Of a stretch of DNA of 44,025 nucleotides, positions 1-44,025 are shown piece after piece. Below the pieces are notes generated by a model, which was not told the origin of the DNA, ran no database searches, and worked only from the letters and a program-made list of their open reading frames with translations. Position numbers and translations under genes: made by a program. Each line of letters starts with the position of its first letter. Positions within the stretch are counted from its first letter, which is position 1. This stretch comes from Candidatus Nitrosocosmicus sp. (GTDB taxonomy: Archaea; Thermoproteota; Nitrososphaeria; Nitrososphaerales; Nitrososphaeraceae). Location of the stretch: the NCBI GenBank assembly GCA_025934495.1, contig JAICXY010000018.1, forward strand, positions 1 to 44,025, given 5' to 3'.

Positions 1-365
1 AATTTTGGATCTCTTTTTTTTAGTAAAATTATAAAACTTTCCAAATTTTTTATAGTTTGCGGATGAAGATGATGTTCGATTCCTTCAGCATCTAAATGTG
101 CAGTTTCATCATCTATTCCAATCATCTTTAAAAATTCAACAAATAAACTGTGTTTCTCATGTATATTTTTTGCAATATTGATACCTTCATTTGTAAGATT
201 TAACCCTCTGTATTTCTCATAGATCAAATATTTGTTCTCATCTAGTTTTTTTACCATTTTAGTCACACTTGGTGAACTAACATTAAGATATTTGGAAATA
301 TCTGTTGTTGTAGCATATCCTTTTTGTTGAATCAATTCGTAAATAACTTCTAGATAATCTTCCAT
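1..365 (-). CDS. mntR: MntR/DtxR-family metal-dependent regulator, 3' end cut by window edge
   Basis: Transcription factor that probably represses metal-uptake genes when Mn(II) (or Fe(II)) is bound. About 121 residues are visible, against roughly 140 in Bacillus MntR, so only the tail is missing. The first half is a winged helix (GYATTTDISKYLNV, then SPSVTKMVKKLDE). The metal-site residues known from B. subtilis MntR can be matched: Asp and Glu in MEDYLE, His in EKHSLF, and the AEGIEHH motif. The Asp in MEDYLE sits where DtxR has Met, which favours manganese. I chose the ATG at 365 because family members begin MEDYLE or shortly before it. The frame stays open to 485 and a TTG at 476 is an alternative. 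No partner gene is visible. Confidence 0.85.
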   Translation of the reverse strand, partial: MEDYLEVIYELIQQKGYATTTDISKYLNVSSPSVTKMVKKLDENKYLIYEKYRGLNLTNEGINIAKNIHEKHSLFVEFLKMIGIDDETAHLDAEGIEHHLHPQTIKNLESFIILLKKRDPK

Positions 366-757
366 TCTATCTGTTCTTATCTCATTTTCTTTTTTTTCAT
401 TGTGGGCACAACGAATAAAGTCCAATCTTTTGTTAAGATGATTATTTTTTATTCTGATTGATTCGTCTATTGGCAAACTAGCTGTTTAACTCTTCGTGCA
501 AAATAATTCTTTCCCTGTGTATACATATTATTATCTTCCTAATTTTAGCAAGATTAGGCAAATCTATAGAATTTCTTGATAATCGATTAGAAGTTAAAAT
601 GCACTTTTACATGATTATGAAATTCTTTTCTCTTGATGATGTCTTATCAATATAGGCTAATTTTAATAACCCTAATTTGAACAAATTCATTTAACAATAA
701 CAAAAAATAGAATACGTGACAAAACACAATAGAACTTTAATTTTAAAAAAGATATAA
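366..757. other. Intergenic region upstream of mntR-like gene
   Basis: AT-rich spacer between the mntR-like gene and the Rieske gene, both on the minus strand. I see no coding frame. Positions 542-563 contain an imperfect palindrome that includes TTTGCCTAA on the minus strand, similar to known MntR half-sites (TTTGCC). It may be an autoregulatory operator, but this is only a resemblance. Confidence 0.3.
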
Positions 758-1069
758 TTAGATTTCCACATATATATTATTATTTTCCACCACAATTTGA
801 TAGGTCTCTTGATTCTTTAACTTTTGAGGAAACCAGATTAATTCGCCTGTTTCTACATTCCACTTTGCAGAGTGCCAAGGACAAACTAATTCTTTATCTT
901 TAAGAATTGTGCCTTCATGCAATTCAGCTCCGGCGTGATTGCAAATATTATTTATTGCATAAAAATTACCATTAACATTTACTACTAAAATTTCTTTTCC
1001 ACCAGCAGTAATATTTTTTAGAGAACCTGGAGAAAGATTTTCGGTGGTGTCTACCAAAAATTTAGTCAT
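758..1069 (-). CDS. Small Rieske [2Fe-2S] ferredoxin
   Basis: A 103-residue soluble electron carrier of the NirD/sulredoxin-like Rieske type. The two cluster-binding motifs are intact: CNHAG (Cys-x-His) near residue 43 and CPWH (Cys-x-x-His) near residue 63, separated by about 20 residues as in single-domain Rieske ferredoxins. There is no signal peptide or membrane helix, so it should be cytoplasmic. It stands alone, with its own TATA-like box at about 1091-1100, some 27 bp upstream of the ATG, suggesting a leaderless transcript. The redox partner cannot be inferred from its neighbours. Confidence 0.9.
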   Translation of the reverse strand: MTKFLVDTTENLSPGSLKNITAGGKEILVVNVNGNFYAINNICNHAGAELHEGTILKDKELVCPWHSAKWNVETGELIWFPQKLKNQETYQIVVENNNIYVEI

Positions 1070-1307
1070 ACAAAATTTATAAAGTAATAGACTTTTAAAT
1101 TATTCCAATGGATTATTATTATTATTTCTATTTTATTAAAAAGTCTCAATAAAACAGTTTTATAGACTCTGATGCTAGATAAAATAATATAATAAGAGCA
1201 GGCAACATCCGAATTACATAGGCAAATATCTTGCTAGCATGAAAAAGATAAGATCATTATTATTGCAAAGGTGACATTTGGATATATGGAATGAATGATG
1301 ATATATA

Positions 1308-1490
1308 AAATTTAAACATATCCATGCTCTAAGATTTGGTCTTGAATTGCATAAACCTGTAGAATTAAAACATTGGCGAATAACAACAAATGATTATTAA
1401 AACTGCGAATCTGAACACATTGTAAAGGATGCTGTATACAATGAAATGAGCATGATATATCAAAAGTTTGAGTGCAGGTGTTGTTGTAAC
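1308..1490 (+). pseudogene. Possible remnant of an archaeal tyrosine recombinase
   Basis: The 1070-1800 interval has no intact gene. One frame starting at 1308 reads HALRFGLELHKPVELKHW, an internal stop, then SEHIVKDAVYNEM and KFEC. This loosely resembles the C-terminal LRHWKAT-EYHKTKDIL region and the DEYVCKVA tail of archaeal integrases. The catalytic His-Leu-Gly-His block is absent and a stop interrupts the frame. It is at best a dead fragment, and the resemblance is by eye only. Confidence 0.22.
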
Positions 1491-1800
1491 CCTGCGTATA
1501 TTCTATATTGTTTAAAGTATATTCTATATGGACTCCTAGTTGATACAGTTGTATTTTATTAACAAACCGTTGAAAAATATATCTTTCTTTAAAGTACCAA
1601 AATATGCAGATTATCTGTCAAACCGTACACTTAGATAAGTAATACCTTGCAAAGTTTTAAAGATATTTAACGTAAAAGGCTATTTGTTTAAGTTATTATA
1701 TACTGTAGAATAATATCGCGTATACCAATTTTTAAAAAGATTTAATTTGGTGTACAAAAATATTCAAAGAATCAATCTATTGTTATGAATCAACATATGA

Positions 1801-2739
1801 CTAATTAATAAATTCTTTATCAAGTAATTTTATTAATAAAGCTTTTTGTACATGTAATCTATTCTCTGCTTCCATCCAAACAACCGAATGAGGCCCATCA
1901 ATTATTTCAGATGTGACTTCTTTGTCTCGTTTAGCGGGTAGGCAATGCATAAAAATATAATCTGGTTTTGCATACTTTACCAGTTCATCGTTAACTTGAT
2001 ATGTTGGTAAAAATACTGCATCTCGCTGTTGCTTTTCTTCTTCTTTTCCAATGGATACAAAAGTATCGGTAGTAATTACATCTGCGTCTTTAACAGCTTC
2101 AAATGGATCGTTTGTTATAGATACAAAGCTATTATTCTTTTTACTTTCCTTTTTTGCAATATCCATTATCCACTTAAATGGTTCAAACCCAGGTGGTGTC
2201 GATATTTTAATATTGATTCCCAATTTTGAGCATCCTAGTAACAAATCATTGCAAATATTATTGCCATCGCCTATGAATGCCAATGTATTACCTCGTAGTT
2301 TCTTTTTATATTCCAAAATTGTGAGCAGATCAGATAATATTTGGCATGGATGAAACAAATCCGAGAGGCCATTTATTACAGGAATACTGGAATATTGCGA
2401 CAATTTCTCTATATCTTTATGGGAATATACTCTTGCCACAATACAATCAAGATATAATGAAAGGGTTCTTGCAGTATCTTCTATCGATTCACCCCTAGAT
2501 AACTGTAAATCATTAAAAGAAAGATTGATGGCATTTCCACCTAATTGCAATATGGCAGTTTCAAAGCTAATTCTTGTTCTTGTAGAAGGTTTCTGAAAAA
2601 ACATACCAAGAATCTTTCCTCTTAATTGTGTTTTTGAACTTTGAATATTCAAAGGATCTTTTAAATAAATCGCTAGATCTAAAATAGATAAAATTTGGTC
2701 GGATGATAAATCACAAATGCTTAAAATATTTTTGTTCAA
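1801..2739 (-). CDS. argF: Ornithine carbamoyltransferase
   Basis: Converts ornithine and carbamoyl phosphate to citrulline in arginine biosynthesis. The 312-residue length is typical. The carbamoyl-phosphate motif STRTR is at about residue 53 and the ornithine-binding HCLP motif near residue 266. A VSIGKEEE segment with the expected loop lies between them. The start codon is TTG; a TATA-like stretch at 2761-2770 sits about 27 bp upstream, which supports this start and a leaderless transcript. It lies just downstream of ftsY in the same orientation but probably has its own promoter. Confidence is high for the family. N-acetylornithine carbamoyltransferases are less similar around HCLP. Confidence 0.95.
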   Translation of the reverse strand: MNKNILSICDLSSDQILSILDLAIYLKDPLNIQSSKTQLRGKILGMFFQKPSTRTRISFETAILQLGGNAINLSFNDLQLSRGESIEDTARTLSLYLDCIVARVYSHKDIEKLSQYSSIPVINGLSDLFHPCQILSDLLTILEYKKKLRGNTLAFIGDGNNICNDLLLGCSKLGINIKISTPPGFEPFKWIMDIAKKESKKNNSFVSITNDPFEAVKDADVITTDTFVSIGKEEEKQQRDAVFLPTYQVNDELVKYAKPDYIFMHCLPAKRDKEVTSEIIDGPHSVVWMEAENRLHVQKALLIKLLDKEFIN

Positions 2740-2787
2740 TATAAAAATGAAAAAAATTCTTTAATTTAATGTTTTCAAAGAGAAAAA

Positions 2788-4128
2788 CTATTTATTTTTT
2801 TTCTTAAACCATCCAAATAATCCCTTCTTACTACTAGATTCTGATTCATTCTCCATATTTGTTCTCATTTTTTCTTCATCCTTTCGGTTTCCATTGGCCT
2901 TTTGAAGATTATCGACTTTATCATAAGAAGAATCTGCTACATTGATATCTTTATTCCTATGCGTATTATCAAATTCTTTAAGTTCGCTTTGTGATAAGTC
3001 TTTGGTTAAATTGGTTATCGTCTCAATATTATTTTCTTTTTCATTTTCTTGAATATTATCAGCAGTAGTCAATTCAATATTATTTTTACTAAGGTTAGAT
3101 TCAGTATCTCCATTAGATTCTGAAATCGATTTTATTTGCTCAAGTTTACTGGAAGTAGGATACCGCTCTGTTTTAGAATGATCAGTTAAAGAAGCTTCGC
3201 GAGATATAGATAAAGAATCGGTACCAAAAACGGTATCTACAAACTTTTCTTTATTAAAAAATATTAGATCGTCATATCCTTGTCCCATGCCAAGATAAAG
3301 TATAGGTTTAGATGTAATATATGAGATCGATATTGCAGCCCCACCCTTTGCATCCGCATCAGATTTTGTTAGAATTGCACCATCAAATTCGGTATAAGAG
3401 AAAAATTCTCTTGCTTGATTTATGGTATCATTACCAGCAAGTGAGTCGCCAACGAATAATTTTATATCCGGTTTTATAACTTTAACAATTTTGCCAATTT
3501 CATACATAAGATTTTTGGCATTTTGCATCCTTCCAGCAGTATCAATCAAGACTACGTCGACATAATGCTTTTTAGCATATTCTAAAGCATCTCTTGATAC
3601 AGCTGAAGGATCTGCACCGTACCTTTGAGATATAATTTTTATGGAGAGATTTTCGGCATGGGTAGTAATTTGTTCTATTGCACCTGCTCTATGAGTATCG
3701 GCTGCAGCAATCACTACAGAGAAGCCATTTTTTTTTAACAAATTTGCAACTTTAGCTACGGTAGTTGTTTTACCAGTTCCGTTAATACCAAGGAATACAA
3801 TTATGAATGGCCCACCTTTTTTTTGTTTTTTTTCTCGAATTAAACTTATTAAATCAATAGATCCAGCCTTGGATAATATTTCCAAAAAATTATTTTTTAA
3901 AGTCGACGTAATAATTTTCTCGGCAGTTTCATTTTTCTGAATTTTCATACCAACTAGGTTATTTTTTATTTGGAGAGAAAGATCATCAATAACCTCTTGA
4001 GATACATCACTCTCTAACAAAGCAACATGCAAATCAAAAAGACTTTCATCTAAATCTTTTTCAGAAAGTTCTTTTTGGCTGATACTTTTAGCAGCATTAG
4101 AGAAGGCACGTTTTAATTTATCAAACAT
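2788..4128 (-). CDS. ftsY: Signal recognition particle receptor FtsY with C-terminal charged extension
   Basis: SRP receptor GTPase that docks SRP-ribosome complexes at the membrane. The NG domain occupies about the first 300 residues: P-loop GINGTGKTTT near residue 114, DTAGR near residue 196, and TKSDADAKGG near residue 254. After it comes an unusual ~144-residue hydrophilic tail, rich in Ser, Asn, Glu and Lys, ending in SSKKGLFGWFKKKNK. Most FtsY proteins carry their acidic region before the NG domain; here the protein starts almost at the N domain. I prefer the ATG at 4128 (MFDKLKRAF), although the frame continues to a TTG at 4143. It is followed by argF and preceded by prefoldin alpha, a neighbourhood known in archaea. 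Confidence 0.93.
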   Translation of the reverse strand: MFDKLKRAFSNAAKSISQKELSEKDLDESLFDLHVALLESDVSQEVIDDLSLQIKNNLVGMKIQKNETAEKIITSTLKNNFLEILSKAGSIDLISLIREKKQKKGGPFIIVFLGINGTGKTTTVAKVANLLKKNGFSVVIAAADTHRAGAIEQITTHAENLSIKIISQRYGADPSAVSRDALEYAKKHYVDVVLIDTAGRMQNAKNLMYEIGKIVKVIKPDIKLFVGDSLAGNDTINQAREFFSYTEFDGAILTKSDADAKGGAAISISYITSKPILYLGMGQGYDDLIFFNKEKFVDTVFGTDSLSISREASLTDHSKTERYPTSSKLEQIKSISESNGDTESNLSKNNIELTTADNIQENEKENNIETITNLTKDLSQSELKEFDNTHRNKDINVADSSYDKVDNLQKANGNRKDEEKMRTNMENESESSSKKGLFGWFKKKNK

Positions 4129-4199
4129 ATGTATATTTACCAACTATCGAGAAAAGGATCATAATAGTATCCAAAAAATATTACCACCGATTAACCAAA

Positions 4200-4688
4200 T
4201 TAGTGTGGAAGGTGTCCGATATCCTTAGAAACGTTATGATCATGTCCTTGCATTTGGCCAACATAGGAATTGACCGCATTTTGAATTTCAGTCATACGGT
4301 AGGATATTTGTTGTTTTTGAGATGACAACTGCTTTGCAGCGGTTTCGAATTCTTTTATTCGGTGTTCAATAAAATTAACCGCATCATCTTTTTTCTTTTC
4401 AATTACTACACCCGCACCAACATTAACAAGAACTTTTTCAATAGGATGAATGATACTTTTAACATACATTCCTATACCGAGCGGAACTAATGAGGGAGTA
4501 TCCGATTCTAGAGATAAACTTTTTATCGCCTCAGATGAGCTATGAGATTCTTCTAATAGTCTATGCAACAATGATTCTTTAGATATGATATCATTATAAT
4601 AAGACTCGAGTAGTTTGGATTCTTGGATCATCTCGTTTACAGAATGCTCTGTAATGCCACGATTACTTTCTGCACCAGTTGTTGCCAT
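4200..4688 (-). CDS. pfdA: Prefoldin alpha subunit
   Basis: Chaperone subunit that forms the alpha2-beta4 jellyfish-shaped prefoldin and hands unfolded proteins to the thermosome. At 162 residues it is slightly longer than usual (~140). Two helical coiled-coil arms flank the beta-hairpin region, PLGIGMYVKSII followed by VNVGAGVVIEKK, the most conserved part of the family. The tail is His-rich (GHDHNVSKDIGHLPH). A TATA-like sequence at 4712-4718 precedes the ATG at the leaderless distance. ftsY lies 72 bp downstream in the same orientation, the usual archaeal pairing. Confidence 0.92.
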   Translation of the reverse strand: MATTGAESNRGITEHSVNEMIQESKLLESYYNDIISKESLLHRLLEESHSSSEAIKSLSLESDTPSLVPLGIGMYVKSIIHPIEKVLVNVGAGVVIEKKKDDAVNFIEHRIKEFETAAKQLSSQKQQISYRMTEIQNAVNSYVGQMQGHDHNVSKDIGHLPH

Positions 4689-4869
4689 AATACAAATAAC
4701 CTACCGTCCATATTATAACTTTGACTTCAAAAGCATAGGATTGCTAAATAGGCAAAAACAGATAGATAATAGTAATTTCCATAATATCATAAATATTTAT
4801 AAATATTATGGAAAGTACCATGATGATAGAAGAAAAAACAAAATTATTTGTTTAGAAATTTTATTTTTT

Positions 4870-5031
4870 TTATTCGTTTTTCTTTTTTGGATCGCTTTTT
4901 GATTTGAATAGTGATTTTAGGTTATTCACATTTGTAGACAATTTCTTTAAGTTTTCTTCAATACTATTGATTGCAGTCATTGCAGATTTCTCTTTTTTAT
5001 CTTCTGGTTTTTCAGATTTTTTTGAACTCAT
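4870..5031 (-). CDS. Small charged hypothetical protein next to prefoldin
   Basis: A 53-residue frame beginning MSSKKSEKPEDKKEKS, followed by a short amphipathic helical segment (INSIEENLKKLSTNVNNLKSLF) and a Lys-rich end. It is preceded by a TATA-rich stretch and oriented with pfdA and ftsY. In many archaea ribosomal protein LX precedes pfdA, but this peptide has no similarity to LX that I can see. The function is unknown. The codon pattern, with charged residues and no internal stops, and the ATG make it plausible as a real gene. Confidence 0.5.
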   Translation of the reverse strand: MSSKKSEKPEDKKEKSAMTAINSIEENLKKLSTNVNNLKSLFKSKSDPKKKNE

Positions 5032-5235
5032 ATATTTTGCTAATCGTTAAAATATAAATGTAATATGTTTCTTTCCTTTAGAAAAAAGTACAATTACAAC
5101 TTTCCAATTAAGTTATTATTTAATAGTGATAAGAATTTTATTAATTTGATTTTAAATGTTATAAAACATTACTCAATACATTTTATTATTCGATCTTTCA
5201 ATCACAAAATTATAATAACAAACAGAAATTTGACA

Positions 5236-5250
5236 AAAATATATAATATT
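5236..5250 (+). promoter_or_regulatory. TATA box of the GAPDH gene
   Basis: The stretch AAAATATATAATATT is centred about 27 bp upstream of the TTG at 5271, so transcription would begin at or next to the start codon. This supports the TTG start and a leaderless message. Confidence 0.5.
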
Positions 5251-5270
5251 GTAAAAAGTAAAAACCATCA

Positions 5271-6311
5271 TTGGTACATATTTTCCTTAATGGATATGGA
5301 AATATTGGAAGACGCTTAGCTACTGCGTTTTCAAAAGATAAATCTATTGAATTAGTAGGCATAGCAAAGTATTCACCAGATGAGGAAACCGAAAAAGCAT
5401 TAAATAAGGGATACAAAGTTTTTGTTCCCAAAGATCTGAAAGAAGAATTTCAAAATAAGAATTACAAAGTTAGTGGTACAGTAGATGATGCAATCAAAGA
5501 GGCAGACATCATCATCGATGCATCAAAAGAAGGCAAAGGATTTCTAAATAAAATGAATTATTATATTCCATTCAAGAAAAAAGCTATTTTCCAAGGTGGA
5601 GAAGATAGAAATGGTAAACATGCTGTAGCAGATATAATCCACAATTCAAGGGTAAACTATGATAAGACATTTGAAAAAGATTATGTAATTCAAGGAAGTT
5701 GCAATGTTACTGGAATGGGAAGGGTTATTCAACCACTTTTGGAAAATTATGGCGAAGCAATTAAAAGATATGATGTTAATCTGGTCAGACGATCGGCAGA
5801 TCTAGAAGATGTAAGAGAAGTAAAAGATTCCATTGAATGGGATAAACATCCTCATCATCAAGATGATGTAAAGGATTTTATTCCTTCTATAAATTTGTAT
5901 GTAGATTCATTAAAGGTCCCATCAAGAATGATGCATCTACATCAGATGACAATAAGATTTAAAGATGAACCGCCAACAAAGGATAAAATTCTAGAAATCT
6001 TCAATAAAGAATATGGAATTGCAGTAATTAATAAAGCAAAAGGCACTGCAGACATAAGAAAGAAAGCCATAGAATTGAATTTTGAACATGGTGATACAGG
6101 TATGATTCATATTCATAGTGATATTTTAAAAATTCAAGATGACGTTGTAAAGATATCTTATTCCGATGATCAAACAGGAATGGTGATACCAGAAAACTAT
6201 ATGCTAATACAATCAATGATTTTCAAAAAATCGAAAATAGAAGCATTGAAACAAACAGAAAAGATTTTCAATATTAAAAAGAAAAGGAAAATGTTGGAAG
6301 AAGAATTTTAA
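5271..6311 (+). CDS. gap: Type II (archaeal) glyceraldehyde-3-phosphate dehydrogenase
   Basis: Interconverts glyceraldehyde-3-phosphate and 1,3-bisphosphoglycerate, working in gluconeogenesis in these autotrophs. The 346-residue length fits the archaeal tetrameric enzyme. The Rossmann motif NGYGNIGRR is at the very N-terminus. The catalytic Cys lies in GSCNVTGMGR near residue 143, and HLHQMTIRF near residue 223 belongs to the catalytic domain. The start codon is TTG. The last residues are Lys/Glu-rich. The gene is convergent with the 4-hydroxybutyryl-CoA dehydratase gene, with about 190 bp of very AT-rich sequence between them. Confidence 0.95.
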   Translation: MVHIFLNGYGNIGRRLATAFSKDKSIELVGIAKYSPDEETEKALNKGYKVFVPKDLKEEFQNKNYKVSGTVDDAIKEADIIIDASKEGKGFLNKMNYYIPFKKKAIFQGGEDRNGKHAVADIIHNSRVNYDKTFEKDYVIQGSCNVTGMGRVIQPLLENYGEAIKRYDVNLVRRSADLEDVREVKDSIEWDKHPHHQDDVKDFIPSINLYVDSLKVPSRMMHLHQMTIRFKDEPPTKDKILEIFNKEYGIAVINKAKGTADIRKKAIELNFEHGDTGMIHIHSDILKIQDDVVKISYSDDQTGMVIPENYMLIQSMIFKKSKIEALKQTEKIFNIKKKRKMLEEEF

Positions 6312-6503
6312 AAAATATCTTTCCATCAATTAAAAAATAAAAAAAATAAAAATAAAATGTTAATAAAATTTAATAATTAACAGTTTTTAATAATTAACCC
6401 TCCTTATCAATTTCATTCCTAAGGTTTAATGTGTTACTAAAAAGATAACATAATAAAAAATATTGTAAAATATTAAAATTAAAATAAAAAAAATAAAAAA
6501 AAC

Positions 6504-8021
6504 TTAATTGTTTTTTATACCAAAAATTCTATCAAAATATTCAGATGGTTCTGATAATAATTCGGTCGAAGTATTTTCACCTTCTTTTATATTAGCCAAA
6601 TTCCTTGCCAATTTTTTCTTATATTCTAACTGCATTTGTCTTGCAATTTGAATACGCTGAGCCTGAGGTGACCCTGCACCATGCATGGATTCAGTTAGGT
6701 AGCCTACTGCATTTCTTCCCAAAGTCATATTTTCAATAAGTCGAGCTATTCTAACTTTGTCTTCTGTGGAAACACCCTTTTTGCCTTTTAAATACTTTTC
6801 TAAAAGAGGACCGGTTATAGGACCTCTAAAATCTTTTTCTGAAGGCATGGTAACCATGAGGCCTCCAGCTATATCTTGGGCCAGCCGTCCGATTTCATAA
6901 GGAAAACGGGTTACATTGTGTTTGCAAACATTGGCAAGCATATCATCATTAATATAATTACCTGATTCTGTTTTATAGGCTTGGTGAGAGGAAGCAATTC
7001 CTGCAGCAAAAATAGTTTCATTAAGATGGGTCATTTCAGTTAATTTATCCTTGATATGAGAGGCATTCGAAATGCCGTTATATTCGGCAGCTGCAGCTGA
7101 AGCACCAATTAACACATCGCCAAGCCCTGTTTTACACACATAACTTCTTCTATGATAGCATGTAAATCTTTCAACTAAAGTGGATGCAAATTCTATCTCG
7201 CCGTCCATAAAAATTAATTCGTTTGGAATAAATACTTCATCAAAGATAACTAATGCTTCCTGACCCGAAAACTGAGAATTGCCCGCATCAAGATCACCCG
7301 ATTCCATACTACGAGTATCGCAAGATTGTCGTCCGTAGATATAGGTAATACCTTTTGCATCAACAGGGATTGCTCCAACTATAGCATAGTCTTTGTCTTC
7401 AGGTCTTAAACGCATTGTTGGCATAACAATTAACCAATGAGAATTTATACAGCCTGTTTGATGAGCTTTTGCTCCTTTGACATAAACACCTTTATCATCT
7501 CGTTTTACAACGTGTAAGAACATATCTGGGTCGTCTTGTTGAGATGGAGATAGACTACGATCACCTTTTACATCAGTCATTGCACCTCCAATGACGAAAT
7601 TTTCATATTGTATCATTTTAATAAAGTTAACTAACCGATCATGATATTTTACACCATATTTCTTATCGATATCAAATGTAGTAGAGTAAAGAGAATTCAA
7701 TGCATCCATTCCCACACAACGTTGAAAACAAGTACCAGTTTTTTGTCCTAACTTTCTTTGCATACGATTTTGATTTACTAAATCTTGGGGACTCTCGGCA
7801 ATATGTAAAAAACGGTTTACTTGCAATCCTGTTAAAGAAGATTTTGTAGAACCTAAATCTGGGTCATCAACCGCCAAGTCATATGTTTCGGCAACAGCAT
7901 TAATTGATGGCCTTATCATAGGGTGATCTACGGGTTCTTCCACTAATTCTCCAAAGAGATAAACTTTTAAATTTCTATTTCTTAAACTTTCAATATACTC
8001 CAACCCATTTTTAATAGGCAT
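6504..8021 (-). CDS. 4-hydroxybutyryl-CoA dehydratase (vinylacetyl-CoA isomerase)
   Basis: A [4Fe-4S]/FAD radical enzyme making crotonyl-CoA from 4-hydroxybutyryl-CoA, a diagnostic step of the 3-hydroxypropionate/4-hydroxybutyrate CO2-fixation cycle. The 505-residue protein aligns by eye with clostridial AbfD from end to end: HPMIRPSIN, LGQKT-CFQRCVGMDA (Cys98 and Cys102), GAKAHQTG, YGRQSCDTR, GQEALV, HRRSYVCK, NVTRFPYEI, ESMHGAGSPQAQR. The four cluster ligands are present as Cys98, Cys102, His290 and Cys296. The last two are one residue closer together than in the clostridial enzyme (HRQSYGGC), and an extra Cys precedes the His. The gene stands alone between GAPDH and an IS-rich gap. Confidence 0.97.
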   Translation of the reverse strand: MPIKNGLEYIESLRNRNLKVYLFGELVEEPVDHPMIRPSINAVAETYDLAVDDPDLGSTKSSLTGLQVNRFLHIAESPQDLVNQNRMQRKLGQKTGTCFQRCVGMDALNSLYSTTFDIDKKYGVKYHDRLVNFIKMIQYENFVIGGAMTDVKGDRSLSPSQQDDPDMFLHVVKRDDKGVYVKGAKAHQTGCINSHWLIVMPTMRLRPEDKDYAIVGAIPVDAKGITYIYGRQSCDTRSMESGDLDAGNSQFSGQEALVIFDEVFIPNELIFMDGEIEFASTLVERFTCYHRRSYVCKTGLGDVLIGASAAAAEYNGISNASHIKDKLTEMTHLNETIFAAGIASSHQAYKTESGNYINDDMLANVCKHNVTRFPYEIGRLAQDIAGGLMVTMPSEKDFRGPITGPLLEKYLKGKKGVSTEDKVRIARLIENMTLGRNAVGYLTESMHGAGSPQAQRIQIARQMQLEYKKKLARNLANIKEGENTSTELLSEPSEYFDRIFGIKNN

Positions 8022-8264
8022 ACAATAGATTGTACGGTATGTTATTTGAATATTCGCATATATCTAGAGATCTTTTTGTCGATATTTTATTGAATTATTA
8101 CTAACTATCTGGTAAAGATATTTTTAAAAATATTAATTTCAGTTTATTTACTGACTTAAATTTGTTATTGGTTTAAAATTATCTAAGAATGTTTTCTAAA
8201 TGTTGTATGCAATTAAGATAGCAATTAAGATAGTGAATTTCTTTCAGCAAATATGATCTCGATA
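8022..8264. other. Intergenic spacer upstream of 4-hydroxybutyryl-CoA dehydratase
   Basis: AT-rich sequence that should hold the promoter of the dehydratase gene. A short direct repeat (GCAATTAAGATAG type) occurs near 8206-8232. I see no coding frame. Confidence 0.4.
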
Positions 8265-8932
8265 GACGCTGTTAACTTAAGATTATTTCTTTATTGTGTT
8301 TGTCGATGAATAAATCAAACCATTGTTTTATATGATTTAATTTGAACTTGTTCTTTTTGCAAGGAAAATATTAAGCTTTCATTTCTATCCTTTATGCACC
8401 ACATTGTCTCTCTATGATGCTTTAATATGATGATCTAATTTAAGACTTACATGCTTGCGGTGAATATCGTATGTCACCACCGGTAGGAACAAGATATTCA
8501 CCATATTCATTTATTGTGTATGAAAGAAAAATGTCTATCACCACAACATATTTATAGTTCTTTTTATATGCTGATTGAGAGAATTTCTCTATCTTTTTGT
8601 TCGTTCTACGATGGCAACCCCATCAAAGCCATATCAATTCAGAACCTACTTTTATAGCAGTTTCGTTATTTTATATACAAGGATATTCTTGCTCTTCTTT
8701 TTTAATTTATTTTGTTTATATTTTGAATAAAGTTCCAAATGAAATAAGATAACTTATTTAAATTATATGTGAAAAAGAAAGATAATGCTTTTGTATCATT
8801 TCTAAATGATGAACCTAAAAAGTATGATCATAATCCTTAACCGATAATTTGTGAAAATATTCTATTTCTTGATCTAATACTAGATATGGTATTTTTAAAG
8901 CTAATGTTTTCCCTTAATTTAACAGTTCTGTA
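8265..8932 (-). mobile_element. Decayed IS6-like element, copy A
   Basis: No intact frame remains. The sequence parallels copy B (9121-9832) along its length. For example, the stretch from 8290 that encodes, on the minus strand, a degraded version of CKKNKCKLHHIRQWLKLF is repeated near 9175. Ends resembling GACGCTGTTAACTTAAG (from 8265) and its degraded inverse (near 8915-8930) match the terminal sequence seen in copy B. It is more degraded than copy B. Confidence 0.6.
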
Positions 8933-9120
8933 AACATATGCCATGTTTTGCTGTAAAATAATTATTGTGTTTGTTTAGATATCGTAACATCTTTAGATTG
9001 CAACTTTTAACTATGACGATTAATCCGCAAGGCGACGAAAATATATATATATATATAATTAAAATCATGGCAAAGCGATCACAAATATTTTAAATAGAAT
9101 ATACCTTTGTGTTTATACAG

Positions 9121-9832
9121 CTGTTAACAGATCTTCCCGACAGACCCTCTTAAATAAGATATTATTTCTTTATTGTGTTTGTCAGCAAACAATTTGAGCC
9201 ATTGTCTTATATGATGTAATTTACATTTGTTCTTTTTACAGGGAAAATAATCGTCAAATTCTTCCATTCTATCTTTTACGATTGCATTGTTCTTTCAATT
9301 ATGCTTTTTCCAAAAGAAGAATGAATATGATGGACAAGTTTTAGAAATCGACATGCTTGCGGTGGATACCATGTACCGCATCATCGGATGATGAAACAGA
9401 ATGTAATCCATATCTTTTACAACCTCGGAGAGAAATCGTTCAACAGCGATAAACAAACATATTTCGTTCTTTTTATATGTCCATTGCAAGGATTTCTTTA
9501 TGTTTTGGTTCTATAATTACCCATCAAAGCCATATTAATTCAGAAGAACCTGCTTTTATTGCAGTTTCATCAATTATGTATTCATGGATTTTCTTATCCT
9601 TTAGATGTCTTTTTGGTTTGTATTTCTGTAGCCATTTCCAAATGGAAACAAGATGACTTATCTTTATTATTTTTAAAAATGATAATGCTTTAGCAGTGCT
9701 TCTGAATGATAAACATAAAAAGTACAAGTATAAACCATATCCCATAATTTTTGAGGATGTTCTGTTTTCAGTAGACATATAATAATTTATGGTGTTTTAA
9801 AGCTAAAGGTTTTTCCTTAAGTTAACAGAGCC
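9121..9832 (-). mobile_element. Decayed IS6-like element, copy B, with broken transposase
   Basis: The minus strand holds transposase pieces in order. The first is an 84-residue frame (9524-9778) containing SIWKWLQKYKPKR and EYIIDETAIKAGS, the first catalytic Asp region. The second is a piece with FIAVERFLSEVVK (9295-9489). The third is DRMEEFDDYFPCKKNKCKLHHIRQW-LFADKHNKEI down to about 9150. Stops and frameshifts separate them. The order and motifs fit the IS6-like DDE transposases common in ammonia-oxidising archaea. The upper end carries AAGTTAACAGAGCC (9819-9832), which recurs at other remnants in this window. Non-autonomous and inactive. Confidence 0.7.
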
Positions 9833-9909
9833 TCTCGACATATGTAAAATATTTTTATATTAAATCGAAAAAGAAACAATTTATCCTATAAGATTAAAAT
9901 CAAAAACAT

Positions 9910-10260
9910 TTGAATCAAATCAATCAACTTAAAAAAAATCTGATTCATGATCTTGAATTATGTGAAAAAGAGGCAGAGATATTTTTGGCTTTGATAAAAG
10001 AAGAAAAAACATCATCAGAGAAATTTAAAAATCTTTTTAATGATGTGCCAGAAGAATTGATAAAAAACTGTAAAAAGCTTGAACAAAAAGGGATGATAAT
10101 AGAAATTAATAAAAATGAATTTCAGGCACTCCATCCAAGATTTGCAATAGTGAATAGATATAGAAGATTATGTGAGGAGAAAAATATCCAATTCAAAAAA
10201 AATATTAAAATCGATAACATAGGAATAATGCTTGAAAAATACCAAGATAAAAAAGACTAA
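9910..10260 (+). CDS. Small helical protein, possible winged-helix regulator
   Basis: A 116-residue protein of unknown function, first gene of a three-gene plus-strand run. The N-terminal half (KKNLIHDLELCEKEAEIFLALIKEE, then KNLFNDVPEELIKNCKKLEQKGMI) has the spacing of a TrmB-like helix-turn-helix: an EAEIFLALI helix followed by a recognition-like helix and a wing containing IIEIN. The C-terminal half has a conserved-looking HPRFAIVNRYRRLCEE segment, reminiscent of the HPR motif in regulators that follow a TrmB domain. The start is TTG; TTATCCTATAAG at 9881-9892 could be its TATA region. Assignment as a regulator is inference from pattern only. Confidence 0.6.
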   Translation: MNQINQLKKNLIHDLELCEKEAEIFLALIKEEKTSSEKFKNLFNDVPEELIKNCKKLEQKGMIIEINKNEFQALHPRFAIVNRYRRLCEEKNIQFKKNIKIDNIGIMLEKYQDKKD

Positions 10261-10302
10261 TGCAAGGGCTAAATATGGGAAAACCTTAAATTATCATCAA
10301 TT

Positions 10303-10728
10303 ATGCAATCTTCAGCTTCCTCTTCGAATAATGGGGATAAAATAGTATATTTTGGTGTAATAAACATCAACGAAAACGGTAAAAACATAGGGGCAGTTGA
10401 TATATGGAGAAGTGTAATTACAAAAAAAATATTATGTGAAGAGAAAAGGCTGGGTGTATTGAATATCTCTGAAGATATTGGAATGCCGCGTATCAATGAT
10501 AAAGAAATTTGGGCAGTCGCAGTAAACAAACATAGAAAAGGAAAAGACAGGTGGAAATTAATAAAACTAAACGAAGAAGAAAAAAAAATCGAATTTTTGG
10601 ATACAGATGATGAGACCAAAATATCAGTAAAGATTGAAAATTCCAGAATTGTAGATCCAGAATGGTGGAGCTTTTTAGTTTCCAAAAACATTAACAAAAG
10701 CATAGAAATTTCAGAAGAAATAGCATAA
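10303..10728 (+). CDS. Conserved-looking hypothetical protein (middle gene of three-gene operon)
   Basis: A 141-residue soluble protein that I do not recognise. After a Ser-rich start, it is dominated by alternating hydrophobic and charged residues typical of beta strands (DKIVYFGVININE, GAVDIWRSVI, EIWAVAVNKHRKGKDRWKLIKL). It ends with RIVDPEWWSFLVSK. No signal peptide or membrane helix is visible. It starts 43 bp after the preceding gene and stops 2 bp before the next ATG, so co-transcription and translational coupling with the 105-residue protein are likely. Confidence 0.6.
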   Translation: MQSSASSSNNGDKIVYFGVININENGKNIGAVDIWRSVITKKILCEEKRLGVLNISEDIGMPRINDKEIWAVAVNKHRKGKDRWKLIKLNEEEKKIEFLDTDDETKISVKIENSRIVDPEWWSFLVSKNINKSIEISEEIA

Positions 10729-10730
10729 AA

Positions 10731-11048
10731 ATGATATCAGACATTCCTGATGAATACAGCAAGATCGATTTCAAAATACATATAAAAAAGGTATCAGAAG
10801 GGCCAGTGGCCAGTAAGCTATCGGGATTTTTTTTACTTGACAATAATATAGTTAATTTTAAAGCAGTAGCCTTTGGGAGAATAGGTGGTCAAAATATTAA
10901 TATAAAAATATCTGAAACAAAATATAATTTAATCAAAAAAATGGGTATGGATCCTGAAACGATCTTGAGCCTGGTACAAAAAAAAATAATTGAAGGAGAT
11001 ATGACATTTGATGAAAAAAATTTAAAAGGAAGAGAAGCGATGGAGTAA
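10731..11048 (+). CDS. Conserved-looking hypothetical protein (last gene of three-gene operon)
   Basis: A 105-residue soluble protein with no recognised domain. A beta-rich first half (KIDFKIHIKKVSEGPVASK, GFFLLDNNIVNFKAVAFGRI) is followed by an alpha-helical C-terminus (MGMDPETILSLVQKKIIEGDM). The ATG lies 2 bp after the upstream stop, showing tight coupling. It converges on mtnP with only 10 bp between the stops. Confidence 0.6.
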   Translation: MISDIPDEYSKIDFKIHIKKVSEGPVASKLSGFFLLDNNIVNFKAVAFGRIGGQNINIKISETKYNLIKKMGMDPETILSLVQKKIIEGDMTFDEKNLKGREAME

Positions 11049-11058
11049 TTATTGCAGA

Positions 11059-11871
11059 TTATATCGATGCATTCTCTAGTGCAGAACTGCAATCACAATT
11101 AGTTCTGTCATCCGGTATTAATGGAATCAATTTAGAAATTATTGTTTTTGTTATTTCAACGTTTTTATGTAATGTTTCAATGATTTCTTTAGATGATACT
11201 GGTTGTTCGGCCCAAACATCGTAATCTGTTATGGCTGAAATTGATAAATAACAAATTTCACTCTCCCTTGAAAGGATACATTCGGGTATCAATGTCATTC
11301 CTATAATATCGGCATGAAAAACATCCCTAAAAATTTTAGATTCTGATCGTGTAGAAAATCTTGGTCCTTCTATACAAATATATGTTCCTTTTTTATGAAA
11401 CTGATAGCCAATATCGTTTATACATTTTATAGCAATATTTCTCAAATTAATACAAAAAGGATCGGCCATAGAAATATGACAAACCTGCGAGCCATCAAAA
11501 AATGTATATTTTCTATTTTTTGTAAAATCAATAAATTGATCAGGTAGCATTATATCTCCAGGTTTGTAATCATAGTTTAAACTTCCTACTGCAGATGGGG
11601 CAATAATTCGCTTTACTCCCAACTGCTTCAGAGCCCAAATATTTGCCCTGTAATTTATCTTATGAGGGGGTATTTTATGACCTTTTCCATGTCTAGGGAT
11701 AAATGCAATCTTTTTATCCCCCCAATTTCCTATGACTATAGAGTCAGAAGTAGATCCATAAGGTGTATGAGGTGTAATAACCCGCTCTTCTCGAAATAAA
11801 TTATTGTCATATATTCCAGTTCCACCAATTATTGCGATCTCGACAGAATTCCAATCTTTATTTTTATTCAT
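11059..11871 (-). CDS. mtnP: S-methyl-5'-thioadenosine phosphorylase
   Basis: Cleaves methylthioadenosine with phosphate to adenine and 5-methylthioribose-1-phosphate, recycling the by-product of polyamine synthesis. The 270-residue protein carries GGTGIYD near the N-terminus, the phosphate-binding PRHGKGHKIPPHKINYRAN block, SAVGSL, FIDFTK, and YICIEGPRFSTRSES followed by DIIGMTLIPE. PPHKINYRANIWALK favours MTA phosphorylase over purine nucleoside phosphorylase. Its ATG directly follows the stop codon of apt with no gap. This coupling fits a pathway pair because the next enzyme uses the adenine it releases. Confidence 0.93.
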   Translation of the reverse strand: MNKNKDWNSVEIAIIGGTGIYDNNLFREERVITPHTPYGSTSDSIVIGNWGDKKIAFIPRHGKGHKIPPHKINYRANIWALKQLGVKRIIAPSAVGSLNYDYKPGDIMLPDQFIDFTKNRKYTFFDGSQVCHISMADPFCINLRNIAIKCINDIGYQFHKKGTYICIEGPRFSTRSESKIFRDVFHADIIGMTLIPECILSRESEICYLSISAITDYDVWAEQPVSSKEIIETLHKNVEITKTIISKLIPLIPDDRTNCDCSSALENASI

Positions 11872-12399
11872 TTAATAAATCACCATAGATTGAACTGAAT
11901 ATCCTTTATCTTGTAATAATTTTTTTCCACCTAGTGAAGATAGTTCCACCATGAATGCAAAACCAATTACATTACCGCCAAGATCTTCCACTAGTTTTGC
12001 AGCAGCAGCAGCAGTTCCTCCAGTTGCCAGCAAATCATCTGCAATCAATATATCTTCATTATTTTTGATAGAATCAGATTGTAATTCCATTACTGCGTTA
12101 CCATATTCAATATCATATTTTTGTTTTATGATATCTCCAGGTAGTTTTCCTGCCTTTCTTATCATAATTACCCCTAAGTTAAATTTTAACCCTAATATGG
12201 TGGATAGAATAAATCCCCGAGCTTCAATTCCAGCAATATAGTCTATATGATTAGTTTTATATTTATCATGGAAATACTCCCCCAATAATTTTAATGAGTA
12301 TTTGTCTCTAAACACAGGAGTAATGTCTCTAAACAAAATACCTGGTTTTGGAAAATCAGGATAATTTTTAATCAGACTTTGAATATGATTTTTATCCAT
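11872..12399 (-). CDS. apt: Adenine phosphoribosyltransferase
   Basis: Converts adenine and PRPP to AMP. The 175-residue length is usual for the family. YPDFPKPGILFRDITP at the N-terminus is the classic Apt motif, EARGF lies near residue 60, and the PRPP-binding motif ILIADDLLATGGTAAAAAK is near residue 117. It is the upstream member of an apt-mtnP operon whose genes touch stop-to-start. It is divergent from rlmE, and the ~105 bp between them probably hold both promoters. Confidence 0.95.
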   Translation of the reverse strand: MDKNHIQSLIKNYPDFPKPGILFRDITPVFRDKYSLKLLGEYFHDKYKTNHIDYIAGIEARGFILSTILGLKFNLGVIMIRKAGKLPGDIIKQKYDIEYGNAVMELQSDSIKNNEDILIADDLLATGGTAAAAAKLVEDLGGNVIGFAFMVELSSLGGKKLLQDKGYSVQSMVIY

Positions 12400-12465
12400 A
12401 TCTTTAAATTTTTAATATAAATACCCATAAAAAACATTGCTAGAATAAGCAACCATTAAACAATA

Positions 12466-12480
12466 TTTATTTATAATATG
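12466..12480 (+). promoter_or_regulatory. TATA-like box of rlmE
   Basis: TATTTATAATATG lies about 27-35 bp upstream of the ATG at 12505, the distance expected for an archaeal promoter producing a nearly leaderless message. Confidence 0.4.
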
Positions 12481-12504
12481 CGGGAAATTAAAATAGGAAT
12501 CTAG

Positions 12505-13113
12505 ATGAAATTATCCGATGCACGTAAAGACCAGTATAGAAAACTTGCAAAAGAAAATATGTTTAGAAGTCGGTCGGCATACAAATTATCTCAGATAAAT
12601 AAATCGCATCATATTCTAAAAGAAGGAATGAAAGTTGTTGATATTGGAGCAGCTCCTGGAGGATGGTTGCAAGTAACTTCAAAAATAGTAGGTCTATACG
12701 GAACAACTATTGGAATAGATATAAAAGAAATAGAGCCGATTCCAAATGTTATTACTATTATTGGAAACATAGAAAATAAAGAAGACATAAATAAATTAAT
12801 CAATACTATAAATGGAAAAGCCGATCTAGTACTTTCTGACTTATCTCCTAATGTTTCTGGATTATGGGAAATGGATCAGTTAAAACAAATAGACCTTACA
12901 GAAAAAGCATTGGAATTTACAAAAATGATATTGAAAGAAAACGGTTGTGCATTATACAAGGTTTTCCAAGGGGAAAATACTACAGAGTTCATAAATTATT
13001 TAAAAGAGTTTTTTCTAAATGTAATTATAACAAAACCTGATGCTAGCAGAAAACAAAGTAGCGAAATCTATGTATTATGCAAAAGGTTTAGAAAAAAAGA
13101 TTTGATCAAATAA
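12505..13113 (+). CDS. rlmE: RlmE/FtsJ-type rRNA 2'-O-methyltransferase
   Basis: SAM-dependent methyltransferase expected to methylate the ribose of a uridine in 23S rRNA. The 202-residue protein has the SAM motif VVDIGAAPGGWLQV near residue 45. The K-D-K-E catalytic set is recognisable: Lys in RSRSAYKL, Asp in LVLSDLSPNVSG, Lys in CALYKVFQG, and Glu in SSEIYVLC. It is divergent from apt. It could act on tRNA instead, as eukaryotic Trm7 does; the sequence alone does not decide. Confidence 0.9.
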   Translation: MKLSDARKDQYRKLAKENMFRSRSAYKLSQINKSHHILKEGMKVVDIGAAPGGWLQVTSKIVGLYGTTIGIDIKEIEPIPNVITIIGNIENKEDINKLINTINGKADLVLSDLSPNVSGLWEMDQLKQIDLTEKALEFTKMILKENGCALYKVFQGENTTEFINYLKEFFLNVIITKPDASRKQSSEIYVLCKRFRKKDLIK

Positions 13114-13137
13114 CAAACATTTTTGAGTATAATTGTA

Positions 13138-14259
13138 TCAAAGTAATTTTTCTGCATATTCAAGTTTAGATATATCGCCATATTTTTTAATCAAACTTCT
13201 TAATTTTTTTTGAGCACTACCGTTATCTATAGAATCCTTTGCTACCAAAATTCCATCTTTAAATGAATTTACTACATTTCCGTTCAATAATATTGCAGCA
13301 CTATTTAATAATACAATATTTTCCTTGGATTTATTTGAATTAATTCCATAAATTACACGCATTGTTTCCGTTATGGATTGAGATTTATTTTTAACGACAA
13401 TATCATTCAGTGCAGATTTTGGTATTCCGAGATCAGAAGGTTCAAGAATAGTCTTATTCAAAGAATACCCGCCATCTTGGAAAGATACATGGACAATAGT
13501 ATTTTTACTGCTAATAGATAGCTCGTCCATTCCTTCATGCGAATAGATAACCATAGCATTTTTTAGTCCTAAGAATGGCACTATCTGCGGTACAATATCC
13601 AATAAAATTGGATTAGAGACACCAATTATTTGACCATATAAATTTGTACAGGGGTTACATAGTGGACCTATTACATTAAAAATTGTACGTAAACCCAATT
13701 CTTTTCTCACACTGGAAGCATTTTTTAAACCAGGGTGAAATTTAGGAGCAAAGATAAAACCAAAACCAATTGATTCAATGGATTGAACAATTAAATCGGG
13801 TTTATTATCTAAATTATAACCAACATATTCAAAGAAATCCGCACTTCCACTTAGACTGGATGAAGATCTATTACCATGTTTAGCAACTACGACCTTATCA
13901 CAGGAACTTGCAACAAGAGCTGAGGCAGTACTTATATTAAAGGTGTTTAATAAATCACCACCTGTTCCACAATTATCTATAATGGGAAGATGAACAGATG
14001 GAGAAATTTGTATCGCATTAGATTTTATGGCTTCAACCATGCCTTTAATTTCGTCAACACTTTCACCATTTATTAATAAAGACATCAAAAAAGCTGAAAT
14101 AAATATTTCAGTACAATCACCATTAAGAATATTGGTAGTAACGTCAAAAATTTCTTTACTAGTTAAATTTTTTTTTTTTGATAATTTTTTTAAAATATGT
14201 TGATTTTGATTTATAATGTTATCCAAATAATGAAAATCCTTATTGGCATTTATTTTCAT
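13138..14259 (-). CDS. trpD: Anthranilate phosphoribosyltransferase
   Basis: Second step of tryptophan synthesis, joining anthranilate and PRPP. The 373-residue protein shows DNCGTGGDLLNTFNIST, KHGNRSSSSLSGSADFFEYVG, FIFAPKFHP and RTIFNVIGPLCNP, all hallmarks of TrpD. It is about 30 residues longer than the usual ~340, mostly through an N-terminal segment (NKDFHYLDNIINQNQHI) before the helical domain. Its start overlaps the trpG stop by 4 bp (ATGA), so the two are translationally coupled. Confidence 0.95.
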   Translation of the reverse strand: MKINANKDFHYLDNIINQNQHILKKLSKKKNLTSKEIFDVTTNILNGDCTEIFISAFLMSLLINGESVDEIKGMVEAIKSNAIQISPSVHLPIIDNCGTGGDLLNTFNISTASALVASSCDKVVVAKHGNRSSSSLSGSADFFEYVGYNLDNKPDLIVQSIESIGFGFIFAPKFHPGLKNASSVRKELGLRTIFNVIGPLCNPCTNLYGQIIGVSNPILLDIVPQIVPFLGLKNAMVIYSHEGMDELSISSKNTIVHVSFQDGGYSLNKTILEPSDLGIPKSALNDIVVKNKSQSITETMRVIYGINSNKSKENIVLLNSAAILLNGNVVNSFKDGILVAKDSIDNGSAQKKLRSLIKKYGDISKLEYAEKLL

Positions 14260-14846
14260 TTTCTTATCATATCGATAAAATTTGACAAAATTTTTTTCCC
14301 TTCGCCAGTTAAAATAGATTCAGGATGAAATTGTATACCTTCCATTAGATACTTTTCATGTTTTATTCCCATTATTTCAGAGTCATCTGTAGATTTTGAG
14401 GTTATCTTTAAACAACTAGGAAGAGAATCTTTATCTGCAATTAGAGAATGGTATCGGGTAGCAGTAAATGGATTATGTATATTTTCAAATAGGGCAGTAT
14501 TATGATAATGTTCAATCATGCTAGTTTTCCCATGTTTAATTTTTAAAGCTTGTTTAACTTTCCCTCCATAGGCATGAACTATCCCCTGATGACCTAAACA
14601 AATTCCTAAAATTGGAAATGTTGGTCCCAACTGTGTTATCACACTATTACAAATTCCAAAATCTTTTTTATATTTGGGATGACCGGGGCCAGGAGATATA
14701 ACAATTGCATCTGGATCCATTTTCATGATGTCCTTTAGATTGATCTTGTTATTTCTTTCTACAAATGGATTTGTATTAAGAAGTCCCATTATTTGAGCAA
14801 TATTATAAACAAATGAATCATAATTATCAATAATTAAAATTTTCAT
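14256..14846 (-). CDS. trpG: Anthranilate synthase glutaminase subunit (TrpG/PabA type)
   Basis: Class I glutamine amidotransferase that supplies ammonia to TrpE (or PabB). In 196 residues, it has IDNYDSFVYNIAQ at the N-terminus, the nucleophile in GICLGHQGI near residue 82, and the catalytic His-Glu in QFHPES near residue 174. Overlap with trpD indicates the tryptophan role. trpE is not adjacent; the upstream neighbour is a PfkB kinase, so the trp genes are split here. Confidence 0.93.
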   Translation of the reverse strand: MKILIIDNYDSFVYNIAQIMGLLNTNPFVERNNKINLKDIMKMDPDAIVISPGPGHPKYKKDFGICNSVITQLGPTFPILGICLGHQGIVHAYGGKVKQALKIKHGKTSMIEHYHNTALFENIHNPFTATRYHSLIADKDSLPSCLKITSKSTDDSEIMGIKHEKYLMEGIQFHPESILTGEGKKILSNFIDMIRK

Positions 14847-14902
14847 TTATTTTCAAATCTATATTTTTTTGCACGAAGGTAATTATATTATTTTCTAAAA
14901 AA

Positions 14903-15814
14903 TTAACCTAATGATAATAAATTTCTATATTTATTATACCTATACATGATATCTTTAATATCTATATTTACTAATTTGTTAATTCCAAAGTCCTCTATTG
15001 CAAATGTACCCATAATACTACCAAACATAATTGATTCCTTAACCAAATCAATATTATCAAAAAAGTTTTTTTGATGCTTTGAAATAAGATATCCAATAAA
15101 ACCTCCTGCAAATGAATCGCCTGCACCAGTTGGGTCCACAACATCTTCTATAGGAAATCCCGGGATTGGAATAACATCGTCATTGTAAAACAAAAGAACA
15201 CCATGTTCTCCTTTTTTTATTATAACAAATCTAGGCCCCCAGGATAATATTTGTCTTCCGCATTTAATTAAATTGGATAAGTTACACAATAATCTGGCCT
15301 CTTGATCGTTTATTATTACACCGGTGGTTTTCTCCATCATGGAAATTACCGAGTTTTTTTTCTCTCGAATCCAATATTCGATAGTATCACAAACAACTAG
15401 ATCAGGCCGATTAAAATTTTTAATAATTTTAATATTTTGATCTGGATCATTATTAGCAAGATAAACAAATTTGGAGTTAACATATTCCGATGGGACCGAT
15501 GGTTCGTAGTTTTCTATGACGTTTAATTCGGTTTTATTAGTAACCCTGTGAGATAAATCATAATCAAATGAGGAGTCATAAAAAAAAGTTTTTTTCATAC
15601 CATGTTTCACCAAACCCTTTGTATCCATCTTATTCTCTAAAAGAATTTGGTAGTTTTGAGGAAAATCATATCCTACAATACCAATCAGTGATACAGGTAC
15701 AAAAAAGGATCCTGATAATGAAGCATATGTGGCAGCTCCTCCTAATATACGTTCTTTTGTTTGAAATGGGGTTCTAGTAGTATCCAAAGCTACAGAACCG
15801 AAAACTGTTAACAC
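14903..15814 (-). CDS. PfkB-family carbohydrate/nucleoside kinase
   Basis: ATP-dependent kinase of the ribokinase superfamily; the substrate is unknown. The N-terminal GSVALD and GGAATYAS motifs and the C-terminal VVDPTGAGDSFAGGFIGYL (catalytic Asp in GAGD) are intact. The frame opens at 15865, but the first 17 residues are unlike the family. I place the start at a GTG at 15814 (reading VLTVFGSVALD) because a TATA-like stretch lies about 27 bp upstream. Length is then about 303 residues, normal for PfkB. It is divergent from ubiX. Confidence 0.85.
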   Translation of the reverse strand: MLTVFGSVALDTTRTPFQTKERILGGAATYASLSGSFFVPVSLIGIVGYDFPQNYQILLENKMDTKGLVKHGMKKTFFYDSSFDYDLSHRVTNKTELNVIENYEPSVPSEYVNSKFVYLANNDPDQNIKIIKNFNRPDLVVCDTIEYWIREKKNSVISMMEKTTGVIINDQEARLLCNLSNLIKCGRQILSWGPRFVIIKKGEHGVLLFYNDDVIPIPGFPIEDVVDPTGAGDSFAGGFIGYLISKHQKNFFDNIDLVKESIMFGSIMGTFAIEDFGINKLVNIDIKDIMYRYNKYRNLLSLG

Positions 15815-15831
15815 ATTATAAAAAATCAAGG

Positions 15832-15848
15832 TATTAAATATAAAATAT
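15832..15848. promoter_or_regulatory. Shared AT-rich core promoter region between the PfkB gene and ubiX
   Basis: ATTAAATATAAAATATT lies about 27 bp from the GTG of the minus-strand kinase gene (15814) and about 27 bp from the ATG of the plus-strand ubiX (15874). Both would be leaderless from overlapping TATA boxes. Confidence 0.45.
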
Positions 15849-15873
15849 TGGAAAAGAAATACCACACATCTAG

Positions 15874-16461
15874 ATGGAAAAAAAACTCAAAATAATAGTT
15901 GGAATTACGGGAAGTTCTGGTGTAATTTATGGAATAAAATTACTATATTTTTTAAATAAATTTGAAATTGAAACTCATGTAGTCTTAAGTAAATGGGCCG
16001 AAAAAAATATAGAAATTGAAACCGATGAAAGCATTGAAAAAATAAAAAAATTGGCAACTTTTGAATATAAAGAAAATGATATGGCAGCATCGATTTCTAG
16101 CGGATCTTTTAAAACCGATGGAATGATAATTATTCCATGCAGTATGAAAACACTGGCAAGTATATCAAATGGATACGATGATAATTTAATATCCAGAGCC
16201 GCATCAGTGACTATTAAAGAGAATAGAAAATTAGTGATTGTTCCACGGGAAACTCCTTTATCACAAATCCATTTATCAAATATGTTAAAACTTGCAAAAA
16301 TAGGGGTAATAATTTTACCTGCCATGCCAGGTTTTTATCACAGGCCAAAAACAGTAAATGATTTGATATTGCACATAATAGGGAAAGCTTTAGATCAATT
16401 TGATATAAACAATGAGGTTTTTAAAAGATGGAAAAATGATAATACTGCTAAAATCATTTAA
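15874..16461 (+). CDS. ubiX: Flavin prenyltransferase UbiX/Pad1
   Basis: Makes prenylated FMN, the cofactor of UbiD-type decarboxylases. The 195-residue length is typical. VGITGSSGVIYGIKLL binds FMN at the N-terminus, TDGMIIIPCSMKTLASIS and RAASVTIKENRKLVIVPRETPL form the central conserved core, and LPAMPGFYHRPKT is the C-terminal signature. No ubiD is visible in the window. It diverges from the PfkB gene. Confidence 0.95.
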   Translation: MEKKLKIIVGITGSSGVIYGIKLLYFLNKFEIETHVVLSKWAEKNIEIETDESIEKIKKLATFEYKENDMAASISSGSFKTDGMIIIPCSMKTLASISNGYDDNLISRAASVTIKENRKLVIVPRETPLSQIHLSNMLKLAKIGVIILPAMPGFYHRPKTVNDLILHIIGKALDQFDINNEVFKRWKNDNTAKII

Positions 16462-16971
16462 GGATTGACACAAATAAAGATAACTAAAATAAAATCAGGG
16501 ATCAAAAATTATTTAGAGTATTAAAGATAACTATAAACAGTTAAAGTTAAATGCATTTTGCAGTTATTAATTTATTTAAAAATAAAGACTATCGATAACA
16601 TTCAAATGGATTTTCAAAAATATTTTACTCTAATTTTAAAGCATTTCTTGTAATTTGTATTTAAAATTATCCTAATTGCAATAAAAATATTGATATAATA
16701 ACTGCAAGATAATTTTTTATTAAATTAAAGCACCTCCTGTTAAATTTATCAAAACGTTTGATTTTGTATTTTTAAATATCTTTATAAATAAATCGTATTA
16801 TCAATAAAGAATAATAAGTAGGATAGATCTTATCTTTTGCATAATTAAGACCATTAGAAAAATTTCTAATGATTGAATTCATAGTGATCGTAATCAGCAA
16901 ATTAAAATGTAAATATACATAATTTCATAGATAGGCTGTAAAATTTTGATAGGCGTCTAATTATGCAAGAT
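16462..16971. other. Intergenic region with a short hairpin
   Basis: AT-rich sequence between convergent genes (ubiX plus strand, KH protein minus strand). A near-perfect inverted repeat CATTAGAAA-AA-TTTCTAATG lies at 16852-16871. It could act in RNA 3'-end formation, but no U-tract follows immediately. I see no gene. Confidence 0.3.
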
Positions 16972-17559
16972 CTATTTGCTAAAAGTACTATTTTCCCAAA
17001 GATCCATTTTTTCTTGCTTTTTCTTTCTTCTATATTCTTCGAGCATGTGATAAACATATTTATGGGAACTGCCCTTGCAGAGCATGGTAACAGCATCAAC
17101 GGCCAAATTGGTTTCTTCATAATTTCCAATAAATCCTACAAAGTGCCCATATACCGATAAATAAACTCCTGTAAAATCTTCAATATTTCTCCTAGTTTTT
17201 CCACTCTGACCAATTATTCTAGATTTAATTCTTTCTAAAGAATTTGTGGACTTGCCAGAATATTCCCTAAGATCAATAAACTGTAGAACAATATCTTCAT
17301 TTAAAAGGCTATAGGCTCTCTCTGGAGAAAACCCCTTTGAAATTGCAGTAATTATTTCGGTAGCTTTAAAAATTCCTATATCAAATGATGAGATATTATT
17401 TTTAAATGCTATATTGACATCGCCTGATTCTCCATCGATATCTAGACGTACATTACATTTTGATTCTATTTCCAATTTAACCGAGCCCTTTTTTCCCACT
17501 ATAGCACCAATTCTATCTTTTGATACCTTGATTACTCTGAAAGATCCGTTAAAAGTCAC
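16972..17559 (-). CDS. KH-domain RNA-binding protein (archaeal Dim2/Pno1-like)
   Basis: Ribosome-assembly factor related to eukaryotic Dim2/Pno1, which binds the 3' region of 16S/18S rRNA. The 195-residue protein has two KH domains: RIGAIVGKKGSVKLEIE near residue 16 and RIIGQSGKTRRNIEDFTG near residue 112, each with its GxxG loop. The C-terminus is Lys-rich. The start codon is GTG at 17559, supported by a TATA-like sequence at about 17584-17592. The Rio1 kinase that often accompanies it is not in this window. Confidence 0.9.
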   Translation of the reverse strand: MTFNGSFRVIKVSKDRIGAIVGKKGSVKLEIESKCNVRLDIDGESGDVNIAFKNNISSFDIGIFKATEIITAISKGFSPERAYSLLNEDIVLQFIDLREYSGKSTNSLERIKSRIIGQSGKTRRNIEDFTGVYLSVYGHFVGFIGNYEETNLAVDAVTMLCKGSSHKYVYHMLEEYRRKKKQEKMDLWENSTFSK

Positions 17560-17641
17560 AACAAATAATTAATAAAACGAATTAAAATATATTTCAATAT
17601 AAAAGAATTAACAAGAACTATGCTAATAATTTGTTTTGGAA

Positions 17642-17896
17642 TCAACCACCATGGACAGTAGATAAAATAGTTACAACATCTCCAGATGAGATTTTTGCAT
17701 TATGGCCACCTAGGAGTGAAGACTCGATTCCATTTATAGCAACCATAATGTCGTTTTCATTTATTTTATTATTGGAATAATAATTGCTCTCCAAATAAGA
17801 AATAATTCCCCTGACATTTGATGATTCTTCATTTATCTGTAAATTGGATTGCCCTATCAACTTCTTTATACTGCCAAGTAGATTGATTTTTATCAA
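17642..17896 (-). CDS. MoaD/ThiS-family ubiquitin-like protein
   Basis: An 84-residue beta-grasp protein ending in VHGG. The C-terminal di-glycine is the site adenylated and thiocarboxylated in sulfur carriers (MoaD, ThiS) or conjugated in archaeal SAMPs. The pattern IKINLLGSIKKLIG, VRGIISYLE, VAINGIES and ISSGDVVTIL matches the fold. The start is TTG, 2 bp after the stop of rps17e, so the two are co-translated. Whether it acts in molybdopterin synthesis, tRNA thiolation or protein tagging cannot be told from sequence. Confidence 0.85.
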   Translation of the reverse strand: MIKINLLGSIKKLIGQSNLQINEESSNVRGIISYLESNYYSNNKINENDIMVAINGIESSLLGGHNAKISSGDVVTILSTVHGG

Positions 17897-17898
17897 AT

Positions 17899-18138
17899 TT
17901 ACTCTTGAGTTTCTTCCCGTGATTCTGTAGCATCTTCAGAATAAGCCATAGAAGCATTTTGTTGAGCAAGATTTCTGTTAACTATTGATGTTATAAAACC
18001 AGCTATCTTATTTCGTAGTTCTTTAGAACGAACCATTGCATGACTTTTAACTGCTTCTTTGTTTTCATTAAAATCAATTGTAAACTTATCAGGATAACGC
18101 TCTAATAATTCATTAGACATTCGTTTAACTCTATCCAC
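17899..18138 (-). CDS. rps17e: Ribosomal protein S17e
   Basis: Small-subunit ribosomal protein of the archaeal/eukaryotic S17e family. The motifs RVKRMSNELLERYPDKFTIDF and SKELRNKIAGFITSIV match the conserved core. The usual archaeal S17e is about 65 residues; this one has 79, with an acidic Ser/Glu tail (SEDATESREETQE). It forms a tight pair with the downstream MoaD-like gene. Confidence 0.88.
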   Translation of the reverse strand: MDRVKRMSNELLERYPDKFTIDFNENKEAVKSHAMVRSKELRNKIAGFITSIVNRNLAQQNASMAYSEDATESREETQE

Positions 18139-18222
18139 ATCATTATGAAAAAATCATAGGTATTTTATCGTTTATTCTAAATAACAATGAATCAAAAGAT
18201 GTTATTAACCTAAAATAGAACA

Positions 18223-18999
18223 TTACCGATTATTTAAAAAGTTATGCGAATTTCTATAAATAATATCCTTTATTTCATTAAAATTCTTTTTAAGCATAAT
18301 TGATACAAAATTTACTATACTTATAATAAAAGCTGGTGAAGTCATAACATATTCAAAACATCGCTTATAATATACAGGACCATCTGTTTCTAACAGTAAT
18401 AATGATAAATCCGACTCACTTAACAATATCTTTTTATCTTCAGAATAAAGCAAATATGGACCAAAAGAAACATAATAACCCATCTCATTGATTTTGTGAA
18501 GTAAACTTTTACTACCATCATACCAATGGAAAACAACACTTTTTATTCTATATGATGCTAAGATTTCCAAAATCTCTTTTAAAGATCTTCTCGAATGAAT
18601 TGAAATAGGTTTATCATTTTTTTCAGCTATATCTAACATATGATTAAAAACGGTTTTTTGTATATCAAATGTGTTAGATCTATTATTGTGAGTATAGGTA
18701 GGATCAAGACCTATTTCGCCTATTCCATTAATAGTTTTCTTATTTAATAAAAAAAAATCGTTAAAAGATTCCAGCATTTGTAATGAAGCATATTCGGGGT
18801 GGATTCCAATAAATGTTTTAAACAGTTCGGAATTTCCAAAATATTTTTTTTTTAAAATAGTATTTTTAACAGATGATTCTAAATCTACTGATACTGAATA
18901 AACCTGAATATTTAGATTATGTATAATATCAATCATCAATTTCAAATATTCATCGTATATATTATCAGAAAGATGAATATGAGAATCTACAAAAGACAA
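18223..18999 (-). CDS. TatD-family metal-dependent hydrolase
   Basis: Predicted metal-dependent DNase/hydrolase of the amidohydrolase superfamily. The 258-residue protein shows VDSHIHLSD at the N-terminus (metal His-x-His), IGIHPEYAS, IGEIGLDPTY (Glu ligand), ISIHSRR, VFHWYDGS, and LLLETDGP (Asp ligand) in the expected order. The start is TTG at 18999, with a TATA-rich stretch near 19018-19028. No functional partner is apparent. The substrate is not determined by sequence. Confidence 0.88.
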   Translation of the reverse strand: MSFVDSHIHLSDNIYDEYLKLMIDIIHNLNIQVYSVSVDLESSVKNTILKKKYFGNSELFKTFIGIHPEYASLQMLESFNDFFLLNKKTINGIGEIGLDPTYTHNNRSNTFDIQKTVFNHMLDIAEKNDKPISIHSRRSLKEILEILASYRIKSVVFHWYDGSKSLLHKINEMGYYVSFGPYLLYSEDKKILLSESDLSLLLLETDGPVYYKRCFEYVMTSPAFIISIVNFVSIMLKKNFNEIKDIIYRNSHNFLNNR

Positions 19000-19130
19000 C
19001 AGATATTTTTAAATTTATTTATATAATAATTAATCGAAATATTGTAAACAACAAATACATCATACCTGACTATTAACTACAATGATCGTGGAATAATAAT
19101 TAAAATCCATCTTGAAGTTGTCGGATCACT

Positions 19131-19313
19131 TTGAATACAAGGAATACATACTTTGAAGTATCGGTTATGGATTATCTTTTATTTTTAAGATTATCTTTAA
19201 GAAAAACAGATCTGAAAGATCCCATTGTTTTATCAAAAGAAATTAATTTTTTATTTGAATGTGGACATAAAGTACAAGCAGGAAGATTTCTACAAAAAGA
19301 AAAAGAATTGTAA
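19131..19313 (+). CDS. Small hypothetical protein, possibly frameshifted at its N-terminus
   Basis: A 60-residue frame (TTG start at 19131; ATG alternative at 19167, MDYLLFLRL) with a charged helical core: LRKTDLKDPIVLSKEINFLFECGHKVQAGRFL. The composition looks like a genuine protein. Just upstream, a different frame reads LKLSDHFEYKEYIL and then stops, which could be the original N-terminus separated by one frameshift. I do not recognise the family. Confidence 0.45.
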   Translation: MNTRNTYFEVSVMDYLLFLRLSLRKTDLKDPIVLSKEINFLFECGHKVQAGRFLQKEKEL

Positions 19314-19368
19314 AATCTTTACATTTACATTTTAAAGATGAAATTTAAATCAAACTTGCTCTGAATTT

Positions 19369-19740
19369 ATGGTTAGAGATCATTATAGAAAGTTAAAGTA
19401 TGAAATCATCGAAATGAGTTTATTGGTAGAACGAAATATGTTAGTTGCTAAGCATTTTCAATTAAACATTATAGAGACATATTATCCTCCTATAATTTAA
19501 CAGAAATGTTGATGTTGTCATATCCATAAGATTTTCAGTTCTTGAAACTATGATATCACACACCTTCTTTGTATATAAAAAGTAAAAACATTGTTGAAGG
19601 ACATGTAACACAATATATTAATAATCGAACAGGGAATTTTTTTGATGATTACCTTATGTAGAAAAAGAAATGTGGACAAAAGCATATGAATAATATGTCG
19701 ATTCTTTTTGTATATGTTCAAATTATATGTGAACAGAGCC
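19369..19740 (+). mobile_element. Decayed IS6-like element
   Basis: Plus-strand transposase debris in the right order: EIIEMSLLVERNMLVAKHF near 19410, then KNIVEGHVTQYINNRTGNFFDDYL near 19590, then CRKRNVDKSI and LFVYVQ-like pieces. All correspond to motifs of the elements at 8265-9832. Large deletions and stops make it inactive. The right end is GAACAGAGCC (19731-19740), matching the terminal sequence of the other copies. Confidence 0.5.
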
Positions 19741-19755
19741 ACTGCAATAGACAAG

Positions 19756-19768
19756 TTATTTAAATATG
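19756..19768 (+). promoter_or_regulatory. TATA box of the histone gene
   Basis: TTATTTAAATATG is centred 26-27 bp upstream of the histone ATG at 19787. It starts only 16 bp after the end of the IS remnant, so the element sits directly against the core promoter. Confidence 0.5.
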
Positions 19769-19786
19769 AGGAATAAAAGGTATTGA

Positions 19787-20008
19787 ATGTCTTCAGAATC
19801 GGAAATATCATTAGCCTCCACGTACAGAATTATAAAAAAATTTGGTGCAGAAAGAGTTAGTGATGATGCAGCAAATGAATTAAGGAAAATATTAGAAAAC
19901 ATCGGTGAAAAAATAGCAAAACAAGCAGTCGATCTTGCCTTTCATGCTGGCAGAAAAACAATAAAATCTGAAGACATTGCACTTGCCGCAAAGAACTATC
20001 AAAGATAG
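19787..20008 (+). CDS. Archaeal histone
   Basis: A 73-residue histone-fold protein of the HMf type that dimerises and wraps DNA. The order is helix 1 ([15 protein letters not shown]), the long helix 2 ([30 protein letters not shown]) and helix 3 ([12 protein letters not shown]), with RKTIK in the L2 loop that contacts DNA. There are no histone tails. It is a single gene with its own promoter, upstream of tRNA-Cys. Confidence 0.95.
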
Positions 20009-20074
20009 ATAAACTTGTAAAAATCAATTACAAAAGAAATATAAGTTTTCAAGTAAATGGAAATTGTTGCTAGT

Positions 20075-20164
20075 GGTGGGGTGGCAGAGCGGCCATGCGT
20101 TCGCCTGCAGGTAGCATAAAATTCAGATAGCGAATATATAAGGGTTCGAATCCCTTCCCCACCT
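20075..20164 (+). tRNA. tRNA-Cys (GCA) with an 18-nt intron
   Basis: I folded this by hand. The acceptor GGTGGGG (20075-20081) pairs with CCCCACC (20157-20163), and the D-stem is GCA/TGC. The anticodon stem TTCGC (20100-20104) pairs with GCGAA (20130-20134). The T arm is AAGGG-TTCGAAT-CCCTT, and the discriminator base is T at 20164, as expected for tRNA-Cys. The anticodon loop is too long by 18 nt. Placing the intron at 20111-20128, between positions 37 and 38 (the canonical archaeal site), leaves loop CTGCAGA with anticodon GCA. CCA is not encoded. Confidence 0.9.
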
Positions 20165-20182
20165 ATATAACAATAATGGTTT

Positions 20183-20782
20183 TCAATATGTGTGAATTTT
20201 AAATGTATGAAAATAGTTTTTATTAATAATATTATTTATGTTGCTTTTTATTTCATCCAAGTTTAAACAATAAAACATCCCCTTTCCTTGTTGCAACTTT
20301 TCTAATGATCGGTTTAGAATCGAAATAAAAATACCAATTTCATTTTTTTGGTAATGAACAAATGCTGCATCTATTAATATAATTGCATTTAAAATTTGTT
20401 TTTCAATTCCAAATGACTCTTTCCAAATCGACTCCAAAGCTTCATGTGACTTCCAGAATCGTTCAGTATTAAATAAGAAAATTGCATGATTTATAACGCT
20501 ATCTCTTGTTATATCGAGTTTTGGTTCAGATAGATTATCACAATATAACAAATAACCAACAGAATTTAATCTAGATAGTACCGTATTTAGGATCGAATTT
20601 TGTTCAGAATTATATAAACTCAAATCTATTTCAATAAAATAACTTGAAATTCGAATATCCCTTACTTCGATGCTTGAAATGTCCGATAAAATAGATCTGA
20701 TATGTAATAAGGTATGTTTATAGTTCTCTGGAGTATATTTTTTATTTTTATTATCCAGATATATCATAAATCTTTGATTCAT
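20183..20782 (-). CDS. DUF309-containing protein
   Basis: A 199-residue protein with two parts. The C-terminal ~100 residues carry the DUF309 signature FNTERFWKSHEALESIWKES followed by an alpha-helical segment (ILNAIILIDAAFVHYQKN). The N-terminal ~85 residues (IYLDNKNKKYTPENY, EVRDIRISSYFIEIDL) are a beta-alpha region that I do not recognise. Function is unknown for the family. It converges on tRNA-Cys. Confidence 0.75.
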   Translation of the reverse strand: MNQRFMIYLDNKNKKYTPENYKHTLLHIRSILSDISSIEVRDIRISSYFIEIDLSLYNSEQNSILNTVLSRLNSVGYLLYCDNLSEPKLDITRDSVINHAIFLFNTERFWKSHEALESIWKESFGIEKQILNAIILIDAAFVHYQKNEIGIFISILNRSLEKLQQGKGMFYCLNLDEIKSNINNIINKNYFHTFKIHTY

Positions 20783-20916
20783 ATATATCGTATTATGTAA
20801 TCATTTAATTAATTTTTTTTAACAATCTAACTAAAATTATAATTTTATGAACATTAACAATAAAAATAACGTAAAACTCTAATCATATAAAAAGTTTTTA
20901 AAACCAATGCAAAGAG

Positions 20917-20925
20917 TATTTATAC
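20917..20925 (+). promoter_or_regulatory. TATA box of the multicopper oxidase gene
   Basis: TATTTATAC is centred about 27 bp upstream of the TTG at 20948, preceded by a purine-rich BRE-like GCAAAGAG. This supports TTG as the start of a leaderless message. Confidence 0.5.
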
Positions 20926-20947
20926 TGTACTATTTACACTAACATTA

Positions 20948-22123
20948 TTGGACCAAAAACTAAAAATTTTTGGAGTATGGATGGCAAGTTTATTGATTCT
21001 TTTTAATTTCTTAAACTATTCCTATAACGAAGTATACTCCCAAACATCGAATATTAAAAACAATAAAAATGGTATCAGAGACAATAGAGGATATACAGCT
21101 ACTGTTCTCCAATATGATAAAATGAAAAATTGTACTAATAATTTAAGCGAAAGACCCAACGAGACTCAGTATTTAACATATTTTAACTGCGGTCATGTTA
21201 CCACCAATGATAAAACCAAAACAACAACAAGACAGTTCACACTCATTGCTGAGGAAAATCATACAATACCCATTTCAACCATAGGTCACAAGTTCCATGC
21301 ATGGACTTATAATGGAACGGTGCCAGGACCTACCATGAGAATGACACAAGGAGATCACATTCAGATCACTCTGATAAATAGCAAAGACAGTAAGCATGAT
21401 CACTCTATTCACATGCACTCGATACATGCAGGTTTAATGGATGGAGTTCCAGGTGCTAGTGGAGCTTCCGGAATGGTCAAACCAGGTCAAAACTTTACAT
21501 ATTCATTTATAGCTCAGCCATATGGCCTTTATCCATATCACTGTCATGTAGATCCTGTTGAAGACCATGTTAATAGGGGTCTTTATGGGATGTTTATAAT
21601 AGATCCACCACAACCAAGAAAACCAATGCACGAAATGGCAATGTTAATGAATGGTTATGATATGAACTATACCCATGAGGGAGGCTCATTTGCTTTACCA
21701 AAACTGGACATACGCGATCCAACTAACCTTGTTCCCAATGGCCTACCGGACAGACACAATGATATCTATACAGTCAATGGTGAGGGTTTTGTATACAGAG
21801 ATCATCCAATCCATTTGATACAAGGGCAGTGGTATAGGATATATTTAACCAATATGCTTGATTTTGATTTAATAAATTCATTTCATTTGCATGGAATGAT
21901 GTTTAATTATTTCCCTGCGGGAACATCAACAAAACCTGCCTTTACAAATGACATTGTAACTCAAACAGTGGCAGACAGAGGAATACTTGAATTTCAAGCA
22001 GGATTTCCAGGCCTATATATGTTTCATGCACATCAATCAGAATTCACAGGCAAAGGCTGGATGGGATACTTTAATGTGACCGCAGCACCGCCAATAAAGC
22101 ACAACCATCTTAACAAAATCTGA
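20948..22123 (+). CDS. Secreted two-domain multicopper oxidase (NirK-like)
   Basis: Extracytoplasmic copper enzyme, 391 residues. An N-terminal hydrophobic segment (VWMASLLILFNFLNYSY, residues 10-27) followed by Ser/Asn-rich sequence looks like a signal peptide or anchor. Domain 1 has HDHSIHMHSIHAG and YPYHCHVDPVEDHVNRGLYG, giving type 1 copper ligands Cys and His. Domain 2 has NSFHLHGMMF and YMFHAHQSEFTGKGWMG. Such enzymes in ammonia oxidisers are usually annotated as NirK-type nitrite reductases, although HCH, HLH and HAH are also compatible with a trinuclear cluster. The position where NirK has the axial Met is Leu. Several N-x-S/T sites suggest glycosylation. Confidence 0.85.
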   Translation: MDQKLKIFGVWMASLLILFNFLNYSYNEVYSQTSNIKNNKNGIRDNRGYTATVLQYDKMKNCTNNLSERPNETQYLTYFNCGHVTTNDKTKTTTRQFTLIAEENHTIPISTIGHKFHAWTYNGTVPGPTMRMTQGDHIQITLINSKDSKHDHSIHMHSIHAGLMDGVPGASGASGMVKPGQNFTYSFIAQPYGLYPYHCHVDPVEDHVNRGLYGMFIIDPPQPRKPMHEMAMLMNGYDMNYTHEGGSFALPKLDIRDPTNLVPNGLPDRHNDIYTVNGEGFVYRDHPIHLIQGQWYRIYLTNMLDFDLINSFHLHGMMFNYFPAGTSTKPAFTNDIVTQTVADRGILEFQAGFPGLYMFHAHQSEFTGKGWMGYFNVTAAPPIKHNHLNKI

Positions 22124-22135
22124 TTTATTTTTTAT

Positions 22136-22303
22136 TCAATATACTGATTCTGAAGAAGGCCTCAATCCTCTTTTTTTAGATAAATATCCACAGTTTAAAC
22201 ATTTGTACAAGCGTTTTCTTTTATAGGTATAAATAACATCTGGTTCATCGATAAATTCATGGGATGTTTTTAGCATACAGTTGATACAAAATCTCTTTTC
22301 CAT
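22136..22303 (-). CDS. Small zinc-ribbon protein
   Basis: A 55-residue protein with two CxxC motifs: FCINCML at residues 5-11 and YKCLNCGY near residues 33-40, consistent with a zinc ribbon. Between them is DEPDVIYTYKRKRL, and the tail is basic (LSKKRGLRPSS). It is too short for ordinary gene callers but has an ATG and a regular composition. It is convergent with the copper oxidase gene. The role is unknown; nucleic-acid binding is a guess. Confidence 0.6.
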   Translation of the reverse strand: MEKRFCINCMLKTSHEFIDEPDVIYTYKRKRLYKCLNCGYLSKKRGLRPSSESVY

Positions 22304-22387
22304 TTGGAAAAACCAATTAATTAATTATTAAATAGTAAACAATATAAAAAAATGATATGTTTTATTTGTATTTTACAAATATCTCTG

Positions 22388-23305
22388 CTATCTTTTCAAT
22401 TGTTCTTTGAGTAATATTGGAATTTCTCTTGGACTTTTTGCTACAGGAACATTAGCTTTCAAATAGTGCGCAATTTTTGATTCAGCAGATCCATAATTTC
22501 CATATACAATTGCACCTGCATGACCCATTCGTTTTTCTTTTGGTGCAGATCGTCCCGCAATATATGCAATAACAGGTTTAGAGAAATTAGTTTTTATAAT
22601 GTGATCAGCTAATTGTTCTTCGGCATCACCACCAATTTCACCTACTACTACAATCGAATCGACGTCATCACGATCTCGTATCAATTCAAAAGAATCGATA
22701 AGATTGGTACCATTGATAGGATCTCCGCCGATACCCAATGCTAAACGTTGACCATATCCAGATTTAGATAAATGAAAAGATACCTCGTACATAAGCGTAC
22801 CACTTCTTGAAAAGACCACCGTGTTTCCTTCAGTAAATGGCTGAGCAGGCATTATCCCTACTTTCATAATTTTAGGAACGATTACTCCTGGGGTATTAGG
22901 CCCAATCATTCTTGCACCTTGTTTCTTTGCATATTCATATACTTTTATAGAATCTATAACCGGTACATGTTCAGGTATAGCAACAAGTAATTTTATTCCA
23001 TTATCGATTGCTTCTTTTGCAGCATTATAAAAGAATGGTGCAGGGACAAAAATACCTGAAATAACTGCACCTGTTGATTTTGTCGCATCTTCCATGGTAT
23101 TGTACACTGGAATGTCTTCAAATTTAGAGCCACCTTTACCAGGTGTTACACCAGCCGCAATATTTGTTCCATAAGTTTTCATCAATCTTGTATGGGTCGA
23201 GCCAAAACTTCCTGTTATACCTTGAATTATGACAGATTTGTTTTCAAAATCAGAATCGGTTGAAGAGCCAATTAATATTTTAAATATATCAAATTGTGAA
23301 TTCAA
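22388..23305 (-). CDS. sucD: Succinyl-CoA ligase, alpha subunit
   Basis: Alpha subunit of the ADP-forming succinate-CoA ligase. The 305-residue protein has IIQGITGSFGSTHTR (CoA binding), GVTPGKGG, GIFVPAPF, RMIGPNTPGVI, FSRSGTLMYE, and the phosphorylated His in KEKRMGHAGAIV. The N-terminus is about 20 residues longer than in E. coli SucD. It lies 13 bp after sucC, forming an operon. In these archaea, the pair links the TCA cycle with the succinyl-CoA branch of the CO2-fixation cycle. Confidence 0.95.
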   Translation of the reverse strand: MNSQFDIFKILIGSSTDSDFENKSVIIQGITGSFGSTHTRLMKTYGTNIAAGVTPGKGGSKFEDIPVYNTMEDATKSTGAVISGIFVPAPFFYNAAKEAIDNGIKLLVAIPEHVPVIDSIKVYEYAKKQGARMIGPNTPGVIVPKIMKVGIMPAQPFTEGNTVVFSRSGTLMYEVSFHLSKSGYGQRLALGIGGDPINGTNLIDSFELIRDRDDVDSIVVVGEIGGDAEEQLADHIIKTNFSKPVIAYIAGRSAPKEKRMGHAGAIVYGNYGSAESKIAHYLKANVPVAKSPREIPILLKEQLKR

Positions 23306-23318
23306 TTTTTACCACTGC

Positions 23319-24428
23319 TCAATTTGTATTTACGTTTAAAACTACTGCATTTATTGCTTCCTCTACTGTATCAAATAACTTTGCCTTACCTCCATAGAGC
23401 ATTTGTTTTGCTTTTTCGGATTGAGCACCGGATATTCTAGCAAATACAGGCACATTTATTATATTATTTTTGTAGGCATCCAAAATTCCTTGAGCTACAA
23501 GATCAGTTCTAACAATTCCACCAAAAAGATTGACAAGAATTGCTTTTATTTTTGGTAGTTTACTAATAACTTCGAGAGCTTTGTAAATTGTTTCACTTGT
23601 TGCCTTTCCTCCGAAATCTAAAAATGATCCGGCTTTACCATTAGCATCGGAAACCATATCCAATGTAGACATAACCAAACCTGCACCATTTCCAATAATG
23701 GCTATATCACCATCTAATTCTACAAATGAAAATCCATTCTTTGAAGCCTGTTTCTCCAATTCACTCATATACAAATAAATTTTCAATTCTTCATGCCTGA
23801 ATAAAGAATTATCATCAATAATCACTTTGGCATCCAATGCAATTAATGTACCATCCGATAAAATTGCAAGAGGATTAATCTCAGCAAGTTCTGCTTCTTT
23901 TTCAATAACCAATTTAAAGAGATTTAATAATAAATTTACAAAACTATTTTTGGAATCATCGGAAATATTTAGTTTATGTGAAATATCATTAGCTAATTCT
24001 AAAGAAATTCCATCAATGAAAATGTCTTGTATCACCTTTTTTTCCGTCTGTTCAATATCTATACCACCTTCTGAAGACGCAATTATGGAAAAGCAACGTT
24101 TACTTCTATTTAAAAATATTGATAAATAGAGTTCCTTAGAAATATCAACCATTTTTTCAAGTAAAATGCCTCTAGGTAATTCGCCTTTTACTTCCTTATT
24201 TAAAAGTTCATTGAATTTTGATTCAAATTCTGAAGGGTCTTTGCATTTCTGTATTGCTCCAGCTTTGCCTCTACCTCCAACGGTTAATTGTGATTTTAAA
24301 ACAAAAGGATAACCAAGATATTGAGCACCTTTTTTAGCATCATTAATATTTGAAGCTAGGAAAGACGTCGGGGTTTTTATCCCAAATTGATTAAATAGTT
24401 CCTTTCCCTGATATTCAAGTAGTCTCAT
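23319..24428 (-). CDS. sucC: Succinyl-CoA ligase, beta subunit
   Basis: ATP-grasp beta subunit, 369 residues. It begins with the typical MRLLEYQGKELFNQFGI, contains KSQLTVGGRGKAG, ELAEINPLAIL and DFGGKATSETIYKAL, and ends with the GGIVRTDLVAQGI region. First gene of sucC-sucD. TTTATAAATA around 24450-24457 lies at the leaderless promoter distance from the ATG. Confidence 0.95.
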   Translation of the reverse strand: MRLLEYQGKELFNQFGIKTPTSFLASNINDAKKGAQYLGYPFVLKSQLTVGGRGKAGAIQKCKDPSEFESKFNELLNKEVKGELPRGILLEKMVDISKELYLSIFLNRSKRCFSIIASSEGGIDIEQTEKKVIQDIFIDGISLELANDISHKLNISDDSKNSFVNLLLNLFKLVIEKEAELAEINPLAILSDGTLIALDAKVIIDDNSLFRHEELKIYLYMSELEKQASKNGFSFVELDGDIAIIGNGAGLVMSTLDMVSDANGKAGSFLDFGGKATSETIYKALEVISKLPKIKAILVNLFGGIVRTDLVAQGILDAYKNNIINVPVFARISGAQSEKAKQMLYGGKAKLFDTVEEAINAVVLNVNTN

Positions 24429-24477
24429 ATTTTTAAAGGTTTAAAAATACTATTTATAAACAATCCTTTTTCCATAT

Positions 24478-24993
24478 TTAGCTAATAGACCATTTTTTTT
24501 TCAAAAGGGTTAAATCCTTTGTAAAACTAGAAGATGGAGTAAAAGAAGTCATATTTTTTATATCATCTAGAAAGAAGGAGAAATTTTTAAGATTATTCAT
24601 CGATTTTACATAGCTAGATACCATAGATCCGTGCGGATTACCATGTAACAGTGTTTGCATCAAATCGTTATTTTGTTTTATTGTAGCATTAATGCTGTTT
24701 TTTATCTGCATTATATTAGATTTATTTGATATGGGAAAATCCTTTAATTGATTATTTAATTCACTTTTTAGTAACATATATTGATTGTTAACAGAAATCA
24801 ATGTGTCATTAGGATTGGAAAAAATCATCATATTATTTCCACCTGTACTATTTTGATTATTTCCTTGGGGTAAAAACCAGACTATAAAGCTGGCACCAAT
24901 AATTCCAACAACTATACATATAGTTATAATTATTCCCTTTTTATCTAATTTTTTTTTATTTTTATCTTTACCAAATTTCTCATTTGATGACAA
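24478..24993 (-). CDS. Single-pass membrane protein of unknown function
   Basis: A 171-residue protein with a short Lys-rich cytoplasmic N-terminus (EKFGKDKNKKKLDKKG), one membrane helix (IIITICIVVGIIGASFIVWFL, about residues 21-41), an Asn-rich linker and an extracellular helical domain. The rest contains no motif I recognise. The start is TTG. It is the last gene before a divergent DUF424 gene and is oriented with sucC-sucD, 50 bp upstream of sucC. Confidence 0.65.
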   Translation of the reverse strand: MSSNEKFGKDKNKKKLDKKGIIITICIVVGIIGASFIVWFLPQGNNQNSTGGNNMMIFSNPNDTLISVNNQYMLLKSELNNQLKDFPISNKSNIMQIKNSINATIKQNNDLMQTLLHGNPHGSMVSSYVKSMNNLKNFSFFLDDIKNMTSFTPSSSFTKDLTLLKKKWSIS

Positions 24994-25081
24994 TAATCCT
25001 TTTCAAGCAAAACATAATTATTACTTTTTGATCAAAATAAATAAAAATAGATTTAGTGATCTAGTTAAATAAAAAAATAGT

Positions 25082-25411
25082 ATGCATGAAACAAATCAAA
25101 AAAAAAATTATGCTTTACGAAAGATAAAATATCAAGAAACTCAAATTATTAATATATGTGATTTAAATATACTAGGTACCGAAATCAATCAAGGAGATTT
25201 TACAATCAACATATCAAAAGAGTATTATTATAATGAAGAGATCACAAATGATGATGCCATAAATCTTTTAAAATCCTCATCAATAATAAATCTAGTTGGA
25301 AAAGATATAGTAGATCTGGCGTTAACTCTTAAACTTGCTAAAAAAAATACCGTAAAAATAATAGGGAATATTCCTTTCCTAATGATTTTTAAATTTACAG
25401 GCAACTATTAA
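25082..25411 (+). CDS. DUF424-family protein
   Basis: A 109-residue protein. The order INICDLNILGTEINQGDFTINISKEYYYNEE, then DDAINLLKSSSIINLVGKDIVDLAL, then VKIIGNIPFLMIFK matches the archaeal DUF424 family. The function is not established. Its stop codon abuts the pyrF stop codon on the other strand with no bases between. Confidence 0.75.
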   Translation: MHETNQKKNYALRKIKYQETQIINICDLNILGTEINQGDFTINISKEYYYNEEITNDDAINLLKSSSIINLVGKDIVDLALTLKLAKKNTVKIIGNIPFLMIFKFTGNY

Positions 25412-26218
25412 TTATTTAACAAAATGTCTAACCAATTGATAAATACTCTTTAATTCCATTAATGGCTCGGAAGAATTTATTATTGCACGACCTATTATCA
25501 AATAATCAGATCCATATTCCAAAGCGGTTTCAATATTTCCACCCTGGGTAATAATACCTGGAGAATAAACCGGAATTTTCTTTTCATTTTTCTTTGAAGA
25601 AAACTCTTTTAAAATATCCGGCCTGTTACCACCTATAACCACTCCATCAACTTGAGAATCCTTTGAATTTTGATAAAAAATTTTATATAGCAAACTATGA
25701 ACATCTGATGCATTTTTTGAAGAATCCATTACGGTTATACCAAATCCTTCATTGGCATCATCATGACTCATATAAATAAGTGAAATAATGCCGCAATTTA
25801 GAGAATGGGCAAAATTAACTGTTGATTTAAGATTAGTTTTTCCTATGAATGGATTAACTATAATTGAATCAAACCCCATAGAATAAAGATATTGAATAGT
25901 TATGTTATTTGTATTTGGAATATCGTTTAATTTGATATCTGCGATAACTTGTAATTTCTCGTCATGGGCAACAGTATTGATTTTTTGCAATTCAGCAAAC
26001 GAAAGCGGCAATAATACATGGAAATTCAATTTAATTGCACACAAGTACTTACCTAACTTGAGAATCAAATTTATTATATAATTAAATAAATCATATGTAT
26101 TAGGTAATGGATCTATTGCCAAAATCAGATTAGTTTCTTTATCTTTGCTTAAAAGATCAATTCGTTTTGAAAATGGGATTTGATTGATCATACTATAATT
26201 AACAGTAGCATTAAACAA
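25412..26218 (-). CDS. pyrF: Orotidine 5'-phosphate decarboxylase
   Basis: Last step of UMP synthesis. The 268-residue protein has ILAIDPLP at the N-terminal strand, KLNFHVLLP, the catalytic DIKLNDIPNTN (Asp-x-Lys-x-x-Asp), IIVNPFIG, GVVIGGNRPDIL, and VYSPGIITQGG at the phosphate site. The length (268) and the Asn/Pro-rich insert suggest the longer PyrF subtype rather than the short archaeal one. It stands alone, convergent with the DUF424 gene. Confidence 0.9.
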   Translation of the reverse strand: MFNATVNYSMINQIPFSKRIDLLSKDKETNLILAIDPLPNTYDLFNYIINLILKLGKYLCAIKLNFHVLLPLSFAELQKINTVAHDEKLQVIADIKLNDIPNTNNITIQYLYSMGFDSIIVNPFIGKTNLKSTVNFAHSLNCGIISLIYMSHDDANEGFGITVMDSSKNASDVHSLLYKIFYQNSKDSQVDGVVIGGNRPDILKEFSSKKNEKKIPVYSPGIITQGGNIETALEYGSDYLIIGRAIINSSEPLMELKSIYQLVRHFVK

Positions 26219-26900
26219 TATAATTTAATTATTTGAGTATAAGTCATGATAATTACATTGTGTCTTTTAGATAAAGACCCATTAGCAATTTAAGCAATAA
26301 TAAAGAAATATTAGATCTTAAAATCTTTAAAAAATAATTATATTTGTATATTGACATAGTAGAATCAAGGCTCCAGGCTAGATATCAATTAATAATTGAC
26401 CGATAAATTAAGAATTCAAGTATTTATAAAAAAATAATAACAAAATAAAACAATAAAAAAAGTTATATATTATACAAATATTTGAGTAATTTAGATGGCT
26501 ATTAAAATTTTATAAGAATAGTAGCATCGTTGTTAAGAGTCTATATAAATGGTGAGGATGTTCACAATTGTAACAAATTTAAAAAAAAGTTATAATCCGC
26601 AATATTGATTAATTATTTTCAAGAATTATGTCCACAGCAAATAAATTCACTTTTTGATATCTATGTCAAATGTAGTAATGGGATTTCGTAGATATAACTC
26701 GGATTTTATAATTCTTAACATATTCAAATTGTATTCAATTGGATTGGATCTCTGCGTTCTATCTTCTATTAATGAGAGAACAAAAAAGAAGCAAGATGAT
26801 ACTTTCCATTTTTAAATAAATACAATAAAAGCTAAAAATATGATTCAAAGAGCATGGCATTGGTATTATGCTTATTTCGATGAAATAAACACATTTAATA
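26219..26900. other. Long intergenic region
   Basis: About 680 bp between pyrF (minus) and the guaA operon (plus). I checked both strands for remnants and saw only short open stretches without recognisable motifs. No tRNA signature occurs. TTTAATATT at 26893-26901 looks like the TATA box for the ATG at 26925. Confidence 0.4.
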
Positions 26901-26924
26901 TTGAAAAATAGTTCAAATGTTATT

Positions 26925-27566
26925 ATGGCAGGTTACTCTGATGATGATATTAAAAATGCCGCAGAGATAAGAGAATGGTTGACCAAATCAATTTCCGAAA
27001 AACAAGAAGAGATTGATAGAATGAAAATAACATTATCATTAATCGACTCAGTTTTAAAACAAGGGAGTTTTAAAACTGCTGCAAATCTTAATCTTGATAA
27101 AAAACCATATTCTAATGAAAAATCAGCAATTATTGATAAAGAACATAAAAAAGATAATACATCTACCTTCCAAAAAAGTCATGAAGAACAACCACAAGCA
27201 TTAGAAACAAGACAGATAAAAAGAATGAAAGATAATACTTTAATTGCGCTTGTAGAAATTTCAAAGGAACGAATTGAAATAATCCCAAATGAATCAATTA
27301 ACTTTAATTTGGATACTCCACCGTTCAAATCATTTTTTATAAATAGGATCCTAGATGGAATGAAAAATAAGGACTCAGATAAAGTTAAACAAGGGCAGTT
27401 ATCCGAAACAGATATGATTTCATATAATACGATGCAAAAAGAGAACAGCGAGAATATTTTAAAAAAAATTGAAATTAGAAATTATAGAGATAAAGATAGA
27501 GTAAATGAAATTTTCAATACCGTTGCTTGGGTATTTACTAGGATGTTAGAAAAGAGTGAAAAATAA
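26925..27566 (+). CDS. Conserved-looking hypothetical protein coupled to guaA
   Basis: A 213-residue protein (the frame opens with TTG at 26901, but a TATA-like box points to the ATG at 26925, MAGYSDDD). It has an N-terminal coiled coil (REWLTKSISEKQEEIDRMKITLSLID), a low-complexity linker, a beta segment (NTLIALVEISKERIEIIPNES) and a C-terminal helix (DRVNEIFNTVAWVFTRMLEKSEK). The stop overlaps the guaA start (TAATG), so the two are coupled. Function unknown. Confidence 0.65.
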   Translation: MAGYSDDDIKNAAEIREWLTKSISEKQEEIDRMKITLSLIDSVLKQGSFKTAANLNLDKKPYSNEKSAIIDKEHKKDNTSTFQKSHEEQPQALETRQIKRMKDNTLIALVEISKERIEIIPNESINFNLDTPPFKSFFINRILDGMKNKDSDKVKQGQLSETDMISYNTMQKENSENILKKIEIRNYRDKDRVNEIFNTVAWVFTRMLEKSEK

Positions 27567-29101
27567 TGGATAAAATAATCGTTTTAGATTTTGGATCACA
27601 ATATAGTCATCTTATATGTCGAAGAATAAGAGAATCAAATGTGTATTGTGAATTACTGCCATACAATACTCCAATAAAAACAATTATCGAATTAAATCCC
27701 AACGGAATAGTTTTTTCAGGTGGACCTGCAAGTGTTTATGAGAATGATTCGCCAAAACCGGATAAAAAAATATTTGATCTAGGTATTCCTATTTTGGGAA
27801 TATGCTATGGACACCAAATCATCGTGGACCAATACAAAGGAAGAATTAAAAGAGTTAAGAGTAGAGAATATGGAAACGCAATTTTAAAAATAAAAGATAA
27901 GGATAGTCTATTTAAAAATATAAAAACAGATAAAATACAATGTTGGATGAGTCACAGTGATTCGGCTGAAATAATTCCAAATGGATTTGATATTTTGGGA
28001 GAAACCACTAATTCTATTTCAGCAGCTATTGGAAATAGAGAAAAGAAAATATTTGGAATACAATTCCATCCAGAAGTTGCTCACACCGAAAAAGGGACTG
28101 AAATACTTAATAATTTTTCTCATATAATTAGCGAAGCAAAACCAGATTGGAATATGAGTAACTTTATTGAAAAGGCTATTGAAAATATAAAATTAAAAGT
28201 AGGTGGAGAAAAGGTGCTTTGTGCTGTCAGCGGAGGAATTGATTCGACTACCACTGCAGTATTAATACATAAAGCAATTAAAGATAATTTAACATGCATT
28301 TTTGTTAATCATGGTCTACTAAGAGAAGATGAAGAAAACATTGTAAAAGAACTTTTTAATGATAAACTAGGTATACCTGTAAAATATATAGAGGCTCAAG
28401 ATAGATTTTTACAAAAATTAAAAGGAATATCTGATCCAGAAGGTAAAAGGAAAATAATTGGCGAAGAATTTGCAAGAGTTTTTACAGAGTTCGCAGAAAA
28501 CGAAGGTCCATTTCAATGGCTTGCACAAGGGACTTTATATCCAGATGTAATTGAAAGTGGTGTATCAAAGGGTCCAGCAACAGTCATTAAAACACATCAC
28601 AATGTAGGTGGATTACCAGACTGGTTAAATTTAAAAATAATAGAACCTTTACGAGATCTCTATAAAGATGAAGTAAGGGAAGTTGCAAAAATTCTTGCAG
28701 TACCCAAAGAATTGCTTACAAGACATCCTTTTCCGGGTCCAGGACTTGCAGTAAGAATTATAGGAGAAGTAACTGACGAAAAGATAAGGATAACAAAAGC
28801 AGCCAGTAAAATTGTAGAAGATGTCTTGACAGAAGATAATATTTACAATAAAGTATGGCAAGCTTACGCGATGGTCGGAGATGATAAAGCAGTCGGAATA
28901 TTAGGCGATGAAAGAATATATGGATATATAGTAACAATAAGAATAGTTGAATCCATAGATGCAATGACCGCAGATTGGGTAAGAATTCCATATGACACCT
29001 TAGAAAAAATAAGTTCAAAAATAACAAATGATGTAGAAAATGTTACTTGGGTAACCTACGCTATATCCAGCAAACCTCCTTCTACAATTGAGCCTCAATA
29101 A
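27566..29101 (+). CDS. guaA: GMP synthase, glutamine-hydrolysing (fused two-domain form)
   Basis: Aminates XMP to GMP. In 511 residues, the class I amidotransferase comes first (LDFGSQYSHLICRRIRE, GICYGHQII with nucleophile Cys, FHPEVAHT), then the ATP-pyrophosphatase domain with SGGIDSTTTAV, then the dimerisation domain ending in TIEPQ. Many archaea encode the two activities as separate proteins; here they are fused as in bacteria. It follows the coiled-coil protein with a one-base overlap. Confidence 0.97.
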   Translation: MDKIIVLDFGSQYSHLICRRIRESNVYCELLPYNTPIKTIIELNPNGIVFSGGPASVYENDSPKPDKKIFDLGIPILGICYGHQIIVDQYKGRIKRVKSREYGNAILKIKDKDSLFKNIKTDKIQCWMSHSDSAEIIPNGFDILGETTNSISAAIGNREKKIFGIQFHPEVAHTEKGTEILNNFSHIISEAKPDWNMSNFIEKAIENIKLKVGGEKVLCAVSGGIDSTTTAVLIHKAIKDNLTCIFVNHGLLREDEENIVKELFNDKLGIPVKYIEAQDRFLQKLKGISDPEGKRKIIGEEFARVFTEFAENEGPFQWLAQGTLYPDVIESGVSKGPATVIKTHHNVGGLPDWLNLKIIEPLRDLYKDEVREVAKILAVPKELLTRHPFPGPGLAVRIIGEVTDEKIRITKAASKIVEDVLTEDNIYNKVWQAYAMVGDDKAVGILGDERIYGYIVTIRIVESIDAMTADWVRIPYDTLEKISSKITNDVENVTWVTYAISSKPPSTIEPQ

Positions 29102-29391
29102 CTTGTATTTAGCAAAATATACATATTGAAATTAATGGATTAATTACTAGTTGCACAATCTATATATTTTTTATAGTGAATCTACGTAAGACAAATTAAA
29201 ATCCAATTGTAAGATGTTAGATTTCTATAGTTCAAATATGATTGTAATCGATATTAAAAAAATGACGGTTTTTTGACGGGAATAACCTAAATATGCATAT
29301 AGCATACAAACATATCTTATTACATAATCATAAAACCATCTTCAAAATCTCGAATGTTTAAAAACATGTAAATTGACATGCTATATATAAC
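29102..29391. other. Intergenic spacer after guaA
   Basis: AT-rich spacer between the end of guaA and a transposase fragment. No open frame or recognisable site. Confidence 0.35.
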
Positions 29392-29604
29392 TAACCAATT
29401 GTTAGAAGGGGTAAAATACTGATATTAGGCTTTGACGTCATTATAAACAAAGATAAGGTAAAGAACTATTTATTATCCTAATACTTTTCTCCTTCTTTTA
29501 CTTGAGTATGTCAAAGTGTCTTTCATCTACCATTCATGTTACGGAATAAGGCATTACACAAGCAGGCATTACAACGTAAAAAGTGTCTTATTGCATGATT
29601 ATTA
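29392..29604 (+). pseudogene. Transposase N-terminal fragment, plus strand
   Basis: The frame reads IVRRGKILILGFDVI, then after a shift HYPNTFLLLLLEYVKV. This corresponds to the N-terminal part of the transposase found in the opposite orientation at 29602-30576. It stops near 29604, exactly where the opposite copy ends. Nothing of the catalytic domain remains. Confidence 0.55.
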
Positions 29605-30576
29605 AAATCCATAATTTACTATCTGTCTTGTCAAAACAGATATCAACTTATTATACAATGACGCTTTCAATATCTTTTCTTGTATCATATTCTTTAGTTT
29701 AATTGAATAAACATATTCTCCGAACGTTCTTTTTATACAAGAAAAACACGGATTATATAATCCATCTTTGACCATAGATTACAATGCTATCCTCTTTCCA
29801 CTTTATCAAATCATTTTTCTGAGTTAAAACTGATAGGCAGGTTTCTAAGAATGTTTTTTCCTTTTTTCCATCTAACTCGCATTCTACTTACTTTAATACA
29901 TGGCAGAACTCTATTGTCTGCTAAGAATCTAAAAATATCATTGCGGTCATCATAAGCTCCATCTACATATAGTTTGCCAATTGCTACTATTACATTGTCT
30001 GATTCTATAATACCATTGACCAATTTAGGTAATGATTTACTATCGTGAACATGCTTAACATCAGTTACCTTCATCATTGAAAGAATTTTCTTTGTATTGA
30101 CGTTTACAACAGCAACATGTATTTTCAAATATCCTTTCTTGTTGTTATCTTTTATACGCCATCTATCTTGCATCCATTGGCCTCTAGTGGTAACCTTGAT
30201 GCCGGTGCCAAATATTGCAATGATAATGTAATCATCTTTAGAGATTTTATCTTTGTCACTATTTTATGAGAATATTTAATTTTGTTTATTCTTCTATGTT
30301 TATTGTTGTAAAATCTGGGATAGAAGGTAATTTCCTTTAGCATGACCTTATGCTATTCCCTATTCTCTCTCCTGTTTGTCTAAATGGCAAATGAAATTAC
30401 TTTAGCATATCCAAGCAGTAAAAGAAGGAGAAAAGTATTAGGATAATGAAATGAGTCCTAATCCTATTTTGCCTTGGGTCATCTCTTAATTCTGTACCCC
30501 AGTTTTCAATGACATCAAAGCCTAGCAAGAATTCGCCTCTTCTTACAAGAGATTTGTCATAGATGGGCCAGTTCAC
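29602..30576 (-). pseudogene. Broken IS5-like (DDE) transposase
   Basis: The minus strand from a GTG at 30576 reads NWPIYDKSLVRRGEFLLGFDVIEN. After frame changes it reads HYPNTFLLLLLGYAKV, FHLPFRQT and LPSIPDFTTIN, then TGIKVTTRGQWMQDRWRIKDNNK, KGYLKIHVAVVNVNTKKILSM, DGAYDDRNDIFRFLADN and finally KWKEDSIVIYGQRW. These are in the order expected for a DDE transposase of about 300 residues. At the first catalytic position the usual AIDSTG reads AIFGTG, so the Asp is lost. Several stops and shifts confirm it is dead. Confidence 0.75.
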
Positions 30577-30742
30577 ATGGATTGTATGATTAGGTTAGCT
30601 AAATGTTTTAGGAAATCGCGGAATCATGCAACAAAGCATTTCTTTTTCTTTCCTCAAGAATAATACTCCTTCTTCCTTCTCTTATTATTTGGTCTTGGAA
30701 TTTGTTGTTCTATGTGTAATCTAAAGCCATGAATCGGGGAAA

Positions 30743-31099
30743 TTATTTTTCAAATTCTGGCGTTCGTAACCTTTTTGTTATTTTGTATAATTTCCATGGT
30801 AATGATCCGCATTGTTTTATCAAAGATTCAATCTTTTGTATATCTCTGCAAATATCACTTTGGTATAAGTCGGATAGAAAGCAACATCTATTGTGTAGGT
30901 TATGTAAAGACGATGGTAAATACGTAGCATTAGAAAACCTATTTTTGACATCTTTATTAAAAGGTCTACATACAACACCAACTTTTCTTTCTCTTTTGGC
31001 ATATTTTCTTTTGAATGTTAGCCGCTTGATTCCATAGCATTGGTATCTTTTTGCTATTTCTTTATAATAAATGTCATTTAAATTGTACTGTAAGCCAAA
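30743..31099 (-). pseudogene. Open frame without a clear start, basic protein remnant
   Basis: A stop-free minus-strand frame of about 118 codons with no ATG near its beginning. It includes IYYKEIAKRYQCYGIKRLTFKRK, VGVVCRPFNKDVKNRF and SLIKQCGSLPWKLYKITKRL. The composition is Lys/Arg/Cys-rich and reads like a coding remnant, but I do not recognise it. A plus-strand frame overlaps it (30729-31037), so which strand was coding is uncertain. Confidence 0.3.
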
Positions 31100-31629
31100 T
31101 TAATGATTTGAAAACAATGGCTTTTTGAACAACCGTTCATACCAGATCAATAAAAAGGCAGATTATTGATGAACTAGTACTCATAAACCCATTTAGACAT
31201 AATTATGTAAGATCTAATACAAGAGTTTCCAGATCTCAGTATAACCATATGATAAAATCTAAAGTTCTTGAATTAAATTTATCATATTACAATATCTTTT
31301 TATTATTATTTACTCAATTACATATCATTATACTTTATTTAATTTATGATTATTAATTACCATTTTCTAAAAGTTCGATCAAGTTTATACTCTGTCATAT
31401 TGTTATATATTTATGAAATTCTATATAATAAAGAATCTATATCTTTTTCCTTATCTTATATCCTCTTAAGAGGATTGCTCAATCACATAAAATTCTATTT
31501 CTAAAACTATATTTTTAATGTTAGATGCATTAACAATAGTCAATAGTTTTTTTCAGAACAATTCATTAAATTCTATTAGACTTCATATTTGGACATAAAA
31601 TTAAGATTATGCCTATAACATAGACTAGT
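31100..31629. other. Intergenic region
   Basis: AT-rich sequence between IS debris and the small membrane protein gene. I see no gene or clear repeat. Confidence 0.35.
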
Positions 31630-31806
31630 TTATGATGGCCTTTTGGTAGTCTTCTTTGCTTTTTTATAGCGGTTCAATCTAATTATAATTAAAATTGCTA
31701 ATCCCCAAAAAATCAATGATAGTGGAATTTGATTTATCATCCACAAATAACCTCCAGATAAAGCTAGACCAAATCCAGTAAGACCTAGAATTTTTTTTAT
31801 ATTCAT
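31630..31806 (-). CDS. Small two-helix membrane protein overlapping mptE
   Basis: A 58-residue protein with two hydrophobic segments (ILGLTGFGLALSGGYLWM and LSLIFWGLAILIIIRL) and a Lys-rich end (RYKKAKKTTKRPS). Its ATG overlaps the mptE stop by 4 bp (ATGA), so it is translated with mptE. The role is unknown. Confidence 0.65.
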   Translation of the reverse strand: MNIKKILGLTGFGLALSGGYLWMINQIPLSLIFWGLAILIIIRLNRYKKAKKTTKRPS

Positions 31807-32552
31807 TTTAGTTTATAATCAACTATCCCATTAATTACTGAATCAAATTTAAAAGTTGTGACATGGATTAAAAGAGATTTTGATTTCTTTACCAGCATTT
31901 CAATCAAACGTTTACCAATAGCTAATTTCTTCCTTTTTAATATCAAATTAAATTTCATTTTTTTTGAAAAATAACCTATTGAAGAAGAAAAATCCATTCC
32001 CACTAACCAAATCTCGGAAGAACGAAATTCATCAGCAAGAAACACACATCTATCACCGTCAGTGAACCCACCAAAATTATAAACGTTTGCAAGGGGGAAA
32101 ACCTGTGTTGTTCCAATCAACTGCTGGAACTTTGGACCAAATTTAAGAATTTTCTGAATATTATCACCATGAGCATGTATTAACATTATCGAACCTAATT
32201 CATTAGCCCGTAGCAGAGAATCAATGTCCCCGTCAAGATCAGTTACAACAAAATCAGGAATTACATTCAATTGTAGGCATAATTCTGTGGCCCCGTCTGC
32301 AGATATTATGATAAAATTTGAATGCTCTTTAATAAATTTTTGAATTACTGGTTCCCCAATACTGGGCCCTGCACCAACGATTAAAATTTTTTTTTTATTT
32401 AATTTTTTTAGTAAATTATTTGGATATGTATTTAATGATCTATTGGAAATAAGATTGGATAAAATTAGCGAACTTAAAATATCTTTTTTTATATCAAGAT
32501 TTAATTTATATAAAATTTGCAAATAATAGGGATACCAAGTTACAAATTTCAT
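31803..32552 (-). CDS. mptE: 6-hydroxymethylpterin diphosphokinase MptE-like
   Basis: Archaeal enzyme family that pyrophosphorylates 6-hydroxymethyl-7,8-dihydropterin for tetrahydromethanopterin- or folate-type cofactors. The 249-residue protein has LIVGAGPSIGEPV, FIIISADGAT, PDFVVTDLDGD, LIHAHGDN, GGFTDGDRCVFLAD and IWLVGMDFSS, the motif order of the MptE/DUF115 family. A TATA-like sequence lies about 27 bp upstream of the start. The boundary of an IS element is only 79 bp upstream. Confidence 0.85.
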   Translation of the reverse strand: MKFVTWYPYYLQILYKLNLDIKKDILSSLILSNLISNRSLNTYPNNLLKKLNKKKILIVGAGPSIGEPVIQKFIKEHSNFIIISADGATELCLQLNVIPDFVVTDLDGDIDSLLRANELGSIMLIHAHGDNIQKILKFGPKFQQLIGTTQVFPLANVYNFGGFTDGDRCVFLADEFRSSEIWLVGMDFSSSIGYFSKKMKFNLILKRKKLAIGKRLIEMLVKKSKSLLIHVTTFKFDSVINGIVDYKLK

Positions 32553-32574
32553 TAATAAAATATTAAGAAATTTG

Positions 32575-32584
32575 TTTTAATATG
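32575..32584 (-). promoter_or_regulatory. TATA box of mptE
   Basis: TTTTAATATG on the plus strand (CATATTAAAA on the minus strand) is about 27 bp upstream of the mptE ATG at 32552. It lies between the gene and the IS end at 32631. Confidence 0.4.
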
Positions 32585-32630
32585 TATTGCCTGTATGCTT
32601 GGTACTTCACCTCACCTTTTATCCGTACTT

Positions 32631-33586
32631 GAGCCTATCCCAAGATAATTTTTCTATATATAATGATACAACAGGAGAACTGCACTATCCCAAGATAATT
32701 TTCCAACTTTTTCTCATAACGAGTAAACAGTTTTCTAAATCTGTTATGCCAGGGTTTGGTTCGCTCTATAACACACCTCTTATGGGAGAATATTTTTTTA
32801 TATTGAGTATAGGTCGTGATACATATTTTTCATTGTTTGTATCTTTCTTCGCTTTCTTAATTGGAATATGTAATACATAACCTCGTTTGATTAGTTCCTG
32901 TTCTTTGTTTTCAGAATTGTATCCTTTATCAAGACATAGATGCTGTTGTCCTCTTATTCTTCTTTCCCGTTTCTGTATTTGGATGATGGTCGTTTAATAA
33001 CCGAGTTATCAACCACATCTATTACCAGTTTTACATCATGAGTGCTTGCAGATGATATAATAACAGATAAAGGAATTCCATTTTTATCTGTTAAAATATG
33101 CCTTTTTGTTCCCAGTTTGCTTCTATCAACATGATTATTTCCATCAGTCATGTCCCCTCCTAAAGGTGACTTTATAGATATGTTATCTATGGATTGCCAT
33201 CACATCCATTTGATTCCTTCTTTATTATCATATTCTTTTAACAACCTAATTCACATCTTTTGAAGATATTCAACTGAACCCATTGTTGAAATCTCCTATG
33301 GCATGTAGGTCCTGAGTTATATTCTGAAGGCAGCATCTTCCACTATTGACAGCCGGTTCTTAGAACATATAGAATACCATTTAACACTTTTCTAAAAGGA
33401 ATAGCAGGACGACCTATAATATATTGTGGTTTTTCGTATGGTAAAAGGTCAGATACCTTGTCCCATAATTTATCTGAAATCGTGGCAATGGTAAACACCT
33501 TCTTATTCTTATGTCGATTGAAGAAAGGCACGTTTTTATAAAGATCTACAATCAGCTATATTTTTATCGAATTTTGGGATAGGCTC
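32631..33586 (-). mobile_element. IS5-family element with inverted ends, inactive
   Basis: The outer ends GAGCCTATCCCAA (32631-32643) and its inverse TTGGGATAGGCTC (33574-33586) are perfect 13-bp inverted repeats 956 bp apart. Between them is a broken IS5-type transposase. A second copy of the inner part of the left end (CTATCCCAAGATAATTTT) occurs 50 bp further in, at 32685-32702. No convincing target duplication flanks the element: the left flank ends ACTT and the right begins TTAA. Confidence 0.75.
32954..33531 (-). pseudogene. IS5-family transposase, frameshifted
   Basis: The N-terminal frame (33343-33531) reads ISDKLWDKVSDLLPYEKPQ and VLNGILYVLRTGCQ, ending at a stop just before WKMLPSEYNSGPTCHRRFQQWVQ in the same frame. 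After shifts, MTDGNNHVDRSKLGTKRHILTD, IPLSVIISSASTHD and VVDNSVIKRPSSKYRNGKEE follow (32954-33151). Further downstream debris reaches about 32700. The order matches transposases of the IS5 family, IS427-like group. Not functional. Confidence 0.75.
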
Positions 33587-34061
33587 TTAATTTTAAAAAG
33601 TTCAAGGAACATACTATAGAAGATGAAATAGACAACATAAAATAACAGGAGGATAAAATGAGAATATTTAAAATAGCCCTTTTTTGACTTTCTCTGTAAG
33701 ACTATATCTCTAACCATACTTCTTTGTCTTTTGACTTAGATATATTTTTGCAATGTTGGTAATTTATATTATATCTTATCTACTACCAAGATGAAAGATC
33801 TGAAATCGAACTCCGTATTTCTTAGAGGCATCAATAACTCTATTTGCATAATAACAATAATATTTGAAGTTAAAACATTTATCTTGCCGTATCTAAATAG
33901 ATAACAAATTGGACATTGACTATGATTTTTGTCAATGTGATACAAGATAAACAGACCGAGTATGAATAAGTAAATTGTATAGTCCAAGACAGATCAAATG
34001 TAAGGAATTTTTCTAAATCTTCTTATCCTTGTTTTACATATTTCTATTAGGGGTTAGAGGT
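33587..34061. other. Intergenic region before the receiver gene
   Basis: Contains a short minus-strand open frame (33769-33987) with a hydrophobic start and a CPIC motif, for which I find no support. A GGAGG followed by ATG and nine codons occurs near 33649. Nothing convincing. Confidence 0.3.
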
Positions 34062-34769
34062 ATGAAACCAGCAATCCTAATAGTAGATGATAATCTGCAA
34101 TTTTTAAAATCCATCGAACCTGGATTAAATCGGCAATACGGTAATATTTTTCAAATACTTTTGGCAGATTCTGGTCATCGAGCTATTGAAATAATAGGGC
34201 AGTTAAAGTTACGCAATGAAGTCGCAGCATTATTTATAGTTGACCAGAGAATGCCTGGTATGACTGGTGTTGAATTCTTGGAAAAAACTATGGACGTATT
34301 TCCTGATGCAAAACGGGTATTACTTTCAGATTATGGTGATACAGATGCAATTATGGCATCAATCAATAAAGTAAAAATTGATTTTTACTTGACCAAACCT
34401 TGTGAACCTCTTGAAATTCATCTTTATCCTGCTCTAAACGATATTCTTGATGACTGGAAGAGTTCGTATCATACGCCGTTTGAAGGTATTAAAGTTATAG
34501 GTGTAAAATGGTCACCAAGATCGCATGAGATAAAAGAATTTTTATCTAGAAACGGCATACCTTATCAATGGCTAGATATAGAAAGTGATAAAGAAGCTCG
34601 CCGCTTGGTTTCTTTTGTTAATTCAACCACCTCTGCCTCACCAATGAATTCTTCTACTGGTAGTTCCTCTTCTATTGAGATTGACAATGATGTATATAAC
34701 AATACACCTCCAACAAAACCTTCTTCTTCTAATTACTATTCCTTACCTACCACTCGTTATATTTTCTGA
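34062..34769 (+). CDS. Response-regulator receiver plus thioredoxin-like domain (N-terminal part of split fusion)
   Basis: The N-terminal part of a fusion continued at 34675-35829. Residues 1-125 form a receiver domain: ILIVDDN (acidic pair), FIVDQRMPGMTG with Asp61 as phosphoacceptor, VLLSDYG with Ser89 at the Thr/Ser position, and Lys112 in LTKPCEP. Residues ~140-180 (IKVIGVKWSPRSHEIKEFLSRNGIPYQWLDI) have the fold pattern of a glutaredoxin/thioredoxin-like strand-helix, but with WSPRS where an active CxxC would be. A Ser/Asn-rich linker follows. I prefer the ATG at 34062; the frame opens at 34029. The frame ends at 34769, out of register with the next domain. Confidence 0.8.
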   Translation: MKPAILIVDDNLQFLKSIEPGLNRQYGNIFQILLADSGHRAIEIIGQLKLRNEVAALFIVDQRMPGMTGVEFLEKTMDVFPDAKRVLLSDYGDTDAIMASINKVKIDFYLTKPCEPLEIHLYPALNDILDDWKSSYHTPFEGIKVIGVKWSPRSHEIKEFLSRNGIPYQWLDIESDKEARRLVSFVNSTTSASPMNSSTGSSSSIEIDNDVYNNTPPTKPSSSNYYSLPTTRYIF

Positions 34770-35829
34770 TGGCTCATATTTAGCTGAACCAACTAATTCA
34801 CAAATTGCCGAAAAAATTGGTCTCAAAACTCGTGCAAAGATGGACTTTTATGATTTAATTATAATAGGAGGAGGTCCAGCTGGATTGTCGGCAGCAGTGT
34901 ATGGCGCATCTGAAGGTCTGCATACAATATTAATAGAAAGACAGGCGCCCGGAGGCCAAGCAAGTGCAAGTTCTAATATAGAAAACTATCTAGGATTTCC
35001 ATCTGGCTTGACTGGCTTTAACTTATCCAGACGTGCTGTGACTCAGGCTATAAAGTTTGGTGTGGAGATCCTAAATCCTCAAGAGGTTACCGGTATAAAA
35101 ATAGACAATCAATATCGCATAGCAACATTGACAGATGGATCTAAAATAAGATCCCATGTAATTCTAATTGCTTGTGGAGTTACATATCGTAGGCTTAAAG
35201 ATGTAAAGAATATTGACAAATTAGTAGGAGCTGGTGTATTTTATGGTGCCTCTATCGTAGAGGCATTACATTTTAAGGATCAGGATATTTATATTGTTGG
35301 AGGAGCCAATTCTGCAGGACAGGCTGCAATTTATTTCTCAAAATACGCTAAAAAAGTAACGTTACTTGTTCGTACAGATACCTTGACCGAAAAAATGTCA
35401 CAATATCTTGTACATCAAATAAATGAAACAAATAATATTAAAGTAATGTTAAATACAGTGGTTACTGGAGTAAATGGCGAAAATAAACTTGAAAGTATTG
35501 CTATAAAGAATACTAAAACAGGAGAACAACGGATTATACCCGGAGCTGGATTATTCATATACATTGGTGCAGAGCCTCATACAGACTGGCTCAATGGACT
35601 AGTGCAAAGAGATAATCATGGCTCTATTCTTACCGGATCAGATCTGGCTAATAACGGACATCCTCAAGATTGGATCATGGATCGTCAATATTTTTTACTT
35701 GAAACAAATGTTCCCGGCATATTTGCTGCTGGGGATGTACGTCATGGCTCTATTAAGAGAATTGCTGCAGGAGTGGGAGAGGGATCTACAGCTATTCAGC
35801 TAATACATCAGTATTTAAAAAAAGTATAA
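34675..35829 (+). CDS. Thioredoxin-reductase-like flavoprotein (C-terminal part of split fusion)
   Basis: Reading from about 34750, this frame completes the thioredoxin-like domain (LPLVIFSDGSYLAEPTNSQIAEKIGLKT). It then gives a complete FAD/NAD(P) oxidoreductase: FAD motif LIIIGGGPAGLSAAVYG, RQAPGGQASASSNIENYLGFP, NAD(P) motif IYIVGGANSAGQAA, LLVRTDTLTEKM, and IFAAGDVRHGS near the end. Where thioredoxin reductase has CATC before the NAD motif, this protein reads GAGVFYGASIVEAL, so the redox dithiol is absent. It lies one base out of frame with the receiver part. The first ~25 residues from the ATG at 34675 are probably not real. Confidence 0.8.
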   Translation: MRLTMMYITIHLQQNLLLLITIPYLPLVIFSDGSYLAEPTNSQIAEKIGLKTRAKMDFYDLIIIGGGPAGLSAAVYGASEGLHTILIERQAPGGQASASSNIENYLGFPSGLTGFNLSRRAVTQAIKFGVEILNPQEVTGIKIDNQYRIATLTDGSKIRSHVILIACGVTYRRLKDVKNIDKLVGAGVFYGASIVEALHFKDQDIYIVGGANSAGQAAIYFSKYAKKVTLLVRTDTLTEKMSQYLVHQINETNNIKVMLNTVVTGVNGENKLESIAIKNTKTGEQRIIPGAGLFIYIGAEPHTDWLNGLVQRDNHGSILTGSDLANNGHPQDWIMDRQYFLLETNVPGIFAAGDVRHGSIKRIAAGVGEGSTAIQLIHQYLKKV

Positions 35830-36059
35830 TTAATTTTGGACATTTAAGGATGACATATTTTTGTTCAGAAAGACTATCTGTTTAATCAAATAAAGTCATT
35901 TTTATCTGTTAACTCTAAAGTTATCTCATATTTACCGATGTTGATTTCCCATTGATTTATGCCAAATCAAATAACTAGTTTGGTAGCAAAAACCAATAGA
36001 TATATTATGAATTATAATTTCTGTATTGTTCTTAAATTAGAGACGAGAAACCTGTTTTA

Positions 36060-36275
36060 GTTCAGCATGTGAAATGGTTAGTGCAAAACCCGAACCCTAC
36101 TGCAATCAAATAAGCTTGGTCATAATTCAATTCCTCTAACCCTTGGTTGGATAGTATCTATAAAGATATCTGCATTTGGTCGATCTTATAGGATTAGTCG
36201 CGATAAAATAAAGATCATGTAAGCAATAGCAATCTTATACTTATGCTCATTCATATAGTCTAGTACCTTCACCAT
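36060..36275 (-). pseudogene. Decayed membrane-protein-like remnant
   Basis: The 35830-36747 interval is mostly non-coding. Within it, minus-strand pieces read MVKVLDYMNEHKYKIAIAYMIFILSRL, then in another frame RPNADIFIDTIQPRVRGIEL, then AYLIAVGFGFCTNHF. The helix, the PRVRG loop and the next helix loosely recall an MFS transporter. This is a weak resemblance only. Confidence 0.22.
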
Positions 36276-36747
36276 TGTTATACATAACTATTGCAATGGA
36301 GGAGAAGGAGTCTCATCGTTAACGTGACATTAGAACATTTAGAAATCCCTGTATCACATACCCTATAAAATCAGTATATTCTATATAGGTCCGTTTTTTC
36401 TATTCTAGATAGTATCTTATATTCTATGTTCTAAATGTTCTATATATTATAAGTATAATATTCATTGTATTTATTATATTTATTGATGATTATAGCAATT
36501 AAGTATGCATTTAATAAGGTTTATCAATAATAATAACGATATTCATTATTTCTTCTAGAACATCATATGTTCTGGATGGTCTATTAGCATTATTCTTCTA
36601 GCAATTCGAGTCTTATTTTAGAAATAGGTTTATATGAAGGCGACTATGTCAATGGTTTATCCTTAAATAGTGTATACACCCACTGTAAAAGTAAAAATAA
36701 CATAACTGCTTATTAGGATTAGGTATGTATAGTTGTATGTAATATAA
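36276..36747. other. Long leader region with palindromes upstream of the zinc-ribbon gene
   Basis: Very AT-rich. Contains AGAACAT-CAT-ATGTTCT (36557-36573), a perfect interrupted palindrome, and TTCTA/ATGTTCTA direct repeats around 36415-36445. These could be protein-binding sites for the downstream genes. I see no coding frame. Confidence 0.35.
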
Positions 36748-36895
36748 GTGTCAGCATTAACATGCCACCGTTGTAACAACACCTGGAAATACAAAGGAAC
36801 CAACCCCTATTGTGCCAACTGTTCTAGATGCCAATCAACATTTTTATAAAAAAGTCATCCCTTATTCCGATAGAAAGCACCAGTTCAAACTATAA
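36748..36895 (+). pseudogene. Small zinc-ribbon protein, frameshifted
   Basis: The frame from a GTG at 36748 reads SALTCHRCNNTWKYKGTNPY followed by CANCSRCQSTF, with four cysteines as two CxxC pairs, stopping at 36849. One base out of register, the sequence continues KKVIPYSDRKHQFKL to a stop at 36895. The two halves read as one protein of about 48 residues interrupted by a single +1 shift in a run of T (36841-36845). Either the gene is broken, the sequence has an error, or the short form is the real product. Confidence 0.4.
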
Positions 36896-36917
36896 TAAAA
36901 GGAGTGATACAAACTAG

Positions 36918-37595
36918 TTGACATACGAAAAATCTAATGACGAAGTAATTTCTTCACTATTTCAAGATGCAATAGTCAAACTTGATAAGGTAGAATTCCA
37001 AGCCAAAGAATCAAAGAAACAGATTATTATTGATCTGGCAAAAGAACTTGAGAGAAAGATTCCAGAAGATACCGTATGCATTGAAATTGTTAACCAATTG
37101 CGTGGTCAAACATCTGAACGTTTCATACGGGAATGTCTGGATGAGATATACAAACAAAAAGTTCGTGTAGACAATGCAAAAAAACAAAAGTACCAAAGAA
37201 TACAAGAGGAAGCAGATAAAGTCAGTGGCAAGTTAGCGGCGGTAACACCGCTAAATCAAGAAGATGAAGAAGATAATAATGAGAACAACAAAAAAGTTAT
37301 CATACGTGATATAGATGGCAGAATGTCTATTCAAGATGATGAAGGAGACGAAGAACAACCACAATCTGCAACAACAACAACTATCGATATGTCTTCTATA
37401 AGAGACAAAACTTTTGCTTCCATATCATATCTGCAACAACAAGAACAAGAACAATTAAAAGAGCATGATAACAACGAGTTCGAAGAAAGTTCAACATACA
37501 AAGAAGAGATGTATGATGAAAATCATATCGAGACTGAAAAATCAAGTCAATTAATTACTAATCCAGAAAATGAGATGGGTAGAAGAGGTATCTGA
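36918..37595 (+). CDS. Acidic hypothetical protein (N-terminal part, frameshifted)
   Basis: A 225-residue protein from a TTG at 36918. The N-terminal ~95 residues are helical and ordered (ISSLFQDAIVKLDKVEFQAKE, IIIDLAKELERKI, IVNQLRGQTSERFIRECLDEIY). The rest is highly acidic low-complexity sequence rich in Glu, Asp, Asn and Gln. Near 37570 the reading frame should shift by one to reach the conserved-looking segment in the next entry. The function is unknown; the pattern looks like a lineage-specific protein with a disordered middle. Confidence 0.6.
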   Translation: MTYEKSNDEVISSLFQDAIVKLDKVEFQAKESKKQIIIDLAKELERKIPEDTVCIEIVNQLRGQTSERFIRECLDEIYKQKVRVDNAKKQKYQRIQEEADKVSGKLAAVTPLNQEDEEDNNENNKKVIIRDIDGRMSIQDDEGDEEQPQSATTTTIDMSSIRDKTFASISYLQQQEQEQLKEHDNNEFEESSTYKEEMYDENHIETEKSSQLITNPENEMGRRGI

Positions 37596-37776
37596 ATCTA
37601 CACATGAAAACGATTTCTTACCTTTTGAATTTTCTATGATATATAGAGAATTACAAAATCATTTGACTCTATTGTATTCAAAGATAGGCAAACATGGAAA
37701 AGTATGGTTTTCTGGCAAAATTAATAAAAAGACAGGAGCAGTCATTTCCTCAAACCTTGGTAGAATTAATCAATAA
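37570..37776 (+). CDS. C-terminal domain of the preceding protein, in the +1 frame
   Basis: A 68-codon frame overlapping the end of the 36918 gene. It holds NDFLPFEFSMIYRELQNHLTLLY, KIGKHGKVWFSGKINKKTGAV and ISSNLGRINQ, an ordered beta-rich end that looks like the natural C-terminus of the acidic protein. No good start codon context is seen for independent translation. Either one frameshift splits the gene or two overlapping proteins are made. Confidence 0.5.
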   Translation: MRWVEEVSESTHENDFLPFEFSMIYRELQNHLTLLYSKIGKHGKVWFSGKINKKTGAVISSNLGRINQ

Positions 37777-38507
37777 TACCACAACATCAGCGGCAACAGC
37801 AACAGCAGCAGCAGTAATCAGTTGACAATATCATATTGTTAACAATATAGAGGAGAGAAAAAGATGATTAATTACCAAATAATTAATTATATTTTGCCGC
37901 TTTTCTAATTGCTTTTATAAATACTTGAACACCATTTTAATCGAATCTTCTTTATGATCCAGCCTTATCAAAAATCTATAAAGACCTACAGATTATCGAT
38001 TTTGAATTATATACAGCACTGTTAATGTCATATTAATAGATCAACAAACCCCTATTAATATCATAAAGCATGAATAATAACACTGTACATTGTTTCGATA
38101 AGGACATGATGAAATCCATATTACGATTCCACAATCATTGAACAGTAGTAATATTTATGTCCTGATTCATTAAATCACAGTAAGTAAATCTGTCTTACGT
38201 CCTTTCTTATATTCGAAATCCACTATAGATATATTATGGGAAATTAATTCCAGTTTTGTATCTCTTGTATATATTGATTATTTATGTCCATCATCAAGTA
38301 CTCCCTGACCTAATTATAAATTATTTGAATAACAGAACTGGGCTTAACCTCTCCTTTTGAATATTGTATCATATGGATATCTACAATCTATCAAGGTTTT
38401 TATGAATCGAGGATTCGATATGACAAATATTATCAGACTATACTATCTGAGACATGGTCATAATTCAAGTTATCTCCTGATACATTTCATAATCTTAAAG
38501 CTAATAC
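37777..38507. other. Long intergenic region with CAG repeats and a palindrome
   Basis: Begins with a CAGCAACAGCAACAGCAGC-type triplet run. ATATTGTTAACAATAT (37833-37848) is a perfect 16-bp palindrome, followed by AGGAG and a 14-codon frame too short to call. The remainder to 38507 shows no coding signal. Confidence 0.35.
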
Positions 38508-39518
38508 TTGAGATATGATTTTGAGAAACACTGTCCCAAAGATTGGCTTGATAGAATAAAAGAATCTACCCTTTTATGTTCTGTATCTAGTAGGTTGTAT
38601 ACCATGGCCTACTGCACCAAGGAGGAAAGGTGGTAGACCACATGTATATTCTCCAACAACTGTAATTGTGAGATGTTTTGTTGTGAGGTTATGATGGTTT
38701 AGAATCGATTCAAACAATACCTTACATACTTTTCTTATTATGGACTGCTGTCAGTATACCCATAAACTAGCAATAGCCTGTGGTTTAGTATCCATTCCAT
38801 GCAGTAGACGAACATTTGATAGGCGTTTGAAGACTATTTCTACTACAAATATAAAAGAAAGGATATCAACAATGGGATATCTGTTTATTACAAACGCCCT
38901 AGCAGGTCCTTCTATAACCGCAATAGATAGTAATCTGCTAAAAGCAAAGGATCATGTATGGCATAAATCATCCATGAAAAAAGGTATAGTACCATGCCCT
39001 GGCATAGATACAGACGCAAGATGGTGGGGATATAGTCATACCAAGAAATGGATTTTCGGATATAAACTACATCTAACATGTACACCAGGTAAGATTATAG
39101 TACATTTAACTGCAGAAGTTACTACTGCTAATGTTCAAGATAACAAGATGTATGCATGTTCCTTTAACTTCTTCTTCTTCTTCTTCGGTATTCTCTTTAC
39201 CATCTGTATTGTACATGATAGCTGATCCAGGCCATGACGATAAGAAACTGTATCGACATAGCAAGAAGGTATTGAGAATAGATCTAGTTTGCCCTGTTGA
39301 ACGATACGAAAATACTCCCAAAAAGAGGCTTGAACTTATGCTTTTATCAATCGGCATTGGAACAATCTATCTACAGCCGAAGGAGAAGAATATCGATAGA
39401 GCCATTGATGTAACATATCAAATCAGTTTTTAGGACGGACCCATTGCGAGCACGAGGATATCATGCGGTATCTACAACTGTACTCTTATCAGTTTTATTA
39501 TATCAGCTAATAATATAG
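38508..39518 (+). pseudogene. Decayed DDE transposase
   Basis: Pieces in order: LRYDFEKHCPKDWLDRIKES (from 38508), PRRKGGRPHVYSPTTVIV, then a 161-codon frame (38740-39225) with CGLVSIPCSRRTFDRRLK, ITAIDSNLLKAKDHVWHKSS, GIDTDARWWGYSHTKKWIFGY and TAEVTTANVQDN. A TTC/CTT run near 39165-39188 marks a shift, after which VLYMIADPGHDDKKLY, KKVLRIDLVCPVERYEN and, one more shift later, DPLRARGYHAVSTTVLLSVLLYQLI follow. AIDSN and IADPGHDD fit DDE catalytic positions. Not functional. Confidence 0.7.
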
Positions 39519-39737
39519 TATAACTGTAAAACTAAAAAAATAAATCCAAAATCAATAAAATATATGCTTGGAACTATCTGATACGATGGTAAAGATAAAG
39601 ATAAATTATTTTGAATTATGACCATGTCTCAATTAATTAATAAATTAAATGGAAATCAGTAAATAAATAAATGTTCAATTGATATGACACTAGTAGATTT
39701 TATATCAAAATAAAACATCTTCATTCTACAGGTTTTT

Positions 39738-39751
39738 CAAGTTAACAGAGC
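39738..39751 (+). repeat. Isolated IS6-like terminal sequence
   Basis: AAGTTAACAGAGCC equals the end seen at copy B (9819-9832). No transposase remnant of that family is recognisable to its left, but it marks an old element boundary that truncates the gene fragment beginning here. Confidence 0.45.
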
Positions 39752-40061
39752 CCAGGCAAAAGTATAAATCATTTAATTATGGAGCAAAGTACTGTGGATC
39801 AGGTGCAGATATAATTGATACCTACAGACATAGCTCAAAATATTTGAGTCATTCATACCTCTATCAACATGGATTTGACAAGGCAACATTAACGGACTGT
39901 TCCAAAACATTATCTACTCAAAACAATACCAGTCCAACTAAACCAACGCCAACAATAACCAAGAACAAGCAAATAATCAGAAAGTTACATGTGTAACAGT
40001 TTATGGCAATTGTGGTATATCTATTGGACAAGCACAAGATATAAACCAACAAAATTCATAG
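39752..40061 (+). pseudogene. Truncated and frameshifted gene fragment
   Basis: Frame 1 reads NYGAKYCGSGADIIDTYRHS, SHSYLYQHGFDKATLTDC and a Thr/Asn/Pro-rich stretch. A shift near 39940 leads to NANNNQEQANNQKVTCVTV and YGNCGISIGQAQDINQQNS, ending in TAG at 40059-40061. The 5' part ends against the IS terminal sequence, so the gene was probably cut by the element. It resembles an extracellular low-complexity protein with Cys pairs, but I cannot name it. Confidence 0.4.
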
Positions 40062-40239
40062 ATAGCATTTGATAATGGTAATGAGACAATGTATTAGTAT
40101 CAGGATTGATAAACTATAGAATAATAAACAGCATCGCTAAAAACGAATACAAAATCATATTATAAAGTATAAATTGTTTCTAATTATGCGAGAGATCTAA
40201 TGTATGCCTTATCTTAACACTTCAATCAAATCAAAATAG

Positions 40240-40249
40240 TTATATAATT
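40240..40249 (+). promoter_or_regulatory. TATA box of the sensor gene
   Basis: TTATATAATT lies about 27-35 bp before the TTG at 40275, so the promoter seems intact even though the protein appears truncated. Confidence 0.4.
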
Positions 40250-40274
40250 TGTTGTTTTTTCATGTTGCTATAAA

Positions 40275-41348
40275 TTGACAAAATCGACTGAGCCTAATGA
40301 GGAATTCTACAAAGAAGGAACTGAGGTAGTTGTTGGTGCTCAGGAAATTATTGAAAGAAATTTGGAATGTCTTTCCGACACAATTCACGAATGGAACAAC
40401 TATACCGACTCTATTGGTCCAATCATCTTCAGCAAGGTGGAAGAGGTCAAGAAAGCTTATGCCGAGGCACTCAAAAGAGGCGTTAGAATAAGAATAATAA
40501 CCGAGATTACCAAGGACAATATAGACCATTGTAGAGAGGGTATGAAATACGTTTCAGAGTTGCGGCACATGGATGGAATCTCTGGAACATTTGTGGTAAG
40601 CGACAAACACTATTTGAGCAACGCAATGTCCGAAAACATCGGAAGCTTTCAGTGTGTCCACAGCAACATAAGGTCTTTTGTGGAGCAACAGAAACATATT
40701 TTTGAGAACCTATGGAGTAACGCGATACCCGCCACAGAGAAAATCAAAGAGTTGGAAGACGTAAGTGTAGGATTCTATAAAGTGTTGCATTGTCAGGAGC
40801 AGGCAAGAAGCCTTTTTCTAGATCTGATAGAATCCTCAAGACAAGAGATTCTGATTCTCTTTTCTCTCTCAGACAGACTTTTGGAGTATGTCCATTCAGG
40901 AATGATTGAACTCTTGGTTAACGTTATTATGGAGAAAAAGGTGCAGGCTCGCATCCTACTTCCTGTAGATATCCAAAACTATTCGAATATACGCCTAAAG
41001 AAGAGATTGGAAACCGATTTGAATGACAAAGAGCATTTACAAAAGGACAAGATCAAAAACGGTGTAGCAGCAAGAAAGGGGAAGCTAACGCTAAAGGCAT
41101 TAGACAAAAACTACAAAAACCAGTATTTGAAAAAGACATCTTTTATTCTCATTGTAGACTCCAAAGTTTCTATGATTGGGGCAACATCTAAAGACCAAGA
41201 GAACGCAAAAGAAGATGACCTCAGGAATCGTCAACCTGTCGTTGTTGATAACCAAACCGAATATTACACCTATACGAACAGTGAAGGAGTAGTGTTATCA
41301 ACTACATCAATATTTGAAACGTTATGGGAAAATGCGATTTACATATAA
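40275..41348 (+). CDS. Sensor-domain protein lacking a histidine-kinase module
   Basis: A 357-residue protein with two related halves. Each has a phospholipase-D-like or sugar-sensor-like pattern: VKKAYAEALKRGVRIRIITEITKDN with GTFVVSDKHYL and IFENLWSNAIP in the first; LLVNVIMEKKVQARILLPVDI with FILIVDSKVSMIGA and SIFETLWENAI in the second. This arrangement is what I recall from the N-termini of thaumarchaeal sensor kinases, where SIFETLW is followed by a HisKA/HATPase core. Here the protein ends three residues later. Base composition is visibly richer in G+C than the surroundings, suggesting transfer from elsewhere. The start is TTG. Confidence 0.7.
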   Translation: MTKSTEPNEEFYKEGTEVVVGAQEIIERNLECLSDTIHEWNNYTDSIGPIIFSKVEEVKKAYAEALKRGVRIRIITEITKDNIDHCREGMKYVSELRHMDGISGTFVVSDKHYLSNAMSENIGSFQCVHSNIRSFVEQQKHIFENLWSNAIPATEKIKELEDVSVGFYKVLHCQEQARSLFLDLIESSRQEILILFSLSDRLLEYVHSGMIELLVNVIMEKKVQARILLPVDIQNYSNIRLKKRLETDLNDKEHLQKDKIKNGVAARKGKLTLKALDKNYKNQYLKKTSFILIVDSKVSMIGATSKDQENAKEDDLRNRQPVVVDNQTEYYTYTNSEGVVLSTTSIFETLWENAIYI

Positions 41349-41665
41349 TATTTTTCAAAGCGAATGCTTGAGAAAGTTTCTTCAATATCAAAAGATAGTG
41401 AACGCTGCTTTGAACTTCTGGTTTTGGGATTTTTTGCGCCGAATCTATCTCGCAATGCTTTGCTAACAGTTGTCTTATAGAAGATCCCATATGCTTCAGT
41501 TTCCTTCTTATTTTTCTTTAAAAGAATTAATATGACCACTTTTTCTTTCAACGTTTCCCCAATGCTTGAAATAGGAATAACTCCACTAGGATTATCTTTA
41601 AAAATGTCATTCCCATCTATACTATTCAGGTATAATTTTTGCAGCAACAAGTTTCCCTTTTTCAT
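41339..41665 (-). CDS. Hypothetical protein inside integrase debris
   Basis: A 108-residue frame with an ordered appearance: DNPSGVIPISSIGETLKEKVVILILLKKN, EAYGIFYKTTVSKALRDRFGAK and RSLSFDIEETFSSIRFEKYYM. It overlaps the end of the sensor gene by 10 bp and the integrase fragment at its 5' end, so the first ~20 residues may not be real. The ordered part suggests an independent small protein. I do not recognise it. Confidence 0.45.
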   Translation of the reverse strand: MKKGNLLLQKLYLNSIDGNDIFKDNPSGVIPISSIGETLKEKVVILILLKKNKKETEAYGIFYKTTVSKALRDRFGAKNPKTRSSKQRSLSFDIEETFSSIRFEKYYM

Positions 41666-41870
41666 CTTTCAATGGTATGATGTGCTTCCACTTTAGGTAC
41701 TTCCATGCACCAAGCCGTATACCAGAAGATATCATTGTATAGACAATAGGTTTTAGTCGTCTATCAGGATACGCCAGAAGCTTAATTATCTCCTCTACAG
41801 TAGGAATACGATCCTGTGCGGCATAAAGACCACTAGGGATTCCTTTTCTAATTTTTTCCCAATTATACAT
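41622..41870 (-). pseudogene. Tyrosine recombinase/integrase fragment
   Basis: An 82-residue piece: NWEKIRKGIPSGLYAAQDRIPTVEEI, LLAYPDRRLKPIVYTMISSGIRLGAWKYLKWKHI. The SGIRLGAW segment corresponds to the first catalytic Arg region of thaumarchaeal integrases. The remaining catalytic residues (HxxR and Tyr) are missing because the frame ends at 41622. It is a truncated mobile-element marker next to the sensor gene. Confidence 0.65.
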
Positions 41871-42059
41871 TTTATGAGCTCAAGAAATAGAACACATTCA
41901 CAAATTATAGGTTATGGATTGTACTTGTACTTTTTTTAGATTTACCTTTTAGGAACATTGCAAAAGAATTATCTTTTTTATACCTCGTTAAAATAAGTCA
42001 CGTTTCTATTTGGAATTAGATACAAAAATATAAACCACAGAAATTAAAAAAAGAATAAT

Positions 42060-42349
42060 GATGAATACATCATCGACGAAACTTCCATAAAATATTGATT
42101 ACATTCTGTTTCATCCAATGGTGGCAGATGGTACCTACAAGCTTGTCGTTTCGTATAATAAATCATTATATTCATTCCTCTTTTGAAAAAAGTGTAATTG
42201 AAAGGATAATGCAACATGTAAAAGATAGAACAGAATGCTTTGATGACTACATTCCTTGTAAAAGAAAATGAAATTGAAATATATGATAAATAGGTTGAAT
42301 TTGTTTGTAGATTTTCATAAAATTGAGTGGGATCTAAGTGAACAGAACC
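42060..42349 (+). mobile_element. Decayed IS6-like element with internal deletion
   Basis: Plus-strand pieces in order: DEYIIDETSIK (42060), a Ser-Asn-Gly-Gly-Arg-Trp-Tyr segment corresponding to the second catalytic Asp region, SSFEKSVIERIMQHVKDRTECFDDYIPCKRK, then NLFVDFHKIEWDLSEQN. Most of the middle is deleted and stops interrupt. The end AACAGAACC (42341-42349) resembles the shared terminus AACAGAGCC. Confidence 0.6.
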
Positions 42350-42483
42350 AATATAACCTAAGAATAATAGTTATGTAACAGGGCAAAAACATTTTTTTGT
42401 TTATCTTCGCAGAAAAAAATTATTTATTTGATAATGGTAATCAAAAATAAGTCTAGTAAATAACTTTTTGCACAGTCAAATTT

Positions 42484-44025
42484 TTATACTCCATCTATTA
42501 TAGAAATTGTTTTATCATTTGAATTAACTATGTAAACCATGTTGGTATTAGGATTTACAACTATCCACTTTGGTGAATTACCTACAGATATAGTACCCAC
42601 CAACTTATTTGTACTGCCATCTATAACCGAAACTGTATTGTCGGCTTGACTGGTCACATACACCATGTTAGTATTAGGATTTACGGCTATACCAACCGGA
42701 AATCCGCCTACAGATATAGTACCCACCAACTTATTTGTACTGCCATCTATAACCGAAACTGTATTGTTCTTTGTCTTGGTCACATACACCATGTTAGTAT
42801 TAGGATTTACGGCTATACCAACCGGAAATCCGCCTACAGATATAGTACCCACCAACTTATTTGTACTGCCATTTATAACCGAAACTGTATTGTTACCTTG
42901 ATTAGATATATATATCATATTTGTATTAGGATTTAATGTTATCATGGTAGGTTTTACGTTTAAAGATATAGATTTTATTAGTAGTTTTGTATCTTCATTT
43001 ATTACAAAAATAGATTGGGATCCTGAGTTTGTTATATAAGATATGTTATTATTTATATTTTGGATTATACTAATTGGAACCTTTCCTGTATGTACCGTAC
43101 CCACCAACTTATTTGTACTGCCATTTATAACCGAAACTGTATTGTTACCTTGATTAGATATATATATCATATTTGTTTTGAAATTTACAAATATAATATG
43201 ATGCGTGTCATCATTATTTCCTAAATACTGATTAGTACTACCATTTATAACCGAAACTGTTTGAATCAATTTATTTGTACTGCCATCTATAACCGAAACT
43301 GTGTTATTTTGATTAGCTACGTACACTAAGTTTTTGTCTTGATTAACTGCTATATCGATAGGTTTAGTTCCATTTAGTGGTTTATGAAGTAACCATTTAA
43401 AGAAACTTACTTGGTTCTGATCTGAATTTGTTACATAAACTATGTTTGTTATAGGATCTAAAGATATTCTATTGGGACTCTTTCCGGCATGTATTGTATC
43501 GACTACTCTATTTGTACTGCCATTTATAATCGAAACTGCATTGTTATTTTGATTAGCTACGTATACAATATTTGTTTTAGGATCTAATGTTATGCTTATG
43601 GGGTTAGTATCAACAGGTACTGTATCCACCACATTATTTGTACTACCATCTATAACCGAAACTGTGTTATTATTATGATTAGCTACGTACACTAAGTTTT
43701 TGTCTTGATTAAATGCTATATCGATGGGTGAATTGCCTACATGTACCGTACTTACCACCTTATTTGTACTACCATTTATAACCGAAACTGTGTTACTATG
43801 CTGATTAGCTACGTACACTAAGTTTTTGTCTTGATTAACTGCTATATCGATGGGTGAATTGCCTACATGTACCGTACTTACCACCTTATTTGTACCACCA
43901 TCTATAACCGAAACTGTGTTACTATGCTGATTAGCTACGTATATCATATTTGTTTTAGGATTCTTCGGCGTGTCTGATGTAAATTTGCCTATATATATTG
44001 TATCCACCACATTATTTGTACTGCC
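42484..44025 (-). CDS. YVTN beta-propeller repeat protein, 5' end outside window
   Basis: At least 508 residues built of about 12 blades of ~42 residues, each with the pattern PxxIAVNPNTNMVYVxNQxxNTVSVIDGSTNK. This is the YVTN-type propeller of archaeal surface proteins. The frame continues past 44025 (reading GSTNN before the GTG at 44010), so the true start and any signal peptide are not seen. The blade around 43380-43450 is interrupted by an unrelated SFFKWLLHK stretch, and the next blades are degenerate. The protein ends exactly at a blade boundary (IISIIDGV-like), with no anchor. A surface or adhesion role is likely but inferred. Confidence 0.85.
   Translation of the reverse strand, partial: GSTNNVVDTIYIGKFTSDTPKNPKTNMIYVANQHSNTVSVIDGGTNKVVSTVHVGNSPIDIAVNQDKNLVYVANQHSNTVSVINGSTNKVVSTVHVGNSPIDIAFNQDKNLVYVANHNNNTVSVIDGSTNNVVDTVPVDTNPISITLDPKTNIVYVANQNNNAVSIINGSTNRVVDTIHAGKSPNRISLDPITNIVYVTNSDQNQVSFFKWLLHKPLNGTKPIDIAVNQDKNLVYVANQNNTVSVIDGSTNKLIQTVSVINGSTNQYLGNNDDTHHIIFVNFKTNMIYISNQGNNTVSVINGSTNKLVGTVHTGKVPISIIQNINNNISYITNSGSQSIFVINEDTKLLIKSISLNVKPTMITLNPNTNMIYISNQGNNTVSVINGSTNKLVGTISVGGFPVGIAVNPNTNMVYVTKTKNNTVSVIDGSTNKLVGTISVGGFPVGIAVNPNTNMVYVTSQADNTVSVIDGSTNKLVGTISVGNSPKWIVVNPNTNMVYIVNSNDKTISIIDGV
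42593..42844. repeat. Two near-identical 126-bp tandem repeats in the propeller gene
   Basis: Units start at 42593 and 42719 and differ mainly in a ~12-base stretch corresponding to the blade loop. A third, less similar unit follows at 42845. Another pair with the same 126-bp spacing starts near 43735 and 43861. Confidence 0.85.

Follow-up and report, generated by a model that had tools for sequence, protein, structure and literature searches.

Organization of the locus

The window (the whole 44,025-nt stretch of DNA analysed here) is contig C54 of a Candidatus Nitrosocosmicus genome of 3.56 Mb in 200 contigs. At 34062-35829 on the plus strand it carries a receiver–oxidoreductase fusion whose two parts lie in different reading frames. 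The features are as follows.

34062..34436, plus strand: receiver (REC) domain (Pfam Response_reg E=2.5e-12, residues 5-120)
34488..34619, plus strand: first part of a Trx/Grx-like domain (beta1-alpha1-beta2-alpha2), WSPRS replacing CxxC (mycoredoxin profile, AF2 fold order)
34620..34743, plus strand: Ser/Asn/Thr-rich insertion within the Trx-like domain, holding the +1 shift (archaeal-only, disordered in the model)
34744..34839, plus strand: rest of the Trx-like domain, read in the +1 frame: cis-Pro strand with YLPLVIF, then the final strand and helix (alignment with intact homologues)
34840..35829, plus strand: TrxR-like FAD/NAD(P)H domain, from an in-frame ATG at 34840 to the stop at 35829 (Pfam Pyr_redox_2)
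35830..36917, plus strand: stretch downstream where intact relatives encode a CNB histidine kinase; the kinase is absent here (tblastn)

The frame-0 ORF (34062-34769, +) encodes the receiver and the first part of the thioredoxin/glutaredoxin (Trx/Grx)-like domain, and its stop codon, TGA at 34767-34769, lies 3' of the Ser/Asn/Thr-rich insertion. The second (+1) frame supplies YLPLVIF, from codon 34744, and then the thioredoxin reductase (TrxR)-like FAD/NAD domain, ending at 35829. The acidic pair D9/D10, the phospho-acceptor D61 and K112 are all present in the window receiver; these residues and P113 are invariant across the 75 full-length family proteins that were aligned. The switch residue is S89 in the window and T in the 75 relatives. 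WSPRS belongs to a glutaredoxin/mycoredoxin-like stretch (NCBIfam mycoredoxin E=1.3e-6, residues 143-194), while the +1-frame product matches Pfam Pyr_redox_2 (E=1.2e-38), contains the flavoprotein motifs GGGPAG and GGANSAG, and reads GAGVFYGAS at the CxxC site. The Pfam and NCBIfam matches uphold the domain order proposed in an earlier sequence-only reading, namely a receiver with Asp61, a thioredoxin-like domain with WSPRS and an FAD oxidoreductase with GAGVFYGAS.

In the assembly, the window copy does not form a single open frame through all domains, as it contains a +1 shift before 34744. Neither half is a chance ORF, since intact single-frame homologues of 585-605 amino acids span both. 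Alignment with intact homologues confirmed that there is one +1 frameshift, as the earlier reading had proposed. Because the second frame aligns with homologues from YLPLVIF onwards, the shift lies upstream of 34744, probably at about 34720-34744. Homopolymers near the site do not exceed a length of 4.

The insertion and the predicted fold

The Ser/Asn-rich stretch had been described as a linker. Based on the family alignment and an AF2 model, it is not interdomain and is better described as a disordered insertion inside the Trx-like fold. It sits between alpha2 and beta3 and is present in all intact archaeal copies, where 49-69 residues separate beta2 from the cis-Pro motif, versus 16-22 in bacteria. 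The insertion is confined to archaeal copies, and the window frameshift falls inside it.

The model was built on the intact homologue L108 (Nitrososphaerales archaeon TH5893; contig sequence the same as that of G023). It has a mean pLDDT of 89 and contains REC, Trx-like and TrxR-like domains; the Trx-like domain is complete (beta-alpha-beta-alpha-beta-beta-alpha), broken by disordered residues 193-217. In Foldseek searches the model of this intact archaeal homologue matches TrxRs of known structure with E=9.6e-33 and with TM up to 0.93 (the latter to 5mh4), so that Pfam, AF2 and Foldseek all indicate an FAD- and dinucleotide-binding TrxR fold. The Lactococcus lactis structure 5mh4 (labelled FR conformation) superposes at 0.93 and the FO structure 5mjk at 0.62; the better superposition on FR than on FO is suggestive only.

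Missing cysteines

The sequence-only reading was right that redox cysteines are lacking at this locus. It had also allowed that homologues with CxxC at the TrxR-like site would mark the window copy as simply degenerate; homologues were aligned, and CxxC was found at that site in 0 of 75 family proteins. WSPxS is conserved in the 75 full-length proteins, which have G[AS]G[VI]YYGA in the CxxC region; WSPRS and GAGVFYGA of the window correspond to these motifs. Relative to canonical TrxR there is one extra residue, and in all 81 family rows the residues at the two cysteine positions are A/G/T/S and T/S/V/A, respectively. The HRRxxxR 2'-phosphate binding motif is also absent, this region being VRTDTLTEKM in the window and VRGDSL in relatives (VRxxxL). 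TrxB of the window's own genome (C200) keeps CATC, and the CNB/Grx-like/TrxR-like paralogues C35 and C33 of the same genome likewise lack the cysteines.

From the alignment, the missing CxxC is an ancestral, family-wide design with no sign of degeneration, and decay of the cysteines in the window copy was rejected since their absence is family-wide. The question of chemistry therefore belongs to the intact homologues. A relocated cysteine pair substituting for CxxC was also considered. A cysteine occurs in SCHA in 62/75 proteins and in EALSC in 63/75; 53 of the 75 have both, 19 have one only and 3 have neither, and both are lost in the window (EALHF, KIRSHV). Because the pair is incomplete in 22/75 and lost in the window, it is not an obligate catalytic pair.

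Partner histidine kinase and neighbouring mobile elements

A kinase HE[LIMV]NNP box lies ≤900 nt downstream of the fusion in 50 of 73 testable loci. The kinase is retained at six archaeal loci (G023, G015, G071, G041, G083 and G082), and an ‘ATP-binding protein’ gene adjoins or sits near the fusion on plasmids or loci of Nostoc, Gloeothece, Deinococcus, Caballeronia and Streptomyces. The four kinases scanned with Pfam (two archaeal, two bacterial) contain cNMP_binding and HATPase_c. PADLOC applied to an archaeal kinase returned only TIR-effector models, over the cNMP-binding-like segment.

No significant match to any of eight related kinases was found in the window by tblastn, and none of the 15 genomes of the window's genus, the window's own included, has a match to this kinase at E≤1e-40. 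The earlier proposal of phospho-gating is thus divided: for the family, control by phosphorylation is plausible since most relatives have a kinase gene next to the fusion, but the cognate kinase is missing from the window's genome and gating by its own kinase is therefore unavailable there. An unlinked kinase acting on the window's protein is possible because there are 38 HATPase_c matches elsewhere in the genome.

At 40275-41348 the window has a PLD-like sensor-type ORF (357 aa) without a kinase domain; it resembles the N-terminal part of a histidine kinase adjoining the fusion pseudogene of G009, another genome of the genus. At L166 (G041:C104) a receiver fragment adjoins a C-terminal kinase fragment; an internal deletion of the two-gene unit seems to have left this remnant. 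Directly upstream of the fusion, 32954-33531 holds pieces of an IS5-type transposase, with partial DDE_Tnp_1 and DUF4096 domains. Further downstream, a transposase ORF of the DDE_Tnp_1 type (38740-39225) stands between perfect inverted repeats of 21 nt (38448-38468 and 39611-39631), and 38448-39631 appears to be an insertion sequence of about 1.2 kb.

Distribution and origin of the family

The sequence-only reading mentioned similar fusions in archaeal genomes, yet the family was found to be mainly bacterial: its members are response regulators, so far uncharacterised. Within the archaeal order, matches came from 9 of 201 sampled genomes, each of them a member of the Nitrososphaeraceae. Intact full-length archaeal homologues occur in G023, G015, G071, G041, G083, G085 and G082. 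The fusion is present in only 2 of the 15 genomes of the window's genus, the window's own (one shift) and G009 (many stops). The literature searched yielded no functional study or biochemistry of any family member, although the architecture is mentioned in PMC5847659, which describes REC with thioredoxin reductase in Heimdallarchaeota (the sole archaeal source given there) and calls it ‘Mycobacterium-like’.

Over 93% of its C half, the window copy shares 63% identity with a plasmid protein of Nostoc edaphicum; identity to the own-genome paralogues C35 and C33 is only 45-46%. In an ML tree the archaeal sequences sampled, including that of the window, form one clade (100/99), which joins a Nostocales clade within bacterial diversity. 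The Nitrososphaeraceae probably acquired the fusion with its kinase from a cyanobacterium; the tree suggests this transfer as the simplest reading, with moderate support (86/79) at the deciding join. A scan of viral contigs with the N half gave no relative. On cyanobacterial plasmids (L050, L051, L052), glgX and an AGE-family epimerase gene form a conserved neighbourhood upstream of the fusion, and at a Streptomyces locus (L055) a gene for a UBP-type zinc-finger protein lies 3' of the kinase. PADLOC had no match for either the fusion or the zinc-finger protein.

Selection and decay within the genus

The G009 copy has many stops and shifts, yet it crosses the Ser/Asn-rich stretch in a single frame, and its lesions are therefore independent of that in the window. 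Apart from the shift, the window copy has no stop in about 540 codons. DNA identity between the two copies is 78% (N half) and 77% (C half), with dN/dS of 0.22 and 0.21, respectively, which suggests that both halves were under purifying selection until what may be recent times.

Invariant columns (n=250) were defined from seven archaeal and two Nostoc proteins, with 248 testable in G009 as well. The window departs at 36/250, and leave-one-out controls with functional archaeal relatives gave 0-7 departures in total (0-3 in the N half, 0-4 in the C half). Among the sites testable in both copies, 25 are changed in both, 11 in the window only and 37 in G009 only. Departures in the window are denser in the N half (15/68) than in the C half (21/182; Fisher p=0.043). 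Constraint thus appears to have relaxed in the genus, most on the receiver half and plausibly after loss of the kinase. Truncated receiver remnants occur in G042, G041:C104 and G082:C5.

Nature of the frameshift

The locus is probably an orphan response regulator gene that was disrupted very recently and that specifies REC, a cysteine-less Trx/Grx-like domain and a TrxR-like flavoprotein domain without CxxC. The lesion would be recent and the organism would make no full-length product; if the indel is real, none is expected from the window. The frameshift is private to the window copy, with the intact relatives and the G009 pseudogene spanning the stretch in one frame, and a recent lesion or an assembly error is therefore favoured over programmed frameshifting. 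The more serious rival is an assembly or sequencing error, which we consider possible though rather unlikely; an intact orphan REC/Trx-like/TrxR-like protein would then be made, perhaps phosphorylated by an unlinked kinase. There is only one indel, neither half has a stop, dN/dS is about 0.2 and repetitive Ser/Asn-rich coding sequence is hard to assemble; another well conserved redox gene of this assembly, CoA-disulfide-reductase-like (L049, G000:C46:33220-34184), is split by one clean shift too. Against an error, the site lacks a long homopolymer, the window core genes that were checked (GMP synthase, two CoA-ligase subunits, TatD and OMP decarboxylase) are in single open frames, and real decay is to be expected, given that the sister species has a clear pseudogene and that the kinase gene has been lost. 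L049 itself could be another recent pseudogene, or its split could reflect misassembly.

It is very improbable that the split is functional, with two proteins made by reinitiation at ATG 34840 or one by programmed +1 frameshifting. This ATG coincides with the start of the FAD domain, 71 nt past the upstream stop, and conservation is higher in the flavoprotein half than in the receiver half; however, the Met is present in intact fusions too and so was not gained for reinitiation, and no ribosome-binding site was seen by eye before it. The private shift, some nine codons ahead of the frame-0 stop, lies in low-complexity sequence in which no recognised shift motif was seen, and neither the intact archaeal copies nor G009 has a shift there; programmed frameshifting was rejected on the private shift and the missing motif. 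A long-dead pseudogene is hardly credible. The 36 changed invariant sites, versus 0-7 in functional archaeal relatives, and the lost kinase would fit one, but 25 of the 36 are changed in G009 too, so that many changes probably predate the split of the two copies, and private changes are fewer in the window (11) than in G009 (37). The absence of stops and the dN/dS value likewise argue against long death.

Proposed function of the intact relatives

The window's genome stands out solely by the break and by the lack of a partner kinase; cysteine loss is a normal family trait. Intact relatives are likely phospho-gated NAD(P)H flavoenzymes without dithiol chemistry, judging from their domains and gene neighbourhood. 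The histidine kinase encoded next door, which in the cases checked has an N-terminal sensor of the cNMP-binding type, would sense a ligand or the redox state and phosphorylate the REC Asp of the fusion, and phosphorylated REC would modulate hydride transfer from NAD(P)H through FAD. Electrons may then pass to O2, a quinone or a protein, as the acceptor should be non-disulfide because CxxC is absent; alternatively, the enzyme may report the NAD(P)H/flavin state. Architecture and kinase linkage are apparent from sequence comparison, while we infer the acceptor of the electrons, the preferred cofactor and the direction of control.

We tentatively suggest that the wider family might be a mobile two-component module, a kinase plus a cysteine-less NAD(P)H flavoenzyme regulator, that is shared by Cyanobacteria, Acidobacteriota, Chloroflexota, Actinomycetota and soil ammonia-oxidising archaea and in which phosphorylation directly gates electron transfer. 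A damaged orphan locus thus leads to a widespread, apparently unstudied kind of response regulator and its usual kinase partner, and points to a likely transfer from cyanobacteria to the Nitrososphaeraceae followed by repeated decay.

Comparison with known systems

REC-TrxR fusions of bacteria, which carry the annotation ‘FAD-dependent oxidoreductase’, match the window copy in domain order and in the motifs WSPxS and G[AS]G[VI]YYGA. The window copy differs from them in being frameshifted, in having no adjacent kinase and in carrying the archaeal Ser/Asn-rich insertion. The own-genome proteins C35 (568 aa) and C33 (579 aa) combine the same cysteine-less TrxR-like (GxGxYY[AG]T) and Trx/Grx-like domains, but their N-terminus is of the cNMP-binding type where the window has REC, and their identity to the window copy is lower than that of cyanobacterial REC fusions. 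Canonical low-Mr thioredoxin reductase (TrxB; C200 in this genome, PDB 7jyp) has the FAD/NAD fold in common with the family, which lacks CATC, has a one-residue insertion there and has VRxxxL in place of HRRxxxR; the window flavoprotein scores 240.5 bits against the TrxB profile TIGR01292, under its 343.45 cut-off. AhpF, also among the Foldseek matches, resembles the fusion in that a Trx-like domain precedes a TrxR-like one. In AhpF each of these units relies on CxxC, whereas the fusion lacks it in both, has REC added and scores 168 bits against an AhpF cut-off of 503.
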